Virus record (IMG/VR): IMGVR_UViG_3300009703_000023
Location: 1-54,963 of that record
Length of the DNA: 54,963 bases
Origin: a virus
Direction: 5' to 3' (one strand)
Numbering within the stretch: position 1 is the stretch's first letter; each line of letters begins with the position of its first letter. Made by a program: the position numbers and the translations under genes. The notes below the pieces were generated by a model. That model searched no databases, had not been told where the DNA came from, and saw nothing but the letters and a program-made list of their open reading frames with translations. Of the stretch, positions 1-54,963 are shown one piece after another.

Positions 1-1293
1 ACCCCGCTTGATGTTAGTTATGTTTACACATTTGTAACTGAACTCGGTGAAGAAGGACCGCCTTCTGCAGCCAGCACTGTTATAGAGCTGACCGATCCTG
101 AGACTGTGACAGTTACCATGCCGACATCAGCACAACCGTCCGGTAACTATAACTTTGGCGCAGCTTCAAAGAAGCGCATCTATCGGTCAAATACTGGCAG
201 CAACACGACGCAGTTTCAGTTTGCCGGTGAGGTGGCCTACACAGCTACTACTTTCGACGACACAAAAACTGCTGCTCAGCTTGGAGAAGTAGTTCCCAGT
301 ACTTCTTGGATAGGACCGCCAGATGACGATACAGCGTTGTATCCAGATGGTCCGCTTAAAGGTCTGATACCGTTGGCACAAGGTGTCATGTGCGGATTCA
401 CAGGGAAACGGTTTTGTTTGTCAGAGCCTTTCCTCCCTCACGCATGGCCTATTAGTTATCGCATAACTACTGAAGAAGACATTGTCGCTATTGCAAGTAC
501 CGCTAATGGAGTAATAGCGCTTACAGATGGTCAGCCTTACTTCATAACAGGTGTAGATCCTTCTGCTATGGCATCGGTGCGAGTAGATCTCGCACAGGCT
601 TGTGTGAATACGCGCTCCGTAGTCGATATGGGGAACTATGTTTTATACGCCGGTCCAGATGGTTTATGTGCTGTCGAGAGCACGACCGGGCACGTTGTCA
701 CACGTGGTCTTATATCTGCTGACCAATGGAACTCGGATTTCTATCCGTCCACGATACGAGCGTTTCGACATGAAGGTACTTATGTAGCGTTCTGGACCTC
801 CGGTAGTGATCATGGTGGTTGGGTGTTTGACCCCAGAGCACAAGAAGACGCTATATCTACTTTAACTTCTTCCGCTGAAGTGAGAGGCGGCTACCGTAAT
901 CCTAAGAACGGCGAGCTGTACATAATTGTCGGAGACAAGATCAAAAAGTATAGGGGCGGTACAACCAGTCGCACTCTTACTTTTAAGAGCAAAAAGTTTG
1001 TTACCCCCATGCCCGTCTCTATGGGGTGGATTTCTGTAGATGCAAATACGTATCCCGCTACAGTTAAAGTGTATGCGGATGGTACGTTAGCCGCCCACTA
1101 CACTATTTCTAAATCGGGTAGCACTTATACCCAAGCAACAACAGTTCCAGGCAGCATATCTAATGGGACTCTGCGTGAGCCGATCATGCGTATGCCTGCT
1201 ACGGTAGCTCAAGAGTGGGAGATACAGGTAGAGGGGACAGACATTAATGAGTTCTGTCTTGCACAGTCTATGGATGAAATTCGCGCATCATGA
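1..1293 (+). CDS. Virion structural protein, 3' part (5' end off window)
   Basis: The frame is open from base 1, so this is the last ~430 residues of a longer protein. It is rich in beta-type sequence with Gly, Thr and Ser, and includes a TELGEEGPPS turn motif near the left edge. I recall this motif in long head-tail or tail proteins that podoviruses encode next to fibre genes. No catalytic motif is seen. Its stop overlaps the next start (ATGA, 1290-1293), so the fibre gene downstream is translationally coupled. The gene beginning at 54686 and cut by the right edge looks like the missing 5' part. The role (stabilisation or tail-hub component) is inferred from position. Confidence 0.6.
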   Translation, partial: TPLDVSYVYTFVTELGEEGPPSAASTVIELTDPETVTVTMPTSAQPSGNYNFGAASKKRIYRSNTGSNTTQFQFAGEVAYTATTFDDTKTAAQLGEVVPSTSWIGPPDDDTALYPDGPLKGLIPLAQGVMCGFTGKRFCLSEPFLPHAWPISYRITTEEDIVAIASTANGVIALTDGQPYFITGVDPSAMASVRVDLAQACVNTRSVVDMGNYVLYAGPDGLCAVESTTGHVVTRGLISADQWNSDFYPSTIRAFRHEGTYVAFWTSGSDHGGWVFDPRAQEDAISTLTSSAEVRGGYRNPKNGELYIIVGDKIKKYRGGTTSRTLTFKSKKFVTPMPVSMGWISVDANTYPATVKVYADGTLAAHYTISKSGSTYTQATTVPGSISNGTLREPIMRMPATVAQEWEIQVEGTDINEFCLAQSMDEIRAS

Positions 1294-4193
1294 GCACAAA
1301 AATACCCGGTATTCCCCTTATAACGGGTAATCTTTCGGCTGAGCTTAAGCAGCATTTAGAGGCTCTGACTGAAGCAGTAGAAATACGACTAGGGCGAAGG
1401 GGCGATCCGCTTGATCGAGCGATTACACTACGTGAATTAGTCGATAGTGGTCTGGCAAAGGAACTCGATAGCGCTCCTTTTGACCCAAACAACATATCCG
1501 CTGACAGTTTAGGGTTTGGAAGTGAAACCGCATCAGGAGATGTAGGTACTCCTACAGCTCCTACTGGCGTGTCAGTAGCAGGCGCGTATGCCCAAGTCAT
1601 TATGGATTGGGCATACCCCGTATATACCGGGCACTCGCAGACAGAGATATGGTCACATACAAGTGACTCTATAGGTGATGCTACGTTAGCAGGCATATCT
1701 ACAGGGCGTACCCACATAGATCCTATAGGTGGAGGCGAGACTAGGTACTATTGGTTTCGCCACATAAACACAAACAATGTTCCTGGGCCTTATAATTCTA
1801 GCTCTGGCACGATAGGCGTAACCGCAACTAATCCAGCAGAGATCCTTGCTCAGTTGACGGGGTCTATTTCCGCAAGCCAACTAACAAGCAGCCTTGCAGA
1901 TACTATCGATGGAGCTGGCTCCACAGTAGACATCTCTAACTTAGAATCTTTTGTGGGGTTCATTTCAGGGTACAGCGGTAGTTCATTGTTATCCCGTGTG
2001 TCTGGGGTAGAAACGTCGAATGCCAGCCTGCTAACTACTTTTGGATCTACATCCAGCGCAGCTACTTCCGCTGCTGCTGCACAAGTATCCGCAGCAGAAG
2101 CCGTGGCAGCAAAAGCTGATGCGATATTAGCTCAAGGTAGTTCAGAGGCTGCAGAGGACGCTTCTGTAGCAGCAAAAGTAGCTGCCTTAGCAGCACAAAC
2201 TGCTGCTGAATCGGCGAAATCAGGAGCCGAGACCGCTGAATCTAGTGCCGAAGCTCTTAAGACTTCAGCCGAAACCGCAAAAGCTGGAGCCGAGACTGCT
2301 CAAAACGCATCGTCTGCTTCTGCTACTTCTGCAACAGGCTCTGCGTCTAACGCAGCTCAAAGTGCGACGACAGCTGCTAATTCTGCAAATGCCGCTGGCG
2401 AGTCTGCTACGGCTGCTTCTACCTCTGAATCTACTGCTGCGTCTTCTGCTAATAGTGCAGGTACGTTTGCTGGCGCTTCTGAAACAGCAAAGACGGCGGC
2501 TGAATCTGCAAAAGCTGGAGCTGAAACTGCAGAGACAAATGCTGCTGCTTCTGCGACTACTGCAGCAGGTAGTGCTTCCTCTGCTGAGTCTTTTAAACAG
2601 ACCGCTGCAGACGCTGCAAATGACGCTGGCGATTCTGCTACGGCTGCTGCCACTTCTTCTGAATCAGCATCCGCGTTTGCGACTGATGCAGAAACCGCTA
2701 GTACATCTGCAGCGTCTTCGGGCGTGTCTGCTTCGTCAGCATCACTACTGGCCCTAGGGTATAAGAATGATGCTGAGACAGCTAAAGGCGCAGCTGAAAC
2801 TGCAAAAGGACAAGCCGATGCAGCTGCAAACGCAGCGTCCACTAGCGCACAAACTGCGACTACCAACTCTACTGCGGCGCTTGAGTCTGCTAATGCCGCG
2901 AATGAATCTAAGACGGCAGCTGAAACTGCAAAAGCTGACGCCCTAGTATATAAAAACGAAGCGGCGTCATCGGAATCCAGTGCTGATGCGTCTATGGGAG
3001 CGGCTGGTATCTCTGCAGGATTGGCGTCGTCATCTGAAAATGCTGCTGGACAATCGGCTACGGCTGCTTCTAATTCTGCTATCGCAGCAGCTTCCTATGC
3101 GAGCGACGCTCTAACGCAAGCTGAGTTTGCTGAGGCTCATAAAAATTCGGCTGAGACTGCGAAATCTACTGCAGAGGAGTACAAAGAAACTGCGCTAACT
3201 GCATCTACTAATGCTGAAGGCCATGCGACTTCTGCCGCTAACACTGTCAACGGTCTAACTGCCAGACTCGACAATGCAGGTGGGACTGGCGTTACTGTGG
3301 AGCAAGAGTTTTCTGCAGTTGCTGACTCGATTACTGGGTTGGAAGGACAGTACTCTGTAAAGATCGATAACAACGGCCATGTGTCTGGTTTTGGTTTTAA
3401 TAGCGTTGAGGTAGACGGCGTTCCAGAATCTGCGTTTGTTATACGCGCCGACAAATTTGCTCTGGTAGATCCGGCAGAACAAGGACTAGAGGACGAATTT
3501 AACCCGCCCGAAGATCTAATCCCTTTCGGTGTTACCAATGGGCAAGTCTACATAAAAGAGGGGTATATAGAAGACGGCACGATTACGACCGCTAAGATTG
3601 GGTTTGCGGCCATCGATGATTCTAAAATAGGCACGCTGAGCGCTAACACCATAACAACAGGTACGCTTAGTGCTTCTCGCTTAGATCTTGATAACGCTTC
3701 TATTACTGCAACTGGGAACACCATCAAGATCAAAGACCTTGGTGTTCAGACAGGGCATATCTCAAATCTAGCCGTAGATACAATCAAGATTGCAGGGCAA
3801 GCGGTAACTATACCGTCTTCGACTTATCAGTCTGGGTCACAGAGTTTTTCGTCAACGTACTCCTACGTTACGCTAGGCACGATAACGTTTACTTCTTCTG
3901 GGAACCCGGTGTTTATAAACGCCAGCGCTTATTTCCGTAACTTTGCTAGCAATCAGGGGGCTTCTTATTATTTTGCGTTATACAGAGGCAGCTCAAAGCT
4001 CGTAGAGCATAACCTGCAGATAGGAGCTGTTGATATATCAACTAACTCAGGGACTAACGGTTCTATCTCTTATCTGGATACCTCTACCTCAACAGGGTCG
4101 CGGACCTACACCATCAAAGCTAAAAAGCAGTCAGGGAATGGGACCATTTACGCTCAGTCCAGAAGCATAACCGCACTGGAAGTTAAGAAATGA
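1290..4193 (+). CDS. Tail fibre / J-like tip protein with Ala-rich shaft (967 aa)
   Basis: Residues ~85-175 look like a fibronectin type III domain (TPTAPTGV start, RYYWFRH strand). Residues ~250-645 are an extremely Ala/Ser/Thr/Glu/Lys-rich shaft built of irregular copies of SAETAKAGAETA-like units, typical of trimeric phage fibre coiled coils. Residues ~688-735 (SVKIDNNGHVSGFGF, FVIRADKFALVDP) resemble the DUF1983 region of lambda gpJ-type host-specificity proteins. A beta-rich C-terminal tip of ~150 residues follows. The protein probably forms a receptor-binding fibre. The shaft DNA is low-complexity and repetitive, and gives long spurious open frames in other phases. The gene overlaps both neighbours by 4 bases. 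Confidence 0.75.
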   Translation: MSTKIPGIPLITGNLSAELKQHLEALTEAVEIRLGRRGDPLDRAITLRELVDSGLAKELDSAPFDPNNISADSLGFGSETASGDVGTPTAPTGVSVAGAYAQVIMDWAYPVYTGHSQTEIWSHTSDSIGDATLAGISTGRTHIDPIGGGETRYYWFRHINTNNVPGPYNSSSGTIGVTATNPAEILAQLTGSISASQLTSSLADTIDGAGSTVDISNLESFVGFISGYSGSSLLSRVSGVETSNASLLTTFGSTSSAATSAAAAQVSAAEAVAAKADAILAQGSSEAAEDASVAAKVAALAAQTAAESAKSGAETAESSAEALKTSAETAKAGAETAQNASSASATSATGSASNAAQSATTAANSANAAGESATAASTSESTAASSANSAGTFAGASETAKTAAESAKAGAETAETNAAASATTAAGSASSAESFKQTAADAANDAGDSATAAATSSESASAFATDAETASTSAASSGVSASSASLLALGYKNDAETAKGAAETAKGQADAAANAASTSAQTATTNSTAALESANAANESKTAAETAKADALVYKNEAASSESSADASMGAAGISAGLASSSENAAGQSATAASNSAIAAASYASDALTQAEFAEAHKNSAETAKSTAEEYKETALTASTNAEGHATSAANTVNGLTARLDNAGGTGVTVEQEFSAVADSITGLEGQYSVKIDNNGHVSGFGFNSVEVDGVPESAFVIRADKFALVDPAEQGLEDEFNPPEDLIPFGVTNGQVYIKEGYIEDGTITTAKIGFAAIDDSKIGTLSANTITTGTLSASRLDLDNASITATGNTIKIKDLGVQTGHISNLAVDTIKIAGQAVTIPSSTYQSGSQSFSSTYSYVTLGTITFTSSGNPVFINASAYFRNFASNQGASYYFALYRGSSKLVEHNLQIGAVDISTNSGTNGSISYLDTSTSTGSRTYTIKAKKQSGNGTIYAQSRSITALEVKK

Positions 4194-4600
4194 CGGACAA
4201 AGTAGGCACTTGTTTTATACGTTATGAAACTGATACAGGTCGTATAACTGCTGTCGGGTATTGCTCTACAACTGATGTCCAACTTCAGGCTCAAGAAGGT
4301 GAAACTGCTTTAGCTACTGGGGAGATGGTCGACGCTGATGTAACCTATGTCTTAAACGGCAAACTTACTGACCGTACTGCAGTGACAGCTACCTGGGATT
4401 CCGAGTCTGTAGTTGCAAATGGAGTAGCCGAAATAGTTCTTTCGCCCTTACCGGTAACATGTACTGTATACATTGACGACACGTCCGTTGCTGTAAACGA
4501 TGGATCGCTGGAGTTTTCTGCCGAAGCAGCAGGACAGTATCTGGTCTACATTGATGAGCCATCCTTTGAGAGAAAGGAGTGGGTGGTAAATGCAGTTTAA
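4190..4600 (+). CDS. Small tail-associated protein (136 aa)
   Basis: The start overlaps the fibre stop (ATGA at 4190-4193), which implies coupled translation. The N-terminal half (FIRYETDTGRITAVGY) resembles phage proteins encoded directly behind fibre genes. The C-terminal ~55 residues look like a small Ig/beta-sandwich domain (VTCTVYIDDTSV, AAGQYLVYIDEP). The likely role is a fibre accessory or decoration subunit. This is inferred from position and fold-like pattern; no enzymatic motif is seen. Confidence 0.55.
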   Translation: MTDKVGTCFIRYETDTGRITAVGYCSTTDVQLQAQEGETALATGEMVDADVTYVLNGKLTDRTAVTATWDSESVVANGVAEIVLSPLPVTCTVYIDDTSVAVNDGSLEFSAEAAGQYLVYIDEPSFERKEWVVNAV

Positions 4601-4784
4601 AGCTAACAAACCGGAAGGAATCAAAGAGGCCATTAAGGCCAGACGTGATGACGTTTTGATGAAGTCCCAAGCTGACATAGAGCTGTGGATAGATAGAAAT
4701 GTCTCTGACATGGACGACGTTAGGTCTTACCTAAAGCGTTTGTCTCGGGCTGTTAAAGCCAATATGAATTTTGAAGACTCGTAG
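4590..4784 (+). CDS. Small hypothetical protein (64 aa)
   Basis: This is a short, highly charged, mainly helical protein. It overlaps the preceding gene by 11 bases and has an AAGGAG-type Shine-Dalgarno just upstream (around 4575). I recognise no family. Its place between fibre accessory genes suggests a late, possibly virion-associated role. Confidence 0.55.
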   Translation: MQFKANKPEGIKEAIKARRDDVLMKSQADIELWIDRNVSDMDDVRSYLKRLSRAVKANMNFEDS

Positions 4785-4793
4785 GAGATCGAT

Positions 4794-4880
4794 ATGCACA
4801 AAGGCATGCCTTGTATAAACCGTAAGCCCGGCACGATGGCCCCAAAGGAGACAAAAAAACCTAAGAAGAAAAAGAGCTGA
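4794..4880 (+). CDS. Lysine-rich 28-aa peptide
   Basis: A 28-codon frame starts with ATG 9 bases after a TAGGAG ribosome binding site and ends in TGA. The stop overlaps the next gene's start by one base (TGATGG at 4878-4882). The product has two Cys-free basic halves and ends in PKKKKS. The tight spacing to both neighbours, good ribosome binding site and terminal overlap argue that it is translated. Function unknown. Confidence 0.5.
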   Translation: MHKGMPCINRKPGTMAPKETKKPKKKKS

Positions 4881-5176
4881 TGGCGCACGAAACACGTAAA
4901 GCGAATCTTCTAAAGAAGCACGGCCTCGCTGGTGTTAATAAACCCAAGCGCACTCCGAAGCATCCTAAAAAGTCTCATGTAGTGCTGGCGCAAGACGGGC
5001 ATCAGATGAAGCTTATTCGCTTCGGTGAGCAAGGTGCCAGTACGGCAGGTGCGCCTAAAAAAGGTGAGTCAGACAGGATGAAAAAGAAGCGTGCCAGCTT
5101 CAAAGCCCGGCACGCTGCCAACATAAAGAAAGGCCGCATGAGCGCAGCGTATTGGGCTGATAAGGTTAAGTGGTAA
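4880..5176 (+). CDS. Basic conserved phage protein (98 aa)
   Basis: This is a strongly basic protein with a conserved-looking end (SFKARHAANIKKGRMSAAYW). I associate this with a small family found in late regions of many aquatic phages. Nucleic-acid or capsid-interior association is plausible from its charge but unproven. It is the last rightward gene before the convergent leftward block. Only 3 bases separate it from the opposing stop, and no terminator hairpin is visible between them. Confidence 0.6.
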   Translation: MAHETRKANLLKKHGLAGVNKPKRTPKHPKKSHVVLAQDGHQMKLIRFGEQGASTAGAPKKGESDRMKKKRASFKARHAANIKKGRMSAAYWADKVKW

Positions 5177-5179
5177 CTC

Positions 5180-5332
5180 CTACTTCCATGCTCTAGATAA
5201 CCACGGCTGTGTTTCTGCGGCTTTATGCATTTCCACGTCGCTGACGCGATGCCGTTTTCGACAAGTCGCGCACATTTCAGTGGTCATCTTTACTAACTTT
5301 TGTCCGCAGTTAGGACACGGTCTAAGTTTCAT
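5180..5332 (-). CDS. Zinc-ribbon micro-protein (50 aa)
   Basis: The start at 5332 was chosen because a GAGGAGGG ribosome binding site lies just before it. A longer in-frame start 33 bases upstream lacks one. Two CxxC pairs (CPNC near residue 6, CATC near residue 21) form a likely four-Cys zinc ribbon, followed by a polar tail. It could be a DNA- or protein-binding adaptor. It is the last gene of the leftward block and converges on the late block. Confidence 0.6.
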   Translation of the reverse strand: MKLRPCPNCGQKLVKMTTEMCATCRKRHRVSDVEMHKAAETQPWLSRAWK

Positions 5333-5342
5333 CAGCCCTCCT

Positions 5343-5663
5343 CTATATGTGATTGACCCAAGCAAACCGCTTTCTATTTGCTAAGTAGCCTTCGTCTTCT
5401 TCATGGGTGTAGGCTTCTTTTTCAAATGGGATAGACAAGTAAGCGTTCTTTTCTCTTTTTGCTAAGCCTTTTATCCAGAACAGCACGTACAGAACATAGA
5501 ACGGGATTACCCATAGTTCTTGTTGCTGAGCTAAGTGTATTCTTTCGTGCGTCACCATGCCCGTATCGTCTTTAAGTTCTGGGACAATAAACGCGAAAGG
5601 CCATAGGGCTATTCCGCTTTTTCCGGCGCTAAGGATTTTGGTAAATCGTGTGTAGATGACCAT
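5343..5663 (-). CDS. Membrane-associated HExxH-type protein (106 aa)
   Basis: The protein carries an HERIH motif (residues ~39-43), followed by a hydrophobic segment (VIPFYVLYVLFWI) and a conserved-looking EKEAY stretch. The layout matches small bacterial hypothetical proteins that I recall mainly from Bacteroidetes, with HERIHLRQQ and one membrane helix. HExxH suggests zinc binding or a minimal metallopeptidase. The start codon lies 55 bases inside the upstream regulator gene. The long form is preferred because the hydrophobic N-terminus (GIALWPFAFIV) looks conserved. Whether it is catalytic is unknown. Confidence 0.6.
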   Translation of the reverse strand: MVIYTRFTKILSAGKSGIALWPFAFIVPELKDDTGMVTHERIHLAQQQELWVIPFYVLYVLFWIKGLAKREKNAYLSIPFEKEAYTHEEDEGYLANRKRFAWVNHI

Positions 5664-6025
5664 CGGTCTGTTATCTTCCTCAGTTGTCTATAGACGTTGA
5701 GTAGGTCTCCGTCTTCTGAGGGTATTTTGAACCTACTTTGTAGGTTGCGTACAGCTGTATGGAGCTGCTCTGTATTTACGCATTTCCCATTTAGCAGCGT
5801 TCTTATAGAAGGGTCTATGTGCTCTGGTGGCACGCCGAAGAAATTAGCTAGCTTCAGCACTGCCAAGGGATTCAATTCGGTTATGTTGTTTAGGTACTGC
5901 GAAAACGCGCCTTGCGTCCACCCTAGCTTTTTTGCGGCCTGCAGCTGAGTAGTGCCGTCTTGCTTTTTTTCTTCCCAAAGGCGACGTAGATTTTCTGTCG
6001 GCTTACTGGTTTTCTCGTTCGTCAT
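5609..6025 (-). CDS. XRE/Cro-CI-type transcriptional regulator (138 aa)
   Basis: A helix-turn-helix of the HTH_3 type occupies residues ~25-75 (TQLQAAKKLGWTQGAFSQYL, then LAVLKLANFFGVPPEHI). The C-terminal ~60 residues do not show the Ser/Lys dyad of LexA/CI (S24) repressors, so autocleavage is unlikely. The start overlaps the upstream nuclease stop (ATGA). As the only clear DNA-binding regulator in the window, it is the best candidate to bind the seven ATTAGYNNNGCTAAT palindromes, but that link is inference. No integrase accompanies it. Confidence 0.8.
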   Translation of the reverse strand: MTNEKTSKPTENLRRLWEEKKQDGTTQLQAAKKLGWTQGAFSQYLNNITELNPLAVLKLANFFGVPPEHIDPSIRTLLNGKCVNTEQLHTAVRNLQSRFKIPSEDGDLLNVYRQLRKITDRWSSTHDLPKSLAPEKAE

Positions 6026-6429
6026 ATCGAGTCCTTCGACTGACAGATATTTTGTATGTAGGCCGCTACGTCTTTCCTTGAGACAGCCCGTTCTATGTAT
6101 TCAGCTTTTGTTAACGGGGCTTCCCAACATTTGTTCGTAAGTATGACATTGGTGTCATCGATTCCGCCTACGACAACAGCTACTTTTTTACCGAAATCGT
6201 CCATCTTGTTCAGCCAAAGCACCTGTTGAGCAGAGAGTGTTGTTCGTATTTTGGTGGTGTCTCTCTTAGGTAGCTTGGGTACGTACTTATATTCTACAAA
6301 AAGTATGTCGGAGGGACCGGCATACATAGCATCCGGCACCCCTCCAACAAAGCTGTCATGGATTTTCCACTTGAACAGTTCAGGTGGAAGTAAACGATGC
6401 ACAGCTTTTATGTAGCTGTGCTCGTTCAT
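6022..6429 (-). CDS. PD-(D/E)XK / VRR-NUC-like nuclease (135 aa)
   Basis: The core shows GVPDAMY (residues ~30-36), then DILFVEYKYV (residues ~41-50). This is the PD...ExK arrangement of VRR-NUC and Holliday-junction-resolvase-like nucleases. The size (~135 aa) fits a single catalytic domain. A structure-specific endonuclease acting on branched replication or packaging intermediates is the likely role. It overlaps the next gene by 4 bases and belongs to the leftward replication/recombination block. Confidence 0.7.
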   Translation of the reverse strand: MNEHSYIKAVHRLLPPELFKWKIHDSFVGGVPDAMYAGPSDILFVEYKYVPKLPKRDTTKIRTTLSAQQVLWLNKMDDFGKKVAVVVGGIDDTNVILTNKCWEAPLTKAEYIERAVSRKDVAAYIQNICQSKDSI

Positions 6430-6441
6430 CCAATCCAGATT

Positions 6442-7116
6442 CTACAATGGCGAGTTGGCGTACTGATCGTATACCGCCTCTGCCTTAGCGTAGTCTTCGT
6501 CTTGCGCCCAGCCAACAAAGCTGACATCGAGATTCAGCCAAGTGTTGCCGTTACGTTCGACAGTTACAGACTTCATCATCCACAAGCCTGAAAAACGGTC
6601 GCCGCCTTTCATGCCTATCTGGCTATTCCATGTTTTGGAAACGCGCAGTTTTGTGTTTGAGAAATCCATGAGCGCAGGGGTTTCCTCAAGCGCACCGGTT
6701 TCTGGATCTTTAATGATCAGAAGGTGTGAGTGAGTATCTACTGCATTGTAGTCACCGGGGTTATCTTGCTCTCCGATGGCTTGAGCAGCGTCCTGTGCTG
6801 TTGGAAAAGAACCGAGCAGACCACCACCTTTCTGACGATCTCGCCATACGACGTATTCGTTCTTGAAAAGGATCGGCAAAACATACAGCTCGTCGCCGTA
6901 GTTGTTCTGCGTCAGGGTATTAATGAAATGCCCTGGGTCGGCTCCTTCAATGTAGGTAGAAGGCTTGTTCTTATCGACTTCATCCGACATTTTTTGGAGG
7001 AGTTTGATGCGGGGGATTTGAACGTTGCTCCCCACATGCTCGTTACCACGACCGATTCCATCTTTAAGACGGGCGGGTGGCTTGTTCTCAGGTAGTGCTA
7101 GCGCTGTGGTGCTCAT
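6442..7116 (-). CDS. Conserved phage replication-block protein, possible ssDNA-binding (224 aa)
   Basis: A soluble mixed alpha/beta protein. It contains IPRIKLLQKMS near residue 34, a PGHF turn, and a beta-rich middle (ELYVLPILFKNEYVVWR). I have seen this family next to helicases and nucleases in phage replication modules, often annotated as unknown or ssDNA-binding. The acidic C-terminal tail is compatible with a single-strand-binding role. The function is inference from context only. Confidence 0.55.
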   Translation of the reverse strand: MSTTALALPENKPPARLKDGIGRGNEHVGSNVQIPRIKLLQKMSDEVDKNKPSTYIEGADPGHFINTLTQNNYGDELYVLPILFKNEYVVWRDRQKGGGLLGSFPTAQDAAQAIGEQDNPGDYNAVDTHSHLLIIKDPETGALEETPALMDFSNTKLRVSKTWNSQIGMKGGDRFSGLWMMKSVTVERNGNTWLNLDVSFVGWAQDEDYAKAEAVYDQYANSPL

Positions 7117-7140
7117 AGATTGTTAAGTGTTCCTCGTTAA

Positions 7141-7515
7141 TTAAAGGGATCTAAAGTTGATGCGACGGACGGTTCTAGGCTTAACGCCGGGAATTGTTTC
7201 GCCAAGCTTCCACATTTCTCGACAAGCTGTTGAACTCATCCTTTTCTGGAGAATGCTGAAGTCACCGGTCTCCATGATGTGGGAATAGACTGCATCCCAA
7301 TCTTCGGATTCTGGAACTTCAGTTTCTGCAATGGACACAGAGGCAAGCTTGTTCGCGGTGCGAGCCACTCCGTCTGCATCCAGTCTCTTGATCAGCTCGA
7401 AGTCCAAGTCTTCTTGGATTTCCCGCAGATCTTTGAGTTCGGCATTACGCACATCCATCTCTTTTTTGATTTCAGCGCGTTTTTCAATTAACTCATTTAG
7501 TGTCGGTAGCGACAT
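7141..7515 (-). CDS. Coiled-coil replication-block protein (124 aa)
   Basis: The first ~45 residues form a charged coiled coil (LIEKRAEIKKEMDVRNAELK). A compact C-terminal half follows (DWDAVYSHIMETGDFSILQK ... RTVRRINFRSL) and looks conserved among phages. It sits directly ahead of the possible ssDNA-binding gene and probably works with it, but no biochemical role can be assigned. There is no strong Shine-Dalgarno at the ATG; the upstream leader carries the CGTAGCTACC repeats. Confidence 0.55.
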   Translation of the reverse strand: MSLPTLNELIEKRAEIKKEMDVRNAELKDLREIQEDLDFELIKRLDADGVARTANKLASVSIAETEVPESEDWDAVYSHIMETGDFSILQKRMSSTACREMWKLGETIPGVKPRTVRRINFRSL

Positions 7516-7719
7516 ACTTATTCCGTTAGTGAATTTAGTGAGTAGGTGGATGAATCAATTGGCAGCAAAAATTCCCTCTGGCTACAACGTAGCTACCACT
7601 ACGTAGCTACCCAGAAGGGGAGGAGACTGCACTTCATCAATTCTATTTCTACAAGGGTTCATAGTTACCTACAAACCCAGCCTGACCTTCCACCAGTGCC
7701 TGGCCAAGTATTCTCCTCC
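7516..7719. other. Intergenic gap with repeated palindrome and orphan ribosome binding site
   Basis: About 200 bases without a convincing gene. It contains two direct copies of CGTAGCTACC (7588-7597 and 7602-7611), each embedding the palindrome GTAGCTAC. On the minus strand, a perfect GGAGGA lies just after the helicase stop (about 7722-7730) but is followed only by a 12-codon TTG frame. The gap may be a leader or operator for the gene at 7515. Confidence 0.4.
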
Positions 7720-9060
7720 TTAGTTGTTCGGTTGATTCAGCTTGCTAAATATCATTAAGAGTTCTTCCATTCTCCCCAGCTTTCCATTCAGCCGCTCATA
7801 TACTGCTGGTTCCCAAGTATCGCTAGCTGCTATCTGGATTATTTCAGTCTTACTGGTTTGGCCTGCGCGATAGATACGTCTATTGAACTGCGTATAGTGC
7901 TCAGCGTTATACGTTGGTGACGACCAAATTATGGTTGTTGCTTTTGTAAGCGTAAGCCCATGACTGGCAGATTGCGGATGACAAAAGACAACCTTCAGCT
8001 GTCCAGCTTGCATACGTTCTACGACGTCTGCTCGTTTATGCGAGGGGGTAGTGCCATCGATGACGGCATACTTCATCTTCTTTTTCTCAGCTATGGCGAT
8101 CATATGGTCACGTTCGTGTCGCCAATTGAAAGCCACAAGAGAATGTTTCCGCTCATCGACTAGCTGCATGACGAGATCGTAGCGATCTGAGTGGATACCT
8201 TGCGCTTCACCGATGTCGTTATATACGGCTCCTGTGCAGATCTGTAAGAGTTTCTTGACCTTTGCCCCTGCGTGTATCGCGTTAATGGTGCCGGTTCCGG
8301 TGTAAAGAACGCTGTCTTCGGCAAGCATCTCGTACTGATCTTGTATCTTCTTAGGAAGAGCCACTTGTATCTGCCGGATAGTTTGCTCTGGCATGTCGAT
8401 ACACTCTTCTAGGGTGTATCGAATGTTTATGTCATGGAGCGCAGCTGCAACTGTCTCTTGAGCGTTCTTCTTATCCACCCATACATTGGCGAAGCCATTG
8501 AACTTAGGTGTACATACAGCTGACCGAAACGAATAGAACCTGTGACCTAGCCGTTCGCCATCGTCAATAATTAATGTCGGATGCCAAACGTCTAGTATTG
8601 TGTTTGAGTTTGGGGTTCCTGACATAGCAACGCGCTTTTCAAAACGCTGCGATATTTTCAGTGCTGCTTTAGAACGTTGGCTGTCTTTGTTTTTGTAGGC
8701 AGTGAACTCGTCGATGACTAATGTATCAAACTGGTCCAGCACTTCTTGGTTTTTGACTAACCACTTCACAGCGTCGTGGTTCGTTATGATCAGGTCAGCA
8801 GTACTTTCTTTGAATACCTTTGCTCTGTTCTTCGCGTAAGCAATTTCGTAGGTCAGGTGAGGACAGAACTTTTTGATGTCCACTCCCCAGCTAGCTTCAA
8901 GAATAGACAGGGGTGCAAGGACTAGGGTGCGAGAGTTTTCTTTTAGTGCATCCAGCACAGAACGAGTTTTACCCGTACCTGGGTCACTCGTTATAAGACA
9001 GCGTTCGTTCTTTCTTATGAACTCTGTCGTAGCTTCCTGATGCTGAAAAGCTGTCTGCAT
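7720..9060 (-). CDS. SNF2-type DNA helicase (446 aa)
   Basis: Superfamily 2 helicase. Walker A is GTGKT at residues 28-32, a DEAH-equivalent DEF at 117-119, motif III is SGTPNSN, and the C-terminal RecA domain carries QFNRRIYRAGQ as motif VI. The start at 9060 was chosen for its AGGAGG site; a 7-codon longer form lacks one. The protein probably remodels DNA at forks or recombination intermediates. A full promoter (TTGAAC, 17 bp, TAATAT) with the genome-wide palindrome lies immediately upstream at 9081-9109, so this gene starts its own transcription unit. Confidence 0.85.
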   Translation of the reverse strand: MQTAFQHQEATTEFIRKNERCLITSDPGTGKTRSVLDALKENSRTLVLAPLSILEASWGVDIKKFCPHLTYEIAYAKNRAKVFKESTADLIITNHDAVKWLVKNQEVLDQFDTLVIDEFTAYKNKDSQRSKAALKISQRFEKRVAMSGTPNSNTILDVWHPTLIIDDGERLGHRFYSFRSAVCTPKFNGFANVWVDKKNAQETVAAALHDINIRYTLEECIDMPEQTIRQIQVALPKKIQDQYEMLAEDSVLYTGTGTINAIHAGAKVKKLLQICTGAVYNDIGEAQGIHSDRYDLVMQLVDERKHSLVAFNWRHERDHMIAIAEKKKMKYAVIDGTTPSHKRADVVERMQAGQLKVVFCHPQSASHGLTLTKATTIIWSSPTYNAEHYTQFNRRIYRAGQTSKTEIIQIAASDTWEPAVYERLNGKLGRMEELLMIFSKLNQPNN

Positions 9061-9080
9061 AGCTCCTCCTGTGAGACACA

Positions 9081-9109
9081 ATATTAGCCCAGCTAATACT
9101 ACTGTTCAA
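9081..9109 (-). promoter_or_regulatory. Promoter with embedded ATTAG palindrome (site 1)
   Basis: Read on the minus strand: TTGAAC (9109-9104), a 17-bp spacer, then TAATAT (9086-9081). The 15-bp palindrome at 9083-9097 (ATTAGCTGGGCTAAT on the minus strand) occupies the spacer and -10. Transcription would begin ~14 bases before the helicase ribosome binding site. The -35 lies inside the end of the upstream gene. Confidence 0.75.
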
Positions 9110-9758
9110 TAAAAATTATCTGTTTTTGGCTAGCCCAACACAGGCTGCAGGTTCCACAGTTTTTAGTTTTGCCTGTTTGTTCCGGGCAGATAAGTGCGCC
9201 TGTCTTAGCTCTAACGATTTCCGCTTGGTCCACATTCTTCGCAACAGTAGTGCTGAACGTTGTGTTCTCGTCATCGCTGAATCTTACAGCGCACTTGTCA
9301 GAAACGTTGAGCTTGTTAACAGCCCTGCCTATTTCTGACTCAGAGCGATGGTGGGTATACCCCCACACCCTTAGAGCAGTATGAGTTTCTAGCCGGTCCT
9401 CCCAGAACTCAACATAAGCTTTGCTAAAAAAATCTCCAAGGACATGAAGACGTACAACGAATCCACTAGGGTGCTTATGCTCAAGCATGGTTAAGTTAAC
9501 GTCTAGCATCTTTAGGAACTTAGGGTCTGTATGGTCATACCTATTAGCAAAAGGCATGTTGTTTCCGTAACAGTTATCCCACTGTTCACAGTTAGACGGA
9601 CAAGACGCTCGTTCTTCGAGAGTGAGTGAGTAGATCGGAAGCCCTTTCCAAGCTCCTTTTTTAATAACCCCCTTAAGTTTCTTGTTGTTCCTCCCTGGCT
9701 TTAGCATCTCTGGGGTCGGAGTTTTGATTGTCTTCTTGAACTTCGTGTTGGTTAGCAT
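9099..9758 (-). CDS. Cysteine-rich 'gene product 88'-like protein (219 aa)
   Basis: There are two Cys clusters: CPSNCEQWDNC near residues 53-63, and CGTCSLC near the C-terminus. Between them is a conserved-looking GFVVRLHVLGDFFSKAYVEF core. I recall the same pattern in phage proteins annotated as gp88-like, of unknown biochemistry. The Cys layout suggests a metal or Fe-S centre. The ATG at 9758 overlaps the small upstream gene by 86 bases; a later ATG (~9707) would cut this to ~35. Its end carries the -35 of the helicase promoter. Confidence 0.6.
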   Translation of the reverse strand: MLTNTKFKKTIKTPTPEMLKPGRNNKKLKGVIKKGAWKGLPIYSLTLEERASCPSNCEQWDNCYGNNMPFANRYDHTDPKFLKMLDVNLTMLEHKHPSGFVVRLHVLGDFFSKAYVEFWEDRLETHTALRVWGYTHHRSESEIGRAVNKLNVSDKCAVRFSDDENTTFSTTVAKNVDQAEIVRAKTGALICPEQTGKTKNCGTCSLCWASQKQIIFIEQ

Positions 9759-9846
9759 GTAGCTCTTTTTCTCGGTTGTCCCGTAGTTGCTTGAGAGTAA
9801 GGATGACGTGTAGTGCGGCTAGAAGTTTCAATAGCAGATTAGTCAT
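9673..9846 (-). CDS. Small single-pass membrane protein with charged tail (57 aa)
   Basis: An N-terminal hydrophobic segment (residues ~4-18) is followed by ~40 very polar residues rich in Glu, Gln, Asn and Arg. The ATG overlaps the previous stop (ATGACTAA at 9846-9839), arguing for coupled translation with the two-helix gene upstream. The topology resembles an inner-membrane spanin or accessory subunit, but the gene lies in the early block rather than beside the lysozyme. Function unassigned. Confidence 0.45.
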   Translation of the reverse strand: MTNLLLKLLAALHVILTLKQLRDNREKELHANQHEVQEDNQNSDPRDAKAREEQQET

Positions 9847-10012
9847 CAAGATCTTTGTCACTTCTAAACAAGATCCAAAACCCGCCAATGACTACTGCAA
9901 TCGCTACAAGTATCCAGATGGCTGTAAAGACGTGGTAGGCAATGATTGCTGCTACAAGAAAAACGACAGATATCAAAAACCAAGCGCCAAATTCTTTTAA
10001 GCGTTGAAGCAT
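9839..10012 (-). CDS. Small two-helix membrane protein (57 aa)
   Basis: There are two predicted membrane helices (residues ~9-28 and ~31-50) and a short charged tail ending KDLDD. The start at 10012 was chosen because a GGAG site lies about 9 bases upstream, inside the last codons of the preceding gene. Holin-like topology is possible, but the clear holin is at 46048. It is coupled by an 8-base overlap to the next small membrane gene. Confidence 0.5.
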   Translation of the reverse strand: MLQRLKEFGAWFLISVVFLVAAIIAYHVFTAIWILVAIAVVIGGFWILFRSDKDLDD

Positions 10013-10017
10013 GGCTG

Positions 10018-10335
10018 CTATTTCTCCATAAGCCATACACGTAACCCGGAAACGTCGTTCTCAGTCCACATTCTGGTCACTATTTTATAGTGCGCCCTAG
10101 AAGTATCTTCATCTCGCCATCGAATAAAAGCGTTGTGTACGGCTGCACGTTTGTTTTGCCGTGCTCGATATATGGGATCTGAACGTTTGGTTTTCCGTGA
10201 GGATTTTGTGGCTTTTTCTGAAATAGGGGTAAAGAAAGAATCGCCAGGGTTCATATCGTCCCAATTGTTGTATATAGGACTGCGGTTTAGGTGTCTTGCT
10301 TTAGGTATGGGTATGTCTTTTTCTACCGTGAACAT
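10018..10335 (-). CDS. Conserved phage hypothetical protein (105 aa)
   Basis: The N-terminus reads MFTVEKDIPIP, followed by NPGDSFFTPI. I associate this opening with small proteins common in phage replication blocks. The C-terminal half is basic (RARQNKRAAVHNAF) and contains a WTE...RVW element. A GGAGG site precedes the ATG. Nucleic-acid binding is plausible from charge; nothing stronger can be said. Confidence 0.55.
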   Translation of the reverse strand: MFTVEKDIPIPKARHLNRSPIYNNWDDMNPGDSFFTPISEKATKSSRKTKRSDPIYRARQNKRAAVHNAFIRWRDEDTSRAHYKIVTRMWTENDVSGLRVWLMEK

Positions 10336-10612
10336 TTTTGTTCCTCCGTGATTTAGCTACCGATGCTTTATGAGCACGAGCTTCTTCGTTTTCATCACCA
10401 AACCAATGCTCGATGATGTGTTGTTTTAGGTTAGCGAGACTTAGCTCAGTGTCGTTGCTAAGTATTTTTATCTGGCTGGGGGTTACTACGTGGTTTGAGT
10501 AGTTATGCACTTCTTCTGATTTGAATATGAAGTGGTAGTTTTTCTCGTCGACAACACCGTAGTAAGTGATTTTGTCTCTACGTATCTTGGCTTTCATATT
10601 AGTTATAGCCAT
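10301..10612 (-). CDS. Hypothetical basic protein (103 aa)
   Basis: A soluble protein with a beta-rich first half (KITYYGVVDEKNYHFIF), a middle helical part and a His/Arg/Lys-rich tail. It overlaps the following gene by 35 bases. No strong ribosome binding site precedes ATG 10612; an internal ATG five codons later is an alternative. It is the first gene after the terminator and folded-RNA candidate at 10641-10778, so its expression may depend on read-through. Confidence 0.45.
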   Translation of the reverse strand: MAITNMKAKIRRDKITYYGVVDEKNYHFIFKSEEVHNYSNHVVTPSQIKILSNDTELSLANLKQHIIEHWFGDENEEARAHKASVAKSRRNKNVHGRKRHTHT

Positions 10613-10640
10613 TAGGCTTCAATAGTTAAGGGCTAGAGAT

Positions 10641-10694
10641 AAAAAAGCCCCCCACCTAGCCGTCCGTGGAGCGGAGAGAACTAGATGGAGGGCC
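10641..10694 (-). terminator. Rho-independent terminator / attenuator candidate
   Basis: On the minus strand, a GGCCCTCCATCTAG arm (10694-10681) pairs with CTAGGTGGGGGGC (10659-10647) through ~13 pairs including G-U wobbles. Six T follow (10646-10641). The loop of ~21 bases has its own CCG/CGG pairing potential. It would end or attenuate transcription coming from the RecB-like nuclease gene. Confidence 0.65.
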
Positions 10695-10778
10695 ACGTTG
10701 CTACGCAGGCCACGGGGGTAACCAGTTGACGTCTACATGCGGGAATGGGGAGTAGATGTCATATACATAGCAACAGTG
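10694..10778 (-). ncRNA. Structured RNA candidate upstream of the terminator
   Basis: The stretch has an outer stem GTTGCTA (10697-10703) / TAGCAAC (10768-10774), extended by CAC/GTG. Nested inside is a 9-bp hairpin GACGTCTAC (10728-10736) / GTAGATGTC (10752-10760) with one wobble pair. It lies directly before the terminator in the leftward transcript, in a 211-base gap with no gene. It may be an attenuator, riboswitch-like leader or processed small RNA. Pairing was judged by eye. Confidence 0.4.
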
Positions 10779-10823
10779 TTGAGTGGGGCCATAGGAGCCG
10801 ACCTTGTTGCTTAGGCAAGGCCG

Positions 10824-11573
10824 TTATAGAACCCCCCACTCACACTCGGGGTAGTCGCCTTTCTTGTAGCTGCACCAACGACAAGCTTCCTTACTTGGTG
10901 TCGGGGGGAAGTCTTCAGCTGTTGTCATGGCGACCGCTCTTTGGTGCCAACCCGGAACAAACGTCATGGCTTGCTCTCGAGTATAAGGTTTCTTCGTTGT
11001 CTCCCCTTTATCTATGTACCAAAACTCCGTTTGTACGTACTCGATATGCGGGTAACGGAAAAAAGTTCCAATTGCGTACAGCAGTCCTTGCTGTGAGTGA
11101 GCAATTTCGTTCCCCCACTTCTTTCCTGTTTTGTAGTCGATAACACGAGCAGACGTGTCGTCCTGTTGGACTAGCGCGTCTAGTTTTATCCTCGCCCAGG
11201 TGTCTTCACCCATCCAACCTACGGGTTTCCAATCCATGGAAAACCCCCATTCGCCTTCTAGTTCTACCTTGCCATCGACAAACAATGATCGTAGTTCGTC
11301 AAAGTCATCTTCGAACTTAGAAAGGGTCTTGGGAAATTCATCGAGTTTTCCAGCTACCCAATCTTCAGCTTCTTGGTGGATCTCGGATCCACGGTCGGCA
11401 GCTGGCGATGAGGGTTCTGAAATCCTCTTTACCCGTGATATGTAGGTTCTGTAGGGGCAGTCTTCAAAAACCTTCAGCGCGGAGTAAGACCACGCTCTAA
11501 CAAGACCAAGCTTGTCTGGTTTTTTTAGAACGTTCGCCCCATCTGGACGTTCTGTTTGTGTTAGCTGGACCAC
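10824..11573 (-). CDS. RecB/Cas4-like Fe-S nuclease (249 aa)
   Basis: PD-(D/E)XK nuclease of the PDDEXK_1 type. The N-terminal region has SALKVFEDCPYRTY (a Cys near residue 39). GSEIHQEAE is the motif I helix, and ARVIDYKTGK (around residues 143-152) gives the D...ExK-type core. C-terminal CRWC...C completes a likely four-Cys Fe-S site as in Cas4/AddB. It probably acts as an exonuclease in recombination or host DNA breakdown. The start is GTG with a GGAAG site; no in-frame ATG precedes the conserved region. Confidence 0.8.
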   Translation of the reverse strand: MVQLTQTERPDGANVLKKPDKLGLVRAWSYSALKVFEDCPYRTYISRVKRISEPSSPAADRGSEIHQEAEDWVAGKLDEFPKTLSKFEDDFDELRSLFVDGKVELEGEWGFSMDWKPVGWMGEDTWARIKLDALVQQDDTSARVIDYKTGKKWGNEIAHSQQGLLYAIGTFFRYPHIEYVQTEFWYIDKGETTKKPYTREQAMTFVPGWHQRAVAMTTAEDFPPTPSKEACRWCSYKKGDYPECEWGVL

Positions 11574-11597
11574 AGTTTCTTCCCAACTAGAAACCTC

Positions 11598-11612
11598 ATT
11601 AGCAGAGCTAAT
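11598..11612 (-). promoter_or_regulatory. ATTAG palindrome, operator candidate (site 2)
   Basis: A 15-bp palindrome (ATTAGCTCTGCTAAT on the minus strand) lies ~25 bases upstream of the GTG start of the RecB-like nuclease gene. No convincing -35 at 17 bp was found on either strand here, so a regulator site rather than a complete promoter is the safer call. Confidence 0.6.
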
Positions 11613-11625
11613 ATAGCATATCTTA

Positions 11626-14139
11626 TTACACAGTCGATATAAGACGTTGGTCGTCGTGCGTGAAGTAAGTATCTATTAGATGGGTCTGCTCGTTAGGTGT
11701 CAGTTGCCAGTCAACTACTACGCCTCGTATCGGATTGGCATCACGCCCTGCATTAAACGGTCGTTTACGTTCTGGGGATAAACCGTTTCTGCTCATCCGT
11801 TTAGTGAAGTCTTTGATTGAGTATCTTGGATTTTGCTCTGTCTGCACGTGATACACAGTTCTTAAATGCTCCATTGGAATAACTGCGTAATCGTTAGCTT
11901 GATCAGCAATCCACGCTTTTACTATGCGCTGCGCTGTATCTATGTCGCCGCTGTTGAGTACAGTAGTTGTATTAATGTCGAGAATGTCAGTGAAGAATGT
12001 GAGGTTGCCTACTTTGACGGCTTCACTAAATTCCTCAAAGACGGACATTGATACTGAGCGCATAACTCGTTTGGCAGAGTTATCCACAGGTGTAGTAGCC
12101 AGACGTCTGTCTACATTGAAGGCGGCGAGTACACCTGCTAAATGCCACAGCTCTTTTTCAATTTGATTCGAATCGATCTTGTCTGATATGTCGTCGAAGG
12201 TATCAAGCAGTTTGTTCTCTTGAGAAGGCGCTATGTTGTAGCGGCGATCTCCTGGTTCAATGCTTACTGCATCGGCGCGGTTAGTTAGAAAGATGAAGTT
12301 TGTATAGTTCGGTATCTCAAGCTGGTTTGACCGCATGGCTCGAATCGTAATAGTACGTTCTGTGATCTGAGTCTTTAGCTGGTCAGCCATCTTTCGTATG
12401 CCAGCTGATGCGCTAGCCATATGAAACTCATCTACTACAAGAAATAGTGCGTCTCGCATATACAGATTGAACTGTTCTTCCATATTACGTAGGTATCTCA
12501 TGGGCGCATGATGCAGTCCAAACAGTCCTCGTAGTATGCGGGTGTAGAAAATACCTTTACCTGTTCCTTGGACACCCGACAGAACCCAAGCTACACCTGT
12601 CTTCTGACGGTTTTGATATATGAAAGCTAGCCAGTTGATGAACCTTTCAAACTCTTCGTCACCGTTACCGAGCATGTGGTACATGATCTGGTAGCACAGC
12701 GGCGTCAGTTCTTTCAGGTACTTGGCGCTGCCAAACTCAATGTCTACAGATGGTTCTGTAGGATTAAGGGCGTACTTAGTCTTCCTGAAAGTGTTTATGT
12801 AGTAGGGGATCTTCTTTAGGTTAACTGCGGGGTCATCGCTTGCTGGGTCAAAAACCACGCGGCCATCGGGTATGAACTCAGGTAGCACTTTCCCGTGACT
12901 GTTGAGGAACCCTTCAACGTTCTGTTTGGTAATCGGTGTCAGAGGAAATTCATCTGAGAATTGATCAGTGTTCGGGTCAAACATTCCTGCATATATTGTG
13001 TCTGTATCGAAATCTCGCATGACCATTGCTGTTTCAGCCTTGCCGATTTCTTTGAGCTTTTCTTGGAACGTTTCTGGAATCGCAGCAAAGAACTCTGCGT
13101 CGGCTTTTTCGATTTCAAATATCGGTTCTCCTTTGAAGTTGAACATGTAGATGGGATTGTCTGCGTAGAAATAGTAAGCGCCTGAATCACCACCGTTCAC
13201 GTTGCAACGTACAAAGGGAAAGTTCCCGGTATCTACAAAAGATATGGACATCTTGTCTGGGTTGGTGAGTATCTCTACGGGTTCATTACCCAGCGAGGTC
13301 ATTTTGAGTTTGCTGTTTTTCTTTTTGAATCCGCGTTCTTCTCTTAAGCGGTCTTTGGCTTCTTGTCCTTTTTCAAAAGTCTTTTGCGGAGACAAGTTAC
13401 CAATCAGTTGACCTAGATCGAAAGTAGCGCGCTCTCGTTTTATAAGAACAATGCGCTCGTCGTCATCTTCAAAAGGATTTTGATTTGGATCGGAAAAGGT
13501 AGGGGGTGCTATGAAGATTATCTTTGAGTTGTCTGCGACAGATATGTCGAGAGGGTAGGTTAGCGACTGTCCGTTTACGCTTAGGTCCATCTGCTCGGAG
13601 AAGGTGTCCGACTCAAAGTTAGCGTCTTGAAGCCAGAGCTTTATGCTTTTAGGTGGCATGGGCACTTCCAGCAGCATAAAGATGTGCAAGGAAATGGCAT
13701 CTCCTTTTAAGCCTAGGCTAGATGAAGCTTGGGCTATGTAGGAAACGTCGTGCAGCTCTACTGGTAACTCATTCAGCACCTGCCTAGCCAGGAAGCTGAC
13801 GTCGTCTTTTTTGAGCTTGCGACTATAGTCGAGAGGTTTTGGCAGACGAACGCCATCTATGTCTAATACTAGAAGTGAGGAAAGAGTGGTCTTTCCTATG
13901 TGGCCTGCACGGCTTTCTTCTACTAGGGCTTTTTTCAAGTTGCCTTTTAACAGGCAATGGCCTTTAGCTCCGTAGGTTTGGATAAGTTGCTCAAGATCTT
14001 CTAATCCCGCTTGGTCGAGCGTTATATCTTCTTCGTGGGAATTTACAGCCTTGACTAAAGGGTAGGGCGTTACTGATTTTCCTGTATAGGATTTGGACAG
14101 AGGCAAACCATTAGTTGCCTCTAAGAAATGTAGCTTCAA
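11626..14139 (-). CDS. Primase-helicase, SF3/DUF5906-type (837 aa)
   Basis: The C-terminal half is a virus-type (superfamily 3 / D5-like) helicase. Walker A is SGVQGTGKG near residue 521, and Walker B is LVVDEF near 566, followed by FIFLTNRADA, a sensor-like strand. The N-terminal ~250 residues have an acidic LLVLDIDGV strand and ISLHIFMLLEV, compatible with a primase-polymerase domain. This is probably the replicative primase-helicase loading at the origin. The start is TTG at 14139, preceded by an AGGAG site. It sits just downstream of csrA and DNA polymerase in one leftward unit. Confidence 0.8.
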   Translation of the reverse strand: MKLHFLEATNGLPLSKSYTGKSVTPYPLVKAVNSHEEDITLDQAGLEDLEQLIQTYGAKGHCLLKGNLKKALVEESRAGHIGKTTLSSLLVLDIDGVRLPKPLDYSRKLKKDDVSFLARQVLNELPVELHDVSYIAQASSSLGLKGDAISLHIFMLLEVPMPPKSIKLWLQDANFESDTFSEQMDLSVNGQSLTYPLDISVADNSKIIFIAPPTFSDPNQNPFEDDDERIVLIKRERATFDLGQLIGNLSPQKTFEKGQEAKDRLREERGFKKKNSKLKMTSLGNEPVEILTNPDKMSISFVDTGNFPFVRCNVNGGDSGAYYFYADNPIYMFNFKGEPIFEIEKADAEFFAAIPETFQEKLKEIGKAETAMVMRDFDTDTIYAGMFDPNTDQFSDEFPLTPITKQNVEGFLNSHGKVLPEFIPDGRVVFDPASDDPAVNLKKIPYYINTFRKTKYALNPTEPSVDIEFGSAKYLKELTPLCYQIMYHMLGNGDEEFERFINWLAFIYQNRQKTGVAWVLSGVQGTGKGIFYTRILRGLFGLHHAPMRYLRNMEEQFNLYMRDALFLVVDEFHMASASAGIRKMADQLKTQITERTITIRAMRSNQLEIPNYTNFIFLTNRADAVSIEPGDRRYNIAPSQENKLLDTFDDISDKIDSNQIEKELWHLAGVLAAFNVDRRLATTPVDNSAKRVMRSVSMSVFEEFSEAVKVGNLTFFTDILDINTTTVLNSGDIDTAQRIVKAWIADQANDYAVIPMEHLRTVYHVQTEQNPRYSIKDFTKRMSRNGLSPERKRPFNAGRDANPIRGVVVDWQLTPNEQTHLIDTYFTHDDQRLISTV

Positions 14140-14169
14140 TGATGCGCTCCTGGCTACTCTGCCCGGTCT

Positions 14170-14352
14170 CTATTTTTGCTTTTTGCCGTCAGAGAGTTCT
14201 TTTCTGAGAATTTTTACTTCTTTATCGGCTTCAAAAGTAAGACGGACTTGTTGCCCTTCTACTCGGCTTACTTTTACAGACGCCACTACCTCATCACCTT
14301 TAGAGATGATTATGGTTTCCCCTACTTTTCTGGTTAGAACAAGTCGTGGCAT
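14170..14352 (-). CDS. csrA: CsrA/RsmA-family RNA-binding regulator (60 aa)
   Basis: The length and sequence match CsrA: LVLTRKVGETIII at the N-terminus, GQQVRLTFEADKEV in the middle, ILRKEL at the end. Arg8 and Arg50 correspond to the RNA-contact positions of bacterial CsrA, so binding is probably intact. Bacterial CsrA dimers bind GGA-containing leaders and usually block ribosome binding. The start is one base after the polymerase stop (TGACATG), giving coupled expression. A longer in-frame ORF is ignored because it runs into the polymerase gene. It may retarget host mRNAs or time phage genes; that is inference. Confidence 0.9.
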   Translation of the reverse strand: MPRLVLTRKVGETIIISKGDEVVASVKVSRVEGQQVRLTFEADKEVKILRKELSDGKKQK

Positions 14353-14353
14353 G

Positions 14354-16162
14354 TCATTTTGAATAAGAAGTGTCGTACCCGCCTTCAGCATTAAGCGGGA
14401 TTTCTGGTGCCCAATTGGGTCTTATGCACATATCTTTGATAAGCATATCAAGCGTTTGATCCGGGTTGGCATCTGGTGCTGTGATTATTATCTCATCATG
14501 TACGGTTAATGCTATTTTCCCATCGGGTATTCTGCTGCTGAGTCGGATCATGCTATCTGTGATTACGATTCGACTCAACGCTTGAACGACGTTTTCTGTG
14601 ATTCTTCCCCCGTAAGTTGACTCACGGTGCCGTTTTCCGTCGTAGCTCAACCCGTCTGCTGTGTACTTTAGGTCAGGGTATTTGAGAGACATGCCATTTG
14701 GCAGCTGCAAGCTGTGGTAGCCAACCGTCAGAGGTCCGTATTTAATGCCTGTGTTCTCCTCACGGAGAGACAGCGACAGCAATTCTTCTAATTTGTTCCA
14801 CAGTATTCGTATTTTTGGGTAGGAATTTCGGTAGGTGTTGACGATCTTTTTAGCTTCGTCTTCGTCGAACTCCATGGCTGGCCCCATGGCTCCGCTTCTT
14901 AGGGTAGCGGCGAATTTTTTATGCCCCATTCCATAACCGAGTCCCAGAATGGCTGTTTTACCGACAAAGCGTTCTGTAGGATCGTCCTTCTTGTTGATCT
15001 CGCGTTTGTACACGCGACTGGCAAATAGACTGTAGATGTCTGCTCCAGCTTCGAATTGGTCCAATAGTTCTTGTTCCCCTGCCAACCAAGCCAGCATTCG
15101 GGCTTCAATGTTCGATAGGTCTGCGACATAGACCAGCTGTCCTTCCGGGGCAATCAAGCATTTTCGTAGTTCGCCTCCTCGGGGGAGGTTTTGCATGTTC
15201 ATTTTCTCAGTCCCACCGAACCTGCCGGTGTGGGCGGCGTAATACCGGATGGGTACTGGGATGAAGTCTTCGTTTACAGCAGCGTCAAGAAACCTTTGTG
15301 CCCTGGTTTCTGTCAGTCTGCTTTTTACGGTTACTCGGGCGTCCCATATATGCTGATGCTGAGGGTACATCGCCTGCAGTTGTTTAAAGCCAGCGTCATT
15401 TTTCCCAAGCGCAGGGATCTGTTCGCCAGTTGTGGGGGAGCGTTTGGTGGGGACGACTATGTCTAAGTCTTCGATTACTTGAGCGAACTTAGGATTGGAA
15501 GCGAGGTTGGCACGATCGAGACCGCTTGCCTCTATGCGAGCTTCAGCTTTCGTAGCCTCTTGCTCTAAGTAAGAAGTCAGACGACAACGGTCAATCTTCA
15601 GTGATGGCTCGCAGAACATTCTTGTTGTTATGTCGATCAGTTCTATTTCGGACTGCGGGTAATGAGGCTCTAGCTGTCTGTAGATGGCATAGGTCAGGTC
15701 TACATCTTGGATGCAGTAACGAGCGATGTCTTCTTCTAGGTCGGGCGGGAGATCGTAAATGCCTTTGGCAGAGGCTAGCTCTTCTCCCTTTCGCATACTT
15801 TCATCGTCGGGGAAGCATCGTTCCGCAATGGACCTTAATGAAGCTGACTGAGCTGGCCACCAGCCGCGACTCATTGCAGCTGTGTCACGGTAGAAGGCAG
15901 GCGTGACTCCGTAGTATTGAGTGAGGATGTAGCCGTCGAATAAAGTGTTTTGACACAGCAGATCTATGTCTGACCAATCTAGGCTGTGGATAAAATCTTC
16001 GGCTTCGTCTTCTCCGTACCAGAGGGTTTCTCCGTCTTCGATTTTTGCTCCTACTCCCCACACTTTGAACATATCGTGGGCGACATATTCCATAGTGGTC
16101 ATCTTGCCAAGGCTTAGCTTGGTGTCGTAGTAAGTTTCGAAATCTAGGGTAAGAAGTTTCAT
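14354..16162 (-). CDS. Family A DNA polymerase with 3'-5' exonuclease (602 aa)
   Basis: The exonuclease domain has LDFET (D7/E9, motif I), NTLFDGYIL (motif II) and YCIQDVDLT (motif III). The polymerase domain has motif A DLSNIEARMLAWLAG near residue 348, motif B KTAILGLGYGMG near 404, and motif C TVHDEI near 554. All catalytic residues expected for a proofreading polymerase are present. It is the replicative polymerase of the phage. ATG 16162 overlaps the upstream stop (TGATG). Longer forms would use GTG codons upstream and are less likely. Confidence 0.95.
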   Translation of the reverse strand: MKLLTLDFETYYDTKLSLGKMTTMEYVAHDMFKVWGVGAKIEDGETLWYGEDEAEDFIHSLDWSDIDLLCQNTLFDGYILTQYYGVTPAFYRDTAAMSRGWWPAQSASLRSIAERCFPDDESMRKGEELASAKGIYDLPPDLEEDIARYCIQDVDLTYAIYRQLEPHYPQSEIELIDITTRMFCEPSLKIDRCRLTSYLEQEATKAEARIEASGLDRANLASNPKFAQVIEDLDIVVPTKRSPTTGEQIPALGKNDAGFKQLQAMYPQHQHIWDARVTVKSRLTETRAQRFLDAAVNEDFIPVPIRYYAAHTGRFGGTEKMNMQNLPRGGELRKCLIAPEGQLVYVADLSNIEARMLAWLAGEQELLDQFEAGADIYSLFASRVYKREINKKDDPTERFVGKTAILGLGYGMGHKKFAATLRSGAMGPAMEFDEDEAKKIVNTYRNSYPKIRILWNKLEELLSLSLREENTGIKYGPLTVGYHSLQLPNGMSLKYPDLKYTADGLSYDGKRHRESTYGGRITENVVQALSRIVITDSMIRLSSRIPDGKIALTVHDEIIITAPDANPDQTLDMLIKDMCIRPNWAPEIPLNAEGGYDTSYSK

Positions 16163-16374
16163 CACCACGGAAAGTCGTCTCCGTCTATAGGTTCATCTGC
16201 TTGATAATGGGGGTTAGTTAGCACTTCCGGTCGGTACATACTAAGTTTTGCTTCGCGACATCGATCGCATACCCTTGTGAGATAGATGCCTCTTGCATCA
16301 TGTTCACTGGAATGAGACGACGGTTCGCATTCGTATGCCACGTTTTTAACTACGCAAAATATCTCTATTTGCAT
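16162..16374 (-). CDS. Small zinc-binding phage protein (70 aa)
   Basis: A CDRC pair near residues 36-39 is followed by KLSMYRPEVLTNP and a DEPIDGDD tail. I recall this pattern as a conserved small protein upstream of phage DNA polymerases. Two further Cys near the N-terminus could complete a metal site. GGAAGAG precedes the ATG. It is coupled at both ends (TAATG before, TGATG after), so it is probably co-produced with the polymerase. Function unknown. Confidence 0.6.
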   Translation of the reverse strand: MQIEIFCVVKNVAYECEPSSHSSEHDARGIYLTRVCDRCREAKLSMYRPEVLTNPHYQADEPIDGDDFPW

Positions 16375-16724
16375 TAGCTCTTCCTTTCAACTATTTGAGA
16401 GGGGTAGACGAGCATTGGTTCGCTGTACGGTTTTACTAGTACAGTCCCGTCGTCGTTTACTTTTATTACTACCCCAGTCCAATGTTTCATGGCGAAGGTT
16501 ATCTGGTCGTTTTCTTCTGGCTTTTTACTCACTTGTTGCCATATCCGAGGTGTCCCTCTTCGCACTTTTCGCGGTTCGCAGAAGGCAGTTATTTTGTGTT
16601 GTTGGCGTTCTATTTGTTTCGCGTAGTAATTACACGTCAGTACGGATGAGAACAAAGGCGCTTGCTCGGGAGGGTTTACCGGTTCTCCAGCCACAATGAC
16701 TATAAGCGCAAAGACTAAATCCAC
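16374..16724 (-). CDS. Putative exported protein (116 aa)
   Basis: The first ~13 residues are hydrophobic (LVFALIVIVAG) without a strong basic n-region, suggesting a weak signal or membrane anchor. The rest is soluble, with a basic middle (EPRKVRRGTPRIW) and a beta-rich end (GVVIKVNDDGTVLVKPY). The start is GTG with a poor ribosome binding site. The stop overlaps the next ATG (TAATG). No family recognised. Confidence 0.45.
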   Translation of the reverse strand: MDLVFALIVIVAGEPVNPPEQAPLFSSVLTCNYYAKQIERQQHKITAFCEPRKVRRGTPRIWQQVSKKPEENDQITFAMKHWTGVVIKVNDDGTVLVKPYSEPMLVYPSQIVERKS

Positions 16725-16726
16725 AG

Positions 16727-17212
16727 TTAGCTCGTAAGCTGTCTTATTAGTTTTGCTGCTGGGCCTTGTGTCGGACGGTCGTCGTTGAGTTTATCCAACT
16801 CTTTACCGTCTAGGATCATCGCGATACATGCAAGCGCATGACTTAGATGATGTACTCCAGAATCTTCGGCCAAGTCTTCCCCGTCCCACCAAGCTGTTAG
16901 ATGTCGAAGACAGGCTCCATAGTACACACTGGATGAGATCTTTTTCTCTCGCCAGTTGTAAGGGCCGTATTTGTCAGCGCCATCTTGAAAGGCTGTAGCC
17001 ATTTCTATTAATGCAGCAGGCGGGACCAGGTGAAGCTGCGGCTTCTTTGCACCGAAAGTAGTTTTCGGATTGTTGTCGGGGTAACCGGTTGTAAGGAGAG
17101 GCAACTGAACATCGTGACAAGTCTTGGAACAAAATCGTTCGTCTAATGACGTGGCATATAGCGGATTGAATTGCGTCCCGCACTCTCTACAGATGTTAGT
17201 TGTTTTCTCCAT
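16727..17212 (-). CDS. Zinc ribbon fused to DUF5664-type dNTP-pyrophosphohydrolase-like domain (161 aa)
   Basis: Residues ~8-32 carry CREC...CSKTC, a four-Cys zinc ribbon. Residues ~50-140 (NPKTTFGAKKPQLHLVPP, KYGPYNWREK, HLTAWWDGEDLAEDSGVHHL) match the DUF5664 family as I recall it. That family is described as dATP/dGTP-diphosphohydrolase-like and is all-alpha, with acidic metal ligands in the DGED/EDSG helix. It could adjust nucleotide pools for phage DNA synthesis. No PurZ-like gene is visible, so a modified-base genome is not supported. A GGAG site precedes the ATG. Confidence 0.7.
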   Translation of the reverse strand: MEKTTNICRECGTQFNPLYATSLDERFCSKTCHDVQLPLLTTGYPDNNPKTTFGAKKPQLHLVPPAALIEMATAFQDGADKYGPYNWREKKISSSVYYGACLRHLTAWWDGEDLAEDSGVHHLSHALACIAMILDGKELDKLNDDRPTQGPAAKLIRQLTS

Positions 17213-17291
17213 TGCTCCGCTCCAATAGCAAGTTGACTGATGTTAGCACGCGAGAAACATTCAAGACCTGACCCCGGTAGGGCTGTAAACC

Positions 17292-18416
17292 CTACTCTTG
17301 GTTGTCGGGATGAATGTAGACCACTGTTCCAAAGGGAGCTGTCCCACGGCGGTCTGTAGAGATCCAAAGGACTGGAATACCAGGTTCTTCTCCGAAGTCA
17401 TTGGATTCCAGATCAGTGAAGTACACAATCGCTGCTACATCTGGATGATTCTTATCTACGTAGTCGATAGCTGTATCGAAACGTGTGCCGCCTCCTCCTA
17501 CGGGCTGATATTCATGAAGCTCAAACTCTTGAGCCGGATCCACGACCAGTTCGTTTTCTACATCTGTGTCGCACGACAAGATCACCAGTTTTTCTGGGCT
17601 TAAAGCTTGGTGGATATACCGTACTTCTGTAACGAATTGGTTGAGCAGCTCTGGATCTGCTGTTATTGAAGCTGAAGTGTCGAATATAACTGCGAATGGC
17701 TCAGCAGCTGGAATCCCTAAGCTGGGAAGATATTCGTCTTCAGATATATAGGCTCGGTTGGGTTTCCTCCATGAGTAGTCTGTTCGGGAAAGCGATTGCA
17801 GGAAGGGCCAAAGTACGGAGCGCCAGTTAACCAGCGGCGCTATTGCATCTTCTACAAGAAGCTTTAGATGAGCTGGCATTTTGCCTGCTCTTTCTGCGGC
17901 TTCTTTAGCAGCAGCTACATTTTGTTGCCAACGTACTTCCTCCGCAGATTCATTTGCAGGTGCGTCTAGTACTCCGCCCCATTTGCAGCCTTCAGCGCCG
18001 TCGGGAAGAGCTGCATATACATCGTCGGTGTGCATGCCTTCGAATTGGGAGTCGTGAAGTCCGCCATCAGGAAGAATGAAGCCAGCCTTCAAGAGGCAGA
18101 GGTTGATTACATGATCACCTGCGACATTCCATTTTTTTGGGTCTCGTTGGCCTCGTCGGGTGTGATGCTGCAGCGCTGGATGCATTACTTCATGAGCAAT
18201 AAGCCCCATGGTCTGCAGAATATCTTGTTTGCCCATCCACTTAGGATCGTAAAACAACCGTCTTCCGTCAGTAGCTGCCGTTCCTTCGGCTTTTTCTGGA
18301 TCTACTACGGGAGTAAGGCTAAGTGCTAATGTCCCGTAGAAAGGATGATCCAATAGAAGATTGTTACGGGCTTTGCTTATTTGGCGTTCGACCTTTTCAA
18401 GGTCTTCTTGGTCCAT
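17292..18416 (-). CDS. VWA-domain metallopeptidase-like protein (374 aa)
   Basis: The N-terminal half has HEVMH at residues 75-79 followed by a downstream acidic NVAGDHVIN helix, the DUF2201-type putative metallopeptidase layout. The C-terminal half is a von Willebrand A-like domain with a FDTSAS MIDAS-type motif near residue 243 and GGGGTRFD further on. Such proteins are partners of MoxR AAA ATPases. The MoxR gene lies two genes upstream with the same orientation. Role in the phage unknown; assembly or remodelling of a protein complex is the usual inference. A GGAG site precedes the ATG. Confidence 0.85.
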   Translation of the reverse strand: MDQEDLEKVERQISKARNNLLLDHPFYGTLALSLTPVVDPEKAEGTAATDGRRLFYDPKWMGKQDILQTMGLIAHEVMHPALQHHTRRGQRDPKKWNVAGDHVINLCLLKAGFILPDGGLHDSQFEGMHTDDVYAALPDGAEGCKWGGVLDAPANESAEEVRWQQNVAAAKEAAERAGKMPAHLKLLVEDAIAPLVNWRSVLWPFLQSLSRTDYSWRKPNRAYISEDEYLPSLGIPAAEPFAVIFDTSASITADPELLNQFVTEVRYIHQALSPEKLVILSCDTDVENELVVDPAQEFELHEYQPVGGGGTRFDTAIDYVDKNHPDVAAIVYFTDLESNDFGEEPGIPVLWISTDRRGTAPFGTVVYIHPDNQE

Positions 18417-18418
18417 AC

Positions 18419-19249
18419 TTATTCTCCGAGTAATTTGGATCTGAGGACGACTTGATCAGCTAATGCTGAGTCAAAGTCGATTTCGTCTCTTATTGTTTTT
18501 GCTTTCTGTACACGTGTAGTTTTCTGGTACAGCTTCTGAATGGAATCTGACGGCACGAACTCACGGACCCCTGGCCAGGCGTCGATGGCTTGTTTAAGAG
18601 TGTTACATTCGTCCAGCAAATTCCTTATTTGGCTTTCGAACTGTGATGCTTTTTGCCTGTATTCCAACTCGCGCTTTGCATTCTTAAGAAGAATGTTTAG
18701 GCATGGTGATACGTTTTCTTCAGCACAGTCGGCCAAGTCCACAGTTATATGGTTGTAGTAGGCGTCGTACTTACTTGAGTAGAAGTTTACTTTTCTATAA
18801 GGGTTGTCGAGTTGGTACTGCGTAAAATTCAGTTCGCGATCCCTAATCGGATTTGGCGGATTGCTTTTATTAGCGCTTCGCCATTCGTCAGGGATCAAGC
18901 TTTCATGCCAATTGAAGTAGATGATTGAGCCTGCGAATGTGTGTAGCGCGGGTGCTTCCATGCGGATTGCGTTACGGTTGTAAGTGTCTCGTGGCCTACG
19001 ACGCAGTCTGCCGCCAATAGCGTACTGTTCTGTTTTATCAGCTACTTGCGTGCGCAAGAGATCAAATGTACGCATGTGCTCGTCAAGCTTGCTACTTGCT
19101 TTTTGAAGTGGGCTATTTTCTATAGCCGCAAGAAGTATTTCTTGCTCTTCGTTGGGTACAACCGGCGCTATGTTACCTGCAGTGAATGCTTCGGTGGCGT
19201 TACGCCGTATTTGATGCCTCAGATCTTCTGATAAACGGACTGATCCCAT
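18419..19249 (-). CDS. Nmad5-like protein in the MoxR/VWA cassette (276 aa)
   Basis: The N-terminus (RLSEDLRHQIRRNATEAF) and a late LKQAIDAWPGVREFVP element resemble the Nmad5 family (putative nucleotide modification-associated domain 5), recalled rather than searched. The remainder is a polar, partly coiled-coil protein. AAGGAGAG precedes the ATG. It lies between the MoxR ATPase and the VWA gene, 3 and 11 bases from them, so the three are almost certainly one functional cassette. It could be the cassette's substrate or adaptor. Confidence 0.5.
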   Translation of the reverse strand: MGSVRLSEDLRHQIRRNATEAFTAGNIAPVVPNEEQEILLAAIENSPLQKASSKLDEHMRTFDLLRTQVADKTEQYAIGGRLRRRPRDTYNRNAIRMEAPALHTFAGSIIYFNWHESLIPDEWRSANKSNPPNPIRDRELNFTQYQLDNPYRKVNFYSSKYDAYYNHITVDLADCAEENVSPCLNILLKNAKRELEYRQKASQFESQIRNLLDECNTLKQAIDAWPGVREFVPSDSIQKLYQKTTRVQKAKTIRDEIDFDSALADQVVLRSKLLGE

Positions 19250-19259
19250 TGATCTCTCC

Positions 19260-20258
19260 TTAAATAAGTACTGATGCGTTGTTTTTGATCCAATCGTTAG
19301 TCGCTTTTTCGTCTAACAGTTCGGGGTATTTAGCGATACCGTCGCGTATACAGCAGACTTGGAACTCGCTGGGCATACGGCGGACGAACTTCATAAGATC
19401 GTTCCAATTGGTTGGGCTACCGTGAGCAGCTACGGCTCCGACAATTGCATATAACTGATCGGGTTGGTCAGGAATACGGGTTGTGGTTGGACGTTCCAGC
19501 ATGTCTTCTATAGTTGGAAGATCTGCATAGATCCGTTTGAAGGTGACGTATTCACCTCCGGGGCCATCTCCTACTAAAGAAGCAGCTGCGTAGAACTCAT
19601 CCATAACATGCGGAAGCTTACGGCTCAGCATGTTCCAGCTTCGAGGAGTTGGCATTGCTGATTCAACGCGATCGACTTTGTGCAACAAGTTGGGCCGATA
19701 GCGAAGAAAGCCAATGATCGATGCGTCGATGTTGTTCTTGCTAGCCCATGCGCACCAGTCGTCAATGTTGGCTTCGATTTCATAGTGAGCGAATCGAGTC
19801 TTAACGGTGGTTGGGACGTTATGTACAGCGGCACCGTCTTGCGCTCGGTTACCGCACGCAATAATGGTTGTGTACTGGGGCAAGCTGTATGTACCGATGC
19901 GCTTGTTAAGGATCAACTGCAGCAGTGCATTTTGTGTAGCTTGCGGAGCATTAGGCAGCTCGTCGATCAACAGAACGTGGTGTTCTTGAGCATTGCTGTC
20001 TGGATAGTCTTCCGGTACTCCGTAGTGAGTACGATAGGTGCCGTCGACTTCCTCTACTACTTTGAGACCGCCACGAACGTCTACGGGATCAAAGAGATTT
20101 GCACGAAGCTCATAGAGCTTGGCGTTAACAGACTTAGCAAACTGATAAACGATCTCTGATTTACCAATGCCGGGTCCGCCTTGGATGAAGCTTGGAATAT
20201 CCGAAAGGGAATTGGCGTGAAGCTCATCTTTGAGCGCTGATGGGCGGATAGATTGCAT
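19260..20258 (-). CDS. MoxR-type AAA+ ATPase (332 aa)
   Basis: Walker A is GGPGIGKS at residues 27-34 and Walker B is HVLLIDELPNA near 93-103. A sensor-type IIACGNR strand follows, with a TRFAHYEI arginine-finger region. This is the layout of MoxR-family chaperone ATPases that act with VWA proteins. AAGGAG precedes the ATG. It is the first gene of the three-gene cassette ending at 17292. No metal-chelatase subunit genes are near, so magnesium or cobalt chelation is unlikely. Confidence 0.85.
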   Translation of the reverse strand: MQSIRPSALKDELHANSLSDIPSFIQGGPGIGKSEIVYQFAKSVNAKLYELRANLFDPVDVRGGLKVVEEVDGTYRTHYGVPEDYPDSNAQEHHVLLIDELPNAPQATQNALLQLILNKRIGTYSLPQYTTIIACGNRAQDGAAVHNVPTTVKTRFAHYEIEANIDDWCAWASKNNIDASIIGFLRYRPNLLHKVDRVESAMPTPRSWNMLSRKLPHVMDEFYAAASLVGDGPGGEYVTFKRIYADLPTIEDMLERPTTTRIPDQPDQLYAIVGAVAAHGSPTNWNDLMKFVRRMPSEFQVCCIRDGIAKYPELLDEKATNDWIKNNASVLI

Positions 20259-20280
20259 AAACTCTCCTTAGTTTTTGTAG

Positions 20281-20679
20281 TCAGTAGATTAAAGGTACTG
20301 GCGATACCATTGAGAAACATGATTTACACCAGACTTCGTCGTCTACTGACGGTGATATTGGTTCGCCTGTGTTTGATTCGACCCAGACTCTTTCCCATAT
20401 GTCTCGTGAGCCACAGATTGTGCATTTGTGGTTTTCAAATTTTGGGGAAATGTCTTTAGCTGCTGCCTCCATGGTCAGCTTGGCGTCCATCTCTACGATG
20501 GCCCGAATGATGTATTCGACTGGGTTTATTTCACTTATGTAGATACTGTCTACTTTTTCCAGCTCTCCCCTTTCTTCAAGATGGTCGTTGATTAGGCTCA
20601 GTAGTTTGATAACTATGGCCCTGTCTTCAGAAGCTACAAGAATGGCTGCAGGCTTATTAGCTTCTGGGGTGTCAGTCAT
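20281..20679 (-). CDS. Protein with C-terminal zinc ribbon (132 aa)
   Basis: A helical N-terminal ~80 residues are followed by CTICGS (near residue 85) and CKSCF (near 118), together a four-Cys zinc ribbon. It overlaps the previous gene by 8 bases and sits just upstream of the MoxR gene. No known family recognised; it could be an adaptor for the MoxR cassette, but that rests only on proximity. Confidence 0.5.
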   Translation of the reverse strand: MTDTPEANKPAAILVASEDRAIVIKLLSLINDHLEERGELEKVDSIYISEINPVEYIIRAIVEMDAKLTMEAAAKDISPKFENHKCTICGSRDIWERVWVESNTGEPISPSVDDEVWCKSCFSMVSPVPLIY

Positions 20680-20965
20680 TAGTTTCCTCCAGGGTAGGAT
20701 TTATCGGGTGGTCTTCTTGACGATTAAAGGGGCCGTCTACTCGGTAGTAGTTGTTTTCTACCAGATCGACGGCTTCTTCGATCGTGTTTAAAGCGTCAAT
20801 GAACTGTTGCGCCCTGCGTGCATAAACATTCGCCAGGGTTTGTTGTTCGTTGGGGGGCAGATACGAAGCTTCTTCCAACCCGTGCATGCGTATTTTCTTA
20901 GCATGGGTATAGACTGCTTCGTTAAGTAGTGACCATTCGACGTAGTACTCTTGGAGCACGCTCAT
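20672..20965 (-). CDS. Small helical hypothetical protein (97 aa)
   Basis: An almost entirely helical, acidic protein with aromatic residues in the first helix (EYYVEWSLLNEAVY). The ATG overlaps the upstream stop (ATGA at 20965-20962), and a GGAG site lies about 8 bases before it. The 3' end overlaps the zinc-ribbon gene by 8 bases. Function unknown. Confidence 0.5.
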   Translation of the reverse strand: MSVLQEYYVEWSLLNEAVYTHAKKIRMHGLEEASYLPPNEQQTLANVYARRAQQFIDALNTIEEAVDLVENNYYRVDGPFNRQEDHPINPTLEETND

Positions 20966-21267
20966 GTTTTTTCTCCTCTAGGAGTTACACGTACCCAACC
21001 GGGGCGTCGGTATGGGAACGATTTTGTTTTTATGATGCCCGGCTTTTCATAGCCGATTGTTCGGCGTGCTACGTACAAGAAGACTGAGATAACAGCGCCT
21101 GCCATGAGCCCGGTCATCATGCCAGCGAACGTACCGGCGAAGATGATGATGAGGAGTACGGTGACACCGATGTCAATCAGTATCTCGTAGTTAAGCACTC
21201 GGCGGATGTTGAACTTAAGCAGCAAGAAGATGATTGCAGCTGAAGCTATGAGTCCGGTCATTAGCAT
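20962..21267 (-). CDS. Three-helix membrane protein (101 aa)
   Basis: Three hydrophobic segments (residues ~4-17, ~31-46, ~49-66) are followed by a basic cytoplasmic tail ending RVTPRGEKT. The Gly-rich second and third helices (FAGTFAGMMTGLMAGA) look like a small oligomerising membrane protein. I recall similar proteins of unknown function in aquatic phages. It is in the early block, so a role in host takeover or superinfection exclusion is more likely than lysis. Confidence 0.55.
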   Translation of the reverse strand: MLMTGLIASAAIIFLLLKFNIRRVLNYEILIDIGVTVLLIIIFAGTFAGMMTGLMAGAVISVFLYVARRTIGYEKPGIIKTKSFPYRRPGWVRVTPRGEKT

Positions 21268-21289
21268 ATTGGTTACCTGTCGGTTGTTT

Positions 21290-21730
21290 TTAGAAATTCC
21301 CTACATCTACTTGGGCACAACGGATCCCATTGCGTCGCCACATGTCTACTACCTGTTGTCGGTCGTCAAAGGCCAGTTCTGGTTGGTAACCGTTCTTTCT
21401 GATTCGAGCGAGGATCTCTTCTTTAACAATGTAGTCGGGGCGGAAGTCTCCGGTTGCACGCATGTACAGGTCGCTGTACTTGATGTCGAGTCTGTGAAGC
21501 TGCAGTTCTGTTTGGGGGCGTTCTTTTTCAGTTCTCCCTGAAGCCATGATGATGCTGTGCTCGGGGTGTTCTCCTAGTGTTTGTATGAGGGTTGCGATTG
21601 GTTCGATCGGGGTGTCTCTCCACCATTCTTCTCGGAATCTCTTCCAGTTGGGTGGTGATGCTTCTCTTATCCATGGGATACGAGCAGTGATATCGAGTAG
21701 TGTCCCGTCGATATCGCAGATGATGTCCAT
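21290..21730 (-). CDS. HAD-family phosphatase, PNK 3'-phosphatase-like (146 aa)
   Basis: Complete HAD motif set: DIDGTL at residues 5-10 (nucleophile Asp5, acid Asp7), IIMASGR (motif II), a Lys in the VKEEIL helix (motif III) and AFDDRQQVVDMW (motif IV). The length and the DDRxxVVDMWR signature resemble the 3'-phosphatase domain of T4 polynucleotide kinase, without a kinase domain. It may clean 3'-phosphate ends of DNA or RNA. AAGGAG lies before the ATG. Confidence 0.8.
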   Translation of the reverse strand: MDIICDIDGTLLDITARIPWIREASPPNWKRFREEWWRDTPIEPIATLIQTLGEHPEHSIIMASGRTEKERPQTELQLHRLDIKYSDLYMRATGDFRPDYIVKEEILARIRKNGYQPELAFDDRQQVVDMWRRNGIRCAQVDVGNF

Positions 21731-21740
21731 AGGTACTCCT

Positions 21741-22082
21741 TTAATAGATGCGGAAGCCGCCTGACTTTGTAGCGAAGGAGGCGAAGTTTTTTACTTTCTC
21801 CGCATTGAAGTTGTAGATTTTGTCTTCCCATGTATCTTCTGTTTGTAGGGCATGACCAGAAATAATTAGGACGTTGAGCGTTATACCTATTTGCTGGGCA
21901 CGCTTTTCTTCGATGAAGAGTCCGTCATTGAGTCCTCCTTCGGCTTTCTCGGCAGGAGTTATGAGCGGGTCACCTTCTTCGTTGATGCAGAAGGTGCAGA
22001 TATATTCCCAGAGTGGACGCCAGTTCCACACGCTGCTTTGGAAATACTGGTTTTCTTTCTCACCGTATACGTCCATGCCCAT
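21741..22082 (-). CDS. Conserved phage hypothetical protein (113 aa)
   Basis: It begins MGMDVYGEKENQYFQSSVWN and continues WRPLWEYICTFC. I recognise this opening in a widespread small phage family of unknown role. The start at 22082 has a GGAGGT site; the 10-codon longer frame does not. A soluble domain with two conserved Trp and a hydrophobic middle helix (ITLNVLIISG). Function unknown. Confidence 0.6.
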   Translation of the reverse strand: MGMDVYGEKENQYFQSSVWNWRPLWEYICTFCINEEGDPLITPAEKAEGGLNDGLFIEEKRAQQIGITLNVLIISGHALQTEDTWEDKIYNFNAEKVKNFASFATKSGGFRIY

Positions 22083-22089
22083 GTCTTTA

Positions 22090-22383
22090 TTACCTCCATA
22101 GTGTTTTTTCAAACTCTCGGTCTATTAGTTCTTGCAGCCAGTCTGGGATTTTTACTTGCTTGCCGTTTCGGAAATCGTCTTCGGTAGCTGTGTCACGAAT
22201 AGATTCCGGTCCTAGGTAGTAAACCTCTATGTCGATAGAGGAGTGATACTTGTAGATGGCACGTGACAGCTTTTCTATGAAGGGGTCGATGTAGTTTTCT
22301 AGCTCTTCGGGTAGCAGATCTCCGTCGTAGTTGAACCAGTTGTCGAGAGTCCAGTGTGAGATTCCTACGTACAGTTTTTTCAT
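22090..22383 (-). CDS. Hypothetical protein (97 aa)
   Basis: A soluble acidic protein with aromatic residues near the N-terminus (YVGISHWTLDNWFNYDGDL) and an amphipathic C-terminal helix. It ends 7 bases before the next gene. No family recognised and no catalytic pattern visible. Confidence 0.5.
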   Translation of the reverse strand: MKKLYVGISHWTLDNWFNYDGDLLPEELENYIDPFIEKLSRAIYKYHSSIDIEVYYLGPESIRDTATEDDFRNGKQVKIPDWLQELIDREFEKTLWR

Positions 22384-22470
22384 GAGAGTCCCTAGGTTTT
22401 AGGTCATGGGTACGCTGATGATAGTGCAAGGCACGCTGATCCCCCTGGAGGTTCGGGGGTGTGGCTCCCC
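22384..22470. other. Short gap with G/C hairpin
   Basis: An inverted repeat CCCCC / GGGGG with a 9-base loop lies at about 22441-22459. It sits directly after the 54-aa gene's stop on the minus strand. No T-tract follows, so it is a pause or processing hairpin rather than a classical terminator. Confidence 0.3.
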
Positions 22471-22635
22471 TTAGTCTGTGTGCATGATGCCGAAAGTCAC
22501 GTTCTGGAGATCGTCGCGACGTGTGTGTACCCAACGAATCTCCGCGATTGCTTCGGCTTGCGTGTAATGGATTGAGTAGGCGATTGGCCGGGACTCATTG
22601 CCCCGGATTGTTTTGGTTCCGATGACCATAAACAT
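22471..22635 (-). CDS. Hidden small gene (54 aa)
   Basis: A 54-codon ATG frame with an AGAGGA site in front and TAA at the end. The product begins MFMVIGTKTIRGN and has a well-mixed soluble composition (HYTQAEAIAEIRWVH, a beta-alpha-like layout), unlike the Pro/His/Ser-rich alternative frames here. It follows the strong terminator at 22660-22696, so it depends on read-through or a separate start. Function unknown. Confidence 0.5.
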   Translation of the reverse strand: MFMVIGTKTIRGNESRPIAYSIHYTQAEAIAEIRWVHTRRDDLQNVTFGIMHTD

Positions 22636-22659
22636 ATGCGTTCCTCTGAGTGGTGGGCC

Positions 22660-22696
22660 AAAAAAAATCCCCCCGACCTGTGTAGGCCGAGGGGAT
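22660..22696 (-). terminator. Strong Rho-independent terminator
   Basis: On the minus strand, ATCCCCTCGGCCT pairs with AGGTCGGGGGGAT over 13 positions (two wobbles), with a 4-base loop and an eight-T tract. It directly follows the stop of the 256-aa gene. Confidence 0.85.
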
Positions 22697-22716
22697 GATA
22701 AAGCAGCTTACGTTTC

Positions 22717-23487
22717 TTAGGCGTTTGCGTACTCAGGAAGCTCGTCGTTAAACGGAACTTCAACGTCGTCTGAATCTACAACGTGTGCGCGCTTCTCAGC
22801 TGTGCGCTGCTTACGCATACGTGCGATCTTGGCTTTGATGTCGTCAACTGCGTTTTCCTCTGCGAGCTGCATTGCAATCTCGTTAAGGGCGTCGAGCGTC
22901 TCAGGCCATGTGACAGTCTCGTGGGTGGTTTCCCACTTGGTCTTGGTGCCGCGTATAACCGGGTTAGCGACACTGTTATCGGGTACGTTGACTGGGCTTT
23001 GCTGACGGAACATCGCAAGCGTCTCATCAGAGTTGATAGTCTCGCCAAGCACTGTGTGAACCAGAGACATGGAGAGGAAATCATCTAGGATGCAGTCGCT
23101 GATGCTCTGCAAGCCCATAACGGGTACACCGATCTCGGCAGCGATCTCTTCCAGACGGGTTGTGCCGATGGGGCGGTCCCAGTCACCTTCTGCTTCCTCT
23201 TCCTGCACTGCGTTGTAGAGACGGCGCGCATTCCAGCAAGCTTTGTTCATCGTATCCTGCATTGCGCTAAGGGCGGTGAGAGGGTGATACGGGGTGGGAG
23301 TCTCGACACAAGTGACGAAAATGTCCTCGTAGCACTCAAGGAGGCTGTCTTCGGTGATGGGGTTGTTGCTGTAGCCGTTGTGGACTTCAGCGTTGATGCT
23401 GCCCTTTTTGCCTTTGTACTGTGCAGCTCCGAAAAGTGCGGCTGGCAGGAAGGAAGCGTTTGCTACGTTGGTGGTTTCAGTGGTCAT
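22717..23487 (-). CDS. Abundant-type early hypothetical protein (256 aa)
   Basis: The start at 23487 was chosen because GAGGA precedes it; the frame is open a further 30 codons upstream, but that part coincides with another small gene. Soluble, acidic, mostly helical; the middle contains LYNAVQEEEAEGDWDRPIGT and the end a basic patch (KIARMRKQRTAEKRA). The strong terminator immediately behind it suggests a highly expressed unit. No family or motif recognised. Confidence 0.6.
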   Translation of the reverse strand: MTTETTNVANASFLPAALFGAAQYKGKKGSINAEVHNGYSNNPITEDSLLECYEDIFVTCVETPTPYHPLTALSAMQDTMNKACWNARRLYNAVQEEEAEGDWDRPIGTTRLEEIAAEIGVPVMGLQSISDCILDDFLSMSLVHTVLGETINSDETLAMFRQQSPVNVPDNSVANPVIRGTKTKWETTHETVTWPETLDALNEIAMQLAEENAVDDIKAKIARMRKQRTAEKRAHVVDSDDVEVPFNDELPEYANA

Positions 23488-23650
23488 TGGTGTATTCCTC
23501 GTTAACTTCGATTGTGTAAACCACATCTGAAAGGGATGCGGCGTTGTTGATGAGAGATGAATCGTCATAAGACTCAATCTCGTGGTGATAGTCAGATGCC
23601 AAATGCCAGTTTTCAGCTACTAGTTGGACAGGCATCACTGGATGTCGCAT
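23477..23650 (-). CDS. Hidden small gene (57 aa)
   Basis: ATG at 23650 follows an AGGAG site, and the frame runs 57 codons to a TGA that overlaps the next gene's start by 11 bases. The product begins MRHPVMPVQLVAENWHLASD and is acidic, with Ser/Asp-rich stretches. The ribosome binding site, terminal overlap and ordinary composition support a real gene coupled to the 256-aa protein. Function unknown. Confidence 0.5.
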   Translation of the reverse strand: MRHPVMPVQLVAENWHLASDYHHEIESYDDSSLINNAASLSDVVYTIEVNEEYTNDH

Positions 23651-23669
23651 GCACCATCTCCTGGTTACC

Positions 23670-23718
23670 GAGCGTAATTGCTCACAAAATATTCCGACCG
23701 AGGCGAGGAACGAGGCTC
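23670..23718 (-). repeat. 49-bp leader repeat, copy A
   Basis: It is 40 of 49 positions identical to 25107-25155. On the minus strand it holds a CCTCG...CGG-rich part, a GGA site and a GTGAGCAATTACGCTC start-like stretch. Here that start leads to only six codons (GTG ... TAA) before the AGGAG site of the 57-aa gene. It may be a duplicated leader, leader peptide or promoter-proximal element. Confidence 0.55.
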
Positions 23719-23805
23719 GTTTTTTTCAAGGCACGTTAGCGCTGCTGCCGCCACGGCCTGCTGCCTGCTGTTTTAAGCAGGTGATAGTGGTGAGCGTCAA
23801 GGCAT

Positions 23806-23855
23806 AAAAAAAGCCCAACCGAGACGAGGAGTGGCACCTCGCCTTGGCCGGGCTT
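23806..23855 (-). terminator. Rho-independent terminator
   Basis: On the minus strand, AAGCCCGGCC pairs with GGTTGGGCTT (10 pairs, two wobbles) and an inner CGAGG pairs with CCTCG. A run of seven T follows. It lies after the 32-aa membrane gene and ends the unit that starts near 25122 or 24.6 kb. Confidence 0.8.
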
Positions 23856-23871
23856 ATTGGGTGGATGATAG

Positions 23872-23970
23872 TTAGAGGTAGGGAGCGTAGTACAGCGCCC
23901 AAGTTGCCAGTATGCCTAGAGCCATGGCAATGCAGCCGCCTACTACGCCTTCGATTGCTTCGCGGTCCAT
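23872..23970 (-). CDS. Hidden 32-aa membrane peptide
   Basis: ATG with an AAGGA site ~9 bases upstream; 32 codons; TAA 17 bases before the terminator stem. It has one hydrophobic Gly/Ala-rich helix (residues ~8-25) with an acidic N-terminus and an aromatic end (WALYYAPYL). Position between another membrane gene and a terminator supports expression. Role unknown; such peptides often bind larger membrane proteins. Confidence 0.5.
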   Translation of the reverse strand: MDREAIEGVVGGCIAMALGILATWALYYAPYL

Positions 23971-23993
23971 AGAAATGTTCCTTGTGGTAGTGG

Positions 23994-24293
23994 TTATAGG
24001 TACATCAGCGGGTTGCGGATGGACATTCCTCCACGTTCTGAACGGAGGAGCTTACGGTAGGCGTGGATGAATACGCTGCCGACCATATACCCGAGGAAGC
24101 ATGATCCGATGATAGTGTTTACGCTGAAGAAGAGGACGATGCCGCCGAGGCTCCAGAATCCGTAGGTGTCTATGTCTGTGATAGCGAGTGGGAAGCAGAG
24201 GGCGTTAAACGCTATGAACAGGGTGATGGCTGTGATAGCGGGAAGGAGGTTTGGGTTAGCGTCGAGTACACATGCAATACGTAGAAGTGACAT
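23994..24293 (-). CDS. Integral membrane protein (99 aa)
   Basis: Three hydrophobic stretches (residues ~17-38, ~46-60 and ~62-78) and a basic C-terminus (RKLLRSERGG). AAGGA lies before the ATG. It is in the first-transcribed leftward genes, where phages often keep host-takeover or exclusion membrane proteins. No family recognised. Confidence 0.5.
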   Translation of the reverse strand: MSLLRIACVLDANPNLLPAITAITLFIAFNALCFPLAITDIDTYGFWSLGGIVLFFSVNTIIGSCFLGYMVGSVFIHAYRKLLRSERGGMSIRNPLMYL

Positions 24294-24321
24294 GTTTTTT
24301 AGTTCCTTATTGGATTGGTGT

Positions 24322-24648
24322 TTATTGGGCGTCGATGTATTCAGCTACCGCGATAGCTGTTTCGATCTCTTCGTGGGCTTCGATGTCTTCTAGCGTTTCG
24401 GTGACGTCGTAGACCATCAGGGTCATGATGCCGAGAAGTACTTCGGCGGGGTTTTCCTTGGCGTAGTTGAGGGCGTCTTTGCCCATCTTGGCAGCGTTGG
24501 CTTTTACGTTCTGAACACGTGCGTTCGAGGCAAGGCTAGCTACTTTAGCTTTAAGCCCGTCGCGCTGTTGCTCAGGGGCAGCATCTACAGAGTCGCTCTT
24601 TTCTGCATATGCACGGAGGGATGAAGCGATGGATGAGAAGAAAGTCAT
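24322..24648 (-). CDS. Hypothetical protein with hydrophobic segment (108 aa)
   Basis: The N-terminal ~70 residues are Ala/Lys/Ser-rich and helical. A short hydrophobic stretch (VLLGIMTLMVYDV) and a Glu-rich C-terminal helix follow. It resembles neither holins nor known regulators. A hairpin (24674-24694) lies in its leader. Function unknown. Confidence 0.5.
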   Translation of the reverse strand: MTFFSSIASSLRAYAEKSDSVDAAPEQQRDGLKAKVASLASNARVQNVKANAAKMGKDALNYAKENPAEVLLGIMTLMVYDVTETLEDIEAHEEIETAIAVAEYIDAQ

Positions 24649-24673
24649 GTGAGTACCTTGTAGGTGGTGGTCC

Positions 24674-24694
24674 AGCCCCCTAGTAGCGAGGGCT
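24674..24694 (-). other. Leader hairpin before the 108-aa gene
   Basis: AGCCCTC / GGGGGCT arms with a 7-base loop lie between two early genes, without a T-tract. A possible pause, processing or CsrA-type target structure; weak evidence. Confidence 0.3.
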
Positions 24695-24714
24695 GTTCCG
24701 TGGTGGTTAGTGGT

Positions 24715-25122
24715 TTAGTGGAAGGCGCAGGGTTCGTCTGCCAAGTAGTGGTCACCGCACACTTCGCAGTAGACGGTGTCCTCCTCTTCTTCGTGGATTC
24801 GGTCATCGCGCTTGACGAGCAAGGACTTAGCGAACTGCGTCTGCTTCATGAGTTTCAGCAGGAAATCGAGTCGCTTCTTGCCGAGGCCGTCTGCGACTGG
24901 CAGATCAACGATGAGCTTGGCGGAGTGAACATCGCCGTATGGGTCAAGACCTGCAACGGGTACATGCACCTCTTTTCCTTTGTAGGAGGTGGTGATAGCG
25001 CCGAGCTGGGGGTCGAGCTGTAGCTCCTTGCAGCGCTGCACATCCACGGTGTTGATGACAGCGATTGAATCTCGTTTGATGTTCGTCATGGGGTTTACCC
25101 TCTTAAGAGCGTTATTACTCAT
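24715..25122 (-). CDS. First leftward gene: protein with Cys-rich tail (135 aa)
   Basis: The C-terminus has CEVC and a later Cys/His pair (CAFH), a likely zinc knuckle after an acidic EEEED patch. The central part (EVHVPVAGLDPYGDVHSAKL) is beta-rich. The ATG at 25122 lies inside the 49-bp leader repeat with GGAG in front. A second ATG 11 codons later also has a GAGG site, so either could be used. It is the gene closest to the control region and probably the earliest leftward product. No family recognised. Confidence 0.55.
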   Translation of the reverse strand: MSNNALKRVNPMTNIKRDSIAVINTVDVQRCKELQLDPQLGAITTSYKGKEVHVPVAGLDPYGDVHSAKLIVDLPVADGLGKKRLDFLLKLMKQTQFAKSLLVKRDDRIHEEEEDTVYCEVCGDHYLADEPCAFH

Positions 25123-25155
25123 AAAACACTCCGACCGGGCCGAGGAACGAGTGTC
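25107..25155 (-). repeat. 49-bp leader repeat, copy B
   Basis: Near-copy of 23670-23718 (40/49). Here the start-like end (ATGAGTAATAACGCTC) is the real beginning of the 135-aa gene, so the element spans its ribosome binding site and first codons. Confidence 0.55.
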
Positions 25156-25207
25156 CGCTGCCTATGTGTTAGTGGTCACTTACCCGGAGAGGCACTAATG
25201 TGTGTCG

Positions 25208-25303
25208 TGTGTGCCAGGTGTGTGCCACGTTGTGTGCCACCTGCGGTTGGCAGAAATGCTAGCGCATTCAACTGCTTAGGAAGATGTGTGTCGTGTGTGT
25301 CAC
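25208..25303 (+). repeat. Decamer array, left arm (TGTGTGCCAC type)
   Basis: Copies at 25208-25216, 25219-25228 and 25231-25240, spaced 11-12 bp (about one helical turn). Two related TGTGTGTC copies lie at 25285-25293 and 25294-25303. All are in the same orientation. Confidence 0.7.
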
Positions 25304-25377
25304 CTTTTTTATGTTTTCAGTTCAAATTCAAAAGATAAATCTAGTTAGTTGTATATGTGTAGCAGAGGAGAGAACTG

Positions 25378-25494
25378 GTGGCACACATGACACACATCGC
25401 CAGTTTTCATAAGAAAGTTGTTATGTATCAAGGGTCTAGCGCCAGGCGTCTAACGACACACAAGGCGGCACACAGGTGGCACACATGGCACACA
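25378..25494 (-). repeat. Decamer array, right arm (GTGGCACACA type)
   Basis: The same decamer in inverted orientation, at 25378-25387, 25387-25396, ~25454-25462, ~25466-25473, 25476-25485 and 25485-25494. The AT-rich 25304-25377 interval lies between the two arms. Confidence 0.7.
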
Positions 25495-25925
25495 CCGGGG
25501 AGGGCGTGGCACTAGCCAAGTGACAGAGGATTACTTACGTATCTCGGTGCGAGTGGGGATATGGTGTCTGTCTATGTCGATTGGCTATAGCGGTTGACAG
25601 TTGTTATGCGCTGGCTCTCGTTGCTACCTGCCATATGTCCCCCGCCCATAGACAGAGGCCAGATCCACACGACCTATAACGAAGAGGTGCTGCGCTGTGC
25701 ATCTCGTTTGTTTACGTTAGTAGGCACTAACCTCCAGCAGCTGTTGCTTTTTTAAGCCAAGGGGGTTACTGAGAGACAAGGTTCCAGAAATAGAAGTCAA
25801 AACAAGGTTCCAATTCGAAAAATCGGGAGACGGGACTGCTCTGACTGCGGAAAGGGAGAGAATGTCTGAGCGATTCAGACGTAATTTTGAAATTTTTTTT
25901 CTGGAAATTTTGCCAAAGACGTTAT

Positions 25926-25940
25926 ATTAGTAGGGCTAAT
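25926..25940 (+). promoter_or_regulatory. ATTAG palindrome, operator candidate (site 3)
   Basis: ATTAGTAGGGCTAAT lies 20 bases before the ATG of the HNH gene. A TAATTA -10-like box is present, but no good -35 at 17 bp. Confidence 0.6.
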
Positions 25941-25960
25941 TACTGTTAGATGTGGAGGCG

Positions 25961-26413
25961 ATGAAGACATGTTCGCTCTGCAGGGAGGAACAAGACGATT
26001 CGCAATTTGAGAACAAACGTAAGGTTTGTAGCAGCTGTCGCCGTAGACAGACCCAATTGCGAGAGTCAAAAACACCCGACGCTTACTTCAAAAAACTAGT
26101 AACTCAGCTCCGATACCAACGCGGTAGAGATAATATCGAGTTCAACCTGACAGCTGACGACTGTTCTAAGCTATGGCACAAGCAAAAAGGCAGATGCGCT
26201 GTGTCAGGTGTCGTAATGACACATCACAGAGACGGTTCTGGCCATAAAGAGTTTAATGCCAGCATAGATCGGATAAGCCCCGACCAGTCATACACCCCTT
26301 CAAACGTCCAACTGGTTGCGTATCGTGTGAATATAATGAGGCACATATTGCCACTTGATCAGTTTCATTGGTGGGTGCAGAACATCTGGGAGCATAAGAA
26401 CTCCGGTATTTGA
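25961..26413 (+). CDS. HNH endonuclease with N-terminal zinc knuckle (150 aa)
   Basis: Residues ~4-26 hold two CxxC pairs (CSLC, CSSC). The HNH core has CAVSGV, ASIDRISPDQSYTPSNVQLV and a final VNIMRH (His/Asn ligands). The start at 25961 follows GGAGG; a GTG three codons earlier is less likely. It is the first rightward gene, two genes before terminase. HNH proteins in this position commonly aid terminase cleavage at packaging sites. It could equally be a free-standing homing enzyme. Confidence 0.8.
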   Translation: MKTCSLCREEQDDSQFENKRKVCSSCRRRQTQLRESKTPDAYFKKLVTQLRYQRGRDNIEFNLTADDCSKLWHKQKGRCAVSGVVMTHHRDGSGHKEFNASIDRISPDQSYTPSNVQLVAYRVNIMRHILPLDQFHWWVQNIWEHKNSGI

Positions 26414-26423
26414 CAAATCACAG

Positions 26424-26452
26424 TTGTTTATAGCAATTAGTGCGGCTAATAT
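26424..26452 (+). promoter_or_regulatory. Promoter with embedded ATTAG palindrome (site 4)
   Basis: TTGTTT (26424-26429), a 17-bp spacer, TAATAT (26447-26452), with ATTAGTGCGGCTAAT at 26436-26450 overlapping the spacer and -10. A TTGACA also lies at 26410. The expected start of transcription falls at or next to the ATG of the next gene. Confidence 0.7.
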
Positions 26453-26458
26453 CCGAAA

Positions 26459-26731
26459 ATGGCCATCCAAGTTTTGCTTTTGGACGGATTCGACACAGCA
26501 ATCATAGGCACCGGGTTAAACGCCGGTGGCTTGGAGTGCGTTGTGTATGACGGTTATAAAGTGCAAAACATACTTCGGGAGCTAGAATACCCAGGTAGTC
26601 TGGAAGAATTTTTAGCTGAGCTAGAGACTTTGTCTCCTTCACCGCCCGAGCTTAATACCCCGCTATTTGTGTTTATTGATGAACGAGTTGTCGATGAAGT
26701 CACAGCCGGAAGAGCTGGCCGCATCCACTGA
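26459..26731 (+). CDS. Small hypothetical protein, probably leaderless (90 aa)
   Basis: Begins MAIQVLLLDGFDTAIIG; the middle has VVYDGYKVQNIL and an acidic helix (SLEEFLAELETL). There is no Shine-Dalgarno: the ATG lies 6-7 bases after a good -10 box, exactly where transcription should begin, so the mRNA may be leaderless. It overlaps the terminase small subunit gene by 38 bases. Similar short proteins stand ahead of terminase genes in other phages, role unknown. Confidence 0.55.
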   Translation: MAIQVLLLDGFDTAIIGTGLNAGGLECVVYDGYKVQNILRELEYPGSLEEFLAELETLSPSPPELNTPLFVFIDERVVDEVTAGRAGRIH

Positions 26732-27212
26732 TCTAGTGGATCCGCACACAGAGTTTCAATCCCATCTACCTTATATGGGGTTGCAGCTAAATGAGCTGAC
26801 CGTCCAACAAGAGAAGCTGGTTCTTTTAATAGCCAGTGGAATGACCACTGCAGCAGCAGGCCGGGGCGCAGGGTATGCGTCTTCGAAGACTGCATTGGAA
26901 GCGTCGAAAAAGCCAGCCGTGCAGAAAGCATTGTCTTACTACCGCGAGCAGATGCGGGAGGAAGTGAATTTCAAGCGTGAGCACGCACACATGATGTACA
27001 TGGAAGCATATACGTCATCTGTTAATGCCACTGAGATGAAGAACACAGTTGATTCACTAGTGAAGCTGCACGGGCTGGGTATGCCTGATAATGCTACACA
27101 AGTGAATATAAACGTGAATACCTCCGCTAAGCAGCTGGAACGGTTGAGTGACGAAGAGCTGTTGGAGATAGCCGGTAAGAATGTGGATTATCTGGAGCCT
27201 GACGACAGTTGA
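26694..27212 (+). CDS. Terminase small subunit (172 aa)
   Basis: An N-terminal helix-turn-helix-like region (VLLIASGMTTAAAGRGAGYA) is followed by a long helical oligomerisation part. The ending INVNTSAKQLERLSDEELLE is typical of TerS-type proteins. It recognises packaging DNA and loads the large subunit. Start 26694 (ATG) was chosen over upstream TTG/ATG options; the ribosome binding site is poor, so translation is probably coupled to the preceding gene. Its TGA overlaps the TTG start of terL. Confidence 0.75.
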   Translation: MKSQPEELAASTDLVDPHTEFQSHLPYMGLQLNELTVQQEKLVLLIASGMTTAAAGRGAGYASSKTALEASKKPAVQKALSYYREQMREEVNFKREHAHMMYMEAYTSSVNATEMKNTVDSLVKLHGLGMPDNATQVNINVNTSAKQLERLSDEELLEIAGKNVDYLEPDDS

Positions 27213-28864
27213 CAGTCGACATCGCTAAGAAAGAGTGTTCTCGCTGCAAGAAGCTGCTAGCCGAAACGCTATTTAGCTCAGCAGTTGAAGGCGTATGTGT
27301 CTACTGCAAAGCGGACGACATGGATGCTCTTCCGCCACCCGCCTCTGCCGTTGTGGAGGACCAAACGCCTGAAGAGGTGACCCTTGAAGAAAAAGCCCGA
27401 CAAGAACTTGCGCTACGGTTCCTTACGCGCAAGAGGCTACTCCCTTTTGTTGAACGCTTTAATATCGACTACGACGCTGGCTGGGTACATAAAGATGTCT
27501 GCCGTCGCCTTGAAAAATTCAGTCAGGACGTTGTGGATAAGAAGTCGCCGCGTCTTATGCTCTTTATGCCGCCTCGTCATGGCAAAAGTACGCTCGCCAG
27601 CGTCTGCTATCCGGCGTGGCACCTCGGTCGCCATCCAGCACACGAGTTCATTTCTTGCTCGTACTCTGGATCACTGGCGATGGGTTTTTCTCGTAAAGTT
27701 CGGCAGCTCCTCCGTGAGCCAACGTATAAGACTGCTTTTCCGACGCGACTAGACCCCGACAGTCAGAGTGCCGAAGCATGGTTGACCACTGCCGGTGGCG
27801 GTTATGTAGCGGCAGGTGTCGGTGGTGGTATCACAGGTAAAGGTGCCCATGTGATGGTCATCGACGATCCTGTGAAAAACCGCGAGGATGCGGAGTCGGA
27901 CAACAATAGAAACGCCAACTGGGACTGGTATACGTCAACTGCCTATACCCGTCTGGCTCCCGGCGGCGGCGTATTGGTCATCCTCACCCGATGGCATGAC
28001 GACGATCTGGCTGGCAGGTTGTTGAAGTCGTCTACCGAAGGCGGCGATCAGTGGGAGGTAGTTTCTTACCCTGCGATAGCAGAAGTAGACGAGCAGTTCC
28101 GCGATATGGGGGAAGCGCTGCACCCGGAGCGGTATTCGGCGGATGCTTTGAACCAGATACGTAAAGCGGTTGGCCCCCGAGATTGGGCAGCGTTGTATCA
28201 GCAGAACCCGGTTGCGGATGACGGTGAGTACTTCACCCGTGAGATGATTCAGTACTACTCTAACGAAGACGTAGATTTTGAGTCCATGCGCTACTACTGT
28301 GCATGGGACTTAGCTATAGGTAAGAAGGACCGGAACGACTATTCGGTGGGAGTTGTCGTTGGTGTAGATGAATACGACCAGTTGTTCGTTGTGGATGTCG
28401 TTCGTGGAAGATTTGATGGGTTTGAGCTGGTTGAGCAGATATTAGACCTGTATCAAACGTGGAAGCCGAGCATAATTGGCATTGAGAAGGGTCATATCGA
28501 AATGGCCCTAGGCCCGTTCCTTGAGAAGCGGGTCAGAGAACGCGGATTGTACGAAGCGTATTTTAAAGATCTGAAGACCGGGCGCAGGGATAAAGAAGCA
28601 CGGGCCAGAGCCATCCAAGGTCGGATGCAGCAAGGTATGGTGTTCTTCCCGAGAGAAGACCACTTTACTGACGTTTTAGTTGCGGAACTGTTGCGCTTCC
28701 CCAGCGGAGCGCACGATGACCAAGTCGATGCCCTCGCGTGGGTGGGCCTTATGATGAGTGAGTTTTCAACCTTCCAGCCAACAGTTACTGTTGAACCGAG
28801 CTGGCGGGACCGATTAGAGAGCATGTTCAAAACCCCCCGTGCCAAATCCAGTATGAGCGCTTAA
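27209..28864 (+). CDS. Terminase large subunit with N-terminal zinc ribbon (551 aa)
   Basis: The ATPase domain has MPPRHGKS near residue 122 (Walker A) and HVMVIDDPV (Walker B). The RNase H-like nuclease has AWDLAIGKKDRNDYSVG near 365 and HDDQVDALAW near 500. The motor drives DNA packaging and cuts concatemers. The start is TTG overlapping the TerS stop (TTGA); the first in-frame ATG would remove a clear CSRC...CVYC zinc ribbon (residues ~10-31). That ribbon resembles the one in the HNH protein upstream and is not usual in TerL. Confidence 0.9.
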   Translation: MTVDIAKKECSRCKKLLAETLFSSAVEGVCVYCKADDMDALPPPASAVVEDQTPEEVTLEEKARQELALRFLTRKRLLPFVERFNIDYDAGWVHKDVCRRLEKFSQDVVDKKSPRLMLFMPPRHGKSTLASVCYPAWHLGRHPAHEFISCSYSGSLAMGFSRKVRQLLREPTYKTAFPTRLDPDSQSAEAWLTTAGGGYVAAGVGGGITGKGAHVMVIDDPVKNREDAESDNNRNANWDWYTSTAYTRLAPGGGVLVILTRWHDDDLAGRLLKSSTEGGDQWEVVSYPAIAEVDEQFRDMGEALHPERYSADALNQIRKAVGPRDWAALYQQNPVADDGEYFTREMIQYYSNEDVDFESMRYYCAWDLAIGKKDRNDYSVGVVVGVDEYDQLFVVDVVRGRFDGFELVEQILDLYQTWKPSIIGIEKGHIEMALGPFLEKRVRERGLYEAYFKDLKTGRRDKEARARAIQGRMQQGMVFFPREDHFTDVLVAELLRFPSGAHDDQVDALAWVGLMMSEFSTFQPTVTVEPSWRDRLESMFKTPRAKSSMSA

Positions 28865-28867
28865 CAA

Positions 28868-30991
28868 ATGAAGAAATCCGCCCGACTCAGCCCCGGTGAA
28901 GAGCAGCGTATAGCTGCTGGCCAGTGGGACCGTTATGTACGTGCCCGTGACAACGGCCACCTTGAATATATCGAGATGGCTAAGAAGTGCGATGCTTTCT
29001 ATCGCGGGGATCAGTGGGATGACAATGATATCTCTAATCTTGAGGCGGAAGGTCGTCCTGCTCTGACTATAAATACTGTGCTTCCCACGGTGAACACCGT
29101 TCTCGGTGAGCAGAGTACCCGCCGTGCGGACGTGCAGTTCAAGCCGCGCCGTGGCGGGGAAGCTGAAGTCGCGCATACGCTGACCAAGCTATACATGCAG
29201 ATCGCGGATAACAACAAGCTCGACTGGGTCGAACAACAGGTCTTCAGTGACGGCCTTATTCTGGACGGACGCGGGTGGTTCGATGTTCGGATGGACTTCT
29301 CCGACCATGTCGAAGGCGAGATCCGCATAACCGCGAAAGATCCGCTGGATATTCTGATTGACCCCGACGCTAAAGATTCGGATCCAAAAACCTGGAACGA
29401 GGTCTTTGAAACCCGATGGATGACGCTTGACGAGATTCAAGAGTCTTACGGTAAGAAGAAAGCGGAGCAGCTGCAGTTTATTGCTGAGAACGGCAATAGC
29501 TACGGTCGTGACTCTGTTGAGTACGAAGAGAACCGCTTCGGGGATCTGGATGCTGAGACAGACTATATAGGTATAAGCACTACCGGCAGCGATGACGACT
29601 ACCGCAATTTGCGTGCGCTTCGCGTCATTGAACGGCAACATCGCCGTATGCAGCGGGTTATGTGTTTCGTTGACCCGGTCACTGGCGACTCACGTGATGC
29701 TCCCGATGCATGGAGCGAGACCAAGGTTAAGAAGTTTGGCAAGCAGTATGGCCTTAGCGTCGTATCAAAGGTCAAGCGTAAGGTTCGATGGACCGTGACC
29801 TGTGATCAGATAGTCCTTCACGATGACTGGTCGCCGTATGACAACTTCACCCTCATACCGTTCTTTGCGTACTTCCGCCGTGGCCGTCCGTTTGGCATGG
29901 TGCGGAACCTTCTGTCTCCGCAAGAGCAGCTTAATAAGATCGCCAGTCAAGAACTGCATATCGTCAACACCACTGCCAACAGTGGTTGGATGGTTGAAAG
30001 CGGATCCCTTGTTGGTCTATCTGCGGACGATCTTGAAGAGCACGGAGCCGAGACCGGATTGGTGCTGGAGTACAACCGAGGCTCTACACCCCCAGTTAAA
30101 ATTCAGCCGAATAACATCCCAACCGGGCTGGACCGCATAAGCCAGAAAGCCGCTGCAAACATAAAAGCGATCAGTGGCATCAACGACTCGATGCTTGGGT
30201 CAGATAGCGCTGAAGTATCGGGTATTGCGATTCGGGCTAAGCAGAATCGCGGCGTCATCATGATTCAGGTGCCGCTAGATAATCTACGCAAAGCGCGACA
30301 GTATCTGGCTGAGTCAATCCTTCATTGCATCCAGAGCTTTTATACAGAAGAACGTGTCATTCAAGTTACTAACGAGGATGACCCGATGAAGCCGCGGGAG
30401 GAGATGGTTATCAACCAGCCGACGCCCGAAGGCCGCGTTATTAACGACCTCACCCTAGGTGAGTACGACGTTATTATTTCTACTGCTCCTGCCCGAGATT
30501 CGTTCGACGAAGTGCAGTTTGCAGAGGCGCTTAACTTACGTCAGGTCGGCGTATCCATTCCTGATGACGCCATTATTGAGTACTCTCACTTGGCTCGTAA
30601 GGGTGAACTTGCGAAACGTATCCGTATGCTTACGGGCGTCGAGCAGTCTCCAGAGCAGCAAGAGATGGCAGCGGCCCAGCAGCAGATGCAGATGCAGTCT
30701 GTGCAGCTTGAGATTGCGAAGATGCAAGCGGAAGTTGAGAAGATCCAGAGCGAAACAGCGGTCAACATGTCGAAGGTTCAGGATACGACAGACGTCGAAC
30801 CACAACTTCGCTTGGCTGAGTTGCAAGCTAAGCTGGAGATGAAGATGCAGGAACTTGAGCTACGCCGTGAGCTTGCCGCTCTTACTAACAGCACTCGCAC
30901 TAATCAGGCTGAAACTAGTGCAGCCACTCGAATAGCTGCTACTGCCATGCAGACAGCTGCTAAAACCCAGCAAAATCAAGGAGCCAACTAA
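28868..30991 (+). CDS. Portal protein, P22-like (707 aa)
   Basis: The length is close to P22 gp1. N-terminal AFYRGDQWDD, then GRPALTINTVLPTVNTVLGE, and later DPLDILIDPDAKD are hallmarks of P22-like portals. The last ~100 residues are a Gln/Met/Glu-rich coiled coil, corresponding to the barrel region. It forms the dodecameric ring at the capsid vertex that binds terminase and later the head-tail adaptors. TAATG overlap with the scaffold gene. Confidence 0.9.
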   Translation: MKKSARLSPGEEQRIAAGQWDRYVRARDNGHLEYIEMAKKCDAFYRGDQWDDNDISNLEAEGRPALTINTVLPTVNTVLGEQSTRRADVQFKPRRGGEAEVAHTLTKLYMQIADNNKLDWVEQQVFSDGLILDGRGWFDVRMDFSDHVEGEIRITAKDPLDILIDPDAKDSDPKTWNEVFETRWMTLDEIQESYGKKKAEQLQFIAENGNSYGRDSVEYEENRFGDLDAETDYIGISTTGSDDDYRNLRALRVIERQHRRMQRVMCFVDPVTGDSRDAPDAWSETKVKKFGKQYGLSVVSKVKRKVRWTVTCDQIVLHDDWSPYDNFTLIPFFAYFRRGRPFGMVRNLLSPQEQLNKIASQELHIVNTTANSGWMVESGSLVGLSADDLEEHGAETGLVLEYNRGSTPPVKIQPNNIPTGLDRISQKAAANIKAISGINDSMLGSDSAEVSGIAIRAKQNRGVIMIQVPLDNLRKARQYLAESILHCIQSFYTEERVIQVTNEDDPMKPREEMVINQPTPEGRVINDLTLGEYDVIISTAPARDSFDEVQFAEALNLRQVGVSIPDDAIIEYSHLARKGELAKRIRMLTGVEQSPEQQEMAAAQQQMQMQSVQLEIAKMQAEVEKIQSETAVNMSKVQDTTDVEPQLRLAELQAKLEMKMQELELRRELAALTNSTRTNQAETSAATRIAATAMQTAAKTQQNQGAN

Positions 30992-32073
30992 TGGCAGACG
31001 ATAAGCAGGAAGATAACAGCCCTCTTGAGTTAGACGCTATGCCGGGAGCAGACCGCGCCGAGCCAGAACCGGAGACCGCAGTCGATCTGAACTTTGGACT
31101 CGGGGAGGAAGATGCCGAGAGCGAACCCGATGATACGGATGACGAGGCAGTAGACACTTCAGAAGAGGCCGTCGAGCCAGAGGAAGCTGATCACAATATT
31201 GCGGAAGTCGATGAAGAGACAGTGGCCGAAAATGAAGCCGCTGAACCGGAAGACCAGCCCAGTTTGTCAGATGAGACTGACACAGTTGCTGAAACGGAGG
31301 CTGTTGAACCTGCAGCAGAGGCAGAACAACCGGCACCTAAGAAGCCGATGGTCCCAAAGGCCCGTCTTGACGAGGTGTTAGCCAAGCAAAAAGCGCTGCA
31401 GAAGCAGCTCGATGACTTGAAAGCGGCTCAAGCAGATATCCAAGCTCCAGAAGCACCCGAGGAGTACGATTTTGCTGCGAAAGAAGTCGAATATCAGAAT
31501 ATGTTGCTCGATGGCGAGGCTAATAAAGCCGCGCAGCTACGGTCTGAGATAAGAACAGCCGAGCGCCAGCAGATTGAGTTTGAATTAACTCAAAAAGTAC
31601 AGCAATCGGTGCAAGAAGGTCAGCAACAGACGGCTTTACAGCAAGCAGCTGCGGAACTTGAAGCGAGTTTCCCTGTCTTCTCTCAAGGGTCAGCTGATTA
31701 TTCGGCTGAACTTACCCAAGAAGTCATTGATTTGCGCGATGCGTTCATCATAAAAGGCGACAATGCAGTAGCTGCACTGTCAAAAGCTGCTAATTTTGTT
31801 CTTCGGGACAACGATTTGGTCGATATGTCTGAAGCACAGCCTGCTCTCTCGGATAGTAGTGTCGCAGAGAAGCGTTCTGTAGACGAAGTATCGAAGAAAC
31901 GCGCCGAAGTCAGCCGTAAATTGAAGGCGGCAGAGGCTCAACCGCCGGAATTGCCCGGCGAAAGTTCTGCAAGCAGAGGAGAAAAGCTGCTGGACGTTGA
32001 CTCTATGACCGATGAGGAGTTTAACGCGCTCCCAGAAGCTACTTTGAAACGCTTGCGCGGCGATATTGTATAA
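30991..32073 (+). CDS. Capsid scaffold protein (360 aa)
   Basis: The first ~120 residues are extremely acidic (Glu/Asp-rich). A long coiled coil follows (VLAKQKALQKQLDDLKAAQA), and the end is a short helix-turn-helix (SMTDEEFNALPEATLKRLRG). This composition and the position between portal and capsid are characteristic of scaffolding proteins that guide procapsid assembly and exit or are degraded. No protease gene is adjacent. Confidence 0.8.
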   Translation: MADDKQEDNSPLELDAMPGADRAEPEPETAVDLNFGLGEEDAESEPDDTDDEAVDTSEEAVEPEEADHNIAEVDEETVAENEAAEPEDQPSLSDETDTVAETEAVEPAAEAEQPAPKKPMVPKARLDEVLAKQKALQKQLDDLKAAQADIQAPEAPEEYDFAAKEVEYQNMLLDGEANKAAQLRSEIRTAERQQIEFELTQKVQQSVQEGQQQTALQQAAAELEASFPVFSQGSADYSAELTQEVIDLRDAFIIKGDNAVAALSKAANFVLRDNDLVDMSEAQPALSDSSVAEKRSVDEVSKKRAEVSRKLKAAEAQPPELPGESSASRGEKLLDVDSMTDEEFNALPEATLKRLRGDIV

Positions 32074-32076
32074 ACC

Positions 32077-32277
32077 GTGACCGAGATAGCCCCAGTCGTA
32101 CCTGTTTCATGGGTCTCAGTAGCTCAAAATAAGGTTGAGACCCTTGAAAAGGCTGCGGATGGGGAGTTTATCCGGTCAACTAGGTTTACCACGGAAACAA
32201 CGATCTACACATTAGCTGAAGGTCGTTTGGAAATTCAAAAAATCTCAGGAGGATCTAATCTGCTCGGAGAAGCGTGA
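32077..32277 (+). CDS. Small hypothetical protein (66 aa)
   Basis: GTG start 3 bases after the scaffold stop, without a clear ribosome binding site. A beta-rich protein (WVSVAQNKVETLE, TIYTLAEGRLEIQ). Its end contains the GGAG site of the next gene and overlaps its GTG alternative. Translation by coupling is likely. Role unknown. Confidence 0.45.
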   Translation: MTEIAPVVPVSWVSVAQNKVETLEKAADGEFIRSTRFTTETTIYTLAEGRLEIQKISGGSNLLGEA

Positions 32278-32279
32278 CC

Positions 32280-32759
32280 ATGTTCGGTTTCGGTATAGGT
32301 GAAGCTGCTGCAATAGCAGGCGTCATTTCGACGCTTAAGTCGTTGAACGACGGTCTTTCTACTATAAAGGAGTCTGGTGCCCACGCTGGTAGTCTTGTAA
32401 CGCTTGTCTCTCGTTATGGGGAAGTCGAGAAGAAGATCCAAGAGGTTGAGTCCGCTAAGGGGGGCGTACTCGATCTGAAACAGAGTATGCAAATGCAGGT
32501 GGCTAAGCGCCAAGCGCAGACTTTTAATCGCCAGCTGAAAGATGCTCTATTGATGAGTGGGCAGGCGTCTCAGTACAACGAGATAATGACTCGTATAGAA
32601 GAGTCGAGAGAAGCGCACGAAAAGGCCGTTGCGAAATTAAAACGCGCAAAGCAGAAACGGAAGAAAGAGCTGCAAGAGGCGTTTAAGGTTATAGGGATAT
32701 TTTTTGTAACTGCAGCCGTGGTGTTTGCTATCGCCATGGCTGTTATGGCCTATTATTAA
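32280..32759 (+). CDS. Coiled-coil protein with C-terminal membrane helix (159 aa)
   Basis: A short Gly/Ala-rich N-terminus, then ~90 residues of charged coiled coil (SREAHEKAVAKLKRAKQK), then a hydrophobic C-terminal helix (VIGIFFVTAAVVFAIAMAV). Similar proteins are found near capsid genes of aquatic phages. It might be a membrane-facing virion or host-interaction protein. ATG 32280 chosen (GGAG 9 bases upstream); GTG 32274 is possible. Confidence 0.5.
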   Translation: MFGFGIGEAAAIAGVISTLKSLNDGLSTIKESGAHAGSLVTLVSRYGEVEKKIQEVESAKGGVLDLKQSMQMQVAKRQAQTFNRQLKDALLMSGQASQYNEIMTRIEESREAHEKAVAKLKRAKQKRKKELQEAFKVIGIFFVTAAVVFAIAMAVMAYY

Positions 32760-32773
32760 GTGCTTACTTCGAC

Positions 32774-32802
32774 TTGTTTTTGCGAATTAGCATCGCTAAT
32801 AT
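32774..32802 (+). promoter_or_regulatory. Promoter with embedded ATTAG palindrome (site 7), capsid unit
   Basis: TTGTTT (32774-32779), a 17-bp spacer, TAATAT (32797-32802), with ATTAGCATCGCTAAT at 32786-32800. It drives a ~200-base leader ahead of the major capsid gene. Confidence 0.75.
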
Positions 32803-33012
32803 TCGATTATTCGTATGCCCTGACGATAGACGGGCCGTGTCGTACACGTAAAAACCGTCCTCGCCTGCACTAGGCGTTAAAAAAGCCGAGTTCGCTGCTC
32901 GTAAATAATGCGCTAGTTCGTCGAACCACGATACGGTTCAGGAATAGCCGGTCCTTATACGGTTAAATGGCTTTTTGCCTAGAACTTTTCGCATTAATTA
33001 CGAGGGAGCCTA
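32803..33012 (+). promoter_or_regulatory. Long structured leader of the capsid mRNA
   Basis: About 200 bases without a gene. It contains three hairpins: CGCCT/AGGCG (32862-32876), GAACC/GGTTC (32923-32939) and AGCC/GGCT followed by five T (32945-32976). There is also a repeated ATACGGTT. GAGG lies before the capsid ATG. The last hairpin may attenuate transcription. Confidence 0.4.
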
Positions 33013-34161
33013 ATGGCTACTACTAACTTTTCTACGCTCTCCGAAGGCCAACTGACGGCCTGGAGTCGCGATTTCTGGCGTGTTGCTCGCAACATGTCTT
33101 TTATCAATCAGTTCGCCGGGTCTGGCAGCAACGCCATGGTTCAGCGTGTTACTGAACTCACCAAATCCGAAAAAGGCGCAAAGGCGGTTATTACGCTGCT
33201 TGCCGACATGACCGGAGACGGCATCACGGGTGACAACACTCTCGAAGGGAATGAAGAAGCGCTGCGCGCATACGACATCTCCATCGAGCTGGATCAACTG
33301 CGCTTTGCAAACCGGCTTGCCGGTCGCATGGCCGACCAGAAGGTGGTTGTTAACTTCCGTGAGCAGTCTCGTGATGCTTTGGCCTATGCTATGGCTGATC
33401 GTATTGACCAGTTGGCGTTTCTTACGCTGTCTGGAATTGCGTATACCAATAAGACAGGTGGTGGACAACGCACCGTGTCTGGTACGGCTGGCCACGAACT
33501 GGTTGACCTTGAGTTTGCGTCGGATGTTTCCGCGCCGACTAATGGACGCCACAAGCGTGTAAGCGGCAATGACCTTGTTGCTGGCGATACGACCGAAGTA
33601 ACGGCTACGGACATACTGAAGTACCGTCACATTGTTGATCTTAAAGCTTATGCTAAAGATCAGTATATTCGCGGTATTCGCGGTGCAGGTAACGACGAGA
33701 TGTTCCATCTCTTCGTAACGCCACAGCAGATGGCCGACCTTAAGCTTGATTCTGATTTCCTCGCCAACGTCCGTAATGCGGGTGTACGCGGGTCACAGAA
33801 CCAGTTGTTTGCCGGTAGCTCCAGCCTGATGGTTGACGGTGTGATGGTCCATGAGTTCCGTCATGTCTTCTCCAATGAAAACGCTACAACCGGGACTAGC
33901 AGCAACGAAGGTGCAGCTTTCTACAAATGGGGTGCAAACGCTAACGTAGTTGGCGCACGTGCTCTGTTCTGTGGTGCTCAAGCACTGGCCTTGGCTGATA
34001 TTGGTCTCCCTGATATCACTGAAGATACCTTCGACTATGGTAACCAGTCGGGTATTTCCATTGGTAAGATCTTCGGGCTGCGTAAGCCGAAGTACAATCA
34101 GGACGTACACGCTACGGCTGTACAGGACTTCGGTGTCATCTGCCTCGACACCGCTCAGTAA
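33013..34161 (+). CDS. Major capsid protein, N4-gp56 family (382 aa)
   Basis: The N-terminus (MATTNFSTLSEGQLTAWSRD), ITLLADMTGDGITGDNTLEG, FREQSRDALAYAMADRIDQL and the MFHLFVTPQQMADLK stretch match the N4-gp56/DUF4043 type of HK97-fold capsid proteins. No N-terminal delta domain or protease site is evident, fitting a separate scaffold. It forms the icosahedral shell. Its own promoter, long leader and a strong terminator just behind isolate it as a highly expressed single-gene unit. Confidence 0.9.
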   Translation: MATTNFSTLSEGQLTAWSRDFWRVARNMSFINQFAGSGSNAMVQRVTELTKSEKGAKAVITLLADMTGDGITGDNTLEGNEEALRAYDISIELDQLRFANRLAGRMADQKVVVNFREQSRDALAYAMADRIDQLAFLTLSGIAYTNKTGGGQRTVSGTAGHELVDLEFASDVSAPTNGRHKRVSGNDLVAGDTTEVTATDILKYRHIVDLKAYAKDQYIRGIRGAGNDEMFHLFVTPQQMADLKLDSDFLANVRNAGVRGSQNQLFAGSSSLMVDGVMVHEFRHVFSNENATTGTSSNEGAAFYKWGANANVVGARALFCGAQALALADIGLPDITEDTFDYGNQSGISIGKIFGLRKPKYNQDVHATAVQDFGVICLDTAQ

Positions 34162-34168
34162 GAACCCT

Positions 34169-34197
34169 GCCCCCTCTTCGGAGGGGGCATTTCTTTC
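34169..34197 (+). terminator. Strong Rho-independent terminator with UUCG loop
   Basis: GCCCCCTC / GAGGGGGC (8 pairs) with a TTCG tetraloop, then ATTTCTTT. It follows the capsid stop by 8 bases. Confidence 0.9.
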
Positions 34198-34221
34198 CCC
34201 TAGAAGGAGCTGTAGTTACTA

Positions 34222-34617
34222 ATGAAGATTGTTAGCGACAAGGATCTGCGCGTGGCTATGCTGTCAGGCGCTGTCGTATTATTTGAAGCAGGTGTTGCAC
34301 GGGAGATATCTGAAGAGATTGCTTGGGTGGCTCTTCAAATGGGGGCTAAGGAAGTCTCCGTTGATACACCGAAAGAACCTGTTATTTCGGAGCCGCCACT
34401 TGAGGTGAGTGAAGAAGTGTCCGTCGAGGTGACTGCACCAGAGGAAGACGACTCTGCTTTGCTTGAGGTCATGAACCAAATTATTAAGGAAGGTGATCCC
34501 GAGTCTTTTAAGAGCGACGGCACGCCTAAAGCAGCTGTCGTTAACCGTATGGCAGGACGAACTGTGCGGACCGAAGAACGTGACTCAGCGTGGCAAAAGG
34601 CGCTGAACGCACTTTAG
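34222..34617 (+). CDS. Capsid-associated hypothetical protein (131 aa)
   Basis: The N-terminal domain (DLRVAMLSGAVVLFEAGVAR) is a compact alpha/beta unit. An acidic Glu/Val/Pro linker follows, then a C-terminal domain (GDPESFKSDGTPKAAVVNRM ... AWQKAL). I recall the two-part layout in head-completion or decoration proteins behind N4-like capsids. A GAAGGAG site lies ahead, though spaced long (~12 bases). Confidence 0.55.
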   Translation: MKIVSDKDLRVAMLSGAVVLFEAGVAREISEEIAWVALQMGAKEVSVDTPKEPVISEPPLEVSEEVSVEVTAPEEDDSALLEVMNQIIKEGDPESFKSDGTPKAAVVNRMAGRTVRTEERDSAWQKALNAL

Positions 34618-34628
34618 TGAGGTAAGGC

Positions 34629-35330
34629 ATGGCAGTAACAGTACAAAGCGTAGTTGATCGAGTTCAGGCTACTCTGCAAGACACGACCGGCGTCCGCTGG
34701 CCTGTTACAGGAGAGCTTGTTCTGTGGGTCAATGACGCACAACGTGAGATAGCGTTACTGAAGCCCGACGCTAGCGCAACCAATGCGACTATTACGCTGG
34801 CTACAGGTACGAAACAGACAATACCCACCGGTGGTAATAGGTTGTTGCGCGTTGTACGGAATATGTCTGCCGCTAGTAGCGGGACTGGTAAGAGAGCAGT
34901 ACGGCTCGTATCGCGAGAAGTGCTCGATGCTCAGACACCAGACTGGCACGACCCAACTGTAACTGGTGACGCGGCGCATACCAGCGTTGTTAAGCACTAT
35001 ATCTACGACGAGCAGAACCCTCGGAACTTCTACGTATATCCCGGCGTGGCAGGCTCTGCTTATTTGGAGATCGTCTATTCAGACAATCCAGCAACTGTAG
35101 CTTTGGCGGGTAACCTGTCGGTTCCTGATATATACGCGAACGCAGTAATGAACTACGTTCTGTACATGGCGTATATGAAAGATGCTGAGTACGCAGGTAA
35201 CAATCAGCGTGCCGCCAATCACTACCAGATCTTTACTGCTGCAGTCACCGGGAAGGGACAGATAGACGCTCTTACTTCTCCTAATTTAGAAGACCACGCT
35301 GGTTCAGCTCCGCAGACACGGTTAGGGTAA
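34629..35330 (+). CDS. Phage adaptor protein, DUF6682-like (233 aa)
   Basis: VVDRVQATLQDTTGVRWPVT followed by ELVLWVNDAQREIALLKPDA is characteristic of the DUF6682 family, which I recall as head-tail adaptors in podoviruses. The helical N-terminus and beta insertion fit a portal-binding ring protein. It would link the portal to the tail and is followed by the next connector gene. Confidence 0.7.
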   Translation: MAVTVQSVVDRVQATLQDTTGVRWPVTGELVLWVNDAQREIALLKPDASATNATITLATGTKQTIPTGGNRLLRVVRNMSAASSGTGKRAVRLVSREVLDAQTPDWHDPTVTGDAAHTSVVKHYIYDEQNPRNFYVYPGVAGSAYLEIVYSDNPATVALAGNLSVPDIYANAVMNYVLYMAYMKDAEYAGNNQRAANHYQIFTAAVTGKGQIDALTSPNLEDHAGSAPQTRLG

Positions 35331-35336
35331 AACGCC

Positions 35337-36023
35337 ATGGCAACATCGTATGAAAGCTTGTTGCCAGAGATCATTCCGATGGTCCCCGGCTGTCCAGACA
35401 CTCTGATTGAGTCGAACATAAGAGCGGCGGCTATAGAACTATGCGAGAAAGCACCTGTATATCAGGCTGAGCTTGATCCCATAACGACCGTCGCTAATAT
35501 CTTTGAGTATGACCTAGAGCCGCCTTCAGGGGCGGTGGTGCATAGCATTCTCTGGCTCATCCACGAAGGCAAGGATCTTGAGCCGCTTTCTACTGGATTA
35601 GTGGAACAGCGTGTTCCTGACTGGCGGAACGCTTCTAACGCTGGCACGCCTCGTTATTTTGTAAAAACGTCGCAGAGCACTATTAACCTTGTGCCTACGC
35701 CGTCAGCCACGTCCGCGTCCAGCACTATTCTTAGAGCGCAGCTAAAACCCTCTCACACTTCGCAGAGTAGCGACGACGGTTTCATGTCGGATTATCGTGA
35801 GACGGTTATTAATGGATCGCTGTATAGGCTGTTACGTACCCCAAGTAAGGAGTGGACAGACTATAACGGCGCAGCTGTCTACGCAGGACTGTTCAATGAA
35901 GGCGTAGTACGCGCCGAAAGGCGTGCGCGCCATGGAGATTCACCTGTAGCAAGGAAGGTTAAATATGGAGGGTTGTACTCACACCCCAACACTAAGCGCA
36001 ATAAATACGGACAAGGCGGGTAA
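35337..36023 (+). CDS. Head-tail connector / tail tubular-type protein (228 aa)
   Basis: SYESLLPEIIPMVPGCPDTL and the RAAAIELCEKAPVYQ helix followed by beta strands resemble podovirus connector proteins of the gp4/gp11-like group. A conserved-looking DYRETVINGSLYRLLRTPSK helix lies near residue 150. It probably continues the tail tube after the adaptor. It overlaps the next gene by 59 bases. Confidence 0.6.
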   Translation: MATSYESLLPEIIPMVPGCPDTLIESNIRAAAIELCEKAPVYQAELDPITTVANIFEYDLEPPSGAVVHSILWLIHEGKDLEPLSTGLVEQRVPDWRNASNAGTPRYFVKTSQSTINLVPTPSATSASSTILRAQLKPSHTSQSSDDGFMSDYRETVINGSLYRLLRTPSKEWTDYNGAAVYAGLFNEGVVRAERRARHGDSPVARKVKYGGLYSHPNTKRNKYGQGG

Positions 36024-36432
36024 CCGCGATGTTCCAGTACTGGCAGATGTTCGGCATGAGTGGGAGTTTGTTAAACCGGGGATTGAACAGATTCTCGCCG
36101 CTAGCTCTACGCTTACTTACCGAGTGGAAGATGTGTATGCGGCTTGTGTCCATAACGAAGCGCATTTGTGGACGAGCCGCGATGGCTTTGTCGTCACTAC
36201 GACAGAGCTTGATACTTACACAGGAGAAAAGACGTTCTTGTTTTGGATTGCGTGGGCTAGTCGAAAAGGTAGCGCCCTTTCTGTCGCGCATCGTAAGTTT
36301 TTTGAAGATGTGGCTAGAGAGACTGGCCACACCAAAGTCGAAGTTAGAACAGCTGTTCCTGAAGTTGCGGAGTTTCTTAAAAACTCTAACTGGCAGCTTT
36401 CGGAAAATGTTTTTGTACGCGACCTGTATTAA
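35965..36432 (+). CDS. Conserved phage protein, GNAT-like layout (155 aa)
   Basis: The frame starts inside the connector gene. The conserved-looking part begins at HEWEFVKPGIEQILA and contains YRVEDVYAACVHNEAHLWT and a final VPEVAEFLKNSNWQL. The order of helices and strands resembles a reduced acetyltransferase (GNAT) fold, but I see no clear CoA loop. It is commonly placed near tail genes in related phages. ATG 35965 is kept for want of a better start. Confidence 0.5.
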   Translation: MEGCTHTPTLSAINTDKAGNRDVPVLADVRHEWEFVKPGIEQILAASSTLTYRVEDVYAACVHNEAHLWTSRDGFVVTTTELDTYTGEKTFLFWIAWASRKGSALSVAHRKFFEDVARETGHTKVEVRTAVPEVAEFLKNSNWQLSENVFVRDLY

Positions 36433-36446
36433 AAGAGAGGTGGTAC

Positions 36447-37199
36447 ATGGGATCTAGGCCCAAATCGTCTGATTACGCCCCGACAAAGTCTGATCGGCTG
36501 AACGCTGCTATAGCAAATCAGCGGTATAACGACTTTAAAAAGCAATATGGGCCTCTGCTTCGCGACATGCGGGACCAATCTATGTCGCAAGATGTCGCTA
36601 CTACTGCTAGGGGGCGTGCTAATGCAGACACTATGCAAGCGCTTACCAGTGATCTAGCTTATGCAGGCACCCAAGAGCCGTCCGCTGGTTCTGATATGGC
36701 GCAAGCTGTTGCAGGTCAAATGGGGGCTGCAACTGCAGATGCGAAAGCCTTTACCAATGATCAAAAAATGAAGGTGCTTAGAGTTGCAAATCAACAGCAA
36801 CAAGTTGGCGGCGCGACTTTGTCTGAGTTGGCGCGTATTGAGACAAGTGGAGCGCTGACATCTGCTAAAGCTAAAGCTCAAGAGCGAGCAGCCTTAGCAG
36901 GAGCAACCGCTCAGCTCGCTGGCTCGTACATATTGCAGGGAGCGAAGAACAAAGCCGGTGGCGGCAAATGGCATAGCCCCGCCAAGGTTAATGAAATGGG
37001 GCAGCAAGTTAATAAAGGCGGACAGACGAGAGCGGAATTTGCTGCTCAGCAGCTTGGCAGCTTAAACCCGCCTTTTTATGGCCAAAACGCACCGACTGTT
37101 ACCGCGAAGCCAGTTGCTGAGTTTGTACCGGATACGGTTCGAGGGTTCGGAAACCGACTACGACATACTGGGTATTTGCCTCCGAGACGGCGAGGATAA
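36447..37199 (+). CDS. Internal virion protein-like, Ala/Gln-rich (250 aa)
   Basis: A soluble, helical protein with repeated Ala/Gln/Met stretches (SDMAQAVAGQMGAATADAKA, RVANQQQQVG) and a hydrophobic patch (ATAQLAGSYILQ). It resembles the small ejected core proteins of T7-like and related podoviruses. AGAGAGGT precedes the ATG. Its partner genes follow immediately. Confidence 0.55.
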   Translation: MGSRPKSSDYAPTKSDRLNAAIANQRYNDFKKQYGPLLRDMRDQSMSQDVATTARGRANADTMQALTSDLAYAGTQEPSAGSDMAQAVAGQMGAATADAKAFTNDQKMKVLRVANQQQQVGGATLSELARIETSGALTSAKAKAQERAALAGATAQLAGSYILQGAKNKAGGGKWHSPAKVNEMGQQVNKGGQTRAEFAAQQLGSLNPPFYGQNAPTVTAKPVAEFVPDTVRGFGNRLRHTGYLPPRRRG

Positions 37200-37221
37200 A
37201 GTAAGAGGACAGGTACAACAT

Positions 37222-37803
37222 ATGGCACATAAAGAAGACAGGAAGGCAAGAGCTGCTTACGGGCATGAGTTTGAAGAAGCTGGGCTTGAGTGGGTAAGTG
37301 ACCCTGAAAAAGCTCTTTCCGATATTACTCGGCAAGAGTATCTGGACTATGTCCGTGACTTTAAGGAACACGAAAAAGCGTTAGTTGAGCAGGCCACTAC
37401 GGATACTTCGCTTATCGATCAAGCCCGTGAGGACGCGCCAATGGCGGCTGAACTCACCCGAGGGATTGCTTCTCGTAATGCTCAACGTTATGGGGCTAGT
37501 CTTACACCCGCGCAGGTGAAAGAGCGCGAACGACAGCTTCAACTAGGTAATACTTTAGGCACCGTCAACGCTGTCAGTAACGCTCGTATAGCGCAGCGCG
37601 ATTTAAATACGCAGTTGTTAGATTCTTTGATAGATGTAGGGCAGGACATTAATCGCTCTTCACAGAATCAAATGGCTTCATCTGCTGCTAATTGGCGAAA
37701 CATGCAGAATCAGTACAGGCAGGCCAAAGCAAATTACAGGTCGCAGACCTATAGCACCATAGGCGCTTTAGGTTCGGCTGCTATTTTTGCATTCGCCTTT
37801 TAA
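37222..37803 (+). CDS. Internal virion protein, gp14-like (193 aa)
   Basis: Start 37222 was chosen over a 48-codon longer frame that overlaps the previous gene by 122 bases. EYLDYVRDFKEHEKALVEQA, then RYGASLTPAQVKERERQLQL and NQYRQAKANYR match the pattern of gp14-type ejection proteins. The C-terminus ends in a short hydrophobic helix (IGALGSAAIFAFAF) that could insert in the outer membrane. It likely forms part of the DNA ejection channel with the next two proteins. Confidence 0.6.
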   Translation: MAHKEDRKARAAYGHEFEEAGLEWVSDPEKALSDITRQEYLDYVRDFKEHEKALVEQATTDTSLIDQAREDAPMAAELTRGIASRNAQRYGASLTPAQVKERERQLQLGNTLGTVNAVSNARIAQRDLNTQLLDSLIDVGQDINRSSQNQMASSAANWRNMQNQYRQAKANYRSQTYSTIGALGSAAIFAFAF

Positions 37804-37815
37804 TGGAGCACTTTT

Positions 37816-40272
37816 ATGAGCGTCGGTGAAGGGTTACTTGCAGCTATACAAGCCTCGCAGGCTATTACGCAAAGCCAGCGGGACTACTACGCCCGTAATC
37901 GTCAGTTTGAGCTAGACCGTGAAAAGCTTGACCTAGATAGACAGAGGCTTGGTCAGGTAGATCGAGAGCTTTCTCAGCAAGATACACGGCTTGCCCTGAC
38001 GGAAAGAGAAGTCGTTGTTGCAGAAGGCCAGTTCGGTCGAGACCAAGCTAAGGACGCCCGTGAGCAGACACAACGCAGTGGTCAGAAAACAATCAATATG
38101 GGTCTGTCAAACGGTAGTATCGATCTTAGCAAGCCGGGAAGTCTCGTTGATGTAGAAGACCCCATGTCGATAGCGGGGCGAGAGTTTGTGCTGGGCGTTC
38201 TCAATGGGGCTCTCCCGGTTAAGGAAGAGGCGGCAAAAAAAGGATTCGGGTGGACAGGGGTTAACGCGCATGTAGGCGAAGATGGGCAAACACGCTACAC
38301 AGTTATGGGTCAGTATGCGAACGGCGAACCGGGTGTTCTAACTACTGCGGGAGAGGTGACAGACGTTCCCGGCGATTCAGTGGTTAGTGTAACTCGTGAG
38401 GAGCTAAATGAGCTTTTAAGTGTAAAGACGGTTTCTCTTATGGGAACCGCGCTCGGTCCCGATAAGCTTTTCGAATTTCTTGTTAAGCAAGGTATGCCTG
38501 TCCCTACCGCGACAAAGCTTAAGGAAGAGGCCGGTAAAACGAGCACGGTTCTAAACACCGTTTATAGCAATCTGGGCATAGCAGCAGGTAGGCAGCTTAC
38601 GGCTTCGCTGGCTGCTGCTGGCAGTTCTGAAGAACGTAAGGCAATAGTTGTAGATGTAGCTAAGAGCATGGGTATAGATACATCTATACCTTCTGAACCT
38701 ACAGCAGATGTAGCAGCCGCCGATAAGACTCATTACGTCGGGAAGATTGCTAATAGCCCCGCAGTAAGGAGCCTAGTATTTCCCGCTACAGAGAGCCAAT
38801 ATGAGTCTGATCGGTATGCGAAACAGCGTCCCCAAAGCGCCATGCCGGGGGTCGGTAAGAATTTCGGCGCTTATATTGATACCCAGCAGGAGGAGTTAGC
38901 TAGATTAAACACAGAAATTGGAGCGCTAGAAAACGACTATACCGCTTCAGCTGCGGCCAATGAATCTGCAGATACTTTGCAGAGACTCGCTCGTGATATG
39001 GACGAGAAAACGGGCAAAGCTAATAAGCTTGTTAAGGATACGAACAACAAAATACTTCAGGAAGTAGAGCGAGAGATAGCGACGCTGGAAAAAACAATCG
39101 ACAGCTCGAACCTTGGCCCTAACAACTCGGCTTATAAGGACTATGCACAAAAGCTAGAAGAGCTTCAGCAGACTAGGGATTCTATTAAGGACGCTGGTAA
39201 ACCGGTTACTCCTATGATGAGTTCCGATCAGTACAAAGCCTTGGAAGAAGGTATTTTTAGTAAGCTGTCTAATATGCCTCTTGATGAGCTTCAAGCGCTT
39301 TCTACTACTACAGGCATAGACTTTACTCCTGACGAACAACAGGTAATGGCGGCTAGGTTAGCTGAGCTACGGATCGACAATATCGCAGACATACCGAAGC
39401 TTATGCCGAACAAAGAAGTTGTGGCTCATCTGGCCATGCTTTCCACCATGGCACAGTCGGATGCCGAGCGCGTACTCATGACGGACGCTTGGAATAACTA
39501 TCGTGATACGGGACGCACTAGCTTCTCAGAAGAAGAGCTTGCTACGTTTAACCTAGAGCGACAAAAAGAAGAGCGTCTGCAACAACAGTTTGGCTTGGAT
39601 TTCCTCAAAGAACAGCGTCAGCGACTAGACAGCGCGACAGCTGAAAGAAGGTTGAATTATGAGATTGCCGGGGGGGATGAGGATATTGGCGAGATATTAG
39701 AGTACGCAGAGAAGCTTAACAGAGAAGTTACCCAAGCGTTCGAGACGACAGATCCAGTTACCGGCGAAGTTCGTCAGGCTGAGGGTGAAGAGGCTATAAA
39801 GGCAGCTAATAGGTTTATTAGAACTAAGCTACCGTACTTTCGTCAACAGTTGGAGTCACTCACTGCACAAAGCCCAGAGTATGCCCTCCGACATAGGGGG
39901 CGGATATCTGCACTTCTAAACGAGATGAGCCGTGGTATTTCCATGGCCACTCACGCTAAGACTAACAAAGATAAAGACGCATCCTACGATATCGCAGACC
40001 TTTTTGCTTATTACACAGGTTGGGGCGGGAGCAAAGATCCTGGTCCCAGCACAGTTGATGTCTCTGATTTGGATCTCAACAATGTGCATTTTGGCAAGGA
40101 GTCCCCAGCGGGAGTAAGAAACTTTGTGTATAGGACTACGGGAGGCGAGCCGGTCGGGCTTCCAATACCTGCACGGGAGATTGAGAACAGGAACAGAGCC
40201 CTTTACGCGATTATGGTTACCGCTGCTGAGCAGAACAAACTTAAACGCGCCCAATCCCAAACTCCGCAGTAG
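37816..40272 (+). CDS. Internal (ejection) virion protein with long coiled coils (818 aa)
   Basis: The N-terminal ~90 residues are a charged coiled coil (RQFELDREKLDLDRQRLGQV). Further coiled coils lie around residues ~360-460 and ~590-640. Size, position after the gp14-like gene and before the giant protein, and helical character fit a gp15-type core protein ejected with DNA. No enzymatic motif is recognised. Confidence 0.6.
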   Translation: MSVGEGLLAAIQASQAITQSQRDYYARNRQFELDREKLDLDRQRLGQVDRELSQQDTRLALTEREVVVAEGQFGRDQAKDAREQTQRSGQKTINMGLSNGSIDLSKPGSLVDVEDPMSIAGREFVLGVLNGALPVKEEAAKKGFGWTGVNAHVGEDGQTRYTVMGQYANGEPGVLTTAGEVTDVPGDSVVSVTREELNELLSVKTVSLMGTALGPDKLFEFLVKQGMPVPTATKLKEEAGKTSTVLNTVYSNLGIAAGRQLTASLAAAGSSEERKAIVVDVAKSMGIDTSIPSEPTADVAAADKTHYVGKIANSPAVRSLVFPATESQYESDRYAKQRPQSAMPGVGKNFGAYIDTQQEELARLNTEIGALENDYTASAAANESADTLQRLARDMDEKTGKANKLVKDTNNKILQEVEREIATLEKTIDSSNLGPNNSAYKDYAQKLEELQQTRDSIKDAGKPVTPMMSSDQYKALEEGIFSKLSNMPLDELQALSTTTGIDFTPDEQQVMAARLAELRIDNIADIPKLMPNKEVVAHLAMLSTMAQSDAERVLMTDAWNNYRDTGRTSFSEEELATFNLERQKEERLQQQFGLDFLKEQRQRLDSATAERRLNYEIAGGDEDIGEILEYAEKLNREVTQAFETTDPVTGEVRQAEGEEAIKAANRFIRTKLPYFRQQLESLTAQSPEYALRHRGRISALLNEMSRGISMATHAKTNKDKDASYDIADLFAYYTGWGGSKDPGPSTVDVSDLDLNNVHFGKESPAGVRNFVYRTTGGEPVGLPIPAREIENRNRALYAIMVTAAEQNKLKRAQSQTPQ

Positions 40273-40287
40273 TAGGCTCTATAGGCT

Positions 40288-43200
40288 ATGGCCGTTAATC
40301 CAGTTTACAAAGCCCTACTGCAGGGCAAGCAAAGCGCAGAAGACACGCCGTCTGAAAACGTTGTAGCAAAAGCGATGGTTTCAGAAGAAGAGCCTCGCCC
40401 TGCTGCTCCCGGCACTCTTTCTGAAAGTTTTGCAGCCGGGTACAGATCAGGGGTACACGGTCTTGGTAGAGACATAGACTATTTTAAGGCGCTTCTTAGT
40501 GCTTCGGTGGGCGATGAGGATGAGGCTGCGCGGCATATTAGGAACGCTCGCATAGAAGAAGAATCAGCCGCTGCGCCGCTGCGTGGGACCGAAGAGTGGA
40601 GCGATTTTTTAGAAGAGCCTACTTTGGAGGGTTTCCTACAAAAAGCAACAGAGTTCGGAGGACAGGTTGTTCCTTCTGTTATGTCTTCCATAGCAGGCGC
40701 AGGAGTAGGTGGCCTAGTAGCAGCAGGTGGTAGGGCAGTTGTAGGTAAGTCTGCGCGGACTGCCGCAAAGAGGCTTATCGAGGATTCCTTAGAACGTACC
40801 GCAAAAGGCGTAGCAGACCCTGATGAGCTTCGCCTTGCTCAACTGGCCTATAAACAGTATCGAGATACGACTCGGAAAGTTGTAGAACGGGGAGCGCTGG
40901 TCGGCGCGTTTGGATCAGAGTACCCACCCTTAGCTGGGTCAAATGTTTCTGAAGCCCTTGAGTCCGGTCGAGAGCTAGATAGGACACAAGCTTTTAGGGC
41001 GGCGGCTGTAGCTCTTCCACAAGCAGCTATAGGTGTAGGGGGAGAAGCCGCCTTATATAAGCTCCTAGGTAATGTAGCTAAAAAACGCTCACAGGGAGAA
41101 GGAAGCATATTTGGGCAGTTAGCTGCTTCTGTTACCCGAGGAACGGCTATTGAGTCAACAGCCGAAACAGCGCAAGAAGAGATAGCCATTAGAAATAGAA
41201 TGGCTATGGACGACACGTTTACTGCGGAAGAAGCGTTCTTGCGTAGGACGCAGGCGTGGTTTGCTGGAGCGATTTCTGGTGGTGGCGCAGCAGGCGTTGG
41301 TACTACAGGCGTAGCAGCAGCTCAGCGTGTAGCCAAAATTGACCCTAATGAGGCTCTGGAAAAAACAGCTACCGTCTACGAAAAAGCACGTTCATTGTTA
41401 CGAAGCGCGCAAGAGCAACGTGTTAATCGTGATATAGATAACGAACAGTATGGGGATCTTTCTTCCACTGTAACTACACCGGAAGCTGAGTCTGATATCA
41501 ACGCGCAGTTGAATGCTATTGCAGATCCAACCAGTGCAAAAGCTTCAACTTGGGTAGCGGGAACATCAGCGCGTATTGCTACAACAGCAGAGGCTCCTAA
41601 TACAGCGATAGAGATCTCTATTAAAGGCACTACAGCTTGGGCTGCTTTTATTCCGGGTAAAGGGACCATCTACTCAAAAAGCAAAGACGTAGTAGAAGAA
41701 GTAATTAACAGCAACGCAAGCGATAAGGCGCTACAACTTGCTCTCGGGTACAGTAAGGCTAAAGATGAAGTACCTGACGGCGATCTTGTAGTCCAAGTTT
41801 TTGACGCTCAGAACAATGTCATAAGCGAAGAGATTACAGACACTGATAGTCTGCCGGGGGCTTTGTCAGCTGCAGCTGATATCCAGCCAGAGGGCGGTCG
41901 TATAGGCCAGACCACTCTTGAAAAAGCTCTTGAAGAACGTGCAGCCCGTGTGGCTAATGAGCAAAGCCCGGTCAGTGAGATGTCCGCTCGTAAAGGGTTT
42001 GGCGAAGAAGAAGTTGACCTGACTTGGGGCGCTGCGTTTAAAGAATTAGCCGCTTTATTCGGTGGCGAAGAGACAATCCCTCTCTTAAACAGAAGCCCCG
42101 GTTTAGCCCCACGGGTAGAGGATGGCGGCGTTAAAGTTGAAGGGTATGAGCCTAAAAAAGATCCGAATAGAGAGTTTGATAACGAAAAAGACGCCCGTAA
42201 GAGCGTAGAAGAAGTTTCTGGCAAAGTTGATTGGAGCGACGGCTTGTACGCTCGTATGTCTGCTGCGCTTCTTAAAACGGTTGCGGCTCAACGCCAGATG
42301 TACCCAGATAGCATTGTTGGCGTTGAGCACGATGTGAAGACTGACCGTTTCTATGTGACACGGCTTGATCCCGAGGGAGATCGGTTTCGCTTTGAAACCA
42401 GAGGTAAGGTCGAGCTACTTCCTAGGGACGCATTTATAGAGAGGTCTATTGCAGCAGCTAAGGCTAGTAAGGAGGAATACCGTGAAGGGACTCTTACTGG
42501 CCCTGACGGTAAGAAGTCCAAAGTTAACCTAATCGATCTGGTTAATACGGGTCGTAGATTGATACAAGCTACAGAAGGCGTTCCTTGGACTGGTGATCAG
42601 TCTGGTGAGATCGATGCTATTAAGCAATCGCTCCGAGAAGTCCTTGGCGATTTGGCTTTGCGAGGCTATTCACTAGAAGTTGATGGCTTTGACCTTACAG
42701 CTGATTCGGGTTTTTTTACAGGTGATAAAAAAGGCTCATCACCGAGAGCTAAGTTCGGTCCAGTAGTCGCTTTTACTTCAACTGGAAGCCAGGTTCGTCT
42801 TGAACAGGCCCATAACGAAAGAAGCACCATAAATCCTGAAGCCGTTGAGGTTCCTTATCTAGTCAGAGATTCAGACGGTGAAATAATTGGAAGGCTAAAT
42901 ACGCCTGAAGCTCAGAACGCTGTCAGAAATACGTTGAACGACGATTCGTTAAAGGACGTAGAACCAGACCAAGCAGTAGAAGCGTACCTAGATAATTCTC
43001 AAGAGCGCGGACCGAGAGAAAGACAAGAGGAAGGAGATGAAACTTCTCCTGCTCAAATGCAGAACCGCCTTGAGCTTGCTCTTAAAGATTTGGATTTTAG
43101 TTTAGTACCCGCTGAAAATTTGCGGGGTTTACCGGAGACAGAAGGCCGAGAAGATGTAACTCCTGAAGGACCGCTCGATGACCCGAATCAGTCTTCTAGG

Positions 43201-46038
43201 GGCTTACCAGAAAATACTGCTGGTAGACCCGCTACTTCTAGTGCTGCTACTACTGTCTGGAAAGAAACCGTTGATAACGCTCCTTCTGAACCCGAACTAA
43301 GCTGGGCCGATTTACCCTACGGAGAGTCGGATAAGCTTTGGATAAGCGAGCTTGCTAAAAGAGTCGTTGCTAGATTTCAGTCTACGCTTAAGCTTAAAAA
43401 CCCGCCTGCTGTATTTAGCTTTGCTGAACTTACTTCTGCTGATCCAAACAGCGAGCTATGGGCAGCTTTAAAAGCAAACTACTCTGACGCTGACTTAGTG
43501 TTTATAGAACAGCAGATCAGACTTATGCAAGACGATCCGTCCATGCTCGGACGGTATCTGTGGAATACAAATCTGATCATAGTTAGGGAGTCAGGTAACC
43601 CCTTAACTGATGCATATGTTTTAGCCCATGAGTTTGGGCATGCCTTTTATCACCAAGAAGTTAAAACCGCTTTGTTCAACCCGGCGTTGTATAAGCGACT
43701 ACAAGCTGCTTATGAAGCGGACCCGCTTCATGATACCTATGTAGAAGAGTATGGTTCTCTGGGCATAGATGAGTGGCATGCAGACCAAGTTGCGAGGTGG
43801 GCGGTTAAAGACTATACGAGCCGTCCTCCAAAAAATATGCCTGAACGGCATTTCAAGCGCATTGTTAAAAAGCTAAGGCGCTTATGGCAGGAGCTACGGC
43901 GGGAATCAAAAGAGCTAAGCGCTGGGCATACAGTGCGGTTCGGTAATGTAAATACCGATTTCGATAGCTATCTAAATGCGGTTATAAAAGCTAAACGGGA
44001 CGAAGACGCTAGAAGTGATGCCCTTTCTATAACTGAAAGGATTTTCCCGCAAGCAGTACATAACGCTGTTGTGGAAGAAGGCGGTAAAGCTATAGCTCTA
44101 CACTGGCGTAAATCTCTGGCGGAAATTGCTCGCCCCCTTATGAGATTTGTAAGTACTGCGGACTCTGTACTTAGGTCGTATGCAGGTGATGAGCTGGCAG
44201 ATATGTTTTATGTCCGCTCCCAGCAGGATGACTCAGACGGACGTTTGGGTATGCTTGGCCAAATTGGGGTTACGGTGCATCGGTTTGTAAATGAATTTAC
44301 AGATCAGATTGGGGACATGAATGATCCTGCTGTTCAAGCTGCTTTTAGAGAGGCTGCAGGAAAGAAGACAACGGCTGAGCTACAAGGTAAAGCTAAGCAG
44401 ATTCGGCTATTTCTTGAGCGTCTTCATGAAGAGTACATAGCTCCTTCCAATACAGATATAAATCGCTTACCTAACTACTTCCCCATAGCGCTTAACCTGC
44501 TTGCGATAGATGAAGCGGGTGATCAGTTTGTTGACTTATTAGTCGCAGAGTCTCCCGGCCTTACCCGTGCAGAAGCTCGTAAAGCTGTTGAAAAGATAAA
44601 ACGCCTTAACCAAACAGCAGCAGATGACCAGCCTATTTCTTTAAGCCCTGAAGATGGTTTTAATCCTACTGACCCCTCTGCTATAGCAGAGCGAAGAAGG
44701 CTTCTTACTCTAGGTATAGACCCAAGCATATTGGCTGAGCAAGGGTACTTGTTACCTCCTGATCAAGCCTTTATGAGTTACATGCATCATGTAGTTAAGC
44801 GCGTTGAGTGGAACCGCGCCACAGATAATGGCGCTCGTGTAAATCAGATTCTCGAAACCTTAGACCCTGAAGCTAGGGAAGTCGCGCTGTCTACAATCGC
44901 GACTTATCTGGGGTATCAGACTTCCCCGCTCAGTCCGTTGTGGCGAAAAGTTAATTCTTATGGGCAGTTCTTTCAGTTCGTAACTATTCTTCCGTTTGCT
45001 GCTATAGGCTCTATTACAGATTTAGCTGGCCCAATTATTAACGCTAAAGAATTTAATCTGGATACTTTCTTAGACGGGTTTAAGCAGCTTGTTTATACGA
45101 TTAAAAATCCCGAAGAAAGGAAGCAGTTCGCCCGTGACCTTGGTCTTGTTACTAATGAGACTGTAGCGAATGCGTGGGTAACACAGGCGGAACAAGACTA
45201 TATGGATCCGGCAATCCGCCGTGCTTCAGACGTTTGGTTCCGCATGATTGGGTTGGATCAATTTACCAAGTTTTCTCGTGAGTTTGCCGCTGGCATGGGT
45301 GTCCAGTTTATTGTTAAGCATGCTAGGAACGAGTTTAACAACCCTAGGTCAGAGCGGTATCTGAGAGAGCTTGGCCTTACTGCCGAAGAAGTTTTGAAGT
45401 GGCATGCGGACGGGCGTCTTCTTTCTACTCCCGAAGGGAAGAAAGTGGCGCAAGGCGTAGTCCGGTTTACTGAGTCTTCTATTCTTCGACCTAATGCCGC
45501 GGAAAGACCTTTGTGGGCAAGCGACCCTCATTGGGCACTCATATGGCAGTTGAAGAGCTATTTCTGGGCCTATTACAAAGTTATAGGCGGCGGCCTTATG
45601 CGCGAACTTAAGACTCGTATTGCTGAAAACCCTGGCGAAGAGGGTAAGTTAAATGTGGCTCAGTTGACTGCTGCAACTAGTGTTCTTGCGCTGACAGCCG
45701 TAGCGACAATGCCCTTGGCTATGCTGGGATTAGAGCTTCGCGAGTGGGCAAAATACGGTCTTGCTTGGGCGTTGCCCGGTGTTTCCCCAAAAGAGCGCTA
45801 CTTTAGGTCAGATCGTATGGAGTGGGGGGATTATCTTGGGGAGATGGTAGACAGGTCCGGTTTTCTTGGACCTATGTCGCTGGTGGCTATGTCTAATCAG
45901 CAGATGGAGTGGGGGCGTTCTGGTATGACTCCTATCTTAGGCCCAACTGCTGAGACTTTAGAAACTATATGGCGCAACGGTTTTGATGTAGGTAAGACTA
46001 TAACGGGCCGAGTCTTACCAATTTATAACCAACTTTAA
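40288..46038 (+). CDS. Giant internal virion polyvalent protein with HExxH and LPD38-like end (1916 aa)
   Basis: Residues ~125-160 are a hydrophobic Gly/Ala segment (SSIAGAGVGGLVAAGG). HEFGH at 1114-1118 (LAHEFGHAFYHQE) is a zinc metallopeptidase motif, with an acidic helix ~45 residues later (DEWHAD). The last ~350 residues (SYGQFFQFVTILPFAAIGSI, LDQFTKFSREFAAGMG, WQLKSYFWAYYKVI) match the LPD38-type domain of large polyvalent proteins. It is probably ejected into the host and may cleave proteins on entry. Role inferred. It is more A+T-rich than terL/portal. Confidence 0.75.
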   Translation: MAVNPVYKALLQGKQSAEDTPSENVVAKAMVSEEEPRPAAPGTLSESFAAGYRSGVHGLGRDIDYFKALLSASVGDEDEAARHIRNARIEEESAAAPLRGTEEWSDFLEEPTLEGFLQKATEFGGQVVPSVMSSIAGAGVGGLVAAGGRAVVGKSARTAAKRLIEDSLERTAKGVADPDELRLAQLAYKQYRDTTRKVVERGALVGAFGSEYPPLAGSNVSEALESGRELDRTQAFRAAAVALPQAAIGVGGEAALYKLLGNVAKKRSQGEGSIFGQLAASVTRGTAIESTAETAQEEIAIRNRMAMDDTFTAEEAFLRRTQAWFAGAISGGGAAGVGTTGVAAAQRVAKIDPNEALEKTATVYEKARSLLRSAQEQRVNRDIDNEQYGDLSSTVTTPEAESDINAQLNAIADPTSAKASTWVAGTSARIATTAEAPNTAIEISIKGTTAWAAFIPGKGTIYSKSKDVVEEVINSNASDKALQLALGYSKAKDEVPDGDLVVQVFDAQNNVISEEITDTDSLPGALSAAADIQPEGGRIGQTTLEKALEERAARVANEQSPVSEMSARKGFGEEEVDLTWGAAFKELAALFGGEETIPLLNRSPGLAPRVEDGGVKVEGYEPKKDPNREFDNEKDARKSVEEVSGKVDWSDGLYARMSAALLKTVAAQRQMYPDSIVGVEHDVKTDRFYVTRLDPEGDRFRFETRGKVELLPRDAFIERSIAAAKASKEEYREGTLTGPDGKKSKVNLIDLVNTGRRLIQATEGVPWTGDQSGEIDAIKQSLREVLGDLALRGYSLEVDGFDLTADSGFFTGDKKGSSPRAKFGPVVAFTSTGSQVRLEQAHNERSTINPEAVEVPYLVRDSDGEIIGRLNTPEAQNAVRNTLNDDSLKDVEPDQAVEAYLDNSQERGPRERQEEGDETSPAQMQNRLELALKDLDFSLVPAENLRGLPETEGREDVTPEGPLDDPNQSSRGLPENTAGRPATSSAATTVWKETVDNAPSEPELSWADLPYGESDKLWISELAKRVVARFQSTLKLKNPPAVFSFAELTSADPNSELWAALKANYSDADLVFIEQQIRLMQDDPSMLGRYLWNTNLIIVRESGNPLTDAYVLAHEFGHAFYHQEVKTALFNPALYKRLQAAYEADPLHDTYVEEYGSLGIDEWHADQVARWAVKDYTSRPPKNMPERHFKRIVKKLRRLWQELRRESKELSAGHTVRFGNVNTDFDSYLNAVIKAKRDEDARSDALSITERIFPQAVHNAVVEEGGKAIALHWRKSLAEIARPLMRFVSTADSVLRSYAGDELADMFYVRSQQDDSDGRLGMLGQIGVTVHRFVNEFTDQIGDMNDPAVQAAFREAAGKKTTAELQGKAKQIRLFLERLHEEYIAPSNTDINRLPNYFPIALNLLAIDEAGDQFVDLLVAESPGLTRAEARKAVEKIKRLNQTAADDQPISLSPEDGFNPTDPSAIAERRRLLTLGIDPSILAEQGYLLPPDQAFMSYMHHVVKRVEWNRATDNGARVNQILETLDPEAREVALSTIATYLGYQTSPLSPLWRKVNSYGQFFQFVTILPFAAIGSITDLAGPIINAKEFNLDTFLDGFKQLVYTIKNPEERKQFARDLGLVTNETVANAWVTQAEQDYMDPAIRRASDVWFRMIGLDQFTKFSREFAAGMGVQFIVKHARNEFNNPRSERYLRELGLTAEEVLKWHADGRLLSTPEGKKVAQGVVRFTESSILRPNAAERPLWASDPHWALIWQLKSYFWAYYKVIGGGLMRELKTRIAENPGEEGKLNVAQLTAATSVLALTAVATMPLAMLGLELREWAKYGLAWALPGVSPKERYFRSDRMEWGDYLGEMVDRSGFLGPMSLVAMSNQQMEWGRSGMTPILGPTAETLETIWRNGFDVGKTITGRVLPIYNQL

Positions 46039-46047
46039 GGTGCTTAT

Positions 46048-46530
46048 ATGAAGATCGGTAACCTTTTAAAAAATGTTGTAGGTACTGTTGCTCCCAAGCT
46101 GGCTACCACTCTAGGTGGCCCTTTAGCTGGTATGGCCGTGGGGGCGATTGCAGATGCGCTTGGCGTCGAACCGACAGAAAAAGCTGTCGCCCAGCGGTTG
46201 CAGAACCCTACTCCCGATGATCTTCTCAGACTTAAAAATGCAGAGAACGAGTTCGCCGTCAGGATAAAAGAACTCGAATTAGACGAGAGCAAACTGGTTA
46301 TGCAAGATGTTCAAGATGCTAGGAAGGCGTTTTCTGGCGATTGGACTCCAAAAGTTTTTTCCTTGGGTATTCTCATAGGTTTCTTTGCGTTCATTTTTTT
46401 CATCGTTTCCGACGACTGGAATCGCGAAATGGAGCCTTTGCTGAACATTATCTTGGGTGGCCTGTTAGCGAACGTAGCTAGTGTCGCCTCGTTTTACTTT
46501 GGATCTAGCCAGAAAGGGAACTCTTCATGA
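46048..46530 (+). CDS. Holin-type membrane protein (160 aa)
   Basis: A Gly/Ala-rich N-terminus (GTVAPKLATTLGGPLAGMAV), a soluble coiled helix (ENEFAVRIKELELDESKLVM) and two C-terminal hydrophobic segments (residues ~107-121 and ~132-152). It looks like the three-segment GTA-type holin family. The stop overlaps the lysozyme ATG (ATGA), strongly supporting a lysis role: forming membrane lesions that release or activate the lysozyme. Confidence 0.75.
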   Translation: MKIGNLLKNVVGTVAPKLATTLGGPLAGMAVGAIADALGVEPTEKAVAQRLQNPTPDDLLRLKNAENEFAVRIKELELDESKLVMQDVQDARKAFSGDWTPKVFSLGILIGFFAFIFFIVSDDWNREMEPLLNIILGGLLANVASVASFYFGSSQKGNSS

Positions 46531-46955
46531 TCGAGCGTTTGGTAAAGCAGCTTCGGTTGCACGAAGGCTCTAGGCAATTTGCGTATGAGGATCACCTCGG
46601 GTACGTAACTGTTGGCGTAGGACGCTGTCTGGATGAGAAAGTTGGCCTAGGTCTTTCGGACTCCGAAATAGATTTTCTGCTAAAGAACGATATAGAGCGC
46701 TGTACAGCTGAACTGCAGCAACGTTTTGATTGGTTTGATGGGCTGGATGAAGTACGAAAAGTTGCACTCATAGATATGAACTTTAATATGGGCATTACTC
46801 GCCTCTCGAAGTTCAAAAACATGCTTTCGGCGCTCAGCGATTCACGGTATGACGACGCGGCTACCGAAGCACTTGATTCAAAGTGGGCGAAGCAGGTTGG
46901 GCAGCGGAGCACTAATGTGTCTGAAATGCTTCGCACTGGCGAGTACTTTCAGTAG
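46527..46955 (+). CDS. Lysozyme (GH24, T4-type endolysin, 142 aa)
   Basis: Catalytic residues Glu13, Asp22 and Thr28 (HEG ... YEDHLGYVTVGVG) have the same spacing as T4 lysozyme Glu11, Asp20 and Thr26. It cuts the MurNAc-GlcNAc bond of peptidoglycan. No signal peptide is seen, so it needs the holin encoded just upstream. No spanin gene is evident next to it. Confidence 0.9.
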   Translation: MIERLVKQLRLHEGSRQFAYEDHLGYVTVGVGRCLDEKVGLGLSDSEIDFLLKNDIERCTAELQQRFDWFDGLDEVRKVALIDMNFNMGITRLSKFKNMLSALSDSRYDDAATEALDSKWAKQVGQRSTNVSEMLRTGEYFQ

Positions 46956-46961
46956 TAGTTA

Positions 46962-46981
46962 ATTAGCCGGGCTAATATAAT
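46962..46981 (+). promoter_or_regulatory. ATTAG palindrome with TATAAT (site 5)
   Basis: ATTAGCCGGGCTAAT at 46962-46976 overlaps TAATAT and TATAAT boxes (46973-46981). No good -35 at 17 bp, so an activated promoter or operator is suggested. It lies 19 bases before the start of the fibre operon gene at 47000. Confidence 0.65.
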
Positions 46982-46999
46982 TTCGGCAGAGGAAATACC

Positions 47000-47374
47000 A
47001 TGGCATATAGCTCGACATTAAGCCTTGTTACTGGGGATACCCTCCCAGAGCTTACGTTTACGTTGAAAGACAGTAATACCGCAGCGAGCGGTCAGACACT
47101 TGACGCAAATAACGATGCAACTTGGGCAGCGATCAATTTGTCCGGTGCGTCGGTTAAGCTACGCTTAAGGGAACTAGGCAGTACCACTGTTAAAAGCACG
47201 CTTACGTGTACGGTTTCTGATGCCACTAATGGAAAAGTTACCACCGATTTTCCGACCGGCACGCTGGATACAGCTGGTACGTTTGAGGGTGAGCTTGAGA
47301 TAACGTTTTCGTCAGGCGGTAAGCAGACCGTTAATGACCTGATCAAATTTAAAGTCCGCAGTGACTTCGACTAA
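47000..47374 (+). CDS. BppU-like N-terminal domain protein (124 aa)
   Basis: A short beta-rich protein: VTGDTLPELTFTLKDSNTA, WAAINLSGASVKLRLREL, and a GKVTTDFPTGTLDTAGTFEG strand pair. This matches the pattern of baseplate/fibre-attachment domains (BppU N-terminal type). AGAGGA lies before the ATG. It begins the second fibre operon and probably anchors fibres to the tail. Confidence 0.65.
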   Translation: MAYSSTLSLVTGDTLPELTFTLKDSNTAASGQTLDANNDATWAAINLSGASVKLRLRELGSTTVKSTLTCTVSDATNGKVTTDFPTGTLDTAGTFEGELEITFSSGGKQTVNDLIKFKVRSDFD

Positions 47375-48361
47375 ATGGCTATACGGCTCCGTGTTGATGC
47401 TTCTTATATAAGGGTCACTGTTTCATACAGTGCCCCGCAGGTTATAGCGCCTGCGTTTCAAGAAGCTCGGGCCATTACAGATCGCGCTTACTTAAAAGCG
47501 TCAGTTTCCAGTCGGGTTCCTAGGGTATCTGTATCTGCTAGGTCGCTTCAGACTGTAGTGGGGTTCCAAGACCTCCAAGCCAGAGACATAAAAATAGATT
47601 CCTATAGTCATACTCTCAATAGGTATTTGAGAGATGACACGGCAACTCCACTGGACCAGTTAGCGATATCTTCCTCGCTAAGTACTACTGATTCCCAGTC
47701 CTTAACAGATGCTATTCAGTCCTTTGCAGTAGGAAAAGGACTTAGCGACTCAGCTATAGCAGGTGACTTTGCCTATATATTATTTACGGCGCAGCGCAGT
47801 TTTTCGGATTCGACGTCGGTAGCTGACGCTCTTCAATCTTTCCAAATAGGTAAAGGTCTTGCAGAGACACTTGGCTTTACCGAGACAACAGCGTTTGAGG
47901 TATCAACTCATTTAGCTGATACAGGGGCGGCTACTGAGGCTTTAGCTATTTCTTTTGATAAAGCACCTGCTGACTCAGCATCCGCTACGGATAGCTTTTC
48001 ACCAGTTGTATCTTGGGCACGCACGTTTTTTGAGACTCCAAGCGCAGTCGATTCACCAAGTTTGCTAGTAGACAAAGCGCTTTCTGAAACGCTTACTGCT
48101 ACAGACTCTTTCTCTAAAGTCTTTAATTATTCATCTACATTCTCAGAGCATCAATCCGTAGAGGATTCATCTTCTTTGAGCGTGTCCGATGCGCCGTCAA
48201 GCGCGGCAACGGCTTCTGATTCGTTTACTTATACAGCTGTGTTCATACGTTCGCTGGCAGAGTCTGTTAGCGTTTCCGAATCACTGTCGCTAAGTAATAG
48301 AACTGCTGTTTCTTCCACCCTTAATGCTCGGCCACTTAATACCGGGCCTCTGAATAACTAG
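47375..48361 (+). CDS. Repetitive fibre-type protein (328 aa)
   Basis: After an N-terminal ~75 residues, the protein consists of irregular repeats of about 20-30 residues with SETLTATDSFSKVF-like units (ADSASATDSFSPVV and SESLSLS are related). It is low in charge and Ser/Thr/Ala/Asp-rich. Such repeat proteins are found as fibre or spike shafts in aquatic phages. It starts directly after the previous stop. The role is structural by inference. Confidence 0.6.
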   Translation: MAIRLRVDASYIRVTVSYSAPQVIAPAFQEARAITDRAYLKASVSSRVPRVSVSARSLQTVVGFQDLQARDIKIDSYSHTLNRYLRDDTATPLDQLAISSSLSTTDSQSLTDAIQSFAVGKGLSDSAIAGDFAYILFTAQRSFSDSTSVADALQSFQIGKGLAETLGFTETTAFEVSTHLADTGAATEALAISFDKAPADSASATDSFSPVVSWARTFFETPSAVDSPSLLVDKALSETLTATDSFSKVFNYSSTFSEHQSVEDSSSLSVSDAPSSAATASDSFTYTAVFIRSLAESVSVSESLSLSNRTAVSSTLNARPLNTGPLNN

Positions 48362-48373
48362 CACGGAGACACC

Positions 48374-48799
48374 ATGTTAAACGATGATCTGAAAATGAAA
48401 GGTCACTTGAAGATCTCACTTAATGGTGAGGTGGTTCAAGAGGTTCCCAATCTCGTAGTGACTGCAGGTAAAGGCTATGTAGCCTCCCGTATGAAAGACA
48501 CAACTGCTACAGCTATGTCCCATATGGCTATAGGTACTGGAAGCACGGCAGCTGCAGCTGCTAACACTGCTCTTGGTACGGAAGCTAATCGTCAGGCACT
48601 TACATCTACAGCTGTATCTGGAGCGGTAGTAACGTATGTGGCTACTTTTGCTGCAGGCCAAGGTACAGGTGCTATTACTGAGGCTGGAATATTGAATGCT
48701 TCCAGTAGTGGTACGTTGTTGTGCAGAACAGTTTTTTCGACTGTGAACAAAGGCAGCTCAGACTCCATGACTGTTACATGGACAGTGACCATTAGCTGA
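48374..48799 (+). CDS. Tail fibre-associated protein (141 aa)
   Basis: NLVVTAGKGYVASRM followed by HMAIGTGSTAAAAANTALGT, and later ITEAGILNASSSGTLLCRTV, form a pattern I recall in small phage tail-fibre proteins. It is a beta-rich, Gly/Thr-rich domain without charged clusters. GGAG lies before the ATG. It probably assembles with the large S74 fibre next door. Confidence 0.65.
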   Translation: MLNDDLKMKGHLKISLNGEVVQEVPNLVVTAGKGYVASRMKDTTATAMSHMAIGTGSTAAAAANTALGTEANRQALTSTAVSGAVVTYVATFAAGQGTGAITEAGILNASSSGTLLCRTVFSTVNKGSSDSMTVTWTVTIS

Positions 48800-48825
48800 T
48801 CCTGTTATTTATTAGGTAACCCCGC

Positions 48826-51800
48826 ATGGCCGTTAAGTTCTGTAATAACTTTGCCTCGACTCTTTCGTCCGGCATAAATTCCTCGGCTACTACTATATCC
48901 GTAGCGAGCGCTACAGGACTTCCTAGTCTTAGCGGCAGTGACTACCTGTACCTTACGATAGACACGGATACAGGTAGCCCTACTCGAGAAATAGTCAAAG
49001 TTACTGGAATATCCTCTAACGACTTAACAGTGGTTAGGGGGCAAGACGGTACTTCGGCAACGTCTTTTGACGCAGGTACTAAGATCGAACTACGGGTAAC
49101 GGCGGCAGCTCTTCATGAGTCTGTTTCTGTAGCTGTAGATGACTTAGTGGATTCAGCTCCTGGGGCGCTTGATACGCTTAACGAGCTAGCTGCAGCTCTC
49201 GGCGATGATGCTAATTTTTCTACTACGGTAACTAATAGTATAGCCACAAAGGTGCCATTAGCTGGTGGCACCATGACGGGCAATCTGACAGCCCCGAATC
49301 TAAGTATCACGAGTACGAATTGGTTCGGGTTTGGAGACTATGGCGAAAGAATCACCGGGAGTAACGCTGCTGGCACGCTTACCTTTCTAACCGACGCCAC
49401 CACTGCGCTACAGCTGGACTCTTCACAAGGCGCTACGTTCTCGGGAGCTGTTACTGTAGGAGCAGACGACACTGGTCACGACGTTAAATTCTTTGGCGCT
49501 ACCGCTGGGTCTTACATGCTGTGGGATGAGTCCGCAGACGATCTTATTTTAGGAGGTGCTGCGCGCTTAGGCGTAGGGGATACTCCTGATTCTACTCTTC
49601 ACGTAAAAGACACTGTTCAAGCAGTAAACACATGGACGAGTCTTACTGATGCCGTTGCGGACGCATCTTTCAGATTTTTTGGTTCTAGCCATGCGAATGA
49701 GTATGGAATTTTCATGGGGTATGCCAACTCGTCAAATGACGCTCAAGGAATACAAGCGTCAAGGACTAGTGGCGCGGCTGCTTTCCCCTTACTGCTAAAC
49801 CCTTTCGGGGGCGAGGTCGGGATAGGCTTAACTGCCACAACGGCACCCTTAACAGTCAAATCAGACTCTACTAGTTCATCTGATTCCGGCATCACTTTAC
49901 AGGGTAACGGAAACACAAACGCCATATTCAAGGTTGGCGAAAAATCAACTGATGGTGCGCGTCTTCACATGTATGACGGCGGCACCGAGAAAATTGCTTT
50001 CTATACCGATGGCACAGCCAATCACATCAGCGCAGGTAATTTGGGTATAGGAGTCTCCCCACACGCCTCCTCAAAACTACATGTATATGGTGATACTTGG
50101 CTTGACAGCGCAGGTACAACGAATCGCAGTTTGTATTTCCGTAATCAATCAACAGATTCAACTGGAGGGGCAGTAAAGAGCGACCAGACCTTGTCGCTTT
50201 GGTCGGGCAATGGTTCCGGGGCTCCAGTTCAGCGAGTCACTATTGATACCAGCGGCGACGCCACGTTCGCCGGTAACCTTGATGTTGACGGGTCAGCGGG
50301 TATTTATCAGCGAAACTCCTCGGGTGGCAGTATTGTCCTAGACGATACGGATACTGCTGATGCATCAACACCAATGGTGTATTTGCGAAATGCTGCGGGG
50401 CAGTTGACGCTAGGTCGCTCTAATCGCAATGCGTCTACAGGGCTGACTACAAGCTCTACTGATTCTCTTACTATTTCTAGCGCCGGAAACGCTACGTTTG
50501 CCGGAACGATAACGGCTACAGCTTCGGGGGCGAATAGCAGTATATACGCGCTGGATTTAAGCCGATCAGGAAGTGGCAGCAGTCCCGACATCTGGTCGAA
50601 TAGCAATAATTTGGTTCTTGGCACAAGTGCTTCTAATGCTGTCTTAACCCTTCTGAATAGTGACGCAACGTTCGCCGGAACGGTGACATCGGAAACTACG
50701 ACAGGCGACGCAACATTCGTCGCGTATCGTAACCAGACATCGTTAGTTAACGAAGCTGATGGCTCAAATCTGATCGGCGCGTATTTGTTCAAATCTAGCG
50801 ATACGTCTGGCACGGAACCTCACTACGCCGGGATTGGTGGGTTTTCAAATAAATTCGGGCAAATGGAGCTTCAGTTTTTTACGAGCAGGGATAGGTGGGA
50901 AGCAGATCCTCGCGTTCCAACGCTCACGCTGGATAAAGATAAGGATGCTACGTTTGCCGGTGGTGCCACGTTTGCTGGTGATGTGACCGTGAGCGGCGGC
51001 ATCCTCAATTTAGGCACGGCAAACACAAGCTCCGCTCACATCAACTCCTATGAGCTGATGACGCTCAATATCGACACTGATAACGACGATACAGATCGTT
51101 ATTTCAAGTGGAGCAAAAATGGTTCGTCGGGTAGCGGCACTGAGCTTATGCGGCTCGATGAGAGCGGCGATGCCACGTTCACCGGTCATATTGAGCTTGC
51201 CGACAGCAAGTACCTAAAGCTCGGCGCTGACGCAGACTTCATTATCTACCACGACGGTACTAGCAATTACGTTCAAGCCGCAAAGCAAGACTCGGACATC
51301 ATCTTCCGAGGAAACGATGGTGGCACTGGCGTCAATATGCTTACGCTGGATACAAGCGCGTATGGTGATGCGACGTTTTCTGGACACGCAATCCTTGGCG
51401 GAAAGATCACTGTCGGCACCACCCTCGACGGCGTAGGCGCACCAGCGGCGGGGACCGGAGTTCTCGGCGCGACCAGCGCATACGGGGCGATTCTAACGGG
51501 TCAGGGTTCCACTAGCGATGTAACAATTACAAATGATGCAGGCAATACCGTTCTGCTCGTTCCTACCGGCACGCGCCATGTTCAAGTTCCTTACGGAGAC
51601 ATCACTACTCAGGGACTTACTGTCACTGGGGCTACAGATACCACCGAAGAGCTTGCACGTTTCCAGAACTCCGCAGGGTCCAACGAGTTGGTTATTTCCC
51701 AGGAGGGAACTTCTGGCTACGCAATTAAGTCTTCCGTAGATCTGCGACTGCACGCTGATGCTGACAATGATACGTCTGCGGGTGGCTCAAACATCAAGAT

Positions 51801-53850
51801 GTACACCGATGCCTCGGAGCGTATGCGTATAACTAACGGGGGCGATGTCACCATCGGAAGTGGTGACAATGTGGGTACTGCCGGAACCCTAGACCTGTCG
51901 GTAGGTAGCACAAATTACACGGGCGGTCTTACTCTGTGGTCCCCCAGCCAATCAGCTCATTCAGTAAGTTTTGGCGATGGCTACACAGGCACAAATCGCT
52001 ACCGGGGGTTCCTGCAGTATAGCCACATTGATGATTCGCTGGCATTCGGCACTACGTCAACCGAAAAAGCGCGTATTGACTCAAGCGGCAACGTCGGCAT
52101 TGGGACCACAGTGCCAGCCGGAACGCTTGATCTTGGAAACGCGACCGGCGGCAAATCAATCGTTTGGGGCGGGACATCAGCAGACGCTCATTACACAAGC
52201 ATATGGTCGGAATACGGAACCGCGTCACTAATTTTGGGTGCGGGGCTGAAGCCGCCACCCGCTGCCGCTGGGTTCAAGGTTCCCTATACAGGCACGTATG
52301 GCTACGCCGCGATTGAGCTAGACAGTTGGTCAGACGACGGGATGAAGTTCTACGTCGGACCTGATGCGTCCGTCACGAAAGACGCCGACATCACGCCAAC
52401 TGAAGTGATGCGGATTGCAACGAACGGCCGAGTTGGCATAGGAACCACATCGCCGGGCAGTCTTTTACATCTATCGGCAGCGGCAAGTCCTACGCTGCGA
52501 ATTGTAGATACGACGAATGACTGTACGCTGTTGGCTTATGCCCAGGACAGCGAAGCAATTATCGGCACGTACAGCAACCACGATTTAGGGATTTTCGCCA
52601 ATAGCGCTCGCGCTATGACGATTAGAGCTGACGGTTACGTGGGAATCGGCACCAACTCGATTGACAGTCGGCTGCACGTCGAATCAGGGGGAGCGACAGA
52701 GTTAACTATCGAGGGTGACGGGCAAGGTTATATAAATGCGGGGTTAGTCTTTAAGGCAAATAACAGCACTAGCTATCGTGGACTCGGCGTGTTCATGCAC
52801 GATGCAGGGGCTGACGTAGAGTGGTACGCAGGCACTCCCTATGCCGCTGCCGACACCTACATCATTGCGCGAAAAGCAAGTCTCACGTCGCATGACAACA
52901 GCATGGCTCAAACTGCAAACCAGCTTGTATCGGTTAATAGCAGCGGGACGCTTACAGCCCACAGCGGGTATCTTCAAGTCGGTGGCTCGGTATCGTCATA
53001 TGGCAGGATCGAGGCTTATGGCTCTAGCGGCGCGTATTTAGACCTCTCGCATGCTGTAAATCACTCGGGCGACTATGACTCAAGATTTATCAATGACGGG
53101 ACTAACACTCAGCTAACTAGCAAAACGGGATTCATCGATATAAACCCGCAAGCCGAGCGGACGTATCTCCGTCATTCGGGATCGGTGGTTCTTGAAACCA
53201 CTGCCGAAGGATTCAGATGCAGGGACACGTCGGGCAGTGAAGCAGCGTTAACCTTTGGCTCATCAGCCAACGCTACTCTTGGATCGGTTGTTGCAAGCAC
53301 CAGCGGTGGCGAGATGCAGTTTTATAGCTACATCCACGGCGCGGCTTTTGCTTTTCGCGGCGAAGATGGTGACGGAACTGTTAACTCAGTTATATGGGCA
53401 GATCCAGATTCTGACGTTTGGCTCTATTACGATGGGGGGTGGAAGTTCCGTACTGCAAGCGATGGAGTTTTGATCAACGGCAGTATTTCCTACAACTCAG
53501 ATCGTCGCCTCAAGAAAGACATTAGCCCGATTTCGGGCGCGTTAGACGCCGTAATGAGCCTCAAGGGCGTGAATTACACGCTGATTGATAGCGACACAAA
53601 GCACATCGGTTTCATCGCTCAAGATATTCAAGCAGACGCACCTAGCTGGTTGACCGAAAGAGTTGTCGTTGAGTCAAGCAGTAATGACGAAACCGCTAAG
53701 CGTAGGGGCATTATCCGAGACGACGAGAGCGTGGAGATGCTCGCGCTCAAGTACACGGAAATGGTGGCGCTTTTAACTGAAGCGATGAAGGAGCAACAAA
53801 CACAAATTGAAGCGTTAACTAAACGCATCAAAGAATTGGAGGATAAGTAA
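48826..53850 (+). CDS. Large tail fibre with S74 intramolecular chaperone (1674 aa)
   Basis: The shaft repeats GDATFAG-type modules from residue ~470 to ~870 and further strand-rich modules (NVGIGT, RVGIGT). The C-terminal ~115 residues form a Peptidase_S74 domain starting near YNSDRRLKKD. Ser1558 and Lys1563 have the five-residue spacing of the autocleaving dyad in endosialidase chaperones, and a coiled-coil tail (LTEAMKEQQTQIEAL) trimerises it. The fibre is probably released by self-cleavage after folding. Codon and base use in the latter half looks more G+C-rich than the neighbours, so this fibre may have been exchanged. Confidence 0.85.
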   Translation: MAVKFCNNFASTLSSGINSSATTISVASATGLPSLSGSDYLYLTIDTDTGSPTREIVKVTGISSNDLTVVRGQDGTSATSFDAGTKIELRVTAAALHESVSVAVDDLVDSAPGALDTLNELAAALGDDANFSTTVTNSIATKVPLAGGTMTGNLTAPNLSITSTNWFGFGDYGERITGSNAAGTLTFLTDATTALQLDSSQGATFSGAVTVGADDTGHDVKFFGATAGSYMLWDESADDLILGGAARLGVGDTPDSTLHVKDTVQAVNTWTSLTDAVADASFRFFGSSHANEYGIFMGYANSSNDAQGIQASRTSGAAAFPLLLNPFGGEVGIGLTATTAPLTVKSDSTSSSDSGITLQGNGNTNAIFKVGEKSTDGARLHMYDGGTEKIAFYTDGTANHISAGNLGIGVSPHASSKLHVYGDTWLDSAGTTNRSLYFRNQSTDSTGGAVKSDQTLSLWSGNGSGAPVQRVTIDTSGDATFAGNLDVDGSAGIYQRNSSGGSIVLDDTDTADASTPMVYLRNAAGQLTLGRSNRNASTGLTTSSTDSLTISSAGNATFAGTITATASGANSSIYALDLSRSGSGSSPDIWSNSNNLVLGTSASNAVLTLLNSDATFAGTVTSETTTGDATFVAYRNQTSLVNEADGSNLIGAYLFKSSDTSGTEPHYAGIGGFSNKFGQMELQFFTSRDRWEADPRVPTLTLDKDKDATFAGGATFAGDVTVSGGILNLGTANTSSAHINSYELMTLNIDTDNDDTDRYFKWSKNGSSGSGTELMRLDESGDATFTGHIELADSKYLKLGADADFIIYHDGTSNYVQAAKQDSDIIFRGNDGGTGVNMLTLDTSAYGDATFSGHAILGGKITVGTTLDGVGAPAAGTGVLGATSAYGAILTGQGSTSDVTITNDAGNTVLLVPTGTRHVQVPYGDITTQGLTVTGATDTTEELARFQNSAGSNELVISQEGTSGYAIKSSVDLRLHADADNDTSAGGSNIKMYTDASERMRITNGGDVTIGSGDNVGTAGTLDLSVGSTNYTGGLTLWSPSQSAHSVSFGDGYTGTNRYRGFLQYSHIDDSLAFGTTSTEKARIDSSGNVGIGTTVPAGTLDLGNATGGKSIVWGGTSADAHYTSIWSEYGTASLILGAGLKPPPAAAGFKVPYTGTYGYAAIELDSWSDDGMKFYVGPDASVTKDADITPTEVMRIATNGRVGIGTTSPGSLLHLSAAASPTLRIVDTTNDCTLLAYAQDSEAIIGTYSNHDLGIFANSARAMTIRADGYVGIGTNSIDSRLHVESGGATELTIEGDGQGYINAGLVFKANNSTSYRGLGVFMHDAGADVEWYAGTPYAAADTYIIARKASLTSHDNSMAQTANQLVSVNSSGTLTAHSGYLQVGGSVSSYGRIEAYGSSGAYLDLSHAVNHSGDYDSRFINDGTNTQLTSKTGFIDINPQAERTYLRHSGSVVLETTAEGFRCRDTSGSEAALTFGSSANATLGSVVASTSGGEMQFYSYIHGAAFAFRGEDGDGTVNSVIWADPDSDVWLYYDGGWKFRTASDGVLINGSISYNSDRRLKKDISPISGALDAVMSLKGVNYTLIDSDTKHIGFIAQDIQADAPSWLTERVVVESSSNDETAKRRGIIRDDESVEMLALKYTEMVALLTEAMKEQQTQIEALTKRIKELEDK

Positions 53851-54165
53851 ATGGCTACATGGCAGATTGAGACTCTTAAATATACGAACAATTCAGACAA
53901 GATTGTCACGCAGGCTCATTGGAGCTGCTTTCATAAAAAAGAGGCTAATGGGGAAAGTTACTCCGCATCTAACATCGGTACTGTAGCCCTTGACGAAATA
54001 GAAGCGAGTGCGTCGGGGTTCATTGCCTATAGCGATTTGACTGAAGCAAAGTGCTTAGAATGGGTGCATGCAAAAGTAGATAAGGCCGGGATTGAAACAG
54101 TAGTAGATGCAGCAGTAGAGGCACAAATAACTCCTGCCCATAAAACTGGCAAGCCTTGGGCGTAA
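53851..54165 (+). CDS. Conserved fibre-adjacent protein (104 aa)
   Basis: TWQIETLKYTNNSDKIVTQA HWSCF at the start and a helix (AKCLEWVHAKVDKAGIETVV) resemble a small family, DUF7936-like as I recall, encoded after phage fibre genes. It may help fibre assembly. GGAGG lies upstream and the ATG is directly after the fibre stop. Confidence 0.6.
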   Translation: MATWQIETLKYTNNSDKIVTQAHWSCFHKKEANGESYSASNIGTVALDEIEASASGFIAYSDLTEAKCLEWVHAKVDKAGIETVVDAAVEAQITPAHKTGKPWA

Positions 54166-54186
54166 GCGATGGACCGCTTCAAATCC

Positions 54187-54206
54187 ATTAGTATCGCTAA
54201 TATAAT
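54187..54206 (+). promoter_or_regulatory. ATTAG palindrome with TATAAT (site 6)
   Basis: ATTAGTATCGCTAAT at 54187-54201 overlaps TAATAT and TATAAT (54198-54206). The best -35 is only TTCAAA at 54178. It lies in the gap before the 85-aa gene. Confidence 0.65.
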
Positions 54207-54233
54207 TAAGCTTTCTCACAGGAGGAGTAACAA

Positions 54234-54491
54234 ATGGCAGACGAGCAGCCAAAAGCAAGCGAGATAACTCTTACGGCAAATGGAAAGACCTACAGGTTAG
54301 ATGACCTGTCTGAGGAAGTTAAAGAGTTAGTCGGCTTGCACGCTCAAGCCAATGACATGATGGTGCAGGCAAGGCGGCAAGCAGTGATCCATGAACTATC
54401 GACCAAGGAACTGGCACGAATTATCGAGCAAAAGCTTGAAGAGGCCGATTCTGATGACGATGGACCCGACCAGCAATCCGCCACCGGATAA
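54234..54491 (+). CDS. DUF6447-like small protein (85 aa)
   Basis: ITLTANGKTYRLDDLSEEVK followed by two helices is a pattern I recall from DUF6447-type phage proteins. The C-terminus is acidic (EEADSDDDGPD). An AGGAGGAG site lies before the ATG. The function is unknown; it overlaps the next membrane protein gene by 38 bases. Confidence 0.6.
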   Translation: MADEQPKASEITLTANGKTYRLDDLSEEVKELVGLHAQANDMMVQARRQAVIHELSTKELARIIEQKLEEADSDDDGPDQQSATG

Positions 54492-54684
54492 CCGTTATTA
54501 CTGGGAAGCCGTGAATCGGATTTCGTCGCATGAAGCTATGTGCGAGGAGCGCTCAAAGACAATATTTGAACGCCTAGAGCGTATAGATAACAGCATTGAG
54601 ACGCTGCATAAACGGATGTTTACGCTAGGCGTGTTGCTTTTGACAGGCATGGCAGGGCTTATACTCACATTGTTGTTGAAATAA
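54454..54684 (+). CDS. XhlA-like small coiled-coil membrane protein (76 aa)
   Basis: A polar N-terminus, then a short coiled coil (ERLERIDNSIETLHKRM), then a C-terminal membrane helix (LGVLLLTGMAGLILTLLL). This is the layout of XhlA-type hemolysin/lysis accessory proteins. ATG 54454 has an AGAGG site; 54460 is possible. It lies far from the main holin, so it may be an accessory lysis or tail-anchoring protein. Confidence 0.6.
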   Translation: MTMDPTSNPPPDNRYYWEAVNRISSHEAMCEERSKTIFERLERIDNSIETLHKRMFTLGVLLLTGMAGLILTLLLK

Positions 54685-54685
54685 T

Positions 54686-54963
54686 ATGGCGTACTTCAAA
54701 AGAGACCGGTTCTCAGGAATAGCCCCAGCTGTATCTCCTCGTTTGTTGGGGGATGCAATAGGGCAAACTGCCCAGAACATAGATTTTGAGTCTGGGCGAT
54801 TGGTATCTATAACGGACGATTCCGACGCTTATACGCTACAGAGCGCTATCCGTAGATCGATATACTTTTATCGAGATACGTCCTGGCTTGAATGGTCAGA
54901 GGAAGATGTCTCAGTAGTTCCCGGCCCCATCCCCGGTGATACTAGCGACCGCTTGTATTTCAC
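54686..54963 (+). CDS. Virion structural protein, 5' part (cut by right edge)
   Basis: ATG two bases after the previous stop codon; 92 codons are open to the end of the window. Begins MAYFKRDRFSGIAPAVSPRL and continues AQNIDFESGRLVSIT. This is the usual opening of long podovirus tail/stabilisation-type proteins as I recall them. The product most probably continues in the frame at 1-1293, but simple end-to-end joining gives the wrong frame, so bases are missing between the ends. Confidence 0.6.
   Translation, partial: MAYFKRDRFSGIAPAVSPRLLGDAIGQTAQNIDFESGRLVSITDDSDAYTLQSAIRRSIYFYRDTSWLEWSEEDVSVVPGPIPGDTSDRLYF

Follow-up and report, generated by a model that had tools for sequence, protein, structure and literature searches.

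A candidate iteron-type replication origin in a family of marine phages, with a repeat unit that covaries with the phage primase-helicase

Introduction

The described systems closest to the locus reported here are the SaPI origins, which lie directly downstream of rep (PMC7581432), the alpha protein of P4, a single polypeptide that combines winged-helix binding of the origin repeats with unwinding and priming (PMC4234260), and the primase-polymerase of phage NrS-1, for which one 8-nt recognition site per strand, near the genome centre, has been proposed as the origin (PMC7102993). That an initiator and its origin can change together is documented for Vibrio cholerae, where, in the arms race between PLE (RepA/ori) and ICP1 (Odn), the DNA-binding domain of the initiator covaries with the origin repeats (PMC8263062, PMC8844924).

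The locus considered here lies in a virus record of 54,963 bp, the whole of which was analysed and is referred to below as the window. A sequence-only reading had proposed that a set of inverted repeats between its two gene blocks is a candidate replication origin, and an origin remains the best-supported reading of the array.

Results

The gene map of the window divides into a leftward early module, encoding a SNF2-type helicase, a DUF5906 primase-helicase, a family A DNA polymerase, a MoxR ATPase and DUF2201, and a rightward module that begins with an EndoVII/HNH-like ORF, followed by the small and large terminase subunits, TerS and TerL. Between the modules is a gene-free interval (25123-25951), bounded by a leftward ORF at 24715-25122 and a rightward ORF at 25952-26413. 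It is here that the octamer TGTGTGYC occurs exactly twelve times (25199-25494), six copies in each orientation, with no further copy anywhere in the 55 kb. Dinucleotide shuffles yielded about three scattered matches and never more than two per 300 bp, as against the twelve of the array.

The units are ordered 4-2-core-2-4. On the + strand, a left outer arm of four (25199..25238; starts at 25199, 25208, 25219 and 25231) is followed by a left inner pair (25285..25301; starts at 25285 and 25294, 9 bp apart) that is also conserved among relatives; on the - strand, a right inner pair with the same 9-bp step (25380..25396; starts at 25380 and 25389) precedes a right outer arm of four (25455..25494; starts at 25455, 25467, 25478 and 25487). 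The arms form imperfect inverted repeats (38 nt at 84%, 22 nt at 91%). The core between them, a candidate unwinding element assigned to no strand (25302..25379), has 31% GC over 25307-25380 versus ~55% in the surroundings, and an imperfect IHF-like site, TATCAAGGGTCTA, can be read in the right spacer (25426..25438, + strand). The inverted arrays around an AT-rich core that had been claimed are thus borne out, as is the count of six for the right arm; the left arm, credited with at least five copies from 25208, has six and begins 9 bp earlier, and the local spacing given as 9-12 bp stands, refined to 9, 11 or 12 bp inside the groups. GC skew, which had been put forward as a check, lends no support, since it has no extremum at the array over the window. 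A DNA search of the array region against phage records returned no match.

The array is not peculiar to this genome. A TerL search collected 80 contigs, many of which, among those reaching far enough upstream, carry it, and a gene-independent scan for the pattern alone gave 30 stretches with an array, nearly all of them with a homologous TerS or TerL alongside where the contig extends enough. The layout is observed to recur across related marine phages, in dozens of contigs, at 1-2.4 kb upstream of their terminase genes. Among these relatives the start-to-start gap across the core is mostly near 85, 96 or 108 bp; these classes lie roughly one helical turn apart, which suggests, by inference from the spacing, that helical phase across the core is preserved. 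The exact IHF-like WATCAANNNNTTR falls inside 25 of 34 arrays tested, where 0.8 would be expected, and is absent in the window, which has the imperfect site only. Many relatives have, ~1-1.7 kb to the left of the array, a homologue of the ORF at window positions 22717-23577, which evolves fast (22-31% identity) and has no known domain.

What does vary is the repeated word. Relatives without TGTGTGYC have ~11-13 copies of another unit in the same place and layout, and about a dozen such units were found, with geometry and spacers staying constant: TGTGTACC, GGTGAGAC, TGTGAGAC, TGTGTAGCAG, TGTGTGACG, TGTGTGCAG, TGTCACAG, TGTTGCAGG, TGTTCCA, TGGTTCCA and others. The presence of the repeats in relatives with the same replication genes had been named as a check; the array is indeed kept alongside those genes, while the unit itself differs. 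Its placement exactly where the gene blocks diverge, also claimed earlier, holds for the window and fails as a general rule, a leftward ORF lying just right of the array in several relatives. One contig among the 30 stretches, L163, has a mirror-image TGTGTGCC array (150-430), though no homologues of window genes at E 1e-5; read by eye, this array lies upstream of an apparent terminase gene of the contig's own, and the initiator is not on the contig. No clear array was found in phiA008, whose primase is 27.6% identical. In the isolated Pseudomonas phage KPP25, the primase-helicase of which is 32.5% identical to that of the window, twelve TGTYACG units occupy 26394-26824 within a 677-bp gap without annotated genes, and the inner pairs flank an AT-rich core. 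The KPP25 array is far from the terminase genes, and the array therefore follows the primase and not the terminase neighbourhood.

The switch of unit is seen most cleanly in two contigs, L069 and L073, whose DNA is 97% identical over 5.5 kb and whose TerS proteins are identical, and which nevertheless carry different words, TGTGTGCC in L069 and GGTGAGAC in L073. Base differences reach 40% in the units, 21% in the spacers and 5% in the flanks (Fisher P 0.0007). Concerted switching of the units requires that a reader protein changed as well; because TerS is identical despite the different units, TerS (26667..27212 in the window, + strand) cannot be that reader, and we have rejected it as such. 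Neither contig has a complete primase gene, so this pair is uninformative on the primase. Near MoxR, both encode a small HTH protein (L069 288-704, L073 4049-4462) that is 66% identical between them, with its neighbours at 96-99%.

One reading, which we regard as unlikely, makes the array an operator, bound by a phage repressor that controls divergent promoters. In the window the array does sit at the divergence, and the HTH protein near MoxR, with its low identity between L069 and L073, could track the unit too. That family, however, occurs in six distinct loci only and is missing from the window, and a protein present in so few genomes was set aside as the reader. The HTH_3 protein at 5609-6025, which is found in most relatives, has a recognition helix that does not track the unit, and it too is rejected. 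No sigma70-like promoter was found in 24900-26100, and the position at the divergence is not shared by relatives.

A packaging site (cos or pac), with TerS bound to the repeats in the manner of gpNu1 at the R sites of lambda cosB and IHF in between, is decidedly improbable. The array always stands upstream of TerS/TerL in the window's phage family, its spacers contain IHF-like sites, and several contigs end or break inside it. The identity of TerS in L069 and L073 tells against this, as does KPP25, where the array is 4.4 kb from TerL and across the divergence. Moreover, a nearly invariant element beside TerS fits packaging better: a pair of ACAAGGTTCC copies 26 bp apart (25776..25811 in the window, at 25776 and 25802, + strand), which 50 of the 55 loci with enough sequence have upstream of TerS, whichever iteron word they use. 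An AT-rich stretch after the pair (window 25776-25906 with it) is likewise conserved in most relatives. We infer from this conservation that the pair is separate from the origin and the likelier candidate for the packaging site. As for the contig breaks, the two ends of contig G002 (L127/L128; 55,380 bp) overlap within the origin core, differ there in poly-T length and lack exact terminal repeats, so that the ends clustering in the array resemble assembly breaks and are not taken for physical genome ends of the lambda cos type. The overlap implies a self-closing map of about 55.2 kb. Symmetric arms with IHF sites characterise attP and short tandem repeats parC, and the array resembles both, but an attP-like recombination site or a partition centromere is scarcely credible: the scan of window proteins, which did not cover every ORF, recognised neither an integrase nor ParA or ParM.

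We return, then, to a replication origin, for which the proposed initiator is the primase-helicase (11626..14139, - strand), whose gene has the array 11 kb upstream of it. The protein comprises an AEP-like N-terminal part, in which D93, D95 and H152 are invariant, a DUF5906/SF3-type helicase and, in AlphaFold models, a predicted C-terminal winged-helix domain (residues 752-812; 11704..11886, - strand); no TOPRIM match was found in it. Foldseek matches the helicase part to the SaPI5 primase-helicase (7ola/7pds), while for the C-terminal domain alone it found no significant PDB relative (best E 0.16; the weak matches are mostly winged helices). In 27 genomes whose unit is known and whose primase-helicase is full-length, we scanned this protein without bias in 10-residue steps, deriving the identity expected for each step from the remainder of the sequence. 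Genome pairs that share a unit give a sole clear peak, at residues 797-806 (AGRDANPIRG; 11722..11751, - strand), where identity is 0.75 observed versus 0.41 expected. The peak has a z of 2.34 (all segments: mean 0.12, s.d. 0.53), and its value was not reached in any of 200 label shuffles, with the proviso that the shuffles are not phylogeny-aware and the independent lineages few. The same test on TerS, TerL and HNH produces lower peaks. In a first, noisier test, a partial correlation against graded unit distance, 797-806 was only one of several peaks, and others as high stood in TerL and at other places in the primase.

On the predicted structure, residues 797-806 form the wing of the winged helix. 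Genomes with TGTGTGYC share the wing AxRD[AS][NH][PA][IV]RG, though their primases are only ~50% identical between clades; those with GTGAGAC have QIRG in common, and those with TGTGTGNNG have lost the R. Within one clade, TGTTCCA, TGTGTACCA and TGGTTCCA genomes have DKNAS/NKNDS-IPRG, DRTAS-APRG and DRTAG-IPRG wings, respectively. In a tree of residues 1-680, TGTGTGCC appears in three separate clades, all of which have a wing of the AxRD type. The sister of L117 (TGTGTGACG) is L210 (TGTGTAGCAG), whose unit is found again in L109. The sequence-only reading had stated that no gene product was obviously matched to the repeat; the C-terminal domain of the primase-helicase is the matching product that it overlooked, and the early zinc-ribbon protein that it offered as a possible binder is without support.

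Beyond the phages, the array pattern has one strong bacterial match, a Cellvibrionales MAG contig (L288; CAJXVK010000041.1, 10486-13240) in which a tmRNA gene, a tyrosine integrase, an AlpA-like gene, a phage-type origin and the ACAAGGTTCC pair follow one another. The origin copy (440 bp) is 94% identical to the L069 origin, with 11 units intact and one mutated. A search of the 8 kb around it found none of the window proteins and no primase; no attachment-site repeat of the tmRNA 3' end was found either, and the right boundary of the element remains unlocated. A second Cellvibrionales genome (L293 4134-7199; G298:C1 about 410-413 kb) has the ACAAGGTTCC pair with a Terminase_2-type TerS-like gene and its own RepB/DUF5906 primase-helicase, has no iteron array, and shares sequence with L288 to the right of the pair. 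The bacterial scans gave no other strong array match, and a sample of ~750 more gammaproteobacterial genomes did not contain the pair. Origin function predicts just such elements, equipped either with an initiator of their own (L293) or with the origin of a helper (L288). The L288 element is apparently an origin-capturing minimal satellite, to judge from its gene content, with the caveat that the MAG binning could be wrong.

Discussion

We think it likely that the array is an iteron-type replication origin of the phage, loaded by the phage's own primase-helicase, although neither binding nor initiation has been shown. The conserved layout, the concerted switching of units and the way in which the unit varies in step with residues 797-806 are matters of observation. 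Their best reading, from sequence comparison, would be a bidirectional origin with AEP primase/SF3 helicase loading, similar to SaPI Rep and P4 alpha. The C-terminal winged helix would bind each octamer, and the six oppositely oriented units per side could let two helicase hexamers assemble face to face over the AT-rich core; binding, and with it the allotment of one unit to each subunit, is inferred only. The core would then be melted and bidirectional replication begin, with priming by the primase-helicase itself, and host IHF may bend the spacers; melting, bidirectionality and the role of IHF are likewise inferences. Counting against an origin are the lack of replication or binding data, the missing GC-skew extremum and a covariation that comes from few lineages.

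More tentatively, and without claiming that the balance yet favours it, we suggest that satellites steal the phage origin and are replicated by the primase-helicase of the infecting phage, and that such parasites favour a joint switch of the twelve iterons and the wing. If this is true, parasite pressure would produce one origin-and-reader type after another. Origins and readers come in this family as naturally occurring pairs at near-constant geometry, a series in which a change of initiator specificity without loss of function, with some twelve sites changing together, becomes directly testable. It also provides a sequence signature by which origins can be located in uncultured marine phages of a widespread group. 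The variable wing of the DUF5906 primase-helicase gains a likely function, and attention is drawn to satellites that may replicate through carrying their helper's origin.

With SaPI Rep/ori and SCCmec Cch2, the window's system would have in common a self-loading initiator helicase and a C-terminal domain reading short iterons (the winged helix being predicted and its binding inferred here), and the SaPI-type arrangement of short iteron sets around an AT-rich region is present. The SaPI ori lies directly downstream of rep, whereas the window's array is 11 kb from the gene and fails to meet this criterion; also unlike SaPI, the candidate origin sits in a large genome, that of a phage, has IHF-like sites and keeps its inverted geometry fixed. 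P4 alpha exemplifies the single-protein scheme that we propose for the window primase-helicase. P4 has a second iteron site, crr, whereas the window has no such second array, all 12 units lying in one cluster. Alpha is a TOPRIM primase (PMC4234260); the window protein has AEP-type motifs and no TOPRIM match. The window's system would work like those of SaPI and P4, yet it is not counted as a member, with its gene 11 kb away, its primase non-TOPRIM and binding inferred only.

The NrS-1 primase-polymerase is the closest solved relative of the window's helicase part. NrS-1 has two sites as against twelve, its tail domain has been described as a novel fold, unlike the winged helix predicted here, and the window phage additionally encodes a family A DNA polymerase. 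A lambda-type cosB, with repeats read by TerS, does not describe the array, the units of which differ where TerS is identical. The nearest parallel to the joint change of initiator and origin is PLE, where the two covary as in the window's phage family. There, the initiator belongs to the RepA_N family and reads ~30-bp iterons, whereas here a primase-helicase is paired with octamers; and while in PLE it is the origin of the satellite that diversifies, in the window's family it is the origin of the phage.
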